DNA of 64,000 nt from Natrinema sp. DC36 (GTDB lineage: Archaea > Halobacteriota > Halobacteria > Halobacteriales > Natrialbaceae), in the NCBI RefSeq assembly GCF_020405225.1, contig NZ_CP084472.1, positions 3,286,001 through 3,350,000 on the forward strand, in the 5' to 3' direction. Shown in pieces: positions 1 through 64,000 of the stretch. Below the pieces are notes generated by a model. It was not told the origin of the DNA, ran no database searches, and was given only the letters and a program-made list of their open reading frames with translations. The translations under genes were made by a program, and so were the position numbers. Every line of letters begins with the position of its first letter. Within the stretch, counting starts at the first letter, position 1.

Positions 1-1
1 G

Positions 2-247
2 TACGGTCTCCCCTATCCGATCCGTGCGGACCCGGACGCGACGCTCGGCGACACGCTCGACCAGCCCGTCCGCCTCGGACCGGTCGGCCGCCGCTTCGAC
101 CTCGTCGGCCGGATGCCCGCCGCGATCGTGTTCGACGTGGGAGGTCCCGCGGCCGACGACCTCGAGATCGTCGCGGCCTACCGCAGGACGATATTCGATC
201 GACCGGAAATCGACGCGTTGTTGGACCACGCCGACCGACGATCCTGA
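2..247 (+). CDS. C-terminal part of an unrecognised protein
   Basis: An open frame runs in from the window edge and stops at 245-247, giving 81 residues. The end is acidic and ordinary for a haloarchaeal soluble protein, with a central stretch reading RRFDLVGRMPAAIVFDVGG. I see no motif that names a family. It ends three bases before the acetyltransferase gene at 251, so the two are probably co-transcribed. The start lies outside the window. Confidence 0.6.
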   Translation, partial: YGLPYPIRADPDATLGDTLDQPVRLGPVGRRFDLVGRMPAAIVFDVGGPAADDLEIVAAYRRTIFDRPEIDALLDHADRRS

Positions 248-250
248 CGG

Positions 251-700
251 ATGTTCGTCCGCACGGCCACCCCCGACGACGCCCTCGAGGTCCGGCGCAT
301 CCTCGACGCCGCGTTACTCGAGCCGGGCGACGTCGAGAGCCGGATTGACGACGGTGACGTCCTCGTCGCAGGTGATCGACGGGGCGGGACAGCGAGCGCC
401 GATGACGATGGGACCGCTCCCGAAGACGAACCGGACGCGAGCGAGCGAATCCTCGGCACGGCCGTTCTCGAACCCCTCGACGCCGAGTCCGGGGCCCACG
501 TCGGCGCGATCGGCGTCCGGCGTCGCCACCGTGGTCACGGCCTCGGCCGGGCGCTGATCGAGCGGGCGCTCGAGCGCGAAGGGCGACTGACGGCCCAGTT
601 CGACGACGGCGTCCGGCCGTTCTACGAACGCCTCGGATTTTCGATCGAGTCGATCGACGGCCAGCGCCACCGCGGCGTCGTCGCGACCGACCGCGTCTGA
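251..700 (+). CDS. GNAT-family N-acetyltransferase
   Basis: This 149-residue protein has the GNAT signature: an acetyl-CoA pyrophosphate loop RGHGLGR at residues 94-100 after the strand VGAIGV, and the late motif FYERLGF at 124-130. The family moves an acetyl group from acetyl-CoA to an amine; the acceptor cannot be told from sequence. Residues 42-66 form an acidic, Gly/Ala-rich loop between the N-terminal helix and the catalytic core, a common haloarchaeal insertion. The gene starts three bases after the preceding stop, suggesting one transcript. Confidence 0.85.
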   Translation: MFVRTATPDDALEVRRILDAALLEPGDVESRIDDGDVLVAGDRRGGTASADDDGTAPEDEPDASERILGTAVLEPLDAESGAHVGAIGVRRRHRGHGLGRALIERALEREGRLTAQFDDGVRPFYERLGFSIESIDGQRHRGVVATDRV

Positions 701-792
701 CCACGGTCCGCACCGGACCGTTCGGTCCCCGCGCCGCAACCCGTCGCCTGCCGGCGGAGTTTTATCCGAGAGAACGTGGTAGCCACCTCCGC

Positions 793-1161
793 ATGGCGCT
801 TCAACGGATGCTCAGCGGCGATCCATCGAAGAGTTCGAAGGTCTATCTGGCGATCGGTGCACTCTCGCTCGCGAAAGCGATCGCGGTCCGGAAGGATCGG
901 GAGCGGTTCCGGCGCGAGCTACTCGACGCCGGCCTGTTCCTCGGTGCCGGACTGGTACTGCGCCGGTTCAGCACGATGAAAGCGCAGAAACGGCAGGAAA
1001 TCGAGTCCCAGCTTCCGAACTGGGCGGCCGAGGCGATGAGGTCGGAATCCGCCTCGAGAGGCCTCCAAGCCCTCGCGAAACAGCGACTCGGTAGTCGGTC
1101 GGAGCCAGAGCCGGAACCGACGCTCCGCGACCGCGCTCGCGGCGTGATCTCGAGTCTGTAG
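793..1161 (+). CDS. Conserved haloarchaeal small protein, function unknown
   Basis: A 122-residue protein with two hydrophobic stretches (about residues 18-27 and 45-58) separated by a basic segment. They could be short or peripheral membrane helices. The C-terminal half is polar with an SEPEPEPTLRDRARG region. A TTTTATCC element near 760 lies about 30 bases before the ATG, consistent with a promoter and a nearly leaderless transcript. No family is recognised. It converges on the tryptophanase gene with a 30-base gap. Confidence 0.65.
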   Translation: MALQRMLSGDPSKSSKVYLAIGALSLAKAIAVRKDRERFRRELLDAGLFLGAGLVLRRFSTMKAQKRQEIESQLPNWAAEAMRSESASRGLQALAKQRLGSRSEPEPEPTLRDRARGVISSL

Positions 1162-1191
1162 CGACCCACGCTATCGATCCCACTCTTGCAG

Positions 1192-2571
1192 TTAGTCGGT
1201 ATTCGTGCCAGTCGCAGTCGCGGGCTCGGCGGATAGCGGCTCGAGTGACGCCGAAAAGTGACGAAGCTCCGGGACCGCGGGGTTGGAAACGATCTCGAGT
1301 CCGGAGACGTCGTCGCGCTTCTCGAGGACGGCTTCGGCCGTCTCGACGACGTGATCGAAGTGCTCCCGGTGGTAGGTTCGGCGCGGGACCGCGAGCCGAA
1401 CCAGTTCCGGCCGGTCGGTCTCGGGAAAGGCGAAGCTCCCGAGTTCGACCCCTCGAACCCCGCCTTCTCGATACAGTTCACAGACCAGCGCTTGCCCCGG
1501 AAACTCGTCGGCCGGGATTTCCGGAAACGTCGCTCCCGCGTCGATGTAGACCGCGTGTCCGCTGGTCGGAGTGTATACCGGAAGCCCGATCTCTTCGAGC
1601 ATCGCGCCGAACTCGCGAACCTGTTCGACCCGGTCTTCGACGTACGATTCCTCGACGGCCTCGCGCAGGCCGACGGCCATCGCGGCGACGTCCCGCCCGG
1701 CCATCCCGCCGTACGTCGGGAACCCTTCGTAGAGGATCGCGCGCTGTTTGCACCGCTCGAAGAGAGCCTCGTCGTCGGTCGCGACGAAGCCGCCGACGTT
1801 CACCAGCCCGTCTTTCTTCCCGCTCATGACGAGCGCGTCGGCGTGTCCGAGTTGCTCGCGAGCCACCTCGGCTACCGTCGCGTCGGCGAACTCGTCCTCG
1901 CGCCGGGTCACGAAGTAGGCGTTCTCCGCGAACCGGCAGGCGTCGATCACGAACGTCGCATCGATCTCGTCGGCGAACGCCCGAACGCGACGGGTGTTCT
2001 CGACGCTGACCGGCTGGCCCGCCGCCGAGTTGTTCGTGATCGTCAGGATCACCAGCGGGACGCGCTCCGGACCGACCTCGTCGACGACCGCTCGCGCTCC
2101 CTCGAGCGAGAAGTTCCCCTTGAACGGCTCGTCCGTCTCCGGGTCGTGAGCGCCCGACACGGGACAGTCGACCGGATCGGCACCCTGGTTCGAGACGTGC
2201 GCTCGCGTCGTGTCGAAGTGGGTGTTGTTGAGCGCGATGTCGCCCTCGGAGAGGAGAGTGCCGTAGAGAACGTTCTCCGCGCCGCGGCCCTGGTGAGTCG
2301 GCACCACGCGCTCGAATCCCATCACGTCCGCGACCGCGGACTCGAGGCGATCGAAGCTCGCCGACCCGGCGTACGCTTCGTCGCCCCGGAGGAGCGCGGC
2401 CCACTGATCGTCGCTCATCGCGCCCGTCCCGCTGTCGGTCAGGAGATCGACGAAGACGTCGTCGGCGGAGAGATTGAACGCGTTGTACCCGGCTTCCTCG
2501 AGGGCCCGTGCTCGCTGTTCTCTCGAGGGGAGGCGGATCCGTTCGACTACTTTCGACTTGTAGGCGACCAT
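1192..2571 (-). CDS. tnaA: Tryptophanase / beta-eliminating lyase
   Basis: The 459-residue protein matches PLP-dependent tryptophanases and tyrosine phenol-lyases (fold type I) in length and motifs. PTHQGRGAEN at 91-100 is the family substrate/PLP motif. VIDACRFAENAYF begins near residue 208, and SGKKDGLVNVGG at 250-261 carries the Schiff-base lysine, expected to be K253. The family splits L-tryptophan to indole, pyruvate and ammonia, or tyrosine to phenol; the sequence favours tryptophanase but does not settle the substrate. The acidic tail after about residue 440 is a halophilic extension. It stands alone, with no tnaB permease beside it, so import of tryptophan must be encoded elsewhere. 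Confidence 0.9.
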   Translation of the reverse strand: MVAYKSKVVERIRLPSREQRARALEEAGYNAFNLSADDVFVDLLTDSGTGAMSDDQWAALLRGDEAYAGSASFDRLESAVADVMGFERVVPTHQGRGAENVLYGTLLSEGDIALNNTHFDTTRAHVSNQGADPVDCPVSGAHDPETDEPFKGNFSLEGARAVVDEVGPERVPLVILTITNNSAAGQPVSVENTRRVRAFADEIDATFVIDACRFAENAYFVTRREDEFADATVAEVAREQLGHADALVMSGKKDGLVNVGGFVATDDEALFERCKQRAILYEGFPTYGGMAGRDVAAMAVGLREAVEESYVEDRVEQVREFGAMLEEIGLPVYTPTSGHAVYIDAGATFPEIPADEFPGQALVCELYREGGVRGVELGSFAFPETDRPELVRLAVPRRTYHREHFDHVVETAEAVLEKRDDVSGLEIVSNPAVPELRHFSASLEPLSAEPATATGTNTD

Positions 2572-2744
2572 AGTCGTTCGACACCGCCGCGCGTGTTCAG
2601 TCTAGTTGGAGTCTTGTGACCGTCGACGGCTCGAGACGGTCCCTTCCGGACGGATCGGCGCATCGATGGGCGGAATCGGTGGGACCATCGCTAGCGGGAA
2701 CAATGAGGGTGGGGCGGCTGGACTCGCCCCTCCCCGCCGCCGAC

Positions 2745-3329
2745 TCACTGATCGCTGATCTCGGCGTTGTCGAAGGCATCGTCAGTGAGCCGCGTCGGCG
2801 TCGGATCGGGGCCGACGAGTTCCAGGTCGTCGGTCCCATCGTCGCGGACGGTGAGCGTGCCCGACGAGGCGAAGGCGGTATCGGCCGAGTCGCCGTTCGC
2901 AGACGCGGTCGTTTCGACACCCTCGTCGGAGCCGGGCGCCCGAACGGGAGTCGAGTCGGTCGCGGTGAGCGCGCCGAGTTCGGCCGCCGTCGCGTCGACC
3001 ACGGCGCCGTCGTCCCGCACGATCACGTCCGAGTCGCCGATGAATTCGAACTCGAGGTCCGCTCGCGTCGCGGATTCGTCGTCCCCATCGGTCTGAACTG
3101 TCACACCGTTATCGGCATCCTGAGCGTTCGAATCAACCGTTTCGACATCCTCGAGATCGGCGAACAGTTCGGTCGCCGTCGTGTCGACGACGTCGTCGGA
3201 CTGCGTCTCGTGCTTCCCGCCGCTTTCGACGAGTTCGGCCGGTGTCTCCGCGCCACACGCCTCCAAGATTGCATCGGGATCGGGCTCGATTTCCTCGAAA
3301 ACCTCCCTCGCCGTCGAATCGGTGCTCAT
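2745..3329 (-). CDS. Acidic conserved haloarchaeal protein, function unknown
   Basis: About 194 residues, extremely rich in Asp, Glu, Thr and Ala. It opens MSTDSTAREVFEEIEPD and contains a single cysteine early (EACGAETPAEL). The ATG at 3329 is preferred over one eight codons upstream because the upstream codons (MGSGGAGT) look like translated leader. Two segments, TATELFADLEDV and DATAAELGALTA, hint at an internal duplication around a TA-T/A-ELxA motif. No domain, signal peptide or membrane segment is visible. It lies upstream of the tryptophanase gene on the same strand, 173 bases apart, so a link is possible but not shown. Confidence 0.6.
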   Translation of the reverse strand: MSTDSTAREVFEEIEPDPDAILEACGAETPAELVESGGKHETQSDDVVDTTATELFADLEDVETVDSNAQDADNGVTVQTDGDDESATRADLEFEFIGDSDVIVRDDGAVVDATAAELGALTATDSTPVRAPGSDEGVETTASANGDSADTAFASSGTLTVRDDGTDDLELVGPDPTPTRLTDDAFDNAEISDQ

Positions 3330-3499
3330 GGTTCCCGCTCCACCGCTTCCCACCTTCGTTACGATGGCGTTACTCCTGTATTACCGACCGGATACCCTCG
3401 AACCAGTGACGTTCACGAGTGGCTACCGATCGGATTCGACGGGGATGCAAGGAAAACGACGGTGACCTCGAGAGGAGGGACCGAAAGCGTTCGAGCGAA

Positions 3500-4678
3500 T
3501 TAGAACAGGTTCTGCGTCAGCTCGAGGGTCTCCTCGCGGTCCTCCCAGTCGACGAACAGGGCGACGCTGGTCGCGCTGGTGATGATGTCGTTGAGGTGGA
3601 TTCGGGCCTCGGCGAGGGGGTTGACGATCTCGCTGATGATTCCCGGCTGATTCGGGAGTTCGCCGCCGGTCACTCGGATGACGGCGACCGGCGAGTCGAC
3701 GGTGACGCTCGAGAGTTCGTCGCTGGCGATGACCTCCCGGTGGAGGATGTTCTCGGCGCGTTCGGCCTCCTCCTCGTCGATGTAGAAGGTGATCGTATCC
3801 ATCCCGCTCGCGACGGCGTCGATGTTGACGTCGCTCTCATGCAGGGCGGCCGAGAGGCGATGGAAGACGCCGGGCTGGTTGCGGATCGCACGACCGGCGA
3901 CGGTCAGGCAGGCCAGCGGTCGCTCGCGCAGGTCGACCAGGCTCCTAAACTCGCCTTCGATGCTCGTCCCGCCCGAGAGGAGGTCGCCGTGTTGGTAATG
4001 GACGACGCGCACGTCGAGGGTGCCATCCTTGTACGATAGCGCGGAGGGTGCGACGACCTCGGCCCCGCGGAACGAGAGGTTCCGGAGTTCGTCGACGGAA
4101 ATCTCGCCCACGTTGCGAGCCCCTTCGACGACGTGGGGGTCGCCCGTCATGACGCCCTCGACGTCCGTGACGATCACGACCTCGTCGGCGTCCATGTACT
4201 TGCCCAGCATGACCGCCGAGGTGTCGCTACCGCCGCGACCGAGCGTCGTAATCGAGCCGTCCGGCCCCTCCGCGAGGAAGCCGGTCAGGACCGGCACCGT
4301 CTCGTCGAGTTGCGACGCGAGCTCGCGGCCGCGCCGCTGGGTCTCCTCGACGTTGACCTCGCCGTACTCGTCGGTGATGACCGGCCACTCGTCGCTTCCG
4401 GGCTCGAGGAAGACCGAATCGATTCCCCGGGCCGCCAGCGCGGCTTTGAGCATGCGAACCGACGTTCGCTCGCCCATACTGACGATCTGGGCGCGGTCGG
4501 CTTCGTCGGTTTCGAACGTGATCTCGTCGAGCAGGTCGTCGGTGGTCGACCCCATCGCGCTGGCGACGACGGCGATCTCGTGGCCGTCCTCGACGGCCGC
4601 AGCGATCGAGTCCGCGGCGCGGTTGATCCGATCACCGCTACCGAGACTCGTCCCGCCGAACTTCGCTACGACGCGCAT
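3500..4678 (-). CDS. lysC: Aspartate kinase
   Basis: This 392-residue enzyme phosphorylates L-aspartate, the first step towards threonine, methionine, isoleucine and lysine. The kinase domain opens with KFGGTSLGS (residues 6-14) and contains the motif TLGRGGSDTSA for ATP and aspartate binding. Two ACT domains follow at about 255-325 and 335-392, each with an NQPG turn (RAIRNQPGVF and GELPNQPGII), implying allosteric amino-acid feedback. The start is supported by a good Shine-Dalgarno sequence, GAGGTGG, about six bases upstream. A short reading frame on the leader overlaps this start (separate entry). It is monofunctional, with no homoserine dehydrogenase domain. Confidence 0.95.
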   Translation of the reverse strand: MRVVAKFGGTSLGSGDRINRAADSIAAAVEDGHEIAVVASAMGSTTDDLLDEITFETDEADRAQIVSMGERTSVRMLKAALAARGIDSVFLEPGSDEWPVITDEYGEVNVEETQRRGRELASQLDETVPVLTGFLAEGPDGSITTLGRGGSDTSAVMLGKYMDADEVVIVTDVEGVMTGDPHVVEGARNVGEISVDELRNLSFRGAEVVAPSALSYKDGTLDVRVVHYQHGDLLSGGTSIEGEFRSLVDLRERPLACLTVAGRAIRNQPGVFHRLSAALHESDVNIDAVASGMDTITFYIDEEEAERAENILHREVIASDELSSVTVDSPVAVIRVTGGELPNQPGIISEIVNPLAEARIHLNDIITSATSVALFVDWEDREETLELTQNLF

Positions 4679-4722
4679 ACTGCCACCTCGGAGACCGACC
4701 GCTTTGCGATACTGTGACTCAT
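4666..4722 (-). other. Possible 18-codon leader ORF overlapping the aspartate kinase start
   Basis: On the minus strand an ATG at 4722 opens a frame of 18 residues, MSHSIAKRSVSEVAVCAS. It stops with TAG at 4666, inside the aspartate kinase gene and out of frame with it. A TATA-like GTAAAAGT near 4772-4779 would start a transcript containing this frame and the kinase Shine-Dalgarno sequence. The peptide is not rich in threonine, lysine or methionine, so classical attenuation is not indicated. It may be chance. Confidence 0.25.
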
Positions 4723-4898
4723 ACTCGATCCGTTACCAGAGCGGGCAGATAACTGTGTCCCATCGAACGCACTTTTACCGGTCCCCGAACGGGGGCTGAT
4801 TCGACTCGAGGACGCGCGAAAATTGACAGTCGTCGAACCAGTCATACAAGGCGGTCGCGACCGGGATTTATTGTTGTGCGCCACATTACCACACGCCG

Positions 4899-5336
4899 AT
4901 GAACATACGGGACGCACTCGAGGCGGACGCGGACGCGCTCGCGTCGATCGCGGACTCCCCCACGGACGTGATGCGGAATCTCGTCCACGACCGCACGGTG
5001 CGCGTCGCCGAGGACGGGAGTCACGATCCGAACGCCGACGTCTCGAGCTCGCAGTACGACGGCTCCGACCCGGAGGACCTGCTCGGCTTCATTAGTTTCG
5101 ACGCGCGCGAAGACACCGTTCACGTCACGCAACTCGACGGCACGAGCGAGGCCTGCGAGCAGTTGCTGGCCGAACCGGTTCGCTTCGCCGAGCGCGAGTC
5201 GATGGCCGTCGAAGTGCTCGCCGCGCGGGACGCGACCCCCATCGAGACCGCCGCCGAAGCGCTCGGCTTCGAGCGACGCGGTCAGGGCCCGCAGTTCGAC
5301 GGAGCCCCGACGGTACGGTTTCGACTCGAGCCCTGA
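4899..5336 (+). CDS. GNAT-like acetyltransferase domain protein
   Basis: A 145-residue protein opening MNIRDALEADADALASIAD, the usual first strand and helix of GNAT enzymes, and closing with EAAEALGFERRGQGPQF, like the final GNAT strand. The central acetyl-CoA loop (Q/RxxGxG/A) is not recognisable; the equivalent place reads DGTSEACEQLLAEP. It may therefore be a degenerate or non-catalytic member. A TATA-like GATTTATTG at about 4864-4872 is 27-35 bases before the ATG, consistent with a leaderless transcript. Function and substrate are unknown. Confidence 0.7.
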   Translation: MNIRDALEADADALASIADSPTDVMRNLVHDRTVRVAEDGSHDPNADVSSSQYDGSDPEDLLGFISFDAREDTVHVTQLDGTSEACEQLLAEPVRFAERESMAVEVLAARDATPIETAAEALGFERRGQGPQFDGAPTVRFRLEP

Positions 5337-5458
5337 TCGACGGCGAACGAACTGCGCCGTGGCCCGCGCCTCGAGGGCTGATCGGTAGCCGTCGGTTTGG
5401 CGCGGATACCACTTGCTTCTGCCGAGTCACTCGTGCTGTATAGGGAAACCCCGTCTCA

Positions 5459-5718
5459 CTCCAGACCAGCCAACCGGCGTACGGTGGCGCGCGCTGGGCC
5501 GCGGTGAATACCAATGAACCGCGGCACGAAATCGTGCGAGGTCGTCACGAGTGTAGCGAGTGACTGCTTGGAAGACACAAAGCGTCTTCCAGTGGATGAA
5601 AGAGCGAACGAAGTGAGCGAATGAATCGGTTGGGGAGGGAGTGGTGATTCCCTGTTGCCACGATAGCAGGACACTTCCTCTCACTCATTCCAAGTGGAAC
5701 CCACTGCTCCATTCACAC
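5459..5718 (+). repeat. Dispersed intergenic element, copy 1 of 3
   Basis: This 260-bp stretch has two blocks shared with 44051-44276 and 51106-51337. The left block (5459-5495) starts CTCCAGACCAGCCAACC and contains GGTGGCGCGCGCT. The right block (5633-5718) contains TGTTGCCACGATAGCAG and ends in CCATTCACAC. The middle is unique to this copy and includes hairpins such as GGAAGAC/GTCTTCC near 5569-5590. It occupies most of the 600-base gap between two convergent genes. On the minus strand each right block can be read as CYRGNR-SP-PPQPI-S, but the rest of the frame is not conserved. It may be a non-autonomous mobile element or a structured RNA locus. Confidence 0.7.
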
Positions 5719-5933
5719 GACTTCTCGAACAGGTGATTCGAGAGAGCAGCGGAGAATCCGCCCGGAGAAAATGTACTGCACGTCCGAACTCGAGCCACTA
5801 CTCGAGAAGGAGACAGTCACAGTCCCGAGAGCCAGTTGAGCGCGGCCAGAACCACGAAATTGGAGACGAAAAGCCCTACATCACCTCGAAGCTCGATATT
5901 TGGACCTCGAGAGGTGACGCGATACCGGAACTC

Positions 5934-7598
5934 TCAACTGAATTTTTGTACCGTCACGTCGAGCGTATCGAGATCGACGATCGGTGCGAAACCGGCGTCA
6001 GGGTCGATGTTGACGCTCTTCTGGAAGTCAGTCTGGGCCTGCCAGCAGCCGGAGTTGATCGCGAGCACGTTGTGGTACTTCCCGAAGCCGAGTTTGTGAA
6101 CGTGACCGGTGTGGAAGATGTCGGGGACCTCCTCCATGATGAGGTAGTCCTTCTCCTCGGGCGCGAGTCTCGTGTGGCCGCCGAACTGCGGGGCGACGTG
6201 GCGCTTCTTGAGGAGGTGGTACATCGCCTTGTGCGGGTCGTCGTAGCTGGCCTTGTCCTCGGGCAGTTCCGCGATTACCTCGTCCAACGAGACACCGTGA
6301 TACATGAGCACGGACACCCCCTCGAGGGTCACCGTCGACGGGTTGCTCACGATCTGTGGGTCGTGGGCGGACATGATCTCCCGGAGTTCCTCGTCGAACC
6401 CGGGCTGGGGCTCCGCGAGCCGGACCGCGTCGTGGTTGCCAGGGATCATGACGATCTCGATGTCCCCCGGCACCTTCTTGAGGTGCTCGCTGAACGCCTC
6501 GTACTGCTCGTAGATATCGACGATGTCGAGTTCCTCGTCCTGGTCGGGGTAGACGCCGACGCCTTCGACCATGTCGCCCGCGAGCAGCATGTACTCGACG
6601 TGCTGGGCCTCCTCGGTGTGAAGCCAGTCGGCGAAGGCGTTCCAGGCGTCGGCCATGAACTCCTGACTGCCGACGTGGACGTCGCTGATCAGCGCCGCCT
6701 GGACGTGGCGATCCGCGGTCGAGGGCTCGTACGTGCGGGGCACGTCCGGGAAGTACATCGAGTCGACGAACGCGATCCCCGAATCGTCCGCCAGCGTTCC
6801 CTCCATCGCTAACACCTCGTCGCAGAGTAGTTCGTCGACGAGATCGACGTACTCGCGATCCTTCATCACCAGCCACGGGAAGGTCCCGGTCGCGTCCTCG
6901 AGTTCGATCAGCCAGTGGCCGCTGGCGGTCGATCGGATGTCGTTGACCAGGCCGACCATCGCGGCGTCGCTCCCGCCCGGCATTCCCTGAATGGCCGTCG
7001 CCGGACGGTGGTTAACTCGACCTCGTAACTTCGATCCGAGCCGCTCGAGGCGGTCGCGGAAGACGGAGACGAAATCGCTGTACTCGCCGGTCCCCGTGCT
7101 CTCACCCGTCATATCCCCCGTGATCTTGAGCGAACGGATCGCGGGATCGGCGAGACGGTTCGCCGAAGCAGACCCCTCCGTTTCAACTGGAGATCGATCG
7201 GGCGAATTACCTCCCGATGCCCCTTCGGTTCCAGTTGAAACAGAGGGGGGCGAATCGGTGGACGAGGCATCGGTTCGAGTGGCGGTGCGTTCCGCCGGTT
7301 CGCCACCGGCGTTTTCGTCTCCCAACTCAGTGGAATCGCCAGTATCGGAGCCGTTGGTTCGAGGCGAACCGGTGGTGTCGGTTCGCGAGAGGACCGACTC
7401 AACGTGATCGGCACGGACGACGAGCGCATCGTCCGGGACATCCTCGAGGACGCGCTCGAGTGCGGCGTTCGGATCCTCGGCCGCCGCGAGCCGCGTCACC
7501 GCCTCGCGTTCGGCGTTGTACCCGCGGCTCGTGAGTTCGCTAACGAGTCGGGCGGCGGCCTCGAGTGGCACATACCCCGCATTCCCGAGGGACGGCAA
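5934..7598 (-). CDS. polB: DNA polymerase D small subunit (DP1)
   Basis: The 554-residue small subunit of archaeal replicative polymerase PolD carries the 3'-5' exonuclease. An N-terminal helical region (1-70) is followed by a Ser/Thr/Asp-rich linker (about 72-150), an OB-fold (about 195-285) and a calcineurin-like phosphoesterase domain (about 300-550). The metal-binding motifs are present: SDVHVG at 305-310, GDMVEG at 341-346, GNHD at 387-390, then HGVS and GHVHK. The exonuclease should therefore be active. The linker contains two ORB-like DNA sequences (separate entries). The large subunit DP2 is not in the window. Confidence 0.95.
   Translation of the reverse strand: MPSLGNAGYVPLEAAARLVSELTSRGYNAEREAVTRLAAAEDPNAALERVLEDVPDDALVVRADHVESVLSRTDTTGSPRTNGSDTGDSTELGDENAGGEPAERTATRTDASSTDSPPSVSTGTEGASGGNSPDRSPVETEGSASANRLADPAIRSLKITGDMTGESTGTGEYSDFVSVFRDRLERLGSKLRGRVNHRPATAIQGMPGGSDAAMVGLVNDIRSTASGHWLIELEDATGTFPWLVMKDREYVDLVDELLCDEVLAMEGTLADDSGIAFVDSMYFPDVPRTYEPSTADRHVQAALISDVHVGSQEFMADAWNAFADWLHTEEAQHVEYMLLAGDMVEGVGVYPDQDEELDIVDIYEQYEAFSEHLKKVPGDIEIVMIPGNHDAVRLAEPQPGFDEELREIMSAHDPQIVSNPSTVTLEGVSVLMYHGVSLDEVIAELPEDKASYDDPHKAMYHLLKKRHVAPQFGGHTRLAPEEKDYLIMEEVPDIFHTGHVHKLGFGKYHNVLAINSGCWQAQTDFQKSVNIDPDAGFAPIVDLDTLDVTVQKFS
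7173..7193 (-). promoter_or_regulatory. ORB-like element inside the DP1 gene
   Basis: Read on the minus strand this is CCAGTTGAAACGGAGGGG with a leading TCT. It closely follows the origin-recognition-box pattern seen at 12981-13010 (CCACTCGAAACGAAGGGG). It lies in the coding region for the low-complexity linker, near residue 138 of DP1. It is inverted relative to the element at 7227. Binding by Orc1 is inferred from the match only. Confidence 0.45.
7221..7250 (+). promoter_or_regulatory. Palindromic ORB-like element inside the DP1 gene
   Basis: The right half reads TTCCAGTTGAAACAGAGGGG on the plus strand. The left half, CCCCTTCGGTTCCA, is the reverse complement of another ORB right half (TGGAACCGAAGGGG). 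The two therefore overlap as a near-palindrome. It encodes linker residues near position 119 of DP1 and is 33 bases from the inverted element at 7173-7193. Confidence 0.45.
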
Positions 7599-7819
7599 AA
7601 GGATAGCGAATTCCCGATTCCTCGCGTCGGTTTTCGATCCGTGCGAAACGGGTCGGGGCCTGTTCCGCTCCCGTCAGCTCACGAACTCCGGCCGTTTCAG
7701 TCGGTTCCCGGAATCGGCAGCTCCCGAAGCCCAGAATCGGCAGCTCCCGACGTCTGCACGTGAAAACAGTCCGAAGCTTGCCGGAAAGTTGATACTGGGT
7801 TCGGAGAAACTGGTCGTCA

Positions 7820-8701
7820 ATGGACGGTCCCGACGCCGACGACAGGAACCGCGATCGGCTCAGCCGTCGCGATCCGCCCTCGGGACCAGAGACGGGGCCG
7901 CCGTCCGACCCCGGTGACCGAGAGCGGACGGCCGGGTCGCGGTCTCGAGCGAAGCGCGACGACGCGGTCACGATCGAAGACGACGGCGTCCTCCGCTGGC
8001 TCCTCGAGACCGACGACCGCACGGGCACTGCGGTTCGGGACATCGCGACGATCGTCGCGATCATCGCGGTCGTCGGGGTTCTCCTGTTCGGAATTACCGG
8101 TACCTGGCCGCCGATGGTCGCCGTCGAGAGCGGCAGTATGGAGCCCGCCCTCGAACGCGGGGACCTCGTCTTCATCGCCGACGAGGAGCGATTCGCCGGC
8201 GATGGAGCCGTTGCGGGAACGGGAATCGTCACCGCTCAGAGCGCTCGAGAGACCGGATACGAACGATTTGGAAATCCGGGCGACGTTATCATCTTCGTTC
8301 CGAACGGCGATTCGACGCAGACGCCGACGATCCATCGCGCCCAGTTTCGGGTCGAACGAGGTGAGCGCTGGGTCGAGACGAAAGCCGATCCCGCATACAT
8401 GAACGGCGCGACCTGCAACGATATCGCGTCGTGTCCGGCTCCACACGACGGGTTCGTCACGAAAGGCGACGCCAACGCGGCCTACGACCAGTTGCCACGA
8501 TCGGGTGCGGAGACGACCGTCGTCAGCGCCGAGTGGGTCACCGGCAAAGCGATGGTTCGGGTTCCGTGGGTCGGAGGAATTCGACTGACGATCGATTCGA
8601 TACGCTCGATCGTCGGCAGCGGCCCGATGGTCGTCGCCGGCGTTGGAACCGCGCTCGCACTCGTCTGGTACGGGGCGATCGCTAGAGAGCGTAATCCGTG
8701 A
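7820..8701 (+). CDS. sec11: Signal peptidase I, archaeal Sec11 type (first of two)
   Basis: This 293-residue S26B membrane protease removes signal peptides from Sec-exported proteins. An acidic cytoplasmic N-terminus of about 70 residues precedes a membrane helix (about 74-93). The catalytic serine is S106 in ESGSM, the histidine that replaces the bacterial lysine is H172 in TIHRAQF, and D217 is in the KGDANAAYD box. C199 and C205 could form a disulfide outside the cell. A second membrane helix (about 268-288) ends the protein. The next gene is a close paralogue, so this is a tandem duplication. A TATA-like GTTGATAC lies about 30 bases before the ATG. Confidence 0.9.
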   Translation: MDGPDADDRNRDRLSRRDPPSGPETGPPSDPGDRERTAGSRSRAKRDDAVTIEDDGVLRWLLETDDRTGTAVRDIATIVAIIAVVGVLLFGITGTWPPMVAVESGSMEPALERGDLVFIADEERFAGDGAVAGTGIVTAQSARETGYERFGNPGDVIIFVPNGDSTQTPTIHRAQFRVERGERWVETKADPAYMNGATCNDIASCPAPHDGFVTKGDANAAYDQLPRSGAETTVVSAEWVTGKAMVRVPWVGGIRLTIDSIRSIVGSGPMVVAGVGTALALVWYGAIARERNP

Positions 8702-8913
8702 ACCGCCTCGGCCCGCTCCGCCTGTAGATCGGATGGGGCCGCTGCGTCGATCAGGGGCCGACCAAGCGATGTGGAATACAGTGGTCGATATGAAATACGG
8801 TGTCACTGAATCGACGAGGCGACATCGGTGGCAGTCGATGAGGTAACGTCGATAGCAGTCGACGAGTAACGCGAACAGAAAGTTAATTTCCGGCCCCGGT
8901 GAAACGGGTGACG

Positions 8914-9876
8914 ATGAGCGGCCCTAGCTCCGGAAAGCCACCTGGCGATTCCGGCGACGACGACCGTGATCGGTCGGCCTCGAGCGCCGACAGTTCCCAG
9001 ACGCCATCACGGGAACCGTCACAGCCTACTGCCGATTCACAGCCTGCTGCCGATTCCGACGCCGTTACCATCGAGGACGACGGCTACGTCCGCTGGTTCC
9101 TCAAAACGAACGACGAGAACGTCGTGATCGCGCGAGATATCCTGAGCAGCGTCGCCGTCGTCGGGGTCGTCGCCCTCCTCCTGTTCGGAGTCAGCGGTAT
9201 CTGGCCGCCGCTCGTCGCCGTCGAGAGCGGTAGTATGCAGCCGAACATGCACACGGGAGACCTCATCTTTGTCGTCGAGGAAGGGCGGTTCAGCGGCGAC
9301 GCTGCCGTCGAGGGAACCGGCGTCGTTACCCGCCGGAGCGCCCAGGGAACCGGCTACGACAAGTTCGGTAACCCCGGAGACGTTATCGTCTTTCGGCCCA
9401 ACGGCGATCCGTCCCAGACGCCGGTGATACATCGGGCACACTTCTGGGTCGACGACGACGAACACTGGGTCGAATCGAAAGCTAGCGAGGAAATCGTCGG
9501 CGACGCGACCTGCGAGGAAGTCCCCAACTGTCCCGCACCGCACGCCGGCTTCGTCACCAAGGGCGATCACAACGACGGCTACGACCAGATCGGCGGCGGT
9601 GCGAATTCCGGCATCGTCAAACCCGAGTGGATCACCGGCAAGGCGCAGTACCGGATCCCGTGGCTCGGATGGGTCCGACTCACGTTCGACAACCTCCTCG
9701 GTGGCATGCTCGTCCCCGCGTCGCCCTCGAGCCCGTCGCTGCACGGACAGCCGTCACCAACGATACCGACCGGCGGCCCCGACGCAGCCGGCTTCGGATC
9801 AGGAGGTGAACTCGCCGGCGTCGCCGGCATCGCCGGTGCCGGTGTCGCACTGGCTGCGGGCCGCTATCGGTCCTGA
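8914..9876 (+). CDS. sec11: Signal peptidase I, archaeal Sec11 type (second of two)
   Basis: This 320-residue paralogue has the same layout: acidic Ser/Asp-rich N-terminus, membrane helix at about 78-96, S107 in ESGSM, H173 in VIHRAHF, D218 in KGDHNDGYD, the C200/C206 pair and a C-terminal membrane helix after a Gly/Pro-rich segment. The shared DAVTIEDDG-VRW motif before the first helix shows common origin. The ATG at 8914 is chosen over a GTG at 8899 because the TATA-like AAAGTTAATTT near 8880-8890 lies about 26-30 bases upstream, as in leaderless transcripts. Differences in the substrate-facing domain suggest the two enzymes differ in preference; this is inference. Confidence 0.9.
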   Translation: MSGPSSGKPPGDSGDDDRDRSASSADSSQTPSREPSQPTADSQPAADSDAVTIEDDGYVRWFLKTNDENVVIARDILSSVAVVGVVALLLFGVSGIWPPLVAVESGSMQPNMHTGDLIFVVEEGRFSGDAAVEGTGVVTRRSAQGTGYDKFGNPGDVIVFRPNGDPSQTPVIHRAHFWVDDDEHWVESKASEEIVGDATCEEVPNCPAPHAGFVTKGDHNDGYDQIGGGANSGIVKPEWITGKAQYRIPWLGWVRLTFDNLLGGMLVPASPSSPSLHGQPSPTIPTGGPDAAGFGSGGELAGVAGIAGAGVALAAGRYRS

Positions 9877-10201
9877 GCCCCAATCGCAAGCCGTTTCGAG
9901 CGGTCGTTCTCGAACGCAAGCGCTCTTTCTCGAACTCCCTCCACTGAGCTTTCAACGATCTCTCGAGTCGAAATGAGGGGGCGAAACACTGTCGACCCAT
10001 TTCCTCCATCGCGAGCAGAGCGTGACGAGCGGGACGCTCGAACGGAGCCTGATGGCGGGCGGACCCGCTCGAGAACGAGTCGACGATCAGCCCACCACTG
10101 AAAACGGACGGTGTCGCCCTGATCGACTCGGCGTCCGGCGGTATCGCTTTCACTATGGATGGGAGCGCCACAGTGTCGAACGGAGCCGTCCGTCAGTTCC
10201 C
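9877..10201. other. Convergent intergenic gap with one ORB-like site
   Basis: This 325-base gap lies between the converging sec11 and orc1 genes. The only notable sequence is TCTCGAGTCGAAATGAGGGG at 9961-9980 on the plus strand, a partial match to the ORB pattern. No gene is visible. Confidence 0.4.
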
Positions 10202-12034
10202 TCAGTTCTCGAATCGGGCCTGAACGAACGGCTGAATGTCGTCGATATCGCTCAAACGGGAGTCGGAAAGCAACACGGCCTCCGTCTCTTCGAGTGGAAC
10301 GGAGAGACTGATTTCCTTCGTCCGGCCGTACCGACCTTTCGAGACGACGACGGCGTTGACGATGCCGAGCATGTCGAGTTCGCTGATGAGGTCCGTCACC
10401 CGACGCTGGGTCAGGACGTCCGCGTCGATCTCCTCGCAGAGGCGCTTATAGATGTTGAACACCTCGCCCGTGTTGATGCTGTGAACGCCGTTTTTCTCGA
10501 GCAGGATGATCGAGAAGAGCACGAGCTTGCTCTGTGTGGGGAGCGTGCGGACGACCTCGACGACGCGATCGAGTTCGATCTTGTCCTGGGCCTGCCGGAC
10601 GTGATCCTCCACGATCGTCTCGGCCTGCGATCGCTCGGCCAGCTCGCCGGCCGTTCGAAGCAAGTCGAGCGCGCGGCGCGCGTCGCCGTGTTCCTGTGCG
10701 GCGAAGGCCGCACACAGCGGGATGACGTCGTCGGAAAGCGCACCCCCCTGGAACGCGACGTCGGAACGGTGTTCCAGGATATCCCGTAGCTGATTCGCGT
10801 CGTACGGCGGGAAGACGATTTCCTCCTCGCCCAGCGATGATTTGACCCGCGGGTCGAGGAAATCGGTGAACTTCAGGTCGTTCGAGATGCCGATGATCGA
10901 CACCCGCGAGTTCTCGAGTTCGGAGTTCATCCGCGAGAGGTTGTAGAGCGTGTCGTCGCCGCTTTTCTCGACCAGTTTGTCGATCTCGTCGAGCATGATG
11001 ACGACGACCCGCTCGTCGTAGTCGACCGCGTCGAAGAAGACGCTGTAGACCCGGTCGGTCGGCCACCCGGTCATCGGAACCTCCTCGAAAGACTCCTTGT
11101 CCGCCTCGAGTTCGTCGATTTCGGCCTCGATCGCCTCGCGGTCCTCGAACGACGTCGACTCGAGGGGATGGTCCGATGGGTACGTCGACGAATCGCCAGC
11201 CGACGCGTCGCCGGTGCTGTTGCCGTCTGTCCGATCGGTATCGTCGCCGGCTCCCCGATCGGTGCTGTCGCCGTCCGTCAGACCAGTGCCGTCGGTGGGA
11301 CTCGAGCGATCGGCGGGATCCGAAGACCCCTTCCCTTCGGGTGGAGAATCGCCCGACTCGGATCGACTATCGTCTCCAGCTGAATCGCCAGCAATCGATT
11401 CCGGCGGGTCGTCAGCGACGAAATCGAACGGATCGGACGCCGTCTGATCGGCTGCCAGATCGGTCGACTCGGCCGACTCGGCCGCCTCACGTTCGCGGGC
11501 CTCTAGATCGGCGTCGTACTCGTCGAGGGCCTCGAGCAGCGATTCGAGTTCTGCGACGCGCTCGTCGATCCGCTCTTCGTTCTTTTCGATGAACTTGTTC
11601 GCAAGCTGTGCGAGGACGCGATACTGCGTATCGGTGACCTCGCAGTTGATGTACTCGACGTCACACGGGACGCTGTACTTCTGCGAGGTGCTCTCGAGTT
11701 CCTTGCTGACGAATTTCGCGCTGGCGGTTTTGCCGGTCCCGGTCTTCCCGTAGATGAGTATGTTCGACGGCGTTTCGCCCCTGAGTGCGGCGACGAGGAT
11801 CGTCGCCATCTTGTTGATCTGGTCGCTCCGGTGGGGCAGTTCGTGTGGGGTATAGGACGGACGGAGGACTTCCTTGTTCTCGAAAATCGGTTCGCCGCTG
11901 AGAAGATCGTCGAACAGCCCCTGATTCGACTCCTCGTCATCGAGGTCCGCCTTCTCGAGATTCGTCGAGAAACCGCTCGTTCCGTCGATCTCGACCTCGT
12001 CTGACCCGTCGATCTCTGAGTTGTCGTCTGACAT
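10202..12034 (-). CDS. orc1: Orc1/Cdc6 replication initiator
   Basis: This 610-residue AAA+ initiator binds origin recognition boxes and recruits MCM. Visible motifs are Walker A GKTGTGKTA (96-104), Walker B VVIMLDEID (344-352), sensor 1 GISND (382-386), sensor 2 GDARRALD (450-457) and a winged-helix DNA-binding domain from about 495. Archaeal Orc1 proteins usually have about 400 residues. The excess is a very acidic Ser/Asp/Thr-rich insertion between Walker A and B, about 175-290, where partners usually have a short loop. Its 5' end faces the AT-rich origin at 12035-13302, and an ORB-like element covers its promoter. This identifies it as the origin-linked, probably essential, Orc1. Confidence 0.95.
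   Translation of the reverse strand: MSDDNSEIDGSDEVEIDGTSGFSTNLEKADLDDEESNQGLFDDLLSGEPIFENKEVLRPSYTPHELPHRSDQINKMATILVAALRGETPSNILIYGKTGTGKTASAKFVSKELESTSQKYSVPCDVEYINCEVTDTQYRVLAQLANKFIEKNEERIDERVAELESLLEALDEYDADLEAREREAAESAESTDLAADQTASDPFDFVADDPPESIAGDSAGDDSRSESGDSPPEGKGSSDPADRSSPTDGTGLTDGDSTDRGAGDDTDRTDGNSTGDASAGDSSTYPSDHPLESTSFEDREAIEAEIDELEADKESFEEVPMTGWPTDRVYSVFFDAVDYDERVVVIMLDEIDKLVEKSGDDTLYNLSRMNSELENSRVSIIGISNDLKFTDFLDPRVKSSLGEEEIVFPPYDANQLRDILEHRSDVAFQGGALSDDVIPLCAAFAAQEHGDARRALDLLRTAGELAERSQAETIVEDHVRQAQDKIELDRVVEVVRTLPTQSKLVLFSIILLEKNGVHSINTGEVFNIYKRLCEEIDADVLTQRRVTDLISELDMLGIVNAVVVSKGRYGRTKEISLSVPLEETEAVLLSDSRLSDIDDIQPFVQARFEN
11327..11347 (-). promoter_or_regulatory. ORB-like element inside orc1
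   Basis: On the minus strand it reads CCACCCGAAGGGAAGGGG, similar to the origin boxes but with GGG in place of AAC. It encodes part of the acidic insertion near residue 231 of Orc1. The match is weaker than those in the DP1 gene. Confidence 0.3.
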
Positions 12035-12048
12035 TCGTCGTATACTAA

Positions 12049-12068
12049 CCCCCTTATTTCGTGTGGAG
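12049..12068 (-). promoter_or_regulatory. ORB-like element overlapping the orc1 promoter
   Basis: On the minus strand the site reads CCACACGAAATAAGGGGG. The GAAATAAGG part lies about 23-27 bases before the orc1 ATG at 12034, where a TATA box for a leaderless transcript is expected. An Orc1 molecule bound here would cover the promoter, so negative self-control is plausible. Confidence 0.45.
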
Positions 12069-12434
12069 TATCGAACCGGGAAGCAGGAATATCATCGTAT
12101 TATGGCCTCCGTGGGAGGATTCACTGTTTCAGTTTCACGGTTCGGGTCCAGTTGATGCAAACGAAACAGAGGAAAACCACGCTAATAAATTCTTCCTTTC
12201 CCCTCGCCCCGTGCCGGGACATCGCCGGCGGTCGCAGACGATCGAGCCGCGAATCGTCCGGGGAGATCACTGACGTACCGGCTCCGTGGGTCCAGTAGAT
12301 AGAGCGAACGGCTCGTCGAGAGTCCGAATCGCTAAGTTTTTATTTTGTTTGCGTATGCGTGAGATTTCCGCCTATTGGAGAAGTAATATCCGTCAGATCG
12401 AGTGATTTTGGAGACGAGTAATCGGTGAAAATTG

Positions 12435-12462
12435 TCTACTCGAAAAGAGGGGGGTTCGGGGG
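12435..12462 (+). promoter_or_regulatory. Weak ORB-like element with long G-runs
   Basis: It reads CTACTCGAAAAGAGGGGGG followed by TTCGGGGG. It shares the CTCGAAA core and G-run of the strong boxes but has mismatches around them. It lies 189 bases left of the strong left ORB. Confidence 0.4.
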
Positions 12463-12650
12463 TGCAATCGGTTCCCTTCGAGATTTTCCGAGCAAGAGTG
12501 GAGAGTAACGTATTGGGAGAGGGTGAGAAAGAAAGTGGTGACTCTGAGAGGGGATATGTGTGAAATATGATTGGAATAGTGTGATACCGAGAAGATGGGG
12601 ATTGCTGTGATATGTGGGTAGATACCATACACCGCACTGACCCGGCTGAC

Positions 12651-12680
12651 CCCCCCACCCCTTTGTTTCGGGTGGAACAG
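12651..12680 (-). promoter_or_regulatory. Origin recognition box, left
   Basis: On the minus strand it reads TTCCACCCGAAACAAAGGGG followed by TGGGGGG. It shares the core CCAC-CGAAAC-AAGGGGTGGGGGG with the right box at 12981-13010. The inverted orientation and shared extended G-run mark these as the two principal Orc1 sites. Confidence 0.8.
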
Positions 12681-12760
12681 CCAGAAGGAGGGGAGGGGGT
12701 GAAACGGAGTTGTATCCAAGCGAAGCTTTATGTGGATAGCACAGAAAAGGTATCCGTAGT

Positions 12761-12868
12761 ACTAGCAGACAGTATCATATTACTAGGTTATCTGTTTATA
12801 TTACTAGGGCTAACTAGACTTTTCCCTTAGAGCTGTACAGACTACTAGACTACGGTCTTCGTTACTAG
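12761..12868. other. Phased array of six ACTAG words in the origin core
   Basis: CTAG occurs at 12762, 12783, 12804, 12814, 12845 and 12865, each preceded by A. Steps are 21, 21, 10, 31 and 20 bases, so all six fall near whole turns of B-DNA. CTAG is very rare elsewhere in this window (about twenty seen by eye in 64 kb). The segment lies between the two strong ORBs in the most AT-rich part. Confidence 0.85.
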
Positions 12869-12915
12869 AACCCTCTTGATTAGTCGATTCGACCGTCTCT
12901 ACCCTCAACGATCCA

Positions 12916-12935
12916 TCTCGAGTCGAAAAAGGGGG
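12916..12935 (+). promoter_or_regulatory. Weak ORB-like element
   Basis: It reads TCTCGAGTCGAAAAAGGGGG, with the CGAAA core and G-run but lacking the CCAC half. It precedes the strong right box by 46 bases in the same orientation, so it may be a second, weaker site for cooperative binding. Confidence 0.4.
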
Positions 12936-12980
12936 TTATTAGACCGGATACTCCAACCATCATCGAGCCGTAGCCTCGTT

Positions 12981-13010
12981 CGTCTCCACTCGAAACGAAG
13001 GGGTGGGGGG
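12981..13010 (+). promoter_or_regulatory. Origin recognition box, right
   Basis: It reads CCACTCGAAACGAAGGGG then TGGGGGG. It pairs as an inverted partner with 12651-12680, about 300 bases away across the AT-rich core. Both G-runs face outward. Confidence 0.8.
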
Positions 13011-13302
13011 CTCGAATCGTTTGTTGTGGTGTGGTATCTCACCGCAATAGATTCACCAGTTTGGTCCGTCATCCCGAATCGGAATCGCAGATTTCGGATC
13101 ACTACTCCTCTCGGTTCAGAAGCGATCGCGTCGTCCCTTCGGTAACTCGAACGATTCAACTCTATTCACGGCTCGAGTTTCCGTTTCATCTCGGATTCCG
13201 ACACTCCCTTCGATCGAATTGTCAACACGTCTGACGTAGTCTTAAGTGAGTTCGCTCAGTAGTACGCGCAGATGCACCCCGCGGTGCTGGAGGCCCCCAC
13301 AG

Positions 13303-13941
13303 ATGGGACTATTCACAGAACTCAAAGATAGTATCTCTCGGGCTGCGGATCGCCTGTTTTCGGAACAGGAGCCCAAACGAATCGGTATCTACGGTCCGCC
13401 CAACGCCGGCAAAACGACGCTCGCAAACCGTATCGCGCGTGACTGGACCGGTGACGCAGTCGGTACGGAGAGTCACGTCCCTCACGAGACGCGTCGTGCA
13501 CGCCGGAAGGAAAACGTCGAGATCGAACGGGACGGGAAGACGGTGACCATCGATATCGTCGACACGCCCGGCGTGACGACGAAGGTCGATTACGAGGAGT
13601 TCACCGACGAGATGAACGAGGAAGACGCCATTCGTCGCTCCCGCGAAGCGACGGAGGGTGTCGCCGAGGCGATGCACTGGCTCCGCGAGGACGTCGACGG
13701 CGTTATCTACGTCCTGGATAGTGCGGAGGATCCGATCACGCAGGTCAATACGATGCTGATCGGCATCGTCGAATCCCGTGATCTCCCGGTGCTCATCTTC
13801 GCGAACAAGACCGACCTCGAGGAATCGAGCGTCAAGCGGATCGAGGACGCCTTTCCGCAGCACACGACCGTTCCCCTCTCTGCGAAGGAAGGAGAGAACA
13901 TGGACGAAGTGTACGGGAAGATCGCGGAGTACTTCGGGTGA
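13303..13941 (+). CDS. oapA: Origin-associated GTP-binding protein OapA
   Basis: A 212-residue Era/Obg-like small GTPase: G1 GPPNAGKT (31-38), G3 DTPG (87-90), G4 NKTD (168-171) and G5 SAK (193-195). The first 25 residues hold an amphipathic helix. The ATG at 13303 is chosen because GGAGG lies about ten bases upstream, and a TATA-like CTTAAG at 13241-13246 would give a leader of about 35 bases; the longer frame from 13246 is poor sequence. It is first in an oapA-oapB-oapC operon beside the origin, an arrangement known for haloarchaeal oriC1. The exact role is not established from sequence. Confidence 0.9.
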   Translation: MGLFTELKDSISRAADRLFSEQEPKRIGIYGPPNAGKTTLANRIARDWTGDAVGTESHVPHETRRARRKENVEIERDGKTVTIDIVDTPGVTTKVDYEEFTDEMNEEDAIRRSREATEGVAEAMHWLREDVDGVIYVLDSAEDPITQVNTMLIGIVESRDLPVLIFANKTDLEESSVKRIEDAFPQHTTVPLSAKEGENMDEVYGKIAEYFG

Positions 13942-13946
13942 TATCG

Positions 13947-14348
13947 ATGCCGAAAGCAACCAACGCAGACGATTCGGAGCCGGCCGACGGCGTACAGATC
14001 GACCTGATGAGCGGCGAGCGCATGGACGGCATGGCGACGATGGAGAAGATCAGAATGATCTTGGACGGCGTCCACGACGGCAACATCGTCATCCTCGAGG
14101 AAGGGTTGACGCCCGACGAGGAGAGCCGACTCATCGAGGTGACGATGGCCGAGATCAGTCCCGACGAGTTCAACGGGATCGAGATCGAGACCTATCCCAA
14201 GTCCGAGACCCGCGACTCGTCGTTGCTCGGCCGGATCATGGGCAGCGACGAGACGGAGGCGAAGCTGACGGTGATCGGACCGGCGAACCAGATCGAGACG
14301 CTCCACAAAGACGAAACGCTCATCAGCGCGCTCGTGTCCCGTAACTAA
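13947..14348 (+). CDS. oapB: Origin-associated protein OapB (DUF2073)
   Basis: A 133-residue protein matching the archaeal DUF2073 family, with the conserved block VQIDLMSGERMDGMATMEKI followed by ILDGVHDGNIVILEEGL. It is compact, without membrane segments. The ATG at 13947, five bases after the oapA stop, is preferred to a GTG overlapping that stop. It shares a one-base TAATG junction with oapC, so the three genes are translationally coupled. The DUF2073 family commonly sits beside this GTPase in archaea, which suggests a partner; the biochemical role is unknown. Confidence 0.88.
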   Translation: MPKATNADDSEPADGVQIDLMSGERMDGMATMEKIRMILDGVHDGNIVILEEGLTPDEESRLIEVTMAEISPDEFNGIEIETYPKSETRDSSLLGRIMGSDETEAKLTVIGPANQIETLHKDETLISALVSRN

Positions 14349-15382
14349 TGCCACACCAGTGTACGAACTGCGGCCGGACGTTCGATGACGGCTCCAAGGA
14401 GATGCTGTCGGGCTGTCCCGATTGCGGTGGGAACAAGTTTCAGTTCGCACCGACTACCGCGGCCGCAGCTGAATCGTTCGACGGGGACGCCACCGCTGGA
14501 TCGGCCGAGTCCGTCACCGGTGTCGAATCCGCCGGTGTCGCCGATTCGGCCGACGGTCCCGGCACGGCGGACTCGTCCACCGAATCCGACAGCGTCACGA
14601 CGCGCGCCGCGGAGACGGTTCGCGATTGGATGCCCGGTGGCTCCTCGGACTCGTTGGACTCCGCGGAGTCGTCGCCGGGAGCGGACGCCGTTCCGGGCGT
14701 CCGCTCTTCACCCGATACTCCATCGGAATCTCTACCCGACAGTCCATCGGAGTCTCCATCCGGTGATTCGGATACATCCTCGAAGTCGGACAAATCCTGG
14801 CCCTCGAGCGGGCGACCCGACACCACCGAACCGGACGCCTCGGCGGAAGGAGAGTTCGCCGACTGGCCGGAGACGGCGCGGCGACCCGAGGATCGATCCG
14901 GCGCATCGAGCGAGCCGCCGGACGAGGAGTCCGTCGACGTCGAGGACTCGAGTGAGCGACCGGTCGGTCCAACCACGACGATCGCGGACGACGAGAACTC
15001 GGCGCAGGCAGACGCCCGTAGCGAGGTCGTTCGCTCGGACGATCTTCCCGCTCACTCCGACGGCTTTGATCCGGCCGAGACCGAGCGAGACACTGTTACA
15101 GGCGGTGCAGTTGATGCCCCGCCGACCGAACGTGACGACGTTCCGCCGGAACACGGCCGCGTCGTCAGCGAACCCAGCGGGGATCGTCCGTCGATCGAAG
15201 ATCTCCGAGAAGAACTCAACGAACAGTTCGAGAGCATCAAGATCGTTCGCCCGGGCCAGTACGAACTCAACCTGATGGAACTCTACAATCGAGACGAGTA
15301 CATCATCTCCCTGCAGGAGGACGGTCGGTACGTCATCGACGTCCCGGATTCGTGGCGCGAGGGCGACGACAGCGATGATTGA
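14348..15382 (+). CDS. oapC: Origin-associated zinc-ribbon protein OapC
   Basis: The 344-residue protein has an N-terminal zinc ribbon with C5, C8, C23 and C26 (CTNC, CPDC). A long disordered Ser/Asp/Pro/Glu-rich region spans about 35-275, followed by a conserved C-terminal domain of about 70 residues that starts SIEDLREELNEQFESIKIV and ends VIDVPDSW. Only the two ends are expected to be conserved between species. It closes the oap operon. The zinc ribbon could bind nucleic acid or a protein partner at the origin; this is inference. The disordered region has many SE/SD repeats (PDTPSESLPDSPSESPSGD). Confidence 0.88.
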   Translation: MPHQCTNCGRTFDDGSKEMLSGCPDCGGNKFQFAPTTAAAAESFDGDATAGSAESVTGVESAGVADSADGPGTADSSTESDSVTTRAAETVRDWMPGGSSDSLDSAESSPGADAVPGVRSSPDTPSESLPDSPSESPSGDSDTSSKSDKSWPSSGRPDTTEPDASAEGEFADWPETARRPEDRSGASSEPPDEESVDVEDSSERPVGPTTTIADDENSAQADARSEVVRSDDLPAHSDGFDPAETERDTVTGGAVDAPPTERDDVPPEHGRVVSEPSGDRPSIEDLREELNEQFESIKIVRPGQYELNLMELYNRDEYIISLQEDGRYVIDVPDSWREGDDSDD

Positions 15383-15808
15383 GTGAATCGAACGCCAACA
15401 TCGCTGATCGATGTCGTCGAAAATCGTGCGTTCGGCAACGGACCCCCCTCGAAATAACACCGGATCGTTTCTACTGCAGAACCATTATATTCTCCGATAA
15501 AAGCTATTCTCTCGACAGATCTGTGTCCACTCGAACTGTTGGTCTCAAACGATACGATGACTTCCAGCTGATAGCTAATTCTCCGGACACCCCGCGAATT
15601 CGCAGCATTTTCTGTCGAGCCGTCGGCTCGACGAGAAACGATGGGTGTTCCACGAAAAGCAGGAGGTGTCGGCACGGTGGTGATCGGTCGCTGGACTCCC
15701 TCGAGCCAATTCGGGTTCGAAGCGACCGTCGGTAAAGAGAGCGTCCGAAGCGAGGGGGAGCGAGCCGAGACAGATGGATTTAAGCGAGACGGAACCGACG
15801 CCTCGAGT
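15383..15808. other. Intergenic region with promoter of a small-protein operon
   Basis: A 426-base gap. A TATA-like ATTTAAG at about 15777-15783 lies 26-32 bases before the ATG at 15809 and is the likely promoter of the next two genes. AT-rich sequence around 15470-15520 has no gene. Nothing else stands out. Confidence 0.5.
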
Positions 15809-15898
15809 ATGAGCACCGCAACCAAGGTCGTTCTCACGACGGTCGCCGCATCGGCACTGCTGTCGATCCTGCTCGTTTTCCAGACCGCATTCGCCTGA
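15809..15898 (+). CDS. 29-residue single-pass membrane peptide
   Basis: A short frame encodes 29 residues. They open MSTATK, continue as a hydrophobic helix of about 22 residues rich in Val, Ala and Leu, and end QTAFA. Its TGA (15896-15898) overlaps the ATG of the next gene as TGATG. A TATA-like ATTTAAG lies 26-32 bases upstream, consistent with a leaderless start. Promoter spacing, the membrane helix and the coupled stop-start together argue for a real small gene. Function is unknown; it may be a membrane partner of the downstream protein. Confidence 0.65.
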   Translation: MSTATKVVLTTVAASALLSILLVFQTAFA

Positions 15899-16680
15899 TG
15901 TTCGAGGCGCGTTCACTCTCGGATCGGGTCGAGGCCGTCCGCGAGGAGTGCGCGCCTGACGTTCGGGTCCTCGACTGTGAGCGGGACTTCGAAACGCTGA
16001 ATCCGGCCGTCGCAGAGGACCTCGGCCTGCTCGTCGACGCCCTCGAGCCCGCGAGATATCCGGCTGACTGGCTTCCTGACGATGCGCCGACGCTGCTCGC
16101 TCGATACGCGAGTTCGGATCTCACCATCGGGATGCCGGGCGACGGTAGCGTCGCCTGGACCCGTCAGACCGAGCCGCCGATCGTCATCGTCAAACCGCGG
16201 GTCGAGGGCTCACCCGACGCGTTTGTCGACTTTCTGATCGCAGAGGCGCTCGTCCAGGTCGATCTCGAGGTCCCCGAGCACTTCATCGGCTTCTTCGAGG
16301 AGTCGTATCGCGATCTCGATCAAGCCGTACCACTCGACCCGAACGACACCTATCAGGTCGCCGCGGCGCTGTCCGACGGCTGGGTCGGTCTGCAGACTCG
16401 CGAGGTCTTCGCGGACTGGCCCGACGAACATTCCGAACTCGCCGACGCCTGGCAGGACGCGGGAACGCGACTCGAGGACCGCGTTTCGGGGCTGTCGCGT
16501 GCGGTCGCCCGTGGTGATACCGACTTCGCGGACGCGACCGAACTCGCGTGTGCGGCGATCAAGCACGCGATCGAACTGCCGGCTCCCTTCGCCGCGCTGG
16601 ACACTGACGCTTATCTGGATCACGGGCCGGCGTACGCGATCCAGTGGGCCGAGAAGACGTTCGACTCGCTCGAGGACTGA
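15898..16680 (+). CDS. Conserved haloarchaeal protein, function unknown
   Basis: A 260-residue soluble acidic protein, opening MFEARSLSDRVEAVREECAPDV, with segments such as IVIVKPRVEGSPDAFVDFLIAEAL and ACAAIKHAIELPAPFAALDTDAYL. I recognise it as a widespread haloarchaeal hypothetical, but no catalytic motif is evident. It is translationally coupled to the 29-residue membrane peptide upstream. It converges on the following minus-strand gene with a 115-base gap. Confidence 0.75.
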   Translation: MFEARSLSDRVEAVREECAPDVRVLDCERDFETLNPAVAEDLGLLVDALEPARYPADWLPDDAPTLLARYASSDLTIGMPGDGSVAWTRQTEPPIVIVKPRVEGSPDAFVDFLIAEALVQVDLEVPEHFIGFFEESYRDLDQAVPLDPNDTYQVAAALSDGWVGLQTREVFADWPDEHSELADAWQDAGTRLEDRVSGLSRAVARGDTDFADATELACAAIKHAIELPAPFAALDTDAYLDHGPAYAIQWAEKTFDSLED

Positions 16681-16795
16681 TCGCTTTCGTCCGTCGTTTC
16701 GAGGATACTCCCGGGGAGGAGTCGGTGAAAACGGACGGCAGCGGTGAAAACGGACGACTCCGGAAAAAACGTCGGAGCGTGTTGTCGATCGCCCT

Positions 16796-17374
16796 TTAGA
16801 ACTCGGCGTCGACGCTGCCGTCCTCATCGAGGTCGATGATGCCGTCGAACAGCCCGCGGAACTGATCGACGAGCGCCTCGTCGTGGGGATCCTCCGAGAG
16901 GTGGAAGAGGCCGACCGCGTCGTGCTCCGCGAGCAGTTCGAGGATCCGCTCGACCGCCTCGAGAGCCTGATCGTCGCCGGCGTAGTAGGCGAGTTCGGTG
17001 ACGGAGTCGAAACTGATGCGGAGTTTGCCGTCGTGATCGTCGAGGAAGCCGTCGATGTGTTCGACGATGCCGTCGACGTCGTCGGGGGCGGCGACGTAGT
17101 GGACGGTGTCGCTCGAGCGCCGCGAGTAGCCGCGTTCGATGCTGAGCGTGTCGAGGATCTCGGCGCATTCCTCGTCGACGTCGTAGTACTCGAGTTTCTG
17201 TCTGACCTCGCGGGCGGTGGTTCGCGTGGAGACGACGAGGAAGTTGTCGGTGTCGGTTTTGAGGAAATCGGTGTCGATGCGATCCGTTTCGCCGGTACTC
17301 GGATGCAAGAGGAGTACCCCGGTCCCGCCCGGGATCGTCTCCGGTGTCCCGTCTATTTCGAGCGCATAATCCAT
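16796..17374 (-). CDS. RecA/KaiC-like protein lacking Walker A
   Basis: A 192-residue protein starting MDYALEIDGTPETIPGGTG. The stretch PGGTGVLLLHPSTGETDRI resembles the start of KaiC/RecA-like domains, but the Walker A GKT is absent, so it probably does not hydrolyse ATP. Strand-helix alternation (NFLVVST, LRISFDSVTEL, AVGLFHLS) fits a RecA-like fold of the kind found in DUF835/DUF7504-type haloarchaeal proteins. The ATG at 17374 is preferred because TCTTAAG at about 17398-17404 lies about 26 bases upstream. The first 40 codons of the longer frame are Arg-rich leader. Role unknown. Confidence 0.72.
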   Translation of the reverse strand: MDYALEIDGTPETIPGGTGVLLLHPSTGETDRIDTDFLKTDTDNFLVVSTRTTAREVRQKLEYYDVDEECAEILDTLSIERGYSRRSSDTVHYVAAPDDVDGIVEHIDGFLDDHDGKLRISFDSVTELAYYAGDDQALEAVERILELLAEHDAVGLFHLSEDPHDEALVDQFRGLFDGIIDLDEDGSVDAEF

Positions 17375-17803
17375 ATTGACGTGAACAACTTTCGGCACTC
17401 CCTTAAGATTGCGGATGTATCTTCCACGGCGGGGATACGTCCGAAAACGGCGGAAGGGTCTCGCAAACTGGCGAGGTGGGACAGAGCGACTCACCGAGCG
17501 TCGAACTCGAAATCCGGATGCCCACGGATTTCGGTCACTGACGACCCTTCGACCCTATAGTTTAGGTCTACCTAAAAAAACCTGTCGGTGATTCTCGTGC
17601 CGGTGAGAACGATGCCGGCGTTGTCGGGAGTCACTGCGAACCGAGCGTTACCTACGAAACAAACGGGCACTACGAAGTGACTACGAAGTGAGTTATAGCA
17701 GTCAGAACTGCAACCGGAGACTACCGGTGGCCATGCGAACGACAATGTAAACGACCAGTGGCCATGCGAACGAGTTTATTCGTGCGTCTCCCATCGGCCG
17801 CAT
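17375..17803. other. Divergent intergenic region with a metal-regulator-like palindrome
   Basis: A 429-base gap between divergent genes. It contains the promoter of the minus gene near 17400, the palindrome at 17561-17576, and a 16-bp direct repeat GTGGCCATGCGAACGA at 17727-17742 and 17758-17773. A TATA-like GAGTTTATTC near 17772-17781 serves the methyltransferase gene. No coding frame convinces me. Confidence 0.5.
17561..17576. promoter_or_regulatory. DtxR/SirR-like palindrome
   Basis: TTTAGGT-CT-ACCTAAA has perfect 7-bp arms around two central bases and is preceded by CTATAG. It resembles TTAGG/CCTAA operators of DtxR-family iron and manganese regulators. It lies about 190 bases from the nearest start on the left and 230 from the one on the right, so no target gene is obvious. 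Confidence 0.4.
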
Positions 17804-18484
17804 ATGAGCGTCCGCGAGGAGTTCGACGAGTGGGCAACGAGCGGTCGAGACAGGGGGATGGAGGATCGCCACTGGCACACCGCGAAGCACGCCCTCGCAC
17901 GAATGCCCGTGGAGTCAGGCGAGACGATTCTCGATCTCGGCTGTGGAAGCGGGTACGCCGGCCGAGCGCTCCGAGACACCAAAGACGCCGGTCGGGTCTA
18001 CGGCCTCGACGGCGCACCGGAGATGGCCCGCAACGCGGCCGGTTATACGGACGACGAGGACGTCGGCTACGTCGTCGGGGACTTCGACGCGCTCCCCTTC
18101 GCCGACGACTCGATCGACCACGTCTGGAGTATGGAGGCGTTCTACTACGCGGCGGACCCGCACCACACCCTCGAGGAAATCGCGCGCGTCCTCCGACCCG
18201 GTGGCACCGTCTACTGTGCCGTCAACTACTACGAGGAGAACGTCCACTCCCACGAGTGGCAGGAGTTCATCGCCATCGAGATGACGCGCTGGGATCGCGA
18301 GCAGTACCGCGAGGCGTTTCGCGATGCGGGACTGTACATCGCCGAACAGGACACGATTCCCGACCGCGAGATCACGATCCCCGACGAGAGCGAGTTTCCG
18401 CTCGAGGACTGGGACACTCGTGAGGACATGGTCGAGCGCTACCGCGAGTTCGGGACGCTGCTGACCGTCGGCGTCGCTCCCTGA
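17804..18484 (+). CDS. SAM-dependent class I methyltransferase
   Basis: A 226-residue methyltransferase with motif I ILDLGCGSGYAGRAL (about 44-58), an acidic end of strand 2 (VYGLDGAPEMARNA), motif II GDFDALPFADDSIDHVW and motif III LRPGGTVYCAVNYYEEN, in the UbiE/Methyltransf_11 style. The acceptor is not predictable; the VNYYEENVHSHEWQEF segment is typical of a widespread haloarchaeal group. A TATA-like GAGTTTATTC near 17772-17781 supports a leaderless ATG at 17804. A 84-bp inverted-repeat element follows right after the stop. Confidence 0.88.
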   Translation: MSVREEFDEWATSGRDRGMEDRHWHTAKHALARMPVESGETILDLGCGSGYAGRALRDTKDAGRVYGLDGAPEMARNAAGYTDDEDVGYVVGDFDALPFADDSIDHVWSMEAFYYAADPHHTLEEIARVLRPGGTVYCAVNYYEENVHSHEWQEFIAIEMTRWDREQYREAFRDAGLYIAEQDTIPDREITIPDESEFPLEDWDTREDMVERYREFGTLLTVGVAP

Positions 18485-18492
18485 ACGCCGGA

Positions 18493-18576
18493 TATAGTAG
18501 CCACTGAAACGAATTACGCACTGATCACGACGCTGTCGTGTGATCAGATGTGCATTGACTTTCAGTGGCTACTATA
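18493..18576. mobile_element. MITE-like 84-bp inverted-repeat element
   Basis: Perfect 17-bp terminal inverted repeats TATAGTAGCCACTGAAA and its complement end at 18493 and 18576. Inside, CTGATCAC/GTGTGATCAG forms a second stem around 18521-18546, so nearly the whole element folds on itself. CGGATA and TATCCG flank it. It resembles a non-autonomous element derived from an insertion sequence. It may also act as a terminator for the methyltransferase gene nine bases upstream. Confidence 0.6.
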
Positions 18577-18870
18577 GGAATATCCGACGCGGGGTAACTG
18601 TCCGACGCGGATCCTCTCCCTTCTCTTCTTCCCCATCCGTTCGTCGGATCCGTCCCGCATCGGCGGCTGAACCCCCTGATTTCCACTCGAGATTCCCATT
18701 CTTCCGCGACAGCCCCCAATACGCCCGGTGGCTCGAGTCGAAACGTACCCGTAGTGGGGTTGAAAGTCGTATTGACTGCTATATCGACTCCTCGAGAGCT
18801 ACCGAATTCGACCCTGTCCGTGACTACCGGGCCGAGAGATCGGGTGGGAGAGACCGCGACGACGCGCGAG
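18577..18870. other. Intergenic region with one ORB-like site
   Basis: About 294 bases between the MITE-like element and the end of the DUF1684 gene. On the minus strand 18672-18692 reads CTCGAGTGGAAATCAGGGGG, a partial ORB match. No gene is evident. Confidence 0.35.
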
Positions 18871-19452
18871 CTACTCGTCCCGCTCGCCCGCCGGAATCGC
18901 GACTTCGAGCCAGTTCTCCTCGGGCGGAAGCGGGCAGTCGAACGTTTCGCTGTAGGCGCAAAACGGCGAGTACGCGAGGTTGAAGTCCACGACGATCTCG
19001 TCGCCGGTCGTCAGGTCCCGTTCCGACTCGAGTTCCATGTACCGACCGCCGTCGTAGGTCTGCTGGCCGGTCGTCTTGTCCCGGAACGGGACGAACAGGG
19101 GCTCCTCGTTCGGACTCTCCTGCTGGTATGCCGCGAGTTCGAACGTGCCGTCTTCCAGGTCGTCGTCCTCGCGGTCGAGTTCGAACTCCAGGGTCACGGT
19201 TCGGTGGTAGCGCATCTCGCGGCCCGCGGTGGTGTCCATCAACACGACCTCGGGGTCGTCGTGGACCGTCGCGGTCGCGCTCACGCGGTAGATCGGGTCC
19301 GGATCGAAGTAGTCGAGCCCGTCGAACTCGTCCCGTTCCTCCGGCGGAATCGGCGACTGGGGGTGGTCGGCGAAGAACTCGTCTTTCTCGGCGCGTTTCG
19401 ACTCGAGTTCGTCGCGCCAGCGGTCGACGTCGATGGAATCGGTGTCGCTCAT
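18871..19452 (-). CDS. DUF1684 family protein
   Basis: A 193-residue protein matching DUF1684, whose members carry the conserved signature FNLAYSPFCAYSETFDCPLPP, here near residues 158-178, plus a GG-YMELE strand pattern. The N-terminal SKRAEKDEFFADHPQSP also fits the family. The role is unknown; a small beta-rich fold is expected. It is divergent from the helicase gene at 19577 with a 124-base shared promoter region. No signal peptide is present, so it is cytoplasmic. Confidence 0.85.
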   Translation of the reverse strand: MSDTDSIDVDRWRDELESKRAEKDEFFADHPQSPIPPEERDEFDGLDYFDPDPIYRVSATATVHDDPEVVLMDTTAGREMRYHRTVTLEFELDREDDDLEDGTFELAAYQQESPNEEPLFVPFRDKTTGQQTYDGGRYMELESERDLTTGDEIVVDFNLAYSPFCAYSETFDCPLPPEENWLEVAIPAGERDE

Positions 19453-19576
19453 GTCCGATCTAGGTGGTCGGGACTGGAAGGCGTTACGTTCCGCTCGGCC
19501 GTCCGCTTTTATTCACCTGACATTCATATACCATCGCGCGGCCAATCCACTCCGTCAACGCTATGGACGACCGACG

Positions 19577-21967
19577 ATGAGTACGGCAAGAATGACGAAC
19601 TGGCGGACGGTGTTCGGCCACCCCCAACCCTACGAGCCCCAGGTCGACGGTATCGAGACGGCCATCGAGACCGGGCGGGATGGCGGCTATTCCGTCATCG
19701 AAGGGGCCTGTGGGACCGGGAAGACGATGATCGCGCTCACGGCGGGGATCGACCTCGTTCGCGACCCGGACACCGACTACGAACGGGTGCTCGTGCTTAC
19801 GAGCGTCAAACAGCAACTGCGGCAGTTCGAGGACGACCTCGAGACGATCAACGAGAACCTGCCGGCCGACTGGGACCCGATTTCAGGGCTCACGCTGGTC
19901 GGGAAGGCCGATGTCTGTCCGTACAACCGCGAGAGAGCGGCGGGGTTCGACGACGGCAACGTCTACGACCGGTGTGAGACCTTGCGGGACCGCACCCGCG
20001 ACCTCACCGGCGAGGGCGGCGAGACGACCGCAGGGAACTTGGCGGCCCGCGCCCGAAGCCAACAGATCGGTCTCGCCGACAGCGGGACCCAGTCGAAAAA
20101 CACGTTCCTCGAGACCGCGGGCGAGCCGACGTCGTACCCGCCGGCGCTCCCCGAGTACGGCGATGGCGGGCCCGTCGGGGCCGAAACCGAGTACTGCCCG
20201 TTCTACGCGCAGTACCTCGAGGATCTGCCGGACGACGAGGAGAACGGATCGGCCGCGGAGGCGGTTCCGTACGACTTCACCGACGCCGGGATGGTCACCC
20301 CGGAGGAGCTGGTCGCCCGCTCGGTGACACACGGCACCTGTCCCCACTCCGTGATGGGGGCCGCCCTCGGCGAGGTCGAGGTCGTGATCGGCAACTACTA
20401 CCACGCGTTCGACCCCCGAACCGTCGGCTCATTTACGGGCGCGTTACTCGACGAGTCGACGTACGTCGTCTGCGACGAGGCCCACATGCTGGAACCGCGC
20501 GTCCGCGATCTGGTCAGCGAGGGCGTCGCCGACAGCACGCTCCGGGACGCCGAAACCGAACTCTCGCGAGTCATCCAACCGATCAAGTTCGAGCGCGAAG
20601 GGAGGCAGGCCGAGGGCGGCTCCAAGACCGCCGACGCGGACCTCGTTCGCGCGGAACTCAACGACAGCGACGTCTCTTACGAGGAACTCAATCGGACACT
20701 CGAGTTCGTCCGGGATCTCCGCGAGGAACTCGACCGCCGGGTTACCGCCCATCTCGATCGGAACCACCGGGGCTGGCAGTCGGATCTGAACGATCTTCCC
20801 GACGAGGAGATTCCCCTCCGCGATCCGGCCGTGCCGGCCGATGACGAACTCAGCGAGTGGGCGGCGGACGCGGGGTACGGCGACGCCGACTGGGTCCGCG
20901 CCGAGTCCGTCGGTGCGGTCGTCGCGCGGATCCTCAACGAGGCCGAGGACGAGGACCGAACCCGTGCCGCACCCGCCGTCGGTCGGGTCCTCGGCGAGTG
21001 GTATCGACGGGGCCACACCGATTACTTCCGGGAGATCGAACTCGAGCGAACCTGGGACGATACCGAGCCTGCGGACTCGTGGCGGCGAGCCTACAACGCC
21101 CGACTGGCCCTGCACAACTGCGTCCCCAGCGACGCCATCGGCGACCGTCTCGCCATGTTCGGTGGCGGAATTCTAATGAGCGCGACCCTCGAACCGATGG
21201 ACGCCTTCACCGAGGTAACGGGACTCCAGTACCTCGCGCGCGAGGAAGATCGACCGGTCGTCGAGCGGCGGTACGGACTCCACTTCCCCGCCGAGAACCG
21301 CGAGAGCTTCGCGGTCGCCGCACCGAAATACACATACGATAACCGCGGCAGTCCGGGAGAAAACAATCCGACGCGGCGATCCTACGCCGACGCGATCGCG
21401 AAGGTCGCGCAGCTCTCCGGCAACGTCCTCGTCGGGATGCCCAGTTACGCCGAGGCCGAGTGGGCCGCCGGCACCCTTGAGGATCGGGTCGAAAAGCCGA
21501 TCCTGCTCGACGCCGCGAGCGACGACGAGACCACGCAGTCGCTCAAAGACGAGTTCTTCGCGGGCGACGGGAAGGTGCTCGTCACGAGCCTGCGGGGGAC
21601 GCTGACCGAGGGCGTCGACTACAGCGGTGACCGCCTCGCCGCGGCGGTCGTCTGCGGCGTTCCGATCGTCAACACCTCGAGCCCGCGAACGAAGGCCGTC
21701 CGCCGGGCCTACGACGATGAGTTCGGCGACGGCTTCACCTACGCGCTGACGATTCCCGCAGTTCGAAAGGCCAGACAGGCCATCGGCCGCGTCATCCGCA
21801 GTCCCGATGACGTCGGCGTTCGCGTCCTGCTCGACGAGCGCTACGCCCGCGATAGCTGGGACTCGGTTCGGCCCTATTTGCCCGATACCGACGAATTCCA
21901 GCCCGTCAGCCCCGACATGCTCGATGTCGGCCTCGAGCGATTTCGGTCGCGGCTCGCATCGCAGTAG
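19577..21967 (+). CDS. XPD/DinG-family ATP-dependent DNA helicase
   Basis: A 796-residue superfamily 2 helicase of the iron-sulfur XPD/Rad3/DinG group. Walker A is GACGTGKT (about 43-50) and the DEAH box is VVCDEAHMLE. Between them lie four cysteines suited to a 4Fe-4S cluster, in DVCPYNRE, YDRCETL, TEYCPFY and HGTCPHS. C-terminal motifs include SATLEPMDAF, LVTSLRGTLTEGVDYSG (motif V-like) and AIGRVIRSPDD (motif VI). The family unwinds DNA 5' to 3' in repair. The ATG at 19577 starts MSTARMTNWRTVFGH; an ATG five codons later is also possible. The longer frame upstream is non-coding in character. Confidence 0.9.
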   Translation: MSTARMTNWRTVFGHPQPYEPQVDGIETAIETGRDGGYSVIEGACGTGKTMIALTAGIDLVRDPDTDYERVLVLTSVKQQLRQFEDDLETINENLPADWDPISGLTLVGKADVCPYNRERAAGFDDGNVYDRCETLRDRTRDLTGEGGETTAGNLAARARSQQIGLADSGTQSKNTFLETAGEPTSYPPALPEYGDGGPVGAETEYCPFYAQYLEDLPDDEENGSAAEAVPYDFTDAGMVTPEELVARSVTHGTCPHSVMGAALGEVEVVIGNYYHAFDPRTVGSFTGALLDESTYVVCDEAHMLEPRVRDLVSEGVADSTLRDAETELSRVIQPIKFEREGRQAEGGSKTADADLVRAELNDSDVSYEELNRTLEFVRDLREELDRRVTAHLDRNHRGWQSDLNDLPDEEIPLRDPAVPADDELSEWAADAGYGDADWVRAESVGAVVARILNEAEDEDRTRAAPAVGRVLGEWYRRGHTDYFREIELERTWDDTEPADSWRRAYNARLALHNCVPSDAIGDRLAMFGGGILMSATLEPMDAFTEVTGLQYLAREEDRPVVERRYGLHFPAENRESFAVAAPKYTYDNRGSPGENNPTRRSYADAIAKVAQLSGNVLVGMPSYAEAEWAAGTLEDRVEKPILLDAASDDETTQSLKDEFFAGDGKVLVTSLRGTLTEGVDYSGDRLAAAVVCGVPIVNTSSPRTKAVRRAYDDEFGDGFTYALTIPAVRKARQAIGRVIRSPDDVGVRVLLDERYARDSWDSVRPYLPDTDEFQPVSPDMLDVGLERFRSRLASQ

Positions 21968-22067
21968 CGAGCGATCGAGTCGATCGGCCGTCAGTAGGGG
22001 CCTCGAGGAAATTCGCAGCGAATCGGGGCCTTCAAGCGCCAGCGTCAGAGAAGTGCGACCGTCAACT

Positions 22068-24017
22068 GTGACCGGACTGCTTCCGCTCGAGACTGGCATC
22101 GCCCCGCTGGCTGCCGACTCGAGTTCGCTTACAGTGACGCCCGAGATGGTGGTCGTCTTCGGGATCATCGGTCTCGCGCTCGTGTTGTTCGTCACTGAAC
22201 TGCTCCCGGTCGACGTGACCGCCATCCTGATTATGGTGTTGCTGATGGTGCTGGGAGCCGACGGCGTCGTGAACTTCACCGAAATATCGACGGAAGAGGG
22301 GACGTCGGGCTTTTCGAACTCGGCGACGATCACCGTTCTGGCGATGCTCATTCTCAGTTCGGGGATCAGTCAGACGGGGGTCGTCCAGATACTCGGGCGG
22401 AAGATGTCCGCGTTCGCGGGCGACGACCTCAATAAACAACTGCTCGCGACGATCGGCGTCAGCGGCCCGATCTCCGGCTTCATTAACAACACGCCGGTCG
22501 TCGCCATCCTCGTTCCCGTCATCTCCGACATCGCTCACAAGGGAAAGACGTCGCCCTCGAAGCTCCTGATTCCGCTGTCGTACGCATCGATGTTCGGCGG
22601 GATGCTCACGCTCATCGGTACCTCGACGAACATCCTCGCGAGCGACGTTTCCGAACGGCTGCTCGGACAGCCGTTCTCGATGTTCGAGTTCACCAAACTC
22701 GGGATTATCGTCCTGCTCGTCGGTAGCATCTATCTCCTCACCGTCGGCCACCGACTGTTGCCCGAGCGCGTCCCCGTCGAGGAGGACTACGTCCAGGAAT
22801 ACGCCATCGAGGAATACCTGACCGAAGTCGTCGTCGACGAGGAGTCGCCCCTGATCGGCACGACCGTCGCCGACGCCATCGACCACGTCGAGTTCGACGC
22901 GGACATCCTGCAGGTCGTCCGCGACGACGAGGAGTTTATCGAACCGATCGGTCAGAAGACGCTCCGTCCGGGCGATCTACTCCGGCTACGGGCCGACCGA
23001 CCGACCGTTCAGCAACTCGTCGATCGGGGGACGCTGACGCTCGCCGGCAGCCCCGAGACCGCCGACGACTTAGAGCCCGAGACGGTCCCCGACCGGACCC
23101 TCGTCGAGATCGTCGTTCCGCGGGGCTCGTTCCTCGTCGGCGAATCGCTCGAGAGCTCGACGTTTCGCCAACGCTACGACGCGACCGTGTTGGCCTTCCG
23201 CAGCCGGGGCGAGACGGTGCGGAGCGACATGGACGAGCGCCGGATCCGCGTGGGCGACACGCTATTGGTTCAGGCGGCCCCGGACAGCATCGATCGACTG
23301 TCACAGAACGACGACTTCATCGTCGCACACGAACCCGAGGAACCCGATTACCGGACCGAGAAGATTCCCCACGCGGCGGCGATTATGGCGGGCGTCGTCG
23401 GCTTCGTCGCCATGCCGTGGGAGTCAGTCGGTACTTCCCTCGCTGGCGCGACCGGTGTCGGCGCGTTCGAGGGGCTCGCCGCCTTTTCCTTGCCGATCCT
23501 CGTAACCGCGCTCGCGGGGGTCGTCGCGATGGTCGCGACGGGAGTCCTCAAACCGACCGAGATCTACGACGCCGTCGAGTGGGACGTGATCTTCCTGCTG
23601 GCCGGGATCATCCCGCTCGGGATCGCTCTGGAGCAGACCGGCGGGGCGGATCTTCTGGGCACCCTCGTCGCCTCGACCGGTGCCTACCTCCCGGCCATCG
23701 GCGTGTTGTGGGTGTTCTATCTCGCGACGGGGCTCATCACGGGCGTTATCTCCAACAACGCGAGCGTCGTGTTGATGCTCCCGGTGGCCGTCGAGACCGC
23801 GACCCAGATCGGCGCGAACCCGTTCGCGTTCGTGCTCGCGGTGACGTTTGCGGCCTCGACCGCGTTCCTCACGCCCGTCGGGTACCAGACGAACCTCTTC
23901 GTCTACGGGCCGGGCGGCTACAAGTTCATGGACTTCGTCCGGGTCGGCGCACCGCTTCAGTTGTTACTCTCCGTCGTGACCGTCTTCGGAATTGCGTTCT
24001 TCTGGGGCCTTACGTAG
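22068..24017 (+). CDS. SLC13/DASS-family permease with RCK_C domains
   Basis: About 650 residues. Hydrophobic helices at both ends surround a central soluble region with two TrkA-C (RCK_C) domains at roughly 235-420. The first half has NNTPVVAILVPV and the second NNASVVLMLPVA, the paired SNT/NNT signature of the divalent-anion/sodium symporter superfamily. The substrate could be an anion such as sulfate or dicarboxylate. No ATG fits the N-terminus: a GTG at 22068 (MTGLLPLETG) is preferred; GTG at 22053 is an alternative, and the longer frame overlaps the helicase gene. It follows that gene by 100 bases on the same strand. Confidence 0.85.
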   Translation: MTGLLPLETGIAPLAADSSSLTVTPEMVVVFGIIGLALVLFVTELLPVDVTAILIMVLLMVLGADGVVNFTEISTEEGTSGFSNSATITVLAMLILSSGISQTGVVQILGRKMSAFAGDDLNKQLLATIGVSGPISGFINNTPVVAILVPVISDIAHKGKTSPSKLLIPLSYASMFGGMLTLIGTSTNILASDVSERLLGQPFSMFEFTKLGIIVLLVGSIYLLTVGHRLLPERVPVEEDYVQEYAIEEYLTEVVVDEESPLIGTTVADAIDHVEFDADILQVVRDDEEFIEPIGQKTLRPGDLLRLRADRPTVQQLVDRGTLTLAGSPETADDLEPETVPDRTLVEIVVPRGSFLVGESLESSTFRQRYDATVLAFRSRGETVRSDMDERRIRVGDTLLVQAAPDSIDRLSQNDDFIVAHEPEEPDYRTEKIPHAAAIMAGVVGFVAMPWESVGTSLAGATGVGAFEGLAAFSLPILVTALAGVVAMVATGVLKPTEIYDAVEWDVIFLLAGIIPLGIALEQTGGADLLGTLVASTGAYLPAIGVLWVFYLATGLITGVISNNASVVLMLPVAVETATQIGANPFAFVLAVTFAASTAFLTPVGYQTNLFVYGPGGYKFMDFVRVGAPLQLLLSVVTVFGIAFFWGLT

Positions 24018-24023
24018 GGGGCC

Positions 24024-24215
24024 CTACTCGTCCGTTTCGCCGCTTTCCTCGGTCGGCTCTTCGTCGTCTAGTTCGGAATCGTCCACTTCGGCTTCGTCCT
24101 CGTCCGTCGGTTCGTCCTCGTCGTTTCGCTCGAGCGCCTCATCGAGTTCCCGCTCGCGCTGGCGTTCCTCCTCGTCGTCGGCCTGCTTGTCTCGACTGTC
24201 TTTAGAGTCTGCCAT
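24024..24215 (-). CDS. Very acidic 63-residue protein
   Basis: A small frame coding an almost wholly charged protein: a basic and acidic N-terminal half predicted as a single helix (EEERQRERELDEALERNDED) and a tail of Asp and Glu. It lies head-on to the permease gene with six bases between their stops. Small acidic proteins of this type are common haloarchaeal hypotheticals. No fold beyond a coiled or disordered helix is expected. Coding is supported by composition and a clean start, not by a known family. Confidence 0.6.
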   Translation of the reverse strand: MADSKDSRDKQADDEEERQRERELDEALERNDEDEPTDEDEAEVDDSELDDEEPTEESGETDE

Positions 24216-24296
24216 CGGATCGGGTACGGCCGCAGGCGGGATAACACTGTGGCAGTCGATACCGTCCCTCTGCAGACGAGACCGCTCACGGAGCCG

Positions 24297-24608
24297 TCAC
24301 CGATAGCTCGTGGGGCGATACGGACGGAGTGCGGCCGCGTTCGGCACCACTCGAACGAGCGACGAGGCTGGCTTGTACGCCACGCGCTCGCTCGGCGATT
24401 TCGCCGCGGTGAGCTTCCAGAACCCGGGCGAGTCGAGCTGCAGTCGACACAGGCCCCGCTCGTCGGTCCGCACCGATTTCGTGTCGGTCGAAACGACGGC
24501 TCCCTCGACGGCGTGTCGTCGATTATCGCGCACGCGGACCGTAATCTCGGTCCCGACCGCTATCTCTCTCCGCTCGAGGTCGATCCGGAGCTGTCGAGTG
24601 ACTCTCAT
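24297..24608 (-). CDS. Carboxypeptidase-regulatory-like domain protein
   Basis: A 103-residue protein starting MRVTRQLRIDLERREIAVG. The middle, ITVRVRDNRRHAVEGAVVSTDTKSVRTDERGLCRL, has the pattern of an Ig-like/carboxypeptidase regulatory beta-sandwich (strand, GA-V turn, TDERG turn). The ATG at 24608 is preferred to the longer frame, whose first 60 codons are Arg/Pro-rich. It has no signal peptide and one cysteine. It sits between the acidic small gene and the thiamine-type transporter, without clear linkage. Basic residues are unusually frequent for a haloarchaeon. Confidence 0.6.
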   Translation of the reverse strand: MRVTRQLRIDLERREIAVGTEITVRVRDNRRHAVEGAVVSTDTKSVRTDERGLCRLQLDSPGFWKLTAAKSPSERVAYKPASSLVRVVPNAAALRPYRPTSYR

Positions 24609-24685
24609 GCGTGATGGTACCACGGCTATCGTGAAAGACAGCAACTTGCGCATTCCGGGGCGGTCGAGACGACCGACGACGACTT

Positions 24686-33572: not shown

Positions 33573-34514
33573 GTGCCCTCTATCGACATCTCGAACGTGA
33601 CGAAGCGGTACGGTACCGAAACGGCCCTCGAAGGGCTGGATCTCACCGTCGAACGCGGCGAGATCTACGGCTTCCTCGGCCCGAACGGCGCGGGCAAGTC
33701 GACGACGATCAACCTCGTACTCGACTTCATTCGGCCGACCGAGGGCGAGGTACGCGTCTTCGATCTGGACGCCCAGTCGGACAGCCTCGAGATCCGCAAG
33801 CGGACCGGCATCCTCCCCGAAGGGGCCGAACTGTACGACCGGCTGACCGGCCGTCAGCACGTTAAATTCGCGATCGAGTCGAAACGAGCCGACGACGACC
33901 CCGACGAACTCATCGAACGGGTCGGGCTCTCGGCCGACGCGGCCGAGAAGAAAGCCGGCGGTTACTCGAAGGGGATGGCCCAGCGGCTGATGCTCGCGAC
34001 GGCGCTGGTCGGCGACCCCGACCTGCTGATCCTCGACGAACCGTCGACCGGCCTCGATCCGAACGGCGCTCGACAGATGCGCGAAATCATCCGCGAGGAG
34101 AACGCCCGTGGCGCGACCGTCTTCTTCTCCTCGCACGTCCTCGGCCAGGTCGAAGCGGTCTGCGACCGCGTCGGTATCCTGCGTGACGGCGACCTGATCG
34201 CCGAAGACACCGTCGACGGGCTTCGCGACGCCATGCCGAACGAGACCCGGCTTCGCGTGATCCTCGACCGCGTCCCGGACGACTCTTCGGCCGCGCTCGA
34301 GGCGGTCGAATCGGTCGACGGCGTCTCGTCGGTGACGCCCGAGGGCCGAACCATCATCGTCACCTGCGAAGACCGGGCGAAGACGACCGTGTTGCACACC
34401 ATCGAGGAGTACGGCGTGACCGTCGAGGACTTCGAAACCGACGAATCCTCGCTCGAGGACCTGTTCATGGCCTACACGTCTGATTCGGCCAGTAGTACGG
34501 GGGTGGTACAGTGA
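33573..34514 (+). CDS. ABC-2 type exporter ATP-binding protein
   Basis: A 313-residue ATPase of the CcmA/NatA class: Walker A GPNGAGKST (about 37-45), signature YSKGMAQRLMLA, Walker B LLILDEPSTGLDPNG and a C-terminal DUF4162-like extension (about 225-300). It pairs with the permease gene that overlaps it by four bases (GTGA). The start is GTG at 33573, with an AT-rich promoter region at 33355-33570. Such pairs export lipids, small toxins or sodium; the substrate is not shown. Confidence 0.9.
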   Translation: MPSIDISNVTKRYGTETALEGLDLTVERGEIYGFLGPNGAGKSTTINLVLDFIRPTEGEVRVFDLDAQSDSLEIRKRTGILPEGAELYDRLTGRQHVKFAIESKRADDDPDELIERVGLSADAAEKKAGGYSKGMAQRLMLATALVGDPDLLILDEPSTGLDPNGARQMREIIREENARGATVFFSSHVLGQVEAVCDRVGILRDGDLIAEDTVDGLRDAMPNETRLRVILDRVPDDSSAALEAVESVDGVSSVTPEGRTIIVTCEDRAKTTVLHTIEEYGVTVEDFETDESSLEDLFMAYTSDSASSTGVVQ

Positions 34515-35368
34515 GTTCGATCATCGTCGCGAAGAAGGATTTCCGCGACGCCATGCGATCCCGCGTGCTGCTCGGCCTGATCGCTCTGTTCTCACTGTTT
34601 ACCGTCGGCGGCGCGTTCCTCGCGTCGCGGCTATCGGAGCTGTTCGACTCGGGCGGCGGCGACACGACGATGGATTTGATCCTCGCGTTGCAGACGCCCG
34701 CGGGCTTTCTCGTGCCCGTTATCGCCCTGGTCGTCGGCTACGGCGCGATCGCCGGCGAGCGAGAGAGCGGGAGTCTGAAGTTCCTCCTCGGACTGCCACA
34801 CCGTCGCCGTGACGTCGTATTGGGGAAGGTTCTCGGCCGAACGGCGGTGGTAGCCGTCTCGATCCTGATCGGCTTCGGCGTCGGTCTGATCGGACTCGTC
34901 GCCTTCATCGGTACGGTCTCGATCGTCGACTACGTTGCCTTCACGCTGGTGACGGTACTGTTCGGGTTCGTCTACGTCTGTATCGGCGTCGGTCTCTCAT
35001 CGATGACGCGGTCGACGACCAAAGCCGCGGTCGGTGCGTTCGGACTGGTCGTGCTGTTCTGGTTCCTCTGGAGCTTCCTCGCACAGGCGCTGCTCTACGT
35101 CATCGAAGGCGAGTTCTTCCCCGACACGTTCCCCGACTGGTTCCTCGCGATGAACTCGTTGACGCCCGACGCCGCCTACGGCTCCGCGATCGCTGCCGTG
35201 CTCAGTGACAATCAGTTCACGGTTGCCAGCACGTACGAGTCCATGGGCCTGACCGACGGAACGCTTCCGTTCGTCGCCGAGCCGTGGTTCGGTTTCGTCC
35301 TGCTGGCCGTGTGGGCCCTCGCCCCGCTCGGATTCGGGCTCTGGCGGTTCGATCGCGTCGACCTCTGA
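34511..35368 (+). CDS. ABC-2 type exporter permease
   Basis: A 285-residue permease with six membrane helices, opening MSSIIVAKKDFRDAMRSRVLL, typical of ABC2_membrane_2 proteins, with the YGAIAGERESGSLKFLLGLPHRR loop after the second helix, the family coupling motif. A long extracellular segment lies between helices 5 and 6 (residues about 205-255). It is translationally coupled to the ATPase. Confidence 0.9.
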   Translation: MSSIIVAKKDFRDAMRSRVLLGLIALFSLFTVGGAFLASRLSELFDSGGGDTTMDLILALQTPAGFLVPVIALVVGYGAIAGERESGSLKFLLGLPHRRRDVVLGKVLGRTAVVAVSILIGFGVGLIGLVAFIGTVSIVDYVAFTLVTVLFGFVYVCIGVGLSSMTRSTTKAAVGAFGLVVLFWFLWSFLAQALLYVIEGEFFPDTFPDWFLAMNSLTPDAAYGSAIAAVLSDNQFTVASTYESMGLTDGTLPFVAEPWFGFVLLAVWALAPLGFGLWRFDRVDL

Positions 35369-35420
35369 CCGACGCCGCCGAGCTACAACGTTTTTCCCGT
35401 CGCCGCTCGCTTGCATAGCC

Positions 35421-36128
35421 ATGAAGACGGAGGGTGGCTCCACCGCAGCGAAACGACGCGCCGGCGAACGTGCGGTCGAGGAAGTCGAAGACGGATCCGT
35501 CGTCGGGCTCGGCACCGGCTCGACGACCGCCCACGCGATCCGGGCCCTCGGCCGCGCCGTCGACGACGGTCTCGAGATCCGCGGGATTCCGACTTCCTTC
35601 CAGTCCCGCGAACTGGCCCTCGAGGTCGGAATTCCGCTGACGGAACTCGACGCGGTCGACGGCGTCGACCTCGCGATCGACGGCGCGGATCAGGTGGTCG
35701 ACGACCGCGACGCGACGGCTCACGGCGCACTCATCAAGGGCGGCGGCGCGGCTCACGCGCGCGAGAAACTCGTCGATGCAGCCGCGGACCGGTTCGTCGT
35801 CGTCGCGGATCCCTCGAAGTTGACCGACCGCCTCGAGCGGCCGGTCCCACTCGAAGTCCGTCCCGACGCCCACACGGTTGTCGCCGAGCGGATTCGGGAC
35901 CTGGACGGCGAGCCGACGCTCCGGGACGCCGAGCGAAAGGACGGCCCGGTCGTGACCGACAATGGAAATCTGGTGCTCGACTGCGCGTTCGGCCCGATCG
36001 ACGATCCCGACGCGCTGGCGACGCGGCTCTCGGGGATTTCGGGCGTCGTGGAACACGGCCTGTTCGTCGGGCTGGCCGACGCGACCTACGTCGGGACCGA
36101 CGAGGGTTGCGAGGTGCGGCGCTACTGA
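35421..36128 (+). CDS. rpiA: Ribose-5-phosphate isomerase A
   Basis: The 235-residue enzyme interconverts ribose 5-phosphate and ribulose 5-phosphate, feeding nucleotide and histidine synthesis. Family motifs are GLGTGSTT (29-36), the substrate/catalytic DLAIDGADQV, the lysine motif IKGGGAAHAREK, and DNGNLVLD near 175. The length matches RpiA. A T-rich CGTTTTTCCC sequence near 35389 precedes it. It stands alone, downstream of the ABC exporter pair with a 52-base gap. Confidence 0.93.
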   Translation: MKTEGGSTAAKRRAGERAVEEVEDGSVVGLGTGSTTAHAIRALGRAVDDGLEIRGIPTSFQSRELALEVGIPLTELDAVDGVDLAIDGADQVVDDRDATAHGALIKGGGAAHAREKLVDAAADRFVVVADPSKLTDRLERPVPLEVRPDAHTVVAERIRDLDGEPTLRDAERKDGPVVTDNGNLVLDCAFGPIDDPDALATRLSGISGVVEHGLFVGLADATYVGTDEGCEVRRY

Positions 36129-36151
36129 TGCGGGGGCTACTGAACCGTCTT

Positions 36152-36586
36152 TCACTCCGTCGTCTCCCGGCGGTCGCCAGCCGCGTTGCGCGGCGCGTTG
36201 ACCGGCCGCGAGAACAGCCCGGCGATCAGGTAGACAGCCCCGAGTAGGCGAGTCACTGGTATCACCCATCGCTTCAGCTCGAGCTCGTCGGCGTTCTCGT
36301 AGGCCGCTCCGAGACCCCATTCGGCGACCGTTCGCGGGAGTAACGCCATGAGACAGCCGCCGATGACGATTCCCGTCTCGAGCCCTTCCGGTAGCCCATC
36401 GTCACGGGAGAGTAGCCAGACGAACGCCAGCCCCTCGAGTCGTGCGATCGGGATCGTCCATTGTCGTAACTGACCCCGATCGGGGTTTTCGAACGCGAGT
36501 CGTTCGCCGAAATCGATGAGCAGGTCGGGCGCGATCACCTCGAGCAGGCCGAACCCGATCGCCAGTGTTCGTTTCGTGTCTCGCAT
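36152..36586 (-). CDS. Small membrane protein, tandem paralogue 2
   Basis: A 144-residue protein with about three hydrophobic segments, sharing with its neighbour at 36684 the pattern RLEG-LFVWLL in the middle and Y-N-DELEL--WV-P--RLLG--YL---L-SR near the end. The two genes probably arose by duplication and share the same orientation. No family name is recognised. The conserved DELEL and Arg residues suggest a defined role, perhaps in the membrane. Confidence 0.7.
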   Translation of the reverse strand: MRDTKRTLAIGFGLLEVIAPDLLIDFGERLAFENPDRGQLRQWTIPIARLEGLAFVWLLSRDDGLPEGLETGIVIGGCLMALLPRTVAEWGLGAAYENADELELKRWVIPVTRLLGAVYLIAGLFSRPVNAPRNAAGDRRETTE

Positions 36587-36683
36587 TGGTTCTCTGTCGG
36601 TAGTGCGGTTCGTGGTCGGTGGTGCGGTACGTCGGCGGTGCCGTCTCTGTACCGTCGGCGTGTTCGCTTGTCAGTGTCTCGGG

Positions 36684-37145
36684 TCAACTCGAGCGGAGGC
36701 GGAGTCGGGGCCGAGGTGACACCCGGTCCGATTCGTCGTGCGTCTCGTCGGTCGTCGTTCCCTCGTCGGTGCTTCGGGAGAGCAGCGAGACGGTCAGGTA
36801 GAGCACGCCAAGCAGGCGCGCCGCGGGCTCCACCCAGGGCCGTAACTCGAGTTCGTCGGTATTGACGTACACGAGGTGCTGACTGAGCGTGATGATCGGC
36901 CGCGGGACGAGTACGAGCGCCAGCCCGGCGAGTCCGAGTCCGGCGGTGACCAGCGTGGATCCCTCGCGCCCGCGGACGAGCAGCCAGACGAAGAGCAGTC
37001 CCTCGAGTCGAGCGCCCGTCAGCGCCAGCGGTCGCCGCTGGGTCGCGGCGGGGTTTCGCAGGCCGATACGCTCGCAGATCTCGATGACCGGCTCCGGGAC
37101 GATGATCTCGACGAGGCCGAAGGCGATCAGGAGTCTCCGTAACAT
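36684..37145 (-). CDS. Small membrane protein, tandem paralogue 1
   Basis: A 153-residue protein, opening MLRRLLIAFGLVEIIVPEPV, paralogous to the gene at 36152 with the same RLEGLLFVWLL and YVNTDELELRPWVEPAARLLG blocks. The ATG at 37145 starts at the level of the paralogue; a longer frame to 37202 is not matched. The C-terminal 35 residues are polar and differ from the paralogue. Confidence 0.7.
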   Translation of the reverse strand: MLRRLLIAFGLVEIIVPEPVIEICERIGLRNPAATQRRPLALTGARLEGLLFVWLLVRGREGSTLVTAGLGLAGLALVLVPRPIITLSQHLVYVNTDELELRPWVEPAARLLGVLYLTVSLLSRSTDEGTTTDETHDESDRVSPRPRLRLRSS

Positions 37146-37284
37146 GTCCTGCTCGTACCACGGCGGGAGGCAAAAAACTCGAGCCAACGATCCGGGGGCC
37201 ACCGAACGGGGACCAGCCCGGCGATCGGTTCAGTGGCTACGCTAGTCGGCTTGCGTCCGCAAAAAATCGCTCAGATAGCGAGCC

Positions 37285-37452
37285 TTACAGGTCGCGGGGC
37301 TGGACCGTCTTCCGGTCGTTAGCCTCTGCGCGGCGGGCGGCGTCGTCGAGCAGTTCCGAAACTTCCTCGTCGAGTGCGTCGTAGAAATCCGAGGCGACGT
37401 TTTTGTCATCGAGCGCTTCCTTAACAGCGGCTTTGACGATAAGGTCTGCCAT
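37285..37452 (-). CDS. DUF1931 histone-fold-like small protein
   Basis: A 55-residue protein starting MADLIVKAAVKEAL and ending RKTVQPRDL, matching small archaeal DUF1931 proteins with a histone-like helix-strand-helix (as in NF-YB/HAP3). The ending KTVQPRDL resembles the RKTV--RDL of archaeal histones, which helps dimer or DNA contacts. A TATA-like CTTATATGG lies about 27 bases upstream (near 37479). It may bind DNA or be a regulator; haloarchaea usually also carry a true histone elsewhere. Confidence 0.85.
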   Translation of the reverse strand: MADLIVKAAVKEALDDKNVASDFYDALDEEVSELLDDAARRAEANDRKTVQPRDL

Positions 37453-37734
37453 ACGATGTATTCGTTTCGCGTTACCCCATATAAGGATTCTGCTTAGAGA
37501 CGGAAATACGGGGGTTGCAGCGGTTGATTCGCCCGTTTCGACGACCCGAATCACCGGAAAGTATATGTTCGATGAGTGGCGGACTCGATTTTCGACGCTA
37601 TCGAACCGGTTGATCCGGCTCGCGCGCGGCCCTCCGGGGCTCGCGCGCACGTTCAGCGACTGGGGGACCGCCGGTCCCGGTTCGTCTCGAAATCGGGTCG
37701 ACGGATTCGAGTACGTCGGTCGCGGAGGACGAGT

Positions 37735-38493
37735 ATGCGCGAACTGCTCGAAGCCGTCGCCGACGGCTCGCTGTCGCCGGCGGCAGCCGAAGCCGAACTC
37801 AGAGGCTACGTCACTGGCGAGGCGGGCCGGTTCGATGCTGCCCGCGACCGACGTCGCGGGGTCCCGGAGGCGATTTTCGCTGAGGGGAAGACCACCCCAC
37901 AGATCGTCGCACTGGCCGAGACCGCGCTCGAGACGACGGGGCGGGCGCTGCTCACGCGCGTCTCCGACGAACAGTTCGAGCGACTCGAGGCCCACCTCGA
38001 CGAGACGGCTCCGGCGGCGACTATCGACCGACGAAGCGGGTCAGTTCGGGTAACGACGCCGGCGTACGACCCGCCGTCGCTCGACGCAACGGTCGGGATC
38101 GCAACCGGTGGGACCGTCGACGGACCGGTCGCCGACGAGGCGGAACTCGTCTGTCTGGACGCCGGTGCGACGGTCGACCGGGTCGATGATATCGGCGTCG
38201 CGGCGCTTTCCCGGATGCTCGACCAGCTCGATCGATTCCGCGCGGCGGACGTGTTGCTCGTCGCCGCCGGCCGGGAGGGGGCGCTACCGACCGTCGTCGC
38301 CGGCCTCGTCGACACCCCGGTCATCGGCGTTCCGGTCTCGAGCGGTTACGGCCACGCCGGGGACGGCGAGGCGGCACTCGCCGGGATGCTCCAGTCCTGT
38401 ACCGTGCTGTCGGTCGTCAACATCGACGCGGGGTTCGTCGCCGGGGCCCAGGCGATCCTGATTGCCCGGGCGATCGATGCCGCTCGTGACTGA
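37735..38493 (+). CDS. larB: LarB-like pyridinium-3,5-biscarboxylic acid mononucleotide synthase
   Basis: The 252-residue protein matches LarB, a PurE-related enzyme that carboxylates nicotinic acid adenine dinucleotide in making the nickel-pincer cofactor. It has an N-terminal helical part with GVPEAIFAEGKTTPQ and a PurE-like domain with VGIATGGTVDG, GREGALPTVVAGLVDTPVIGVPVSSGYG and VVNIDAGFVAGAQA. The ATG at 37735 begins MRELLEAVADGSLSP. LarC, LarE and a lactate racemase are not in this window, so the pathway cannot be confirmed here. Confidence 0.88.
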   Translation: MRELLEAVADGSLSPAAAEAELRGYVTGEAGRFDAARDRRRGVPEAIFAEGKTTPQIVALAETALETTGRALLTRVSDEQFERLEAHLDETAPAATIDRRSGSVRVTTPAYDPPSLDATVGIATGGTVDGPVADEAELVCLDAGATVDRVDDIGVAALSRMLDQLDRFRAADVLLVAAGREGALPTVVAGLVDTPVIGVPVSSGYGHAGDGEAALAGMLQSCTVLSVVNIDAGFVAGAQAILIARAIDAARD

Positions 38494-38518
38494 CATGCAC
38501 ACCTAGTTACGGAAAAAT

Positions 38519-38538
38519 AGTTTTCACTATCGAAAACT
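38519..38538. promoter_or_regulatory. Inverted repeat upstream of a zinc-finger gene
   Basis: AGTTTTC and GAAAACT flank six bases, giving 7-bp perfect arms. It lies about 20 bases before the TATA-like ATATTTAA (38559-38566) of the gene at 38613 and 26 bases after the larB stop. It could be an operator or a weak terminator. Confidence 0.35.
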
Positions 38539-38612
38539 CACACAGTGTTTGGGGAAGGATATTTAACCGTTCACCCGGTACGTTCGAGTACCGGCTTCGG
38601 CCGGTGTGACCA

Positions 38613-38762
38613 ATGCCCAAGTGTGACCACTGCGGCGCGCACGTCTCCGAACGGTTCGCACGCGTCTTCGCTGACGAACACGGCGAGATCCACGCGTGTG
38701 TTAGCTGTTCGGCCAACGCCGGAATCGCGGAAGCCGCGAAAGAGCGCGCTCGCGGCACCTGA
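38613..38762 (+). CDS. 49-residue zinc-finger protein (DUF7563-like)
   Basis: A small frame coding MPKCDHCGAHVSERFARVFA and on to CVSCSANAGIAEAAKERARGT, with C4, C7, C29 and C32 forming a zinc ribbon. It resembles the tiny haloarchaeal zinc-finger family DUF7563. TATA-like ATATTTAA lies about 50 bases upstream, giving a leader of some 25 bases. Such proteins may act as regulators; the role here is not known. Confidence 0.8.
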   Translation: MPKCDHCGAHVSERFARVFADEHGEIHACVSCSANAGIAEAAKERARGT

Positions 38763-38849
38763 CCATCGCGATCGACGACCACACGAGTAACAACCACGCG
38801 CCCCCACCGAACCGGACGCTTTTTGCGCTTCCCCACCTGGCCACGAGCG

Positions 38850-39098
38850 ATGGCCGATCACGTCGTCTACGTACTCGAGTGCGCCGACGGATCGCTCTAC
38901 ACCGGCTACACGACCGACCTCGAGCGCCGCGTCGCCGAACACGATGCCGGCGAAGGAGCGAAGTACACTCGCGGACGAACGCCGGTCGAGCTCCGATACC
39001 ACGAGCGGTTCGACTCGAAGTCGACCGCGATGTCCCGCGAGTACGAGATCAAGCAACTGCGCCGCGCGGCGAAGGAACGGCTCGTCGGCCTCGACTGA
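38850..39098 (+). CDS. GIY-YIG domain protein
   Basis: An 82-residue single-domain member of the GIY-YIG superfamily (UPF0213/YhbQ type): VYV at 6-8, YTG at 18-20, arginine in the ERRVAEH helix, and the tyrosine and lysine segment [31 protein letters not shown]. The superfamily cleaves DNA, and YhbQ-type members have been linked to repair of branched DNA. The ATG at 38850 is preferred over the longer frame. It is 87 bases after the zinc-finger gene. Confidence 0.85.
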
Positions 39099-39260
39099 AA
39101 CCCGACCGCGATCGCGGTCGGTAGCCAGCGGTTCGTTGCTCTTTCGGTATCCGGCGATTCGTTGCTCTTTCGGTCGCCGGTCAACGCTCCGGCGCTCCCG
39201 ACGCCGTGAGCGAGTCTCGTCGTCGTCACTATTATCTCGAACACATCGTCCGAAAAATAG

Positions 39261-40220
39261 ATGAGTCAAGAGAATAATCGTTCTCTCGAGATGCAAATCG
39301 ATGTCGTCGACGACCTCAGACAGCCCGAATACACCGGTGAGAACCGATGCGAACCGTGTACCGTCCTGAATCTGGGTATCGCGGCGGTACTCGGCTCCGT
39401 CATCGCGCGGAAATCCCGCCTCGGCGGTCTCATCGCCGTCGGCATTTCGGTGGGATTGATCTATCTCCGGGGATATCTCGTCCCCGGAACGCCGACGCTT
39501 ACCAAGCGATATCTCCCGCCCGAAGTCCTGCGCTGGTTCGGCAAGGAACCCGAACCGGACGTGGCTAGCGGTCTCGGGGGCGTCGACCCCGCAGCCGACA
39601 CCGGGGACGTGACCAGCTTCGACGAGACCGAGGCGCTCGACACCGACGACGCTGGCACCACCGCCGGCGAATCGACTGCACCCGAGGAGGAACCGGCCCC
39701 CGTCGATCTCGAGACGCTGTTCCTCGAGCACGATATCCTCGAGCCCTGCGACGATCGGGATGACCTCTGTCTCACCGCCGACTTCGAGGCGGACTGGTTC
39801 GACGAGATCGATGCCCTCGACGAGTCGGGCATCGACGCCGCGGCGGCCGTCGATGCGTTCGGATTCGACGCCGATCCCGACGAGTTCGAACTCAACGAAC
39901 GAGGCGAGTCCTGGTCGCTCCTCTCCCGGTCCGGTGCCGCGGGCCGCTGGCCCTCGCGGGCCGCCTTGCTGGCCGATATCGCGGCGAGCCGCGCCCTTGA
40001 GCCGTGGGTTCCCGACTGGTCTGCCTACCCCCCCGAGACGAGAGGCGAGGTACTCAACGGCCTCCGGATGTTCCTCGAGACCTGTCCGTCCGGCGGCGAC
40101 GTGCGGATGGGTGAGGAGGTCGTCGAATCCTGCTGTACGTCACACCAGGTCGTCGCGGTCACCTGCGAGGAGACCGGCGAACGGCTCTTCGAACAGCGCC
40201 TCGCCGACGTCGACGCCTGA
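39261..40220 (+). CDS. Haloarchaeal membrane-associated protein, function unknown
   Basis: The 319-residue protein has a CEPC pair (residues 30-40) before two short hydrophobic helices (about 37-48 and 54-72), then an acidic linker (100-150) and a conserved C-terminal domain with CDDRDDLCLTADFEADWF and a late CTSHQVVAVTCEETGERLF, giving more cysteines (SCCTS) than usual for a haloarchaeon. The cysteines could bind a metal or form disulfides. No family name is recognised. It precedes the phosphohexomutase gene by 91 bases. Confidence 0.72.
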   Translation: MSQENNRSLEMQIDVVDDLRQPEYTGENRCEPCTVLNLGIAAVLGSVIARKSRLGGLIAVGISVGLIYLRGYLVPGTPTLTKRYLPPEVLRWFGKEPEPDVASGLGGVDPAADTGDVTSFDETEALDTDDAGTTAGESTAPEEEPAPVDLETLFLEHDILEPCDDRDDLCLTADFEADWFDEIDALDESGIDAAAAVDAFGFDADPDEFELNERGESWSLLSRSGAAGRWPSRAALLADIAASRALEPWVPDWSAYPPETRGEVLNGLRMFLETCPSGGDVRMGEEVVESCCTSHQVVAVTCEETGERLFEQRLADVDA

Positions 40221-40311
40221 CCCGGCCCCCTCGTTCGATTCCGGCCGTCGCGAGTCGCGCTCGCCGGTCCGTGCCGTCGCTTTTTTCGCACCGGCTGTCG
40301 ACCACCGCACC

Positions 40312-41706
40312 ATGGAGACGATCAGTTTCGGCACCGACGGCTGGCGGGCGACGCTCGAGGAGTTCACGGCCCCGCGGGTTCGGATGGTGGGGCAGGCGGT
40401 CGCCACCTATCTGACCGACGAGGGGATAGCGGGGCCGGTCGCGGTCGGGTACGACGCCCGGGAAACCTCGCGCGGGTTTGCCGAGGAGTTGTCGCGAGTG
40501 CTGTGTGCGAACGGGTTCGACGTGTTGCTCGCGGATCGGGATCGGCCGACGCCGCTGGTCGCCTACGCGATCGTCGACCGCGACCTCGCGGGCGGGCTGG
40601 TCATTACAGCCTCGCACAACCCGCCGGAATACAACGGCGTCAAGTTCATCCCCGAGGACGGCGCGCCGGCCCTGCCCGCCGTCACGGACGCCATCGCGGA
40701 TCGTCTCGCCGACCCCGACCCGCTCCCCGAGGGCGAGCACGGGACGACACGCGAGGTCGACTTCGCGGAGCCCCACGCGGACGCCGCCCTCGAGCTGGTC
40801 GAGTCGATCACCGGCAGCGCCGACCTCTCGGGGCTGACCGTCGCCTACGACGCGATGCACGGCAGCGGGCGCGACACGACCGATGCGCTCCTCGAGCGCG
40901 CCGGGGCCTCCCTCGAGCGCTCTCGCTGCGAGCGCGACCCCGAGTTCGGCGGTGGCTCGCCCGAACCCGCCGCGGAGAACCTCGCGGACCTGATCGCGGC
41001 CGTGACGGACGACGAGAGCGACGTCGACCTCGGGATCGCCAACGACGGCGACGCCGATCGTATCGCCGTCGTCACGCCCGGACGCGGCTATCTCGACGAG
41101 AACCTGTTTTTCGCCGCGCTCTACGATTACCTGCTCGAGACGGAGTCGGGCTCGGTCGTCCGGACCGTCTCGACGACCTACCTGATCGACCGGGTCGCGG
41201 AGGCCCACGGCGAGACCGTCCACGAGGTCCCGGTCGGCTTCAAGTGGGTCGCCGAGGCGATGGGCGAACACGACGCCCTCGTCGGGGGCGAGGAGTCCGG
41301 CGGGTTCACCGTCCGCGGGCACGTCCGCGAGAAGGATGGCGTCCTCATGGCGCTGCTCGCGAGTGCGATGCACGCCGCGGAACCGCTGGACGAGCGGGTC
41401 GATCGGCTGCTCTCCGAACACGGCACCGTCGTGCAGGACAAGATCAGCGTCGACTGTCCCGACGAGGAGAAAGCGCGGGTGCTCGCGGACCTCGAGGACG
41501 AGATCCCCGAGACCGTGGCGGGAACGGCAGTTGAGGACGTGAACACCGCCGACGGGTTCAAACTGCTGTTGGCCGACGGTTCGTGGTTGCTGGTTCGACC
41601 CAGTGGAACGGAGCCCGTGTTGCGGGTCTACGCCGAGGCTGCGGACGAGGATCGGGTCGGGAAGTTGCTCGAGGCGGGTGAAGGGTTGCTCGAGCCGCTC
41701 GTGTAA
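40312..41706 (+). CDS. Phosphoglucomutase/phosphomannomutase
   Basis: The 464-residue alpha-D-phosphohexomutase has the phosphoserine loop TASHNPPEYNGVK (the serine at about 101), the metal-binding loop DGDADR (about 245), the sugar-binding GGEESGG and the phosphate-binding RPSGTEPVLRVY near the C-terminus. It interconverts glucose or mannose 1- and 6-phosphates for glycans and glycogen. The ATG at 40312 starts METISFGTDGWRA, the usual beginning of the family. Sugar preference is not predictable. Confidence 0.93.
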   Translation: METISFGTDGWRATLEEFTAPRVRMVGQAVATYLTDEGIAGPVAVGYDARETSRGFAEELSRVLCANGFDVLLADRDRPTPLVAYAIVDRDLAGGLVITASHNPPEYNGVKFIPEDGAPALPAVTDAIADRLADPDPLPEGEHGTTREVDFAEPHADAALELVESITGSADLSGLTVAYDAMHGSGRDTTDALLERAGASLERSRCERDPEFGGGSPEPAAENLADLIAAVTDDESDVDLGIANDGDADRIAVVTPGRGYLDENLFFAALYDYLLETESGSVVRTVSTTYLIDRVAEAHGETVHEVPVGFKWVAEAMGEHDALVGGEESGGFTVRGHVREKDGVLMALLASAMHAAEPLDERVDRLLSEHGTVVQDKISVDCPDEEKARVLADLEDEIPETVAGTAVEDVNTADGFKLLLADGSWLLVRPSGTEPVLRVYAEAADEDRVGKLLEAGEGLLEPLV

Positions 41707-41914
41707 GTATTCGAGTCTCTGTAGAATCCGTTCTATCGTCTCGATTACGACCGATAGAACGTGACTCGACTACCTCGTCGACGTGTGAACTAGTCGCTAA
41801 CGTTTCTGCCAGTTCCGATAGATGTCTTGGTAGCCGTGTAAGACACGGGGCACATATTTCACGCGGCCAGTCGTTGCGAATCCGTCGTTACCGGTTGCCG
41901 AATCGGTAATCGTA
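41707..41914. other. Intergenic stretch, possible remnant
   Basis: About 208 bases between the mutase stop and the tandem repeats. On the minus strand around 41805-41875 a frame reads GRVKYVPRVLHGYQDIYRNW, which might be the end of a lost gene. I cannot place it in a family. The rest is featureless. Confidence 0.25.
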
Positions 41915-42007
41915 TCTCGGCACGATCCGATATGCACCGTTGGTTTCTCGGCACGATCCGATATGCACCGTTGGTTTCTCGGCACGATCCGATACGCACC
42001 GCTGGTT
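41915..42007. repeat. 31-bp tandem repeat, three copies
   Basis: The 31-bp unit starts TCTCGGCACGATCCGATATG and repeats at 41915, 41946 and 41977. The first two copies are identical; the third differs at two bases. The unit length is not a multiple of three. It lies just downstream of the DUF1428 gene stop. Confidence 0.9.
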
Positions 42008-42014
42008 TCGTTCA

Positions 42015-42395
42015 TCAGTTTTCGTAACTGACGATGGAACGGAACCCGCCGTACGACATGCGTTCCGTGTCGAAGGGCATCTCCTCCTCGAAGTTGTCCG
42101 GATCCATCGCGGGGTCCTCCATCACCTTCGCGTTCACCTCGTCGCGGTGATCCCGCGACTCGAACACGATAAACGAGAACACGACCGTCTCGTCGTCTCC
42201 GGTATCTGCGAGTTGTGGGAAGGTCACCATCGACATCCCGTCCATGTCGGGTTCCATGTCGTCTCCGACCCCTTCGAAGTACTCGAGAGCACCGTGTTCG
42301 ATCCAGAGTTTTCCGGCCTCGTCGGCCATTTCGCGGTACGCATCGAGTTTATCGTCCGGAATCGGGATAACGAAGCCATCGACGTAGCGTTCCAT
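42015..42395 (-). CDS. DUF1428 family protein
   Basis: A 126-residue protein matching DUF1428 (ferredoxin-like dimeric alpha/beta-barrel fold). It opens MERYVDGFVIPIPDDKLDAY with the family's KLWIEHGALEYFE---GDD block and a strand VVFSFIVFESRDHRDEVNAKVM. The role is unknown; some relatives are monooxygenase-like. An ATG four codons upstream (42407) is possible. Confidence 0.88.
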   Translation of the reverse strand: MERYVDGFVIPIPDDKLDAYREMADEAGKLWIEHGALEYFEGVGDDMEPDMDGMSMVTFPQLADTGDDETVVFSFIVFESRDHRDEVNAKVMEDPAMDPDNFEEEMPFDTERMSYGGFRSIVSYEN

Positions 42396-42617
42396 AACCT
42401 TCGTCACTAGGACGCGACGGAAATTGAATCTTTTCTCACACCAACAGATATCTCTCTCACCGGTAGATATCGGTCCGTTGAATATCTGCTCCGTATTTAC
42501 CAGTCCGTGGTTGACGACATTCGGAGAAGATGTGATTCCTTCGGCAACCGAACAACCTGTACTGGGCGTTCAACGGATATTAAAGGAATCTAAACAGTTC
42601 TTTGCGCTCCGTTGTCC

Positions 42618-43127
42618 CTAGTCCACTCGCTCCGCGGGAACGCCGACGACAGTCGCGCCCGGCTCGACGTCGTTCGTGACGACCGAGCCGGCGCCGACGG
42701 CCGCGTTTTCGCCGATCGTTATATCTCCCAGCAGCGTCGCGTTGGCACCGAGCTGTGCGCCCTCCTCGACCGTCGGATGGCGCTTGACCGGCTCGTTCGT
42801 GTCGCCGCCGAGCGTGACACCGTGGTACATGTGGACGTCGTCGCCGATTTCGGCGGTCTCGCCGATGACGATGCCCATTCCGTGATCGATCGTGACTCGC
42901 CGGCCGATCTCCGCACCCGGGTGGATTTCGACGCCGGTTAGCAGTCGGACGACGTTGGACAGCAGCCGTGCAGTGAGTTGAAAACCGGCGTTCCAGAGCC
43001 GATGAAGCAGCAGGTGCGCCCAGACGGCGTGCAGCCCGGGATAACACAGCAGGACCTCGAGGTAGCCCGTCGCGGCCGGGTCGCGCGTGGCCATCGCGCG
43101 AACGTCCTCACGAATTCGTCGGACCAT
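42618..43127 (-). CDS. cysE: Serine O-acetyltransferase
   Basis: The 169-residue left-handed beta-helix enzyme makes O-acetylserine for cysteine synthesis. It belongs to the short EpsC/CysE class without the long N-terminal helical domain. Conserved DHGMGIVIGETAEIGDDV (81-98) holds the catalytic histidine H82, and MYHGVTLGG follows. Hexapeptide repeats continue to GVPAERVD. The start MVRRIREDVRAMATRDPAA fits the family. No cysteine synthase gene lies nearby. Confidence 0.92.
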   Translation of the reverse strand: MVRRIREDVRAMATRDPAATGYLEVLLCYPGLHAVWAHLLLHRLWNAGFQLTARLLSNVVRLLTGVEIHPGAEIGRRVTIDHGMGIVIGETAEIGDDVHMYHGVTLGGDTNEPVKRHPTVEEGAQLGANATLLGDITIGENAAVGAGSVVTNDVEPGATVVGVPAERVD

Positions 43128-43322
43128 CGCTCACCTCGAGAGCCGACGGAGCGGTCGCGACACGACGCCGTCGAACCGCGCTCAGACGGGGTGAGCGACA
43201 ACACCGGCCTGCGGCGCGCTGAGGATGGTTCCGCTCGGTACGCACGGGTGGGCCGGTGGATACCATATCCGATCGTAGCTGTGGGAACAGTGTAAAAGGA
43301 TTCGTTTCCGTCCCTTCTCGGC

Positions 43323-43991
43323 TCACTCGCCGCGAGCCAGCCGCGTTCCGATTCGATCGGGCAATCCGGCTTCGTCGACTGCCTCCTGTACCGCATCGAT
43401 ATCGTACTCGACGCGGTGGGTCTCGACGGTCAGCGCGTCGAGGTCGAGCACTGCGTAGCCCGCCCGCGGATCGCCGTCGCGGGGCTGGCCGACGCTGCCG
43501 GGGTTGACGACGATACCCTCCGCGAATCGTTCGACGCCCTGCACGTGGGTATGGCCGAGCACCAGGACGTCCTCGTCGCCGAGCAGCCGCGGCGAGAAGT
43601 CCCTCGGATACGTGTATCGCGTGTACCGGTCGGGATCGTCCGGATGTCCGTGGACGAGTTTCACTCGCCCGTCGCATGCGAGGCGCTCCGCCGGAAGGTC
43701 GGCGAGCCACTCGAGTTGCTCGTCCGACAGCTCCCGTTTGGCGTATTCGACGCCCGCACGGGCCATCCCGTTGAACCGAAAGGGTGCATCTCCGGCGACG
43801 GCAGCGTCGTGATTTCCCATCACCGTCGGCACGTCCCGCGCTCGCATTTCGTCGACGCAGTCGGCCGGCCAGGGGTTGTAGCCGACGACATCACCTGCAC
43901 AGAGGAGTTCGTCGACCGGCGGCATGTCCTCGAGGACGGCCTCCAGTGCGACCCGGTTGCCGTGGACGTCCGAGATGAGTCCGACCTTCAT
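43323..43991 (-). CDS. Metallophosphoesterase, YfcE/MJ0936 type
   Basis: The 222-residue phosphodiesterase has the metal-binding motifs SDVHGN, GDVVGYNPWP, GNHD, GHTHV and NPGSVGQPRDGDPRAGY of the YfcE/MJ0936 group. These enzymes hydrolyse phosphodiester bonds; the natural substrate is unclear. The ATG at 43991 begins MKVGLISDVHGN; an ATG five codons upstream is less likely. A copy of the dispersed 230-bp element lies upstream within its promoter region. Confidence 0.9.
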   Translation of the reverse strand: MKVGLISDVHGNRVALEAVLEDMPPVDELLCAGDVVGYNPWPADCVDEMRARDVPTVMGNHDAAVAGDAPFRFNGMARAGVEYAKRELSDEQLEWLADLPAERLACDGRVKLVHGHPDDPDRYTRYTYPRDFSPRLLGDEDVLVLGHTHVQGVERFAEGIVVNPGSVGQPRDGDPRAGYAVLDLDALTVETHRVEYDIDAVQEAVDEAGLPDRIGTRLARGE

Positions 43992-44050
43992 GTCCGGACG
44001 TAACAATCGCGAGGTGTTTGTAGGTTGGCAGGGAGGGGACGCAGAAACTG

Positions 44051-44276
44051 TTCAATGGAGGGAAGCAACGTATCGCTCCAGACCAGCCAACCAGCGTGCG
44101 GTGGCGCGCGCTTGAAGCCGACCGAACGAGAGTGAGGGCGGCTGACGACACTGCGCGAGGGATGAGCGAGTGCAACGAGCGAATCGGCTGGGGAGGGCGT
44201 GGCGATCCCCTGTTGCCACGATAGCAGGTCACTTCTTCATATATATTCCCATCAGAACCCACTGCACCATTCACAC
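44051..44276 (+). repeat. Dispersed intergenic element, copy 2 of 3
   Basis: Left block from 44051 includes AACGTAT-GCTCCAGACCAG and the GGTGGCGCGCGCTT core. The right block from 44181 reads GAATCGGCTGGGGAGGGCGT and contains TGTTGCCACGATAGCAG, ending CCATTCACAC. The middle has its own sequence. It fills most of the 330-base gap between purO and the phosphoesterase gene. Confidence 0.7.
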
Positions 44277-44321
44277 GTCTATTGAACGATCGCAATCGAC
44301 CCTCGAGCAATTCCGCGTCGA

Positions 44322-44912
44322 TCAGTCGCCGTTCTCGATCGCCGTCTCGAACCCGTCCTCGGTCCGAGCCACGCCGGCCGCACAGACCGCGTGTTCGAAC
44401 TCGAGGCCGTACGCCTCGCTCGCTGCCTCCGAAGCCCCGTCGGCCTCGAACTCGAATGCTTCGGGGTCATTCTTCTCGTAGGTCGCGACCAGCGTCGGCT
44501 CGTCGACGGTCTCGACGAGCAGCGCGTCCTTCCGAACCGTCCCGATCAGCGCCTCGCCGTCGCCACCGATTGTCGCCGCGATCCGGGGCGTATCGTAGTC
44601 GTCCTTCTCGTAATCAAGCGCCAGCAGGCTCTCCGCCAGCGCGTCGCGGGCGGGGTAGCCCAGCTCGAGTTTCTCCGCGATCGGATCGACGTGCGAGCCG
44701 TTGCCGAAGGCGGCCGTCTCGCCCGTCGGCGTCTCGACCACCCGCAGGCAGTTGTAGGAGACGTAGGGGTTGTCCGTTTCCGGCGCGTCGTCGGTGGGAC
44801 CGACGGTGAGCGCCTCGTCTCGAGCGGTGATTTCGCGATTCGGGAACGACCGTGATGAGACGCGATACGCGCCCACCTCGGGGCCGACGATGACGAACCG
44901 TCCGATGTACAT
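44322..44912 (-). CDS. purO: IMP cyclohydrolase, archaeal PurO
   Basis: The 196-residue archaeal enzyme closes 5-formaminoimidazole-4-carboxamide ribotide to IMP, the last step of purine synthesis. It opens [10 protein letters not shown] and contains [26 protein letters not shown], characteristic of PurO, with a conserved late segment [18 protein letters not shown]. Length matches the family. The ATG is at 44912. The gene stands alone. Confidence 0.93.
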
Positions 44913-45034
44913 ACTCGCAGGTGCGCGAGAGAGGGGAAAAGGGATGTCGGTTCGTGCTCGTAGCTCGTCTTCGTCGGTGCCGTTTCCGAACGCGCTCGCG
45001 AGAGTTTATATCGGAAGGCGCGGCGAACGGCGGT

Positions 45035-45598
45035 GTGACGACGGAAGCGGAGTGCCTTGAAGCGCTGCAGCGGGCCGCAGAACAACTTGGCGAGTCTCCA
45101 ACGAAGGCGCAATATGAGGAGTTGGGGTTGACGCCGGTTTCTGCGACGATTATGAAAATACTGGACGGGTGGAACGCGGCGAAAGAGCGTGCAGGATTAG
45201 AAACGTTTGATCCGTGTGTGACGGGCGGACAACCCGTCCAGCCGAAACCGGATTGGATCGATATTCCCGATGACGTCGGGTGGCATGAACTCACGGGCCA
45301 ACAGCGCTGGTATTACAAAAACCGAAAGGAACGCATCGAGCGAAAGGATCGTCGCCGGGCGGAGATCCGTCAGTGGCTCTATTCGTACAAGAACCGGCAC
45401 TGCGAGTGTGTCCGGTGCGATGAAGATAGACCGCCTTGCTTGGATTTTCATCACCCAGACGAGAAGGAACACAGTATCGCGACGATGGTTGCCAATGGCT
45501 ACTCGAAGGCGAGTATTCGCGAGGAAATCGAGTGCTGTATCGTCCTCTGTGCGAATTGTCATCGACTGGAATACCACGACTCAGAGCTGACCACCTGA
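45035..45598 (+). CDS. HNH endonuclease-like protein with homing-endonuclease-associated repeat
   Basis: A 187-residue protein with an N-terminal repeat LGESPTKAQYEELGLTPVSATIMKILDGWNAAKERAGLE (about 18-56) of the homing-endonuclease-associated (HNR) type. A C-terminal HNH-like zinc domain follows: C125-x2-C128, LDFHH (137-140) and LCANCH (171-176). This suggests a DNA-binding nuclease. The GTG at 45035 is preferred because TTTATATC near 45005-45012 lies about 26 bases upstream. It is 75 bases from tRNA-Gln. It may belong to a mobile or defence element, or may have been adopted as a host gene. Confidence 0.75.
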   Translation: MTTEAECLEALQRAAEQLGESPTKAQYEELGLTPVSATIMKILDGWNAAKERAGLETFDPCVTGGQPVQPKPDWIDIPDDVGWHELTGQQRWYYKNRKERIERKDRRRAEIRQWLYSYKNRHCECVRCDEDRPPCLDFHHPDEKEHSIATMVANGYSKASIREEIECCIVLCANCHRLEYHDSELTT

Positions 45599-45672
45599 GT
45601 TCGTAACACTCTAATACGGAAGCCGACTATGCTGTAATACCTCGTCGAAAGCCGACCCGACGAAACATGTCA

Positions 45673-45745
45673 AGTCCATTAGGGTAGTGGCCAATCCTGA
45701 AGCCTTCTGGGGGCTTCGACGCTGGTTCGAATCCAGCATGGACTA
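45673..45745 (+). tRNA. tRNA-Gln (CUG)
   Basis: A complete 73-base cloverleaf. The acceptor stem AGTCCAT/ATGGACT ends with discriminator A. The D-stem is GGGT/ATCC, the anticodon stem AAGCC/GGCTT with loop TTCTGGG gives anticodon CTG, and the T-arm is GCTGG-TTCGAAT-CCAGC. Anticodon CUG reads CAG glutamine codons. CCA is not encoded. No intron is needed to form the fold. Confidence 0.93.
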
Positions 45746-45791
45746 CTTCTCTCTCGTTTCGCCTCGAGCACTTCCGTACCCCTGTCTCCCG

Positions 45792-45816
45792 TTTTCCAGT
45801 TGAAACGAAGGGGTCT
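45792..45816 (+). promoter_or_regulatory. ORB-like element between tRNA-Gln and a lipoprotein gene
   Basis: The site reads TTCCAGTTGAAACGAAGGGG, as close to the ORB pattern as the origin boxes themselves. It lies 47 bases after tRNA-Gln and 59 bases before the rhodanese gene. No initiator gene is nearby. Confidence 0.5.
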
Positions 45817-45874
45817 CGCGGTAACTGTTGCGTCACCAGAAGCCATATCTCTCTGTCCTCGCTATCTATTCAGT

Positions 45875-46621
45875 ATGAACCGACGGACGTTCCTCGCTGT
45901 TGGCGGGACAGCAGCGATCGGCGGAGTGGCTGGTTGTCTCGGCGGCGATGGTGGTAGTGACGGAGATGGGTATGGTCCGGAGCCGGAGACGATGCCTGAA
46001 GAACGATCGATCGATACCAGCACCTATCAGACAAAGGAGTACGAGGGTGTTGACGTACCGCTGGCACCGATCGCCGACGTCTTCTACTGGTACCAGCGAC
46101 AGGAGGCTCGGGTGGCCGATGCGCGCCAATCGAGTCAGTACGAGAAGGCACATATTGCCGGTGCACCGCTGAGTCCCGCTCCGGACGGCAACTCGGACGA
46201 CCCGGTTTCGGATTGGTCCAAAGACGATCGCATCGTGACGTACTGTGGTTGCCCCCACCACCTTTCCGGATTGCGCGCTGCGTGGCTGCTCGACAACGGC
46301 TACGAGGAGGTGTACGCGCTCGACGAGGGATTTCAGGCGTGGATAAACGCCGGCTATCCGCTCAGGGGATCGGACGTCTCTGAAGATCGGGCGACATACA
46401 GCATTCACGGCCAGTCCGACGCCGCCTACGCCGGCGAGATGGTCATGCTCGAGCAACTCGACGCCGAGCGCGCTGAAGCAGCACCGATCGCCGACGACGG
46501 CTCGTACACGTTGCAACTCCACTACGCGGGCTCGACCGACTCTCGATTCAGAGTCGAAGCGCCCGACTACACGACCGAGGGAACGCTCGAGGAACTGACG
46601 AGCGCTACTGTTACGGCCTGA
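45875..46621 (+). CDS. Rhodanese-like lipoprotein
   Basis: The 248-residue protein has a Tat/lipoprotein leader MNRRTFLAVGGTAAIGGVAGC, with the lipid-bearing cysteine C21. The rhodanese domain follows (about 75-170) with active loop CGCPHHLSG at 124-132 (catalytic C124), and a further C-terminal beta domain (about 180-248). Rhodaneses move sulfur atoms; in this place outside the cell it may handle sulfane sulfur or act in thiol chemistry. The ATG at 45875 is supported by the lipoprotein leader. It meets the OYE gene tail to tail. Confidence 0.85.
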   Translation: MNRRTFLAVGGTAAIGGVAGCLGGDGGSDGDGYGPEPETMPEERSIDTSTYQTKEYEGVDVPLAPIADVFYWYQRQEARVADARQSSQYEKAHIAGAPLSPAPDGNSDDPVSDWSKDDRIVTYCGCPHHLSGLRAAWLLDNGYEEVYALDEGFQAWINAGYPLRGSDVSEDRATYSIHGQSDAAYAGEMVMLEQLDAERAEAAPIADDGSYTLQLHYAGSTDSRFRVEAPDYTTEGTLEELTSATVTA

Positions 46622-46623
46622 GA

Positions 46624-48000
46624 CTACGATTCTGGTCGCTCGTAGGCACCCTCCCGCTCGAGTTCGCCACGTCTCCGAACCACATCGGGCGTCCGGCAGA
46701 GCCCCGGGGCACCCGTCACCTGCGGTACCGTACAGTTGTTGCAACTCTCACAGAGCACGCGCGGCCCCTCGTCTCCCGACTCGGCCTCGAGCAGCCGCGC
46801 CCCTAACCGCGGTTCGGCGTAGAAGGGACGGGCCATGCCGACCATGTCGCAGGCGGGCGGTGTGTCGTTCGCGTTTGTGCCTTCTGCCCCGCCCCGCTCG
46901 CTCGAGCCGAGCAATCGATCCATCTCCGCCCGTCCCCGAATCCCGCCCTCCGCGAGCACGGGAATCGACACCTGCTCGCGTACGCGCCGACAGAAGTCCT
47001 CGTTCCACGCGGGCTCGAAATCGTACTGGAACGACTGCACGCGGTTCGCCAGGGCGACGAGCCGCCGTCGCGCCGACCCGCCGAAGGCCGCGTCGTACTT
47101 CTCGCGCAGCGCCTCGTTGTTCCACGCCCGATCAGGATACGCCCCGCGGACGATGCTCATGTCCCAGACGACCGACGTCTGGACCGGCACGACCGCGTCG
47201 TAGCCGATCCGCTCGAGTCGACGAGCGATTTCGATCCCGTCTGCGAGCGAGAGTTTCCGGCGAACGAGCGGCGACGGCGGCGCGGGCGTCTCGGCCGGCA
47301 CCTTCGTCATCAGGGGGATGTCCCCCGCCCGTTCGCGGATCTCGTCGTGGACGACCGCGAGAAACTCGAGGCGGGCCTCCGGCGAGCCGCCGAACTCGTC
47401 GTCTCGCCGGTTGTAGAAGGGAGAGAGAAACTGCTGGACGATCCCCATGTTCGCGCCGGCGAGGTGGATCCCGTCGTAGCCGGCGTCGACGGCTCGAGCG
47501 GCCGCGCGGCCGAAATCAGCCGCGAGATCGTACACGTCCGCAGTCGTGAGGACGTGCGGATCGTACTCGAGGAATCCGAGTCGATCGAGCAGCCGCAACT
47601 GCCACGGCGGTTCCGAGACGGCGAGTTGCTCGAGGTCGGAATGCTCCCGACGATACTCGGCGTGCCAGGTCTCCATACTTCGAAGCCCGCCGTGCTCGAG
47701 CTGGACGAAGACCCGACTCCCGTGGTCGTGGATCCGATCGGTCAGTCGCAACAGCCTCTCGACGAAATCAGCGTCGTGGACGCGGGTCATCCCCGGCGCG
47801 GCACAGCCGCCCTCGCCCCGAACGATCGTCGCTCCCTGACAGATGAGCCCGACGCCCGACGCCGCGGCGGGCTCGAGGTCGTCGATCAACGTCTCGACCG
47901 CATCGGGGCCGTTGCCCGCACACTCGAGCAGTGGCGCGCGGTAGAGCCGGTTGGGGATCGTGAGATCGCCGATCTCGATGGGGTCCTCGAGGGTGGCCAT
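46624..48000 (-). CDS. NADH:flavin oxidoreductase, Old Yellow Enzyme family
   Basis: The 458-residue FMN-dependent TIM-barrel enzyme opens with IGDLTIPNRLYRAPLLECAGN, the family start, and includes HLAGANMGIVQQFLSPFYNRRDDEFGGSPEARLEF, the classic segment. Near the C-terminus CESCNNCT plus a later C (GLCRTP) resembles the 4Fe-4S motif of 2,4-dienoyl-CoA reductase-type members, although it lacks the extra flavodoxin-like domains. It should reduce activated C=C bonds; the substrate is unknown. Confidence 0.88.
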   Translation of the reverse strand: MATLEDPIEIGDLTIPNRLYRAPLLECAGNGPDAVETLIDDLEPAAASGVGLICQGATIVRGEGGCAAPGMTRVHDADFVERLLRLTDRIHDHGSRVFVQLEHGGLRSMETWHAEYRREHSDLEQLAVSEPPWQLRLLDRLGFLEYDPHVLTTADVYDLAADFGRAAARAVDAGYDGIHLAGANMGIVQQFLSPFYNRRDDEFGGSPEARLEFLAVVHDEIRERAGDIPLMTKVPAETPAPPSPLVRRKLSLADGIEIARRLERIGYDAVVPVQTSVVWDMSIVRGAYPDRAWNNEALREKYDAAFGGSARRRLVALANRVQSFQYDFEPAWNEDFCRRVREQVSIPVLAEGGIRGRAEMDRLLGSSERGGAEGTNANDTPPACDMVGMARPFYAEPRLGARLLEAESGDEGPRVLCESCNNCTVPQVTGAPGLCRTPDVVRRRGELEREGAYERPES

Positions 48001-48112
48001 GGCCTAGATGTCGGTCGGATCGCACAAGAGCGTGGCGTCGACTCCCGTCTGACGGCCGGTTGCCGCCTCGTCTTCCGCCGTCTCATCTTCCGCCACCTCG
48101 CCTTTCACCGGT

Positions 48113-48619
48113 TCACTTCTCGACCTCGAGCAGGGCGACCCGTTCGCCGACCAGCGCCGACAGCGACGCGTCGGTGGCCCCGCGTTCGGCATCGGTGATC
48201 TCGAAGAACTCGCAGAGCGTCTCCTCGTCTTGCGACTCGAGCGTCGGCTCCCGTTCGACGAACGCGTTCAGTTCTTCGAGATCCTCAAGCGCGGCCGCTT
48301 CCGTATCGCCGGTATCGCCGTCGACGAGTACGACTGCCCGATTGTCTCCCTCGCCGACGCCCATCTCGAGCGCCCGATCGATCTGTCGCCGGCCGGCGGC
48401 GTACAGCAGCATCTCGACGGCGCGATCACGGGCGACGTTCTCGCCGCGCTCGATGGCGCGATCGGCCAGTTTGACGGCCCGCTCGAGGTGGGGACGGTCG
48501 GCGACGTACCGCGAATCGAACGCCTGAATCGTCACGCCGTGGCGGTCCCCGACCTCGCCGATTTCGGCCACGAACGAGTCCAGATCGTCGATCGCGAGCC
48601 GACATTCGAGTAGCTCCAT
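48113..48619 (-). CDS. cgi121: KEOPS complex subunit Cgi121
   Basis: The 168-residue protein matches Cgi121/TPRKB, which helps the KEOPS complex make t6A37 in tRNA by holding tRNA and activating Bud32. The block KLADRAIERGENVARDRAVEMLLYAAGRRQI resembles the family's LLYLSG-RQI segment. It overlaps the hel308 stop by one base (TGATG), so the two are translated together. Pairing of Cgi121 and Hel308 genes is common in haloarchaea. Confidence 0.88.
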   Translation of the reverse strand: MELLECRLAIDDLDSFVAEIGEVGDRHGVTIQAFDSRYVADRPHLERAVKLADRAIERGENVARDRAVEMLLYAAGRRQIDRALEMGVGEGDNRAVVLVDGDTGDTEAAALEDLEELNAFVEREPTLESQDEETLCEFFEITDAERGATDASLSALVGERVALLEVEK

Positions 48620-50976
48620 CAGAAATCACCCAGGCTCGCCTGACTGTCGTCCGGGTCCGTCGACTCCGCCGTCGTCGCGTCGCTCTCTGCATCGTCGCTC
48701 GAGTCTCCGATCGGCGCTCCACCTCCCGACTCGGACGGTTCGACGCCGTCCATCGAGGGATCCTCGCGGCCGGCGTTCTCGAGGATGGTTTCGGCCGTCT
48801 TCTCCCCCTTGAGCACGCTGAGAACGACGCCCTTGTCCGCGGTCCGCAGGTCCGCAGGCTCCTCGATTCCCGCGTCGTAGAGTCGGCGAGCGCGCTTCCG
48901 GCCGACGCCGCCGACCGAGACGAGTTCGAGGAGTTCCTCACCGACGCCGTGTTCGACGCGGGCGCGGGCCTCTCGGACGGCGACGGTCCACTCGCTGTCG
49001 ATCTCCGCGGCGAGCGACTCGGCCGCACCGAGCAGCCACTCGGCGGTGTCGACCTTCCCGCGGAGGTCGCCCGGGCCGATCTTGTATCGGTCGGTCAGCT
49101 GCTCCTCGTCGGTCTCCGCGGCCCAGTCCTCGAGCAGTTTGCCCGTCTTGAGCGCGGAGAGCCAGTCCTCGAAGCGCTCCTCCTCGAACTCGCTGGGTGC
49201 GTCGCCCAGCAGCTCGGCCTCGCGCTCGTAGTAGAGTTCGCCGAATTTCTCGTCCTCGCCCGATCGGAGGTAGAGCTCGTACATGTCGGGCGTCCGCGAG
49301 ACGAGCTGGTAGAGTCCCAGCGCGGTCGGGCGCTCGTCCGCCCGCTCGAGCCCGTGGACGATCGTCGCGGCGCTCATCGGATCCAGGTAGAGTCGGGAGA
49401 CGGTGTGGCCGAGGCTGGTGGCCTCGAGCGACTCGTCTCGACCGGTATCGTCAGCGAGGTCGGCAGCCGAGGTGAACGCGCCGCTGGTCGCTTCGTCGCC
49501 GCTCTCGTCACCGCTATCGCGCTCGATAAAGTCGTTCGACTCGAGGTACTGCAAGACCGTATCGGTCACCGTCTCGAGCCGGCCGGCTTCGGTCGACTGG
49601 CTGGCGTAGAGGGTGGCCTCGAGGAACTCGAGGAGCCCACCTCGCGTTCGAGCGAAGCCGGAGGCGATGGTTGCGAGTACGTGGGTTCGTAGCGCGGGCT
49701 CGGCTGCCAGCTTCGAGCGCACCGGTTCGGGATCGGCCCAGACGTAGCGGTCGAACAGCTCCTCGCTTTCCTCGTGGCTCTTGGCGAGCAACACGGCCTC
49801 GCCGTAGGGGTCGAGCCCCGGCCGACCCGCCCGTCCCATCATCTGGTGGACCTCGAGGACGTCCAGAGGTGCCATCCCGCCGGCGCTGGGATCGAAGCGC
49901 CGCCAGTCGCGGACGATCACGCGGCGGGCCGGGGTATTGACTCCCGCTGCGAGCGTCGGTGTGGCCGAGATCACCTTCAGGAGTCGGTCGCGAAAGGCGT
50001 CCTCGACGATGCTCCGCTGGGTGCTCGAGAGGCCGGCGTGGTGAAACGCCGAGCCGCGTTCGACGGCCTCGGCAAGGTCCTTGCTGGTCTCGGTGTCGCT
50101 ATCGTCGCGGATGTCGTCGGCCAGCTCGGCCAGTTCCGTCTGTTCCTCGGCGGTCAGTTCGTTCCGCGAGACTCCGCCCAACCGTCTCGCAGCGGCCTCG
50201 GCGTTCCGACGGGAGTTGACGAACACGAGCGAGGAGCCCCCCTCCTGGAGGATGTCGCGAACGAGCGCGGCCTCCTGCTTCTCGCTACCTTCCACCGGAA
50301 CCTCGCGGGTCGAGCCGTCGTCGAAGTTCAGCGCGTTGCCGTAGTGGACGCCCATCTGGAGGTCGATCGGTCGCCAGTCGGTGTCCACGAGTGCGGCGTC
50401 GAGCCAGTCGGCGATCTCGTCGGCGTTGCCGACCGTCGCCGAGAGCGCGACGACCTGCATGCGGGGGTTGAGCTTGCGGAGTTTCGCGAGGGTCACCTCG
50501 AGCGTCGGCCCCCGGTTCCGGTCGTCGATGAGGTGGACCTCGTCGCTGACGACGCAGGTCAGATCCGAGAGCCAGTCGGCCCCGTTTCGCACGAGTGAGT
50601 CGACCTTCTCGCTGGTGGCGACGACGATGTCCTTCGTCGAGAGCCAGTCGCTGGTGCTCTCGTAGTTGCCGGTCGTCACGCCCGTCGTCACGCCGAAGCG
50701 CTCGTAGGCTTCGAACTCCTCCTTTTTCTCGCTGGCGAGCGCTCGCAGCGGGACGATGTACAGCGCCTTCCCGCCGCGCTCGACCGCCGACAGCATCGAG
50801 AGCGCGGCGATCATCGTCTTCCCGCTGGCGGTGGGGACCGCGGCGACGAGGCTCTCGCCGTCGGTCGCGCCGGCCTCGACCGCCTCGGCCTGTGGCGGGT
50901 AGAGCTCCTCGATGCCGTCGCTCCGGAAGTGGTCGACGGCACCGGCCGGGAGCCCCGTCAGCTCCTCGATATTCAT
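48619..50976 (-). CDS. hel308: ATP-dependent DNA helicase Hel308
   Basis: The 785-residue Ski2-like helicase remodels stalled replication forks. Walker A PTASGKT is at 48-54 and the DEVH box in [15 protein letters not shown]. The C-terminal half contains the winged helix, ratchet domain and helix-hairpin-helix with [18 protein letters not shown] Ser/Asp-rich acidic tail of about 40 residues ends SQASLGDF, similar to PCNA-interacting ends. The ATG at 50976 starts [10 protein letters not shown]; the longer frame is spurious and runs through the third dispersed element. Confidence 0.93.
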
Positions 50977-51105
50977 TACCCGTCCTTGGCGCGTCCCGCG
51001 GTTTAAAGTATCGTCTCGAGGGCCGTGGGCTCGGATCCTCGAGCAATGCGTTCGTCCGCCCCCGATCCGTGTCGATCGCTGGCGGCTCCGTGCTTCCTTC
51101 GAGCG

Positions 51106-51337
51106 TTCAACAGAGGGGAGTAACGTATTGCTCCAGACCGACCATCCGGCATGCTGTGGCGCGCGCTGTACCGCGGCGAACCCGATGGGTGAGCCGCGGC
51201 CCGAAACTGCGCGAGGGATGAGTGAGCGCCACGAGGCGCGAACGAATCGGCTGGGGAGGGCGTGGTGAATCCCTGTTGCCACGATAGCAGAACTCGTTGT
51301 CATACTCATTCCCACCAGAACCCACTCCATTCACACA
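51106..51337 (+). repeat. Dispersed intergenic element, copy 3 of 3
   Basis: Left block includes AACGTATTGCTCCAGACCGA and GCGCGCGCT. The right block from 51244 reads GAATCGGCTGGGGAGGGCGT, contains TGTTGCCACGATAGCAG and ends CCATTCACAC. The layout matches copies 1 and 2 with a different middle. It lies between the divergent hel308 and universal-stress-protein genes. Confidence 0.7.
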
Positions 51338-51398
51338 ACGGAGTGAGCGATTCGTTGGCGGCGATAGACCGATAGGACCGGCGACCGAAGACGACTCT

Positions 51399-51848
51399 AT
51401 GGCCGACTCTACTCACGTCCTCGTCCCGACGCTCGGCCGTCCGCGGGAAGACGAGGCGCTCGCGTACGCCCTCGAGACGTTCCCCGACGCCGACATCACG
51501 CTGCTCGCTGCCGTGACGCCGCTGGACGCACCGCTTAGCGAAGGTGGTGTCCTCGAGCGAAGCGAGGAACGGACGACGGCGGCCCGGGCCGGCGCCGAGG
51601 AGCTGCTCGAGTCGGTCACCGATTCCACGGATTCCACCGATCCCGCGCCGGTGGACCGCGTTCGGATCGAGACGGCCGAGGGACGACCCGGCACCGTCGT
51701 CCCGCAGTACGCGTCCGAGGAGGGGGTCGATCACGTCGTCATCTACGGCTCCCGAAGCGGGTCGACGGGATTTCTCAGGCGGTTTCTCGGCCGCGGCATC
51801 GCCGCCACGGTGGTCGAACGCACTGCGCGGCCGGTGACGGTGCTTTAG
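51399..51848 (+). CDS. Universal stress protein family (UspA)
   Basis: The 149-residue single Usp domain has strand HVLVPTLGRPREDEALAYAL and the ATP-binding-like end VIYGSRSGSTGFLRRFLGRGIAATVVERTARPVTVL, which fits the G-2X-G-9X-G(S/T) region loosely. Its exact role is unknown; haloarchaea carry many such genes. The ATG at 51399 is used. It converges on the phosphate transporter gene. Confidence 0.85.
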   Translation: MADSTHVLVPTLGRPREDEALAYALETFPDADITLLAAVTPLDAPLSEGGVLERSEERTTAARAGAEELLESVTDSTDSTDPAPVDRVRIETAEGRPGTVVPQYASEEGVDHVVIYGSRSGSTGFLRRFLGRGIAATVVERTARPVTVL

Positions 51849-51916
51849 TCCCAATTACAACTATTTGATGAACGACGAGTTCCGCTGTTCCTCGAGTTGC
51901 CACCGCTGTTAGGGAT

Positions 51917-53125
51917 TCAACCCCCGATGGCCCACGCGAACAGTTGATAGAGTCCGTACCCGACGATAACCGAACTCCCGAGCGTCACCAGCCAGAAAGT
52001 TATCGTGACGCCGATCTTGCGTCGGGAGACGCCGGCCGAGCCACCGGCCAGCCCGCCGCCGATGACCCCCGAGAGGATGATGTTGTTCAGCGAGATGGGG
52101 ATCCCGAGCGCGATCGCCAGTTGGGCGATGATGAACCCCGGCACCAGCGCCGCGATCGATCGGCGCACGCCGAGCTGGGCGTACTCCCGGGAGGTCGCCT
52201 GCAACAGCCGCGGAGCGCCCATCCAGGCTCCGGCGAGGATGCCGACCGCACCGATCGCGAGCAGGAAGATCCCCGGCAGGCCGAGTTCGGCTCGAAAGAG
52301 GTTCTCGAGCGGGCCGGTCGCGAGCCCGACCTGCGAACCGCCCGAGGAGAAGGCGACGATGCCGCCGAGAACCAGCAGGAACGAGCGGATACCGCTCTCG
52401 ACGGAGGCGCGGACGCGCTCGCGGACCAAGTAGAACGCGAGGACTCCGGCACCGATCGTCACCAGAACCGTTCCGAGATCGATCCCGGCGGCGAGCGTCG
52501 GCCCGCCGCCGAACGGTCGGGAAACGAAGCCGGCCAGCGTGCCCTGATCCGCCGACGGATCCGGAATCACCCCGAGGCGGATATTGGCGACGATCGCGCC
52601 GACGATTCCCGCGAGCAGCGGGACACCGACGGTCTCGGGGATGTCGTCGCGGCGGAGGATCGTCGCCGTCGCGTACGCTAACCCGCCGGACATGATCGGG
52701 ACGAGCAGCCAGAAGGTCCCTAACCGGCGGTAGGTCGCCATCGCCGGGTCGCCGCCCAGCGAGAGGCCGACGCCGACCATCGCGCCCGTCGTCGCGAACG
52801 CCGCTGGGATCGGGTATCGGGTATAGATACCGATCGCCATGAAGCCCGCCGCGGTCAGCAGGCCCGCGGTGGCCGCCAGCGGCGTGATCGTGACGCCATC
52901 GATTAGATCCCCACCGATGGTCTCGGAGATGCTGCCGCCCTGCATGAGCGCCCCCGCGGCCGCGAGCAGGCCGATGACGAACGCCGCTTGCATCGTCGAA
53001 ATCGCGTTTGCGCCGATCGCCGGAGCGAACGGCGGCGAGTTGCTGTTCGCCCCGAGCACCCACGCCATGAACAGACAGGTCAAGATGGCGGTCCCGACTA
53101 GAACGGCAAAGGACAGTGCAACCAT
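51917..53125 (-). CDS. pitA: PiT-family inorganic phosphate transporter
   Basis: The 402-residue membrane protein has about ten helices and the PiT repeat WVLGANSNSPPFAPAIGANAIST near the start, matched by a second copy with LNNIILSGVIGGGLAGG near the end. It should import phosphate with Na+ or H+. It is divergent from the alkaline phosphatase gene with a shared 200-base promoter region, which suggests joint control in phosphate supply. The GAN motif is complete in the first half; the second half has SLNNI in place of GAN. Confidence 0.88.
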   Translation of the reverse strand: MVALSFAVLVGTAILTCLFMAWVLGANSNSPPFAPAIGANAISTMQAAFVIGLLAAAGALMQGGSISETIGGDLIDGVTITPLAATAGLLTAAGFMAIGIYTRYPIPAAFATTGAMVGVGLSLGGDPAMATYRRLGTFWLLVPIMSGGLAYATATILRRDDIPETVGVPLLAGIVGAIVANIRLGVIPDPSADQGTLAGFVSRPFGGGPTLAAGIDLGTVLVTIGAGVLAFYLVRERVRASVESGIRSFLLVLGGIVAFSSGGSQVGLATGPLENLFRAELGLPGIFLLAIGAVGILAGAWMGAPRLLQATSREYAQLGVRRSIAALVPGFIIAQLAIALGIPISLNNIILSGVIGGGLAGGSAGVSRRKIGVTITFWLVTLGSSVIVGYGLYQLFAWAIGG

Positions 53126-53325
53126 TCCGTCGGTCGAGGTTCCACGACGGAGCGGAAAAGGGTTCCTCCGGGTTCCGTGCATCCGTCCCGCACCCCGCTC
53201 TCGAGGGTCATCGATCGCTGAATGAGTCGCGGACCCGTCTCTCCTCGACTACTGATTTCCATCGCAACTTACCAATCAATAATACAAACAATAATGGGCG
53301 ATGTCGTGGAGAATCCGCACGCACT
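53126..53325. promoter_or_regulatory. Divergent promoter region of phosphate genes
   Basis: A 200-base region between the PiT and alkaline phosphatase starts. The AT-rich part AATCAATAATACAAACAATAA at about 53271-53293 is the likely promoter for the phosphatase. No clear palindrome for a phosphate regulator was identified. Confidence 0.45.
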
Positions 53326-54897
53326 ATGCGACGACGACAGTTCGTTACGGCCCTGGGTGCGACTGGACTGCTCGGTGCAACTGGCTCGGCCGGCGCACAC
53401 TCCGACGCCGCCGCCAGCCGTCTCGGCGGAGGCGTCGAGAACGTGATCGTCCTGATCGGCGACGGCATGGGATTCGATCCGATCGAAGTCACGTCGGTCG
53501 TCCACGGGGACCTCTCGCTGCAGTCGATGACCGGCGTCGGCTACACGCGGACCAGCTCCCGGAGCGGCGAGGTGACCGACTCGGCGGCCGCCGGAACCGC
53601 GCTCGCGACCGGTCACAAGGCGTACAACGGGCAGCTGTCGGTCCGCGGCGACGCCGACGACGACGATCCGACGCCGCTGTTGACCCAGCTCGAGCTCGCA
53701 CAGGCGCGGGGCAAAGCGACCGGACTCGTATCGACGACTCGGATCACCCACGCGACGCCGGCCGCCTACGCCTCGCACGTCCCCGACCGCGACATGGAGG
53801 AGGCGATCGCGGCACAGTACGCCGAGAGCGACGTCGACGTGCTCATGGGCGGCGGCCGTCGCGAGTTCGACGACGCGCTGCTTGAGCGGATGCGAGAGTC
53901 GGGCTACGAGGTCCTGTTCGACGCCGCCGACCTCGAGTCGGCGAGCGGAGACAGGCTGCTCGGGCTATTCGACGACAGCCACGTCACCTACACGCTCGAC
54001 CGCGACGAGTCGATCCCGTCGCTGCCCGAGATGACTGCGACCGCCGTCGATCGGCTCGAGGAGGACGACGACGGCTTTTTCCTGTTGGTCGAGGGCGGGC
54101 GCATCGACCACGCCGAGCACGGGAACGACGTTCAGACGACGGTTGCCGAGACCGAAGAGTTCGACGCGGTCGTCGACTGGGCGCTCGAGTACGCCGAGAA
54201 CCGAGACGACACGCTGGTCGTCGTCACGTCCGACCACGAGACTGGCGGTCTGGCGACCGGCAGCGGCTACGGGTCGCCGATCGAGGCCGAGGCGATCCGG
54301 AACGCGGAGGCGAGCAACGCGGCCATCGCTGCGGCCATCGAGGCCGGCACCCCGATCCGCGAGGCGGTCGACGGACGCGTCGACGTCGATCTCACCGACG
54401 AGGATGTCGAACGGATCGCGGACGCCAGAGGCGCCGAGGGCCCATACGCCCTCTCCAACGAACTCGGCGCGGTCCTCTCCGACCACCTCGGCGTCTCGTG
54501 GGCCTCGAACGTTCACACGGGTCCGGCGCAGACGGTGATGGCCGCCGGTCCCCACGTCGACCCGTTCAACGGCTGGATCCACCACACCGACCTCTCGGTG
54601 ACCGTCGCCGCCCTGTTGCTGTTCGGCCGACTTCCCCGCGTCTCCGACGCCCGGCGTGACTCCTGGGAGCGAAGGATCGCCCGAACGGGACCATCGAGCC
54701 GGCTCGACGCCTGGCTCGCCCTCGAGTACGTCGGCCCCGTCACCGACGACGTGACCGACGCACTCGACGTCGACGGCAACGGCGTGGTCGACTACCGGGA
54801 CGTCCTCCTGATCCTCGAGAACCGGGAGGACATCCCCGCGCCGTCGTCGGAAGCCGGCCGCCGCCGCGAGTCGATCAGCTCGGTCCACGACTTCTGA
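53326..54897 (+). CDS. phoA: Secreted alkaline phosphatase with dockerin-like C-terminus
   Basis: The 523-residue protein has a Tat-type leader (MRRRQFVTALGATGLLGATG, cleavage likely near residue 24-27). The alkaline phosphatase domain has D46 in LIGDGMGFD, S86 in TDSAAAGTALATG, EGGRIDHAEHGN and TSDHETGG for zinc and magnesium. It releases phosphate from esters outside the cell. Near the C-terminus DVDGNGVVDYRDVLLIL forms a dockerin-type EF-hand calcium loop, which is unusual. It is divergent from the phosphate transporter gene. The gap to the next gene is short. Confidence 0.92.
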   Translation: MRRRQFVTALGATGLLGATGSAGAHSDAAASRLGGGVENVIVLIGDGMGFDPIEVTSVVHGDLSLQSMTGVGYTRTSSRSGEVTDSAAAGTALATGHKAYNGQLSVRGDADDDDPTPLLTQLELAQARGKATGLVSTTRITHATPAAYASHVPDRDMEEAIAAQYAESDVDVLMGGGRREFDDALLERMRESGYEVLFDAADLESASGDRLLGLFDDSHVTYTLDRDESIPSLPEMTATAVDRLEEDDDGFFLLVEGGRIDHAEHGNDVQTTVAETEEFDAVVDWALEYAENRDDTLVVVTSDHETGGLATGSGYGSPIEAEAIRNAEASNAAIAAAIEAGTPIREAVDGRVDVDLTDEDVERIADARGAEGPYALSNELGAVLSDHLGVSWASNVHTGPAQTVMAAGPHVDPFNGWIHHTDLSVTVAALLLFGRLPRVSDARRDSWERRIARTGPSSRLDAWLALEYVGPVTDDVTDALDVDGNGVVDYRDVLLILENREDIPAPSSEAGRRRESISSVHDF

Positions 54898-54960
54898 ACG
54901 CGTCCCCCATCGCTCGCCGGTATCTGCCCCGATTTTCGCGTCTACCCCGGGACCGTCTCG

Positions 54961-55797
54961 CTACCGATGCGGTTTCGGATCCGATTTCGCCAGAACCGCT
55001 CTGTAGTGGGCCTCCGATCGCAGAACGTCGGTCACGGCCCACGGCGTCCCCGTCGTCGCCTCGCGGAACCGGGCGGACGAGCACAGCAGGAACTGCAGCG
55101 TCCGCCCGACCTCGCGGAATCGTTCGCCGTCCGCCCGCTCGCCCTCGAACTCGAGGTGGAAACACCGGTGAGCGACTCCCTCGCGAGGGTCGGATCGGTA
55201 GCCGAAGAACTCCGCGTCCAGCCGCGTCGGATCGTAGTTATCGACGACCGCGACCCCGCCGTCGTCGGTGACGCGATCGAACTCGGCGAGCAGTTCGCGG
55301 ACGCCGGCCAGCGAGCGGCCGAGGCCGATCTGCGTGCCGACGGCGTGGACGGCTCCGAACGCGTCCGTCGGCACCGGCAGATCGAACATGTCGCCGACGA
55401 GAACGTCCTCGAGTCCGCGCTCCGCGGCTTCGCCGCTCCGCCTCGAGGTCCTGCGGACCTCGCACCGCTCGCGGGCGGCCAAGACCGCATTTGGACTCGC
55501 GTCAACGCCGACCGCGTCGACGCCCCGATCGGCCCACCACAGGAGGTGGTTCCCCGCGTCACACCCCACGTCGAGGACCGGCTCGGCGTCGGCGAGGCGC
55601 TCGAGCGCGGCGATCGTCTCCCGGTCCCACGACTCGGGACTCGAGAAGTAGAACTCGGCGACGTTACCGTCCCGTACGTCCGCCCCGTCGCGATAGATGA
55701 GCCGTCCCGGTTCGTCGCGGTAGTGAGCGAGCATCGCTCGGCCGAGCGGGTCCGCTCCGTCGTTCGCCTCGAGCGGTCCGAACCGGTCCGGGACCAT
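54961..55797 (-). CDS. SAM-dependent methyltransferase
   Basis: The 278-residue methyltransferase has motif I VLDVGCDAGNHLLWWADRG (about 75-93), acid-ended strand 2 VDAVGVDASPNAV and motif II-like GDMFDLPVPTDAFGAVHAVG, then GGVAVVDNYDP. It has an N-terminal cap of about 65 residues (HYRDEPGRLIYRDGADV) and a later ERFREVGRTLQFLL strand. The acceptor is unknown. Confidence 0.85.
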   Translation of the reverse strand: MVPDRFGPLEANDGADPLGRAMLAHYRDEPGRLIYRDGADVRDGNVAEFYFSSPESWDRETIAALERLADAEPVLDVGCDAGNHLLWWADRGVDAVGVDASPNAVLAARERCEVRRTSRRSGEAAERGLEDVLVGDMFDLPVPTDAFGAVHAVGTQIGLGRSLAGVRELLAEFDRVTDDGGVAVVDNYDPTRLDAEFFGYRSDPREGVAHRCFHLEFEGERADGERFREVGRTLQFLLCSSARFREATTGTPWAVTDVLRSEAHYRAVLAKSDPKPHR

Positions 55798-55911
55798 GCT
55801 CGAGCCGACGACCCGCCCAGTAATAACTCTACGATGACATGTGGTTTCTGATATCGCGGACCACGGATGCCGACCGCTACCGATTTACGCCGATCGACCC
55901 AACGGTCGCGC

Positions 55912-56157
55912 ATGAAGGTCGAATTCGACGAGGACGTCTGTATCGGGATGTTCCAGTGCGTCGCCGAGTGGGACGCGTTCGAGAAGGACAAATCGCGTGG
56001 GAAGGCGATCCTCGCCGACAGCGAGGAGACCGAAGACGGAATCTTCGTCCGCGAGGTGCCCGACGACGCGGAACTCGACGCGAAGTTCGCCGCCCGGTCC
56101 TGTCCCGTCGACGCGATCACGATCTACGACGACGACGGCGAGCAGCTGATTCCCTGA
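55912..56157 (+). CDS. Small ferredoxin with three cluster cysteines
   Basis: An 81-residue ferredoxin with C10-I-G-M-F-Q-C16 and a later SCPVDAI (C64). The family usually has CxxDxxC or CxxCxxC plus CP; here the middle position is M13, so a [3Fe-4S] cluster is more likely than [4Fe-4S]. Such proteins pass electrons, often to cytochromes P450 or oxygenases; no such gene is next to it. A TATA-like GATTTACG near 55881-55888 lies about 25-30 bases before the ATG, supporting a leaderless start at 55912. Confidence 0.85.
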   Translation: MKVEFDEDVCIGMFQCVAEWDAFEKDKSRGKAILADSEETEDGIFVREVPDDAELDAKFAARSCPVDAITIYDDDGEQLIP

Positions 56158-56181
56158 GACGGACTACTAGCAGTTATCTCC

Positions 56182-56242
56182 CGGCGTACCCGCGACCCGC
56201 CATGCGGGTGCGCCGGGACACAGTGACAGCAAGACCGTATGA
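56182..56242 (+). ncRNA. Candidate structured element, copy B
   Basis: GGCGTACCCGC (56183-56193) pairs with GCGGGTGCGCC (56204-56214) over 11 positions, one a G-T pair, around a ten-base loop. The tail GGGACACAGTGACAGCA follows, matching copy A at 29986-30045. It lies after the ferredoxin stop and before the convergent malate dehydrogenase gene. Confidence 0.45.
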
Positions 56243-56290
56243 CGCCGGCTCGAGCGGCGAACGCGAAAAAGCCGCTCGAGAGACCGTCGA

Positions 56291-57205
56291 TTATGAGATC
56301 TCGTCGTACTGCTCCGAGAGCTTCTCGGCGGCCTCGCCGAGCTGGTTGCGCTCGTACTCGGTGAGGTCCCACTCGACGATCTCCTCGACGCCGCCGGACC
56401 CGAGCTTGATGGGAACGCCGAACGCGGTGTCCTCGTGGCCGTACTCGCCCTCGAGCGCGACGCTTCCAGGGAGCACCTCGCCGGTGTCGCGCAGGATGGC
56501 CTCGACCATGTGGCCGACGCCGGACGCCGGGCCCCACTCGGTCGCGCCCTTCTTCTCGATGACGTTCATCGCCGAAGCCTGGAGCTCCTCGAGCAGGTCT
56601 TCCTTCTCGTCCTCGTCGAACTCGGGGTCCCGGCCGTCGACGCGGACCTTCGAAAAGACGGGGACCTGGGCGTCGCCGTGCTCGCCGAGGATCGTCGCCT
56701 CGACGTTCTGGACGGGCGCGTCGAAGCGCTGAGAGATCACGTACCGGAAGCGGGCGGAGTCGAGCCGGCCGCCGAAGCCGATCACCTTCTCGCGGGCGCG
56801 GTCGCCCGTCTCGTAGAGGTGGCGGTTGAGCAGGTCGACCGGGTTCGACGTGGTGACGGTGATGAAGTCGTCGTTGTGTTCGGCCAGCGAGGAGCCGATG
56901 TCCTCCATGATGGGCGCATTGTCGCCCGCGAGATCGATCCGCGTCTGTCCCGGCTGTCGCGGGATACCCGCCGTGATGACGACGACGTCCGAGCCGGCGG
57001 TGTCCTCGTAGCCGCCCTGTCGGATCGTCGTGTTCGAGTCGTAGGCCGCGCCGTGATTGGCGTCCGCGGCCTGTCCGATCGTGTCGTCCTCCTTGTCCGG
57101 AATGTCGACGAGAACGAGCTCGTCCGCGACGTCCCGAAGCGCGATGTTGTAGCCCGCGGCGGCCCCGACCGTCCCGGCCGCGCCGACCACGCTAACTTTC
57201 GTCAT
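56291..57205 (-). CDS. mdh: Malate dehydrogenase, lactate-dehydrogenase-like
   Basis: The 304-residue NAD-dependent enzyme of the citric acid cycle has the Rossmann loop [11 protein letters not shown] (near 8-18), the Asp of [10 protein letters not shown], the active-site segments [11 protein letters not shown] and [14 protein letters not shown], the last holding the catalytic histidine. The haloarchaeal LDH-like malate dehydrogenases have this form. The ATG at 57205 starts [14 protein letters not shown]; the longer frame is not family sequence. Confidence 0.94.
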
Positions 57206-57451
57206 GTCGCGTATTGCTTCCACATCCCACACGTTAAATCCGTCGACAGATGGACTTCGAACGGTTGTACCGATCTAACTCTCGACAGCTGTCGTCTCAT
57301 CTACTCACCTCGCAGCTCCCGCCGAGCGAACCGGCCAGTCCGGTGAAACCCACCGCGGTTTCCCCGAAACCCGCCGATCGATCGGTATCCGCTCGAGCCG
57401 CGATCACGTCGAGACCGAACCGGTCATGCCCGTCGCTCGCGGAACGCACGT

Positions 57452-57910
57452 ATGCGCGTCAGCGTCATCGGCGGCGGAACGATCACGGACGAACAGGCGA
57501 CTCGGGCGGAAGCGGTCGGACGCGAACTCGCCGCCCGCGGCCATACGGTCGTCTGTGGCGGCCGCGGCGGCACGATGGAAGCGGTCTGTCGCGGCGCGAA
57601 AGCCGCGGGCGGCACGACGATCGGGATCCTTCCCGGCGAGCGTCCCGAGGCGGCGAACGACTCCGTCGATCACCCGATCGCAACCGGTCTCGGCCACGCG
57701 CGGAACGCGCTCGTCCCGCTGAACGGCGACGCGGTCATCGCGCTCACTGGCGGCGTCGGCACCCTCTCGGAGATCGGTTTCGCCGGTATCTACGACCGCC
57801 CTATCGTCGGCCTCGAGACCCACGACGTATCCGATTTCGGGATGGCTCTCGAGACGGTCGAGTCGCCCGAAGCGGCCGTCGACGCGGTCGAATCCGCCCT
57901 CGAGCGGTGA
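57452..57910 (+). CDS. LOG/TIGR00725-family nucleotide-binding protein
   Basis: The 152-residue protein matches SLOG-superfamily proteins of the TIGR00725 type. It opens MRVSVIGGGTITDEQATRAEAVG, with VVCGGRGGTMEAVCRGAKAAGG and the late signature LTGGVGTLSEIGFA (GGxGTxxE), which binds phosphate. Relatives include cytokinin riboside phosphoribohydrolases, which cleave nucleotides; the haloarchaeal substrate is unknown. It is preceded by a 246-base gap after the divergent malate dehydrogenase gene. Confidence 0.88.
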   Translation: MRVSVIGGGTITDEQATRAEAVGRELAARGHTVVCGGRGGTMEAVCRGAKAAGGTTIGILPGERPEAANDSVDHPIATGLGHARNALVPLNGDAVIALTGGVGTLSEIGFAGIYDRPIVGLETHDVSDFGMALETVESPEAAVDAVESALER

Positions 57911-57981
57911 CCCAACCCGTCGCGCTGCGCTGACTGTCGGGTGTCGCAGCTTTTTCGACGCTCGGACACGTCTCAACGGAT

Positions 57982-58710
57982 ATGAGCGACTTCGACAAGG
58001 AAGCCGAGCGCGAGAAACTTCGAGAGAAGTACGAGCAGGACAAAGAAGAGCGCAAGGCGACCCAACGGATGAGCGATCTGCTGCTCAAGGGCGCGACGAT
58101 GACGAACGCCCACTGTGGCACCTGCGGCGACCCGCTTTTCCAGCACGAGGGCACCACGTTCTGCCCCAGCTGTCACGGCAATCCCGACGCCGTCGAGGGG
58201 ACGGGACTCGAGGCGCAATCGGCCGACGAACAGTCGACTGCGGGACAACCCGCGACGGAACGGTCGACTGCGGAGCAGCCCACTACGGGACAGTCCGCTG
58301 CAGAACAGCCCGCTGCAGGGCAGCCTGCGACGGAACAACCGGCCGACGACGGTCGCGACCGTCCTGCGATGGCCGACGCGACGACCGCGGACACGGTCGA
58401 CGCTGCCGACTCCGAGGCTGGCCGTGCGGCCGACGCCGACGGGGAACCGATCGCTGCCGGCCGGCGGCGAGCCGACGAGGGGGTCCGTCAGCCGCGATCC
58501 CAGCCGTCCGATTCGAGCGGTGAGTCGCGATCGCAGTCGACAGTGACCCCGCCGTCGGTCGACGCCGACCTCGAGACCGCACGCGACGCGCTCGTCCGCA
58601 CGCTCGAGAAGTTCGCCGCGGAGGCCGCCGCCGCGGACGACCCCCGGTACGCCCGGGACTGTCTCGAGGCGGCTCGTGAGGCCGGCGAAACGCTGTCGAC
58701 CCTCCGCTGA
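57982..58710 (+). CDS. SSSCA1/Auto_anti-p27-type zinc-ribbon protein
   Basis: The 242-residue protein opens with a charged helix (about 1-30), then MSDLLLKGATMTNAHCGTCG. Cysteines C45, C48, C61 and C64 form the zinc ribbon of the Sjogren autoantigen/Auto_anti-p27 family. The middle (about 75-115) is a low-complexity run of AEQPA/TGQPATE units in tandem, and the C-terminal helix holds LRE-like Ala-rich segments (ETARDALVRTLEKFAAEAAA). The function is unknown in archaea. It follows the LOG-like gene by 71 bases on the same strand. Confidence 0.85.
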   Translation: MSDFDKEAEREKLREKYEQDKEERKATQRMSDLLLKGATMTNAHCGTCGDPLFQHEGTTFCPSCHGNPDAVEGTGLEAQSADEQSTAGQPATERSTAEQPTTGQSAAEQPAAGQPATEQPADDGRDRPAMADATTADTVDAADSEAGRAADADGEPIAAGRRRADEGVRQPRSQPSDSSGESRSQSTVTPPSVDADLETARDALVRTLEKFAAEAAAADDPRYARDCLEAAREAGETLSTLR

Positions 58711-59023
58711 TGACGCTGGACGGTACTGCCGGCTCCGAGCTGACGGCTCTCGACTGGCGGTACTATCGACCGGATTTCACTTTTCGGTCCTCCCCGGGGT
58801 GTCGTCGCGTCCCGTACCAGTGTGAGAGTCGATCCGGACCTGGATCTGTACATCAATAGATATATATTTAGCAAAAAACGTATACTCTGATGACACTCAT
58901 CGACGGGCCTGATCGGTCGCTCGCGTGCGTCGCGTTTCAGGTAGCCATTTCCCTCCGCCCTCCGTGCTACCGGCCCGCAGACCGAAGTCACCCGTCGAAC
59001 CACGAACTTACGAGAAACTAACG
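58711..59023. other. Intergenic region with strong promoter and possible leader ORF
   Basis: A 313-base gap. A TATA-like TATATATTTAG lies at 58860-58870. An ATG at 58890 opens a 43-residue frame (MTLIDGPDRSLACVAFQVAI and onward) that stops at 59019-59021, two bases before the PAP2 ATG. The leaderless spacing is good but the peptide is not recognised. Confidence 0.35.
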
Positions 59024-59881
59024 ATGGCACTTGGATTCGTCGTCATGCTCACGGTACTCGTCGTTTGCATCGGACTCATAGGGACCTGTGCGATCTGTCT
59101 CGATCGGACAGCGATCAGTCGGACGGCGGCTGAACTCGATGACCGACTCCTCGAGGTCGCGCCGTATCTCGGCGCGGCGGCCCTGTTCTTCCTGGCGAAG
59201 CGGGCGACGACCGGCCATAGCGAACGGATCTCGCACGCTCTCGATTGGGATATCACTGCGGAGATATACGCAATCGAGGGGGAGTTCGTAGCGTTTCTCC
59301 AGGATATCGTCCCCCAGGCCACGCTGGAGTTCTTCTCGGCGATGTACATGTTCGGGTTCCCGTATCTACTGGTAACCGCACCGATCCTCTACTTCGTGTT
59401 ACCGTCCCAGCGCCACCTCAAGGAACTCCTCATCGCGTACCTGTTGAATTACCTGATCGGGACGATCTTCTACACGCTGTTTATCGCGTACGGACCGCGG
59501 AACCACCTGTCGTCCGTCTCCGGGCTGATGTACGACTTCTATCCGCAGGCCCAGACGATGACGGCAGCGGTGTCGTCGAACACGAACGTGTTCCCCTCGT
59601 TGCACACGTCGCTTGCGGTCGTCGTCTTGGTGTTCGCCTGGCGGTCGCGCAGCGAATACCCGCGGTGGTTTCAGCTCGCGTCGTTCGTGGTGAGTTGCGT
59701 CGTCTTCTCGACGATGTACCTCGGGATCCACTGGCTGATCGACGTCATCGCGGGCATCGTCCTCGGCGTCGGAGCCGTCTGGATCGCCGACTGGATCGTC
59801 ACCCGCGTGGAGGGGAGACCGGGTCCCGTTCCCATCGGCGACGAGAGCGAGGACGGGATCTCCTCCGAAGCGAGCGACTGA
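59024..59881 (+). CDS. PAP2-superfamily membrane phosphatase
   Basis: The 285-residue membrane protein has six helices and the acid phosphatase motifs PSLHTS (near 190-195) and STMYLGIHWLIDVIAG (near 225-240), which carry the catalytic histidines and lysine/arginine contacts. The first motif (KxxxxxxRP) is not clear; RNHLSSVSG lies near its place. It resembles inositol phosphorylceramide synthase-like and lipid phosphatases and likely acts on a lipid phosphate on the outer face. The ATG at 59024 starts MALGFVVMLTV. A GTG upstream is less likely. Confidence 0.85.
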   Translation: MALGFVVMLTVLVVCIGLIGTCAICLDRTAISRTAAELDDRLLEVAPYLGAAALFFLAKRATTGHSERISHALDWDITAEIYAIEGEFVAFLQDIVPQATLEFFSAMYMFGFPYLLVTAPILYFVLPSQRHLKELLIAYLLNYLIGTIFYTLFIAYGPRNHLSSVSGLMYDFYPQAQTMTAAVSSNTNVFPSLHTSLAVVVLVFAWRSRSEYPRWFQLASFVVSCVVFSTMYLGIHWLIDVIAGIVLGVGAVWIADWIVTRVEGRPGPVPIGDESEDGISSEASD

Positions 59882-59900
59882 GCCGCGAGTCGAGTCGGAC

Positions 59901-62348
59901 TCAGCCGGTGTAGTCGCTACCGATAACCTCTCGAATCCGCTCGGCGGTGACCGTTCCGACGCCGTCAGCGTCCTGCAACTCGTCCTCGGTCGCGATCATT
60001 ACGCCTTCGACCGTGCCGAACTCCTCGAGCAGCGAGCGCGCGGTGACGGGACCGATCTCGGCGATCGAGGCGACGACGTACTCCTGTTGCTCGCTCAGGG
60101 TCTTGGTCCCCTTCTCGCCGTGGACCGACACCTCCCGGTCGGCGGTCGACTGTTCCCGGCCGGCGATCACCGCGAGCAGTTCGGTCGTGTCGTCCTCGCT
60201 TTCGGTCCGCAGCACGCTCGCACCGAAGTCGACGGCGAGACTCGAGAGCGCCCCCCGGATCGCGTTCGGGTGGACGTCCCGCTGTTCGTACAGCCCCTCG
60301 CCCTCGACGACGACGATCGGCCGCGAGTAGTGGCGAGCCATCGCGCCGACCTGCTCGAAGACCGATCGGTCGCCGCCGACCAGCGAGTCGACGAAGTCCG
60401 CGACGGACTTGCGCTCGACGACGACCCGGTCGGAGAGGACGTAGTCGCCGACGTCGAGCGTCTCGAGGCTGATCTCGTACTCCTCACGCCGCGAGAGGTC
60501 GCGGGCGATGTTCGCGTCCATCTCGCGCTGGTCGGCGACGACCGCGACCGTCTCGCCCTCGGCGTGCGGTTCGTGGGTTTCGACCTCGTCGGAGTCGTCT
60601 CCGGCGTCGTCACCGTTACTCGCTTCCGAGTTCTCGGGGCCAAATTCCTGTAATCCGGGCTGCCCCGCAACCCCCTCGCTTCCGCTGGAAGACCCACCGA
60701 CTGCGTCGGGGTCCGCTTCGCTGTCGTCCACTTCCGCTTCGCTCTCGCCGGCCGCCTCGAAATCGGCCAGCGATTGCTGGGAGTCGTCGAGTTCGGCCGC
60801 GAGGTCGTCGGCCATCCCCTTCAGCTCGCGCAGCTCCGACTCCATCTCCTTCTCGCGGCGCCGCGAGATCCAGAAGTAGGCCTCGTCGCGGGTGTCCTCG
60901 GCCATGAGGACGACGACGCGCCCCTCGGACTGGCGACCGGTCCGTCCTTTCCGCTGAATCGACCGGATCGCGGTCGGGACGGGTTCGTAGAAGAGCACGA
61001 GGTCGACCTCCGGGACGTCCAGCCCCTCCTCGGCGACCGAGGTGGAGACGAGCACCTCGAACTCGCCCGCTCGGAACTCGTCCAGTACTTCCTGTTGCTG
61101 TTTCTGGGTCATCCCGTCGGAGCCCTCGCGGTCGCCCTGTCCGACGAACCGCTTCGCGTCGAAGCTCTCGCACAGGAATTCGGTGAGCGCCTCGGCCGTG
61201 TCGCGGGACTCGGTGAAGACGATCACCCGCTCGCCGCCCTCGAGCCCCAGCGTTTCGGCCAGCAGCATACGGGTTTTGCTGTACTTGGGGTGGATCTCGT
61301 CGAAGCTCTCGGCTTTCCGCATGGCCTCGCGCACACGCGGGTCCGAGACCATTCGCTGGCTCGCCTTCGACGCCCCGGACGACCGAGCCTGATTGCGCTG
61401 GCGATCGAAATACCGACAGAGGGCCTCGACGCTCTGGGTCTCCACGAGGGTGACGGCCTGCCGGAGTTTCATCACTTCCGCATGAATGGACATCCCCTCG
61501 AACCCCTCCGACTGGTCGTTGTTGATCAGCTCCTGTAACTCCGCTCGCATCCGATTCAGGTCCTTCTGGGACTGGTCGGGCTGGGTCGAACTCGCGACGC
61601 CCAGTTCCTTGAGCTTCTCGAGGCGCTCTTTGATCACCTCGTTCAACGCGTCCCGAATCTCGAGGACCTCGTCGGGGAGGTCGATGCGTTCCCACTCGAC
61701 CTCGGTGTCGTGGGTGAATTCCTCGACGTCGGCGTCCTCCTCCGTCATCACCTCGACTTCGTCCAGCCCGAGGTTCTCACAGACCTCGAGGATGGCCTCC
61801 TCGTCGCCGCCGGGCGACGCCGACATCCCGGTAACGAGCGGTTGCTTCGCGTCTGCGTGGTAGCGCTCGGCGATGTAGTTGTAGGCGTAGTCGCCGGTCG
61901 CGCGGTGACACTCGTCGAAGGTGATGTGGGTCACGTCCGCGAGCGAAATCCGGCTGCCGACGAGGTCGTTTTCGATCACCTGCGGGGTCGCCATCACGAT
62001 CGTCGCCGACTCCCACATCTCGGCGCGGTCGTCCGGGCTCACGTCGCCGGTGAACACGACGATCTCCTCGTCGGGGAGCTGGAGGGCCTCGCGGTAGAAG
62101 TCCGCGTGCTGCTGGACGAGAGGTTTCGTCGGCGCGAGCATCAGCGATTTGCCGCCGACCTCCTCGAGTCGCCGGGCCGTCACGAGCAGGCTCACCGTCG
62201 TCTTCCCCAGTCCGGTCGGGAGACAGACGAGCGTGTGGTGGTTCGCGGCCGTACCCGCGAGTTTCAGCTGGTAGAGTCGGCGCTCGAGGAAGTCGGGCTC
62301 GAGCAGCGGGTGCTCGATAGACGCGATCTCCTCGTCCGTCGTTGCCAT
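59901..62348 (-). CDS. hef: Hef helicase-nuclease (FANCM/XPF-like)
   Basis: The 815-residue archaeal Hef protein acts at stalled forks, combining a DEAH helicase and an XPF-like nuclease. Walker A is PTGLGKTTVS (about 44-53), the DECH box is FDECHRATGDY, and motif VI is QRKGRTGRQ. The nuclease domain has VVADQREMD, and DYVLSDRVVVERKSVADFVDSL with the ERKxxxDF signature, then helix-hairpin-helix domains (near 740-810). A Ser/Asp-rich linker of about 70 residues (about 525-600) joins them. The gene contains an ORB-like sequence in that linker. Confidence 0.95.
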   Translation of the reverse strand: MATTDEEIASIEHPLLEPDFLERRLYQLKLAGTAANHHTLVCLPTGLGKTTVSLLVTARRLEEVGGKSLMLAPTKPLVQQHADFYREALQLPDEEIVVFTGDVSPDDRAEMWESATIVMATPQVIENDLVGSRISLADVTHITFDECHRATGDYAYNYIAERYHADAKQPLVTGMSASPGGDEEAILEVCENLGLDEVEVMTEEDADVEEFTHDTEVEWERIDLPDEVLEIRDALNEVIKERLEKLKELGVASSTQPDQSQKDLNRMRAELQELINNDQSEGFEGMSIHAEVMKLRQAVTLVETQSVEALCRYFDRQRNQARSSGASKASQRMVSDPRVREAMRKAESFDEIHPKYSKTRMLLAETLGLEGGERVIVFTESRDTAEALTEFLCESFDAKRFVGQGDREGSDGMTQKQQQEVLDEFRAGEFEVLVSTSVAEEGLDVPEVDLVLFYEPVPTAIRSIQRKGRTGRQSEGRVVVLMAEDTRDEAYFWISRRREKEMESELRELKGMADDLAAELDDSQQSLADFEAAGESEAEVDDSEADPDAVGGSSSGSEGVAGQPGLQEFGPENSEASNGDDAGDDSDEVETHEPHAEGETVAVVADQREMDANIARDLSRREEYEISLETLDVGDYVLSDRVVVERKSVADFVDSLVGGDRSVFEQVGAMARHYSRPIVVVEGEGLYEQRDVHPNAIRGALSSLAVDFGASVLRTESEDDTTELLAVIAGREQSTADREVSVHGEKGTKTLSEQQEYVVASIAEIGPVTARSLLEEFGTVEGVMIATEDELQDADGVGTVTAERIREVIGSDYTG
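60671..60692 (-). promoter_or_regulatory. ORB-like element inside the hef gene
   Basis: On the minus strand it reads TTCCAGCGGAAGCGAGGGGG after TC, close to the ORB pattern with AAC replaced by AGC. It encodes part of the Ser/Gly-rich linker (VGGSSSGSEGVAGQ) of Hef. The significance is unknown. Confidence 0.35.
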
Positions 62349-62479
62349 TACCGGCCGTTCATCGCCGCCGCGAATAAGGGTTCCCGTACCGGGGTGAAAG
62401 TGGTCTCGCGAGCGTGACGGCAGTGTCGCCGGGTCGCGGCGGGTCGGCGATATAAACCTGCAGGTGACGTAGAGCGCGT

Positions 62480-62980
62480 ATGGAGACCCGATCGATATCC
62501 CAGCGCCTCCCGGACGGGAAGTCGATTCTGACCGCCGTCGCCTTCGTCCTGCTGGTCAATCTCATCGGCGGGCTGCCGGGCGTGTTCTCCTCGCCCGCCA
62601 CGCCGTGGTTTCGAAGCCTCGAGAAACCCTGGTTCTACCCGCCGGGTATCGCGTTTCCGGTCGTCTGGACGCTACTGTTTACTCTGCTAGGCGTCGCGCT
62701 GTGGCTCGTCTGGCGCAGCGACGCCGCCGGTCGGCGACTCGCACTCGGGCTGTTCGCCGGCCAAATGCTGTTCAACGTGGTCTGGACGCCCGCGTTTTTC
62801 GCGCTCGAGCTGCCACTGGTCGCACTCGGCGTCATCGGTGTACTCTGGATACTCGTCGTCGGGACGATCCTCGCGTTTCGACGGGTCGACCGTCGCGCTG
62901 CGGCCCTGCTCGTGCCGTATCTCGCGTGGGTGACGTTCGCGGCCGTGCTCAATTTCGAACTCTGGCGGTTGAACGCTTGA
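62480..62980 (+). CDS. tspO: TspO/MBR family membrane protein
   Basis: The 166-residue protein has five helices and the family motif WFRSLEKPWFYPPGIAFPVVWTLLF near 45-70, then FNVVWTPAFFALELPL and LLVPYLAWVTFAAVLNFELW, all typical of TspO (the W-x-x-L-x-KP-x-xxPP and LPY-W-xFA-xLN signature). TspO binds porphyrins and steroids and regulates stress responses in bacteria; its archaeal role is unclear. It is divergent from Hef. A TATA-like GATATAAAC near 62449-62457 supports the start. Confidence 0.93.
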   Translation: METRSISQRLPDGKSILTAVAFVLLVNLIGGLPGVFSSPATPWFRSLEKPWFYPPGIAFPVVWTLLFTLLGVALWLVWRSDAAGRRLALGLFAGQMLFNVVWTPAFFALELPLVALGVIGVLWILVVGTILAFRRVDRRAAALLVPYLAWVTFAAVLNFELWRLNA

Positions 62981-63019
62981 GGGCGTGAGAGAAATGTGAC
63001 TCGAGGCCGATGCGAGCGA

Positions 63020-64000
63020 TCACTGCTCCGACAGTTCGGGCAGCCACCAGGTCAGCACCATCGCGACAGCGACGAACCCGGCAAGTATCAGGTACGCCTC
63101 GTCGAAGAATCCCCGGTCGGCGAGCGCGCCGAACAGGACCGGACTGACCGCGCCGATGGTCATGTAGACGGTCCGCAGGAAGCCCAGTCCCGTCCCCTTC
63201 ATATCCGCCGGGAACACCGAGGTCATGTACGGCAGGGTGATCGTCCCGTATCCCAAGATGCTCGAGAGGAAGACCGTGCCGACGACGATCGGCCAGAACC
63301 CCTCGAGGAACGGCAGCGCGACCAGCGAGACCACGACGACGCCCAATACGGGCGGGAGCGATTTCCGGATCCCGAACCGGTCGTACAGCTGCCCCGTCAG
63401 CGGCTGGACGAGGATCCCCATCGCGAAGAACGTGCTAAAGAGTCCGGTGGCGACGCCCTGGGAGAAACCCTTGATCTGGATCAGATAGGTCGGATAGAAG
63501 CCCGTAAAGGCCTGCCAGACGCAGTAGGTCAGGATCTGGATCGCTGTCACGGTAATGATCTCGGGTCGGTGCAGCTCCGAAAGGACGTACCGGACCGTCT
63601 CGAGGGAGACGCTGTCGACGGCGCTGGTCGCGCCGGAGGTGCGTGCGGGAACGACGAATCGGAGGCCGATCGCCACGAGTGCGAAGGCGGGGACGGCGAG
63701 GCCGAAGCCGTACTGCCAGGCGAACGCCGAGGCGATCCCGCCGGCCGCGAGCGGCAAGAGCGTGTTTCCGGCCTGTCCCGCCGCCATCGTCACGCCGATC
63801 GCGGTGCCGTCGTTGTTCGGATAGACGTCCGAGAGCGTCGTGAAACGGGCGACGCCGTACAGCGCCGTTCCGAAGCCGAACGCCCCGGTCGCGAGGTAGA
63901 CGATCGGCGCGGAGCCGGCGACGGCGACGAGCCCGAGCGTCACCGCCGAAATCAGGGTACTCGCGACGAGGACGTTTCCCTCGCCGAAGCGGTCGGCGAG
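63020..64000 (-). CDS. MFS transporter, 5'-truncated at window end
   Basis: The frame runs out of the window at 64000 on the minus strand. The visible 326 residues begin LADRFGEGNVLVASTLISAV, containing motif A (the ADRFG loop after TM2), and continue with about ten helices, ending WWLPELSEQ. The central RFVVPARTSGATSAVDSV is the cytoplasmic loop between the two halves. The second half has YDRFGIRKSLP, a second motif A. The substrate is unknown. Nitrate or oxalate-type relatives are possible. Confidence 0.85.
   Translation of the reverse strand, partial: LADRFGEGNVLVASTLISAVTLGLVAVAGSAPIVYLATGAFGFGTALYGVARFTTLSDVYPNNDGTAIGVTMAAGQAGNTLLPLAAGGIASAFAWQYGFGLAVPAFALVAIGLRFVVPARTSGATSAVDSVSLETVRYVLSELHRPEIITVTAIQILTYCVWQAFTGFYPTYLIQIKGFSQGVATGLFSTFFAMGILVQPLTGQLYDRFGIRKSLPPVLGVVVVSLVALPFLEGFWPIVVGTVFLSSILGYGTITLPYMTSVFPADMKGTGLGFLRTVYMTIGAVSPVLFGALADRGFFDEAYLILAGFVAVAMVLTWWLPELSEQ

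Follow-up and report, generated by a model that had tools for sequence, protein, structure and literature searches.

Oriented, helically phased CTAG words in turn-quantised register with the right ORB of a predicted haloarchaeal oriC1

The window (the whole 64,000-nucleotide stretch of DNA that was analysed) carries, as judged from its sequence, a haloarchaeal oriC1 at which replication is predicted to start in vivo. Between the two inverted ORBs of this origin lie six CTAG words in one orientation and on one face of the helix, and across related species the distance from these words to the right ORB changes in steps of one helical turn. This turn-quantised distance was missed in the initial annotation of the sequence and is the most telling fact about the locus. 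That rotational register is kept despite changes in length suggests an origin built as a precisely oriented protein–DNA machine. We consider it probable that the words belong to a phase-locked nucleoprotein complex, in which proteins on the CTAG words are joined with Orc1 on the right ORB.

Gene order in the window is that of haloarchaeal oriC1. An orc1/cdc6 gene on the minus strand (10202..12034; NCBIfam NF001625 ORC1-type DNA replication protein, 653 bits with a cut-off of 501) is followed by the core and then, on the plus strand, by a small GTPase gene (13303..13941), which was used as the query to find orthologous origins, and by a gene of the OapB family of origin-associated proteins (13947..14348; PF09846). 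The left ORB (12653..12675, minus strand) and the right ORB (12986..13008, plus strand) belong to a 29-nt inverted repeat that is 90% complementary, with arms 308 nt apart and G-strings pointing outward, and they bound an AT-rich core in which AT content peaks at 0.72. A degenerate ORB (TCTCGAGTCGAAA) is found at 12916..12928 on the plus strand. Note that all three ORBs were called from sequence similarity, not from footprints. The 610-aa Orc1 protein of oriC1 contains an acidic insertion of ∼130 residues, rich in Asp, Ser and Thr, inside its AAA+ region, and family models match it in two pieces. A scan for bacterial-type promoters and terminators returned nothing above chance.

The CTAG words sit where the inter-ORB region is richest in AT, all within ACTAG and all on the plus strand, at 12762..12765 (site 1, ACTAGC), 12783..12786 (site 2, TTACTAGG), 12804..12807 (site 3, TTACTAGG), 12814..12817 (site 4, AACTAGA), 12845..12848 (site 5, CTACTAGA) and 12865..12868 (site 6, TTACTAGA). 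Offsets from site 1 are 0, 21, 42, 52, 83 and 103, and both the positions and the spacings of 21, 21, 10, 31 and 20 bp agree with the initial annotation. Site 1 is deeply conserved and lies inside a CCG block described below; site 2 falls at offset 20 or 21 in relatives; site 3 was used as the anchor for distance measurements, with site 4 one turn past it; and site 6 occurs chiefly in Natrinema and its near relatives.

About twenty further CTAG had been noticed in the 64 kb, and 21 were counted (27 in total). The chance expectation of roughly 200 given with that observation was too high, as dinucleotide-preserving shuffles yield 90 ± 8; CTAG is therefore depleted throughout the window except in the array. 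When clusters were counted over the 5.1-Mb genome, as the annotation had proposed, only one other place was found to have three successive ACTAG with gaps of 4–26 bp, and ∼10 places have three CTAG inside ∼60 bp, these values being derived from two gapped patterns only. Against shuffles of local composition for the inter-ORB segment, the six CTAG are only twice the mean of 3.1 (P=0.06), a comparison in which the words themselves shape the composition. The count alone was set aside as weak evidence, and the strong evidence thus lies in conservation across species and in spacing rather than in the count for a single sequence. Elsewhere in the same genome, six CTAG occur in 35 bp (L276:1621-1655; G000:C1:1104120-1104154) with spacings of 6, 4, 6, 5 and 10, which are not helically phased. 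This second origin-like CTAG cluster is located ∼1.3 kb before the matched part of another orc1/cdc6 gene.

For comparison, a search with the GTPase retrieved 80 orthologous loci, and 109 distinct Natrialbaceae origins were available in all. Membership in families (the Haloarculaceae genomes, and group f1 as Natrialbaceae) was assigned from named loci within the same groups. Because species share ancestry, the large values of n given below overstate independence. When inter-ORB segments from 50 Natrialbaceae were aligned with MAFFT, the CTAG words formed islands amid unalignable sequence. Information per base, calculated for 60 non-redundant origins, is 1.2–2.0 bits in the words and ∼0.3–0.5 in the intervening bases, where “2.0” for sites 3 and 4 arises by construction (the anchor demands CTAG there) and sites 1, 5 and the flanking TT/A are unconstrained. 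The preferred word is TTACTAGA in a single orientation, with an extra TT before and an A after CTAG.

Relative to site 3, CTAG is usually found at −91, −42, −22/−21, 0, +10, +41 and +61. The common sites other than −91 are in phase with R=0.966 at 10.35 bp, which falls to 0.844 once −91 is included; the word 91 bp before site 3 (TCTAGA) is conserved yet out of phase, and counts against the reading of these sites as an array. Using all CTAGs from 66 non-redundant Natrialbaceae origins (n=338 sites), the best period was 10.4 bp (R=0.855), with much weaker phasing for the rare extra CTAGs (R=0.33). The proposal that all six sites face one side of the helix was borne out, as was the test suggested for it, namely that phasing be kept while the bases between the words change, and the sites form a conserved, helically phased element of the origin core. 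The anchor pair is absent from 22 of the 109 distinct origins, Natronococcus among them. In Natronococcus (L050, L051, L053 and L077) the ORBs are retained, the phased array is gone and CTAGs are present at other positions instead, a recent loss that should be useful for testing function.

Distances from site 3 to the right ORB fall at 160–162, 169–172, 180–183, 191–194 and 213–214 bp, plus one at 101 bp, and so advance by one turn at a time. A scan of periods from 4 to 25 bp, performed without a prior, peaked at 10.3 bp (R=0.87) for the 43 named origins in which the effect was first seen. A held-out set of 44 further distinct origins from other genomes gave a peak at 10.2 bp (R=0.90). The degenerate ORB is phased to both partners, its distance from the array being mostly 91–93 or 111–114 bp (R=0.92) and its distance to the right ORB mostly 68–70 or 78–80 bp (R=0.94). 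As a control, the interval from the right ORB to the GTPase start has no periodicity (R=0.12, 75 distinct lengths in 86 origins). The turn class switches at least 16 times when 72 origins are placed on a protein tree, and 15 path-disjoint pairs of relatives that differ in length depart from uniform indel lengths with P=6e-5. Three of these 15 pairs (L027/L038, L054/L357 and L365/L049) are off a whole turn by 2.5–3.4 bp, and the turn rule should therefore be considered strong but not absolute. In Natrinema hispanicum CDM_6 (L017), the inter-ORB segment contains an apparent tandem duplication with a CTAG word, and the array-to-ORB distance exceeds that of its sisters by 31–32 bp, or three turns. 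A symmetric rule in which both ORBs are phased was rejected: distances from site 3 to the left ORB are nearly constant in Natrialbaceae (147–152 bp), in Haloarculaceae the left distances vary freely, and neither gives evidence for such a rule.

Upstream of and overlapping site 1 is a conserved block of the type AAACnnnnnCCGyAnnACTAG / AAACnnnnnCCGyACTAG (12745..12766, plus strand), which has a homologue in Haloarculaceae and in a few other haloarchaea. It is preceded by a conserved TATA-like box, TTTTAT/TTTAATA (12726..12732, plus strand), which follows a GAA(A)G tract and has a putative promoter role. The combined element, GAAAG-TTTAATA ... AAACCAAACCCGCACTAG at 12726-12766 of the window, is deeply conserved and common to the oriC1 of Natrialbaceae and Haloarculaceae, where the counterpart (L082, L080, L071, L066 and others) is located ∼75–125 bp inside the left ORB. 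In appearance it resembles an archaeal promoter that points rightward, or else a haloarchaeal counterpart of Sulfolobus ucm.

The oriC1 core of Haloarculaceae is rich in CTAG (5.5 seen versus 1.5 expected, 81 distinct origins), with sites neither phased (R=0.04, P=0.75) nor fixed in orientation. The phased array thus finds no support as a general rule, since Haloarculaceae are enriched but unphased and Halorussus has the CTAG methyltransferase and almost no CTAG in oriC1; the enzyme and the origin together are no guarantee of a phased array. Matches to the block were obtained in 55 of the 81 Haloarculaceae origins, and weak ones among them may be misplaced. Its distances to the right ORB are 149–151, 158–161, 170–173, 178, 181–184, 191–192 and 201–204 bp, with six longer. 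These distances are quantised (R=0.705, P=5e-5; P=2.5e-4 when any period of 5–25 is allowed) in a test on 18 values below 205 bp, collapsed by hand so that no genus contributed more than one value to a length class. Distances from the left ORB to the block in this family are not quantised, and because they drift, total ORB-to-ORB distance is not quantised either and was discarded as a measure. Six origins of other families gave block-to-right-ORB distances of 96–98, 107–110 and 118 bp, too few to test. As the Haloarculaceae block keeps its register with the right ORB although the CTAGs are unphased, phase locking of the core to this ORB may be older than the phased CTAG array.

How ORB-bound archaeal Orc1 brings about opening of the duplex and placement of MCM is, to our knowledge, not settled, and no protein is known to us that binds the words. 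The asymmetric consensus TTACTAGA, together with the register relative to the right ORB, points first to a protein-binding array, which CTAG methylation may modulate. In such a complex, putative protein-binding words in one orientation on one helix face of the AT-rich core of Natrialbaceae oriC1 would be held in fixed rotational register with Orc1 at the degenerate ORB and at the right ORB. Word-bound proteins and right-ORB Orc1 would touch or share one surface, the DNA between them being bent, wrapped or looped, and indels would be tolerated only near a whole number of turns. A stereospecific contact of this kind would impose strict whole-turn spacing over 160–250 bp to one ORB only. The complex would fix where the duplex opens or MCM is placed; protein binding, contact with Orc1, a role in opening or MCM loading and an effect of methylation are what we infer for it.

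The genome encodes a putative member of the orphan CTAG methyltransferase family, as the initial annotation had anticipated for haloarchaea (N4/N6 methyltransferase L088, with putative CTAG specificity). L088 is present in 338 of 391 genomes of the class and missing largely in one Haloferacaceae genus, a distribution that matches the one published for the CTAG orphan enzyme (PMC6471742), whose role is described there as open. Methylation of CTAG to m4C by this resident enzyme is very probable, and occupancy of the words may be sensitive to that modification, which would give methylation its importance here. Two further methyltransferase genes with identical scores, L086 and L087 (G000:C1:567064 and 638875), are 72 kb apart, and L086 adjoins a DNA polymerase-like ORF, which suggests a duplicated mobile element. 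In the 11 origins examined from genomes that lack the enzyme, CTAG is practically absent (0.09 versus 0.58 expected), and Halorussus and its relatives, which have it, carry few CTAG in oriC1 (1.25 versus 0.62). A CTAG-rich oriC1 therefore seems to depend on the enzyme, but the enzyme alone does not seem to be enough. Halorubrum was considered as a natural experiment in methyltransferase loss and was rejected, as most have no ORB pair upstream of the GTPase. In L042, L043, L069 and most of the Halorubrum-like loci among L096-L121, the 1.5 kb upstream of the retained GTPase contain no ORB pair; the origin has moved or decayed, or other ORBs are in use.

A link to methylation makes it possible, though short of probable, that the array serves for sequestration as in the Dam/SeqA system: the six sites, hemimethylated after firing, would be bound by a dimeric or polymeric reader, and re-initiation would be blocked until the m4C methyltransferase acts. 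The enzyme occurs in all Natrialbaceae listed, and their oriC1 has ∼6 CTAG where ∼2 are expected, an excess shared by Haloarculaceae and absent from the enzyme-less origins. Within genus g66, enzyme-less G343 has 0 CTAG in oriC1 and three relatives have 2–3. In Natrinema species, 97–99% of CTAG is modified (PMC6696651). SeqA in vitro requires sites on one face with a separation of two to three 10.4-bp turns (PMC5145175), a spacing that the array shares, and replication control was proposed by Blow et al. 2016 (PMC4752239). However, CTAG is palindromic and the conserved word TTACTAGA is not, Haloarculaceae combine the same enzyme and enrichment with no phasing, and Halorussus has the enzyme with hardly any CTAG. 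Haloferax volcanii grew without defect once the enzyme had been removed (PMC5867850). No SeqA-like reader is known, and sequestration alone would leave the register with the right ORB unexplained. The directionality of the word speaks for a protein that binds it directly, and its tie to the enzyme for methylation as a possible gate of the complex.

Transcription offers an unlikely account, in which the TATA-like box and the block form a promoter that drives rightward transcription of the core and the words serve transcription factors or a leader. It draws on the GAA(A)G-TTTTAT/TTTAATA box being kept ∼25–30 bp before CCG(y)A in both Natrialbaceae and Haloarculaceae, and it would account for site 1 and the block, but not for five further phased words or for turn-quantised spacing to an ORB 170–250 bp away. 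Without a dedicated binding protein, phased flexible TA steps in CTAG might bend or melt the region toward one side. The position of the array at the AT peak between the ORBs and the phase of its words are consistent with this mechanical reading, which we nonetheless regard as quite unlikely, for a specific word of 7–8 bases is conserved and not any TA step, TA is often lost too at lost sites 41 and −42 (small numbers), and Haloarculaceae CTAGs are unphased. An absence of functional phasing, with inherited spacing and a tendency of mutation to duplicate or delete 10 bp, was already disfavoured and is highly improbable: spacings within the array are indeed inherited and L017 resembles a tandem duplication, but the words remain distinct amid bases that have been randomised, one-turn steps occur in three separate intervals and not in a neighbouring one, and such steps recur in Haloarculaceae with other sequence. 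Slippage of a 10-bp tandem repeat was also considered, and no such repeat was found in the window region.

The preferred reading thus remains a phase-locked complex of word-bound proteins and right-ORB Orc1. We give roughly even chances to a broader form of it, in which oriC1 in general would be a phase-locked machine: a core element, joined in Natrialbaceae by the oriented CTAG array, would be held on a fixed face relative to Orc1 at the right ORB only, the core would evolve in one-turn steps, and initiation would proceed via a stereospecific asymmetric wrap or loop under epigenetic m4C control at the array. A rotational rule read from evolution tells which sites must face each other, and spacer lengths that step by one turn could serve to reveal phase-locked elements in further origins.

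CTAG clusters upstream of haloarchaeal orc1/cdc6 genes were reported to correlate with the conserved orphan m4C methyltransferase (Blow et al. 2016, PMC4752239, Fig 6D). The window is a case of these clusters, with the same motif, place and correlation with the methyltransferase, and the CTAG cluster by orc1/cdc6 is conserved in relatives; clustering and enzyme correlation are therefore not new. The available part of that paper treats motif density, to which orientation, the extended word TTACTAGA, helical phasing and ORB register are added here, and no earlier report of phasing, orientation or turn-quantised ORB spacing was found in the open-access literature. Accounts of haloarchaeal oriC1 (PMC3528665, PMC3936714) describe the same gene order, inverted ORBs, G-strings and AT-rich core, and CTAG is mentioned in neither; no helical spacing rule was found in their accessible portions.

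Like Dam/SeqA at E. coli oriC, the array is a cluster of an orphan methyltransferase motif in an origin, and its one-face spacing of one to three turns resembles the need of SeqA in vitro for sites two to three turns apart, the closest bacterial parallel in spacing (PMC5145175). The GATC sites of E. coli oriC are themselves unphased and disobey this in vitro rule (PMC5145175), whereas the words of the array share one direction and keep phase with an initiator site, with no reader protein known. The closest archaeal parallel is ucm with its binding protein UBP at Sulfolobus oriC1, where ucm is likewise a conserved sequence-specific element, located within the unwinding region that two initiator sites flank; ubp is described as a recent acquisition in Desulfurococcales and Sulfolobales, and CTAG is absent from the paper (PMC12141716). 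Sulfolobus has one ucm near the middle (PMC12141716), whereas the array has several phased words.
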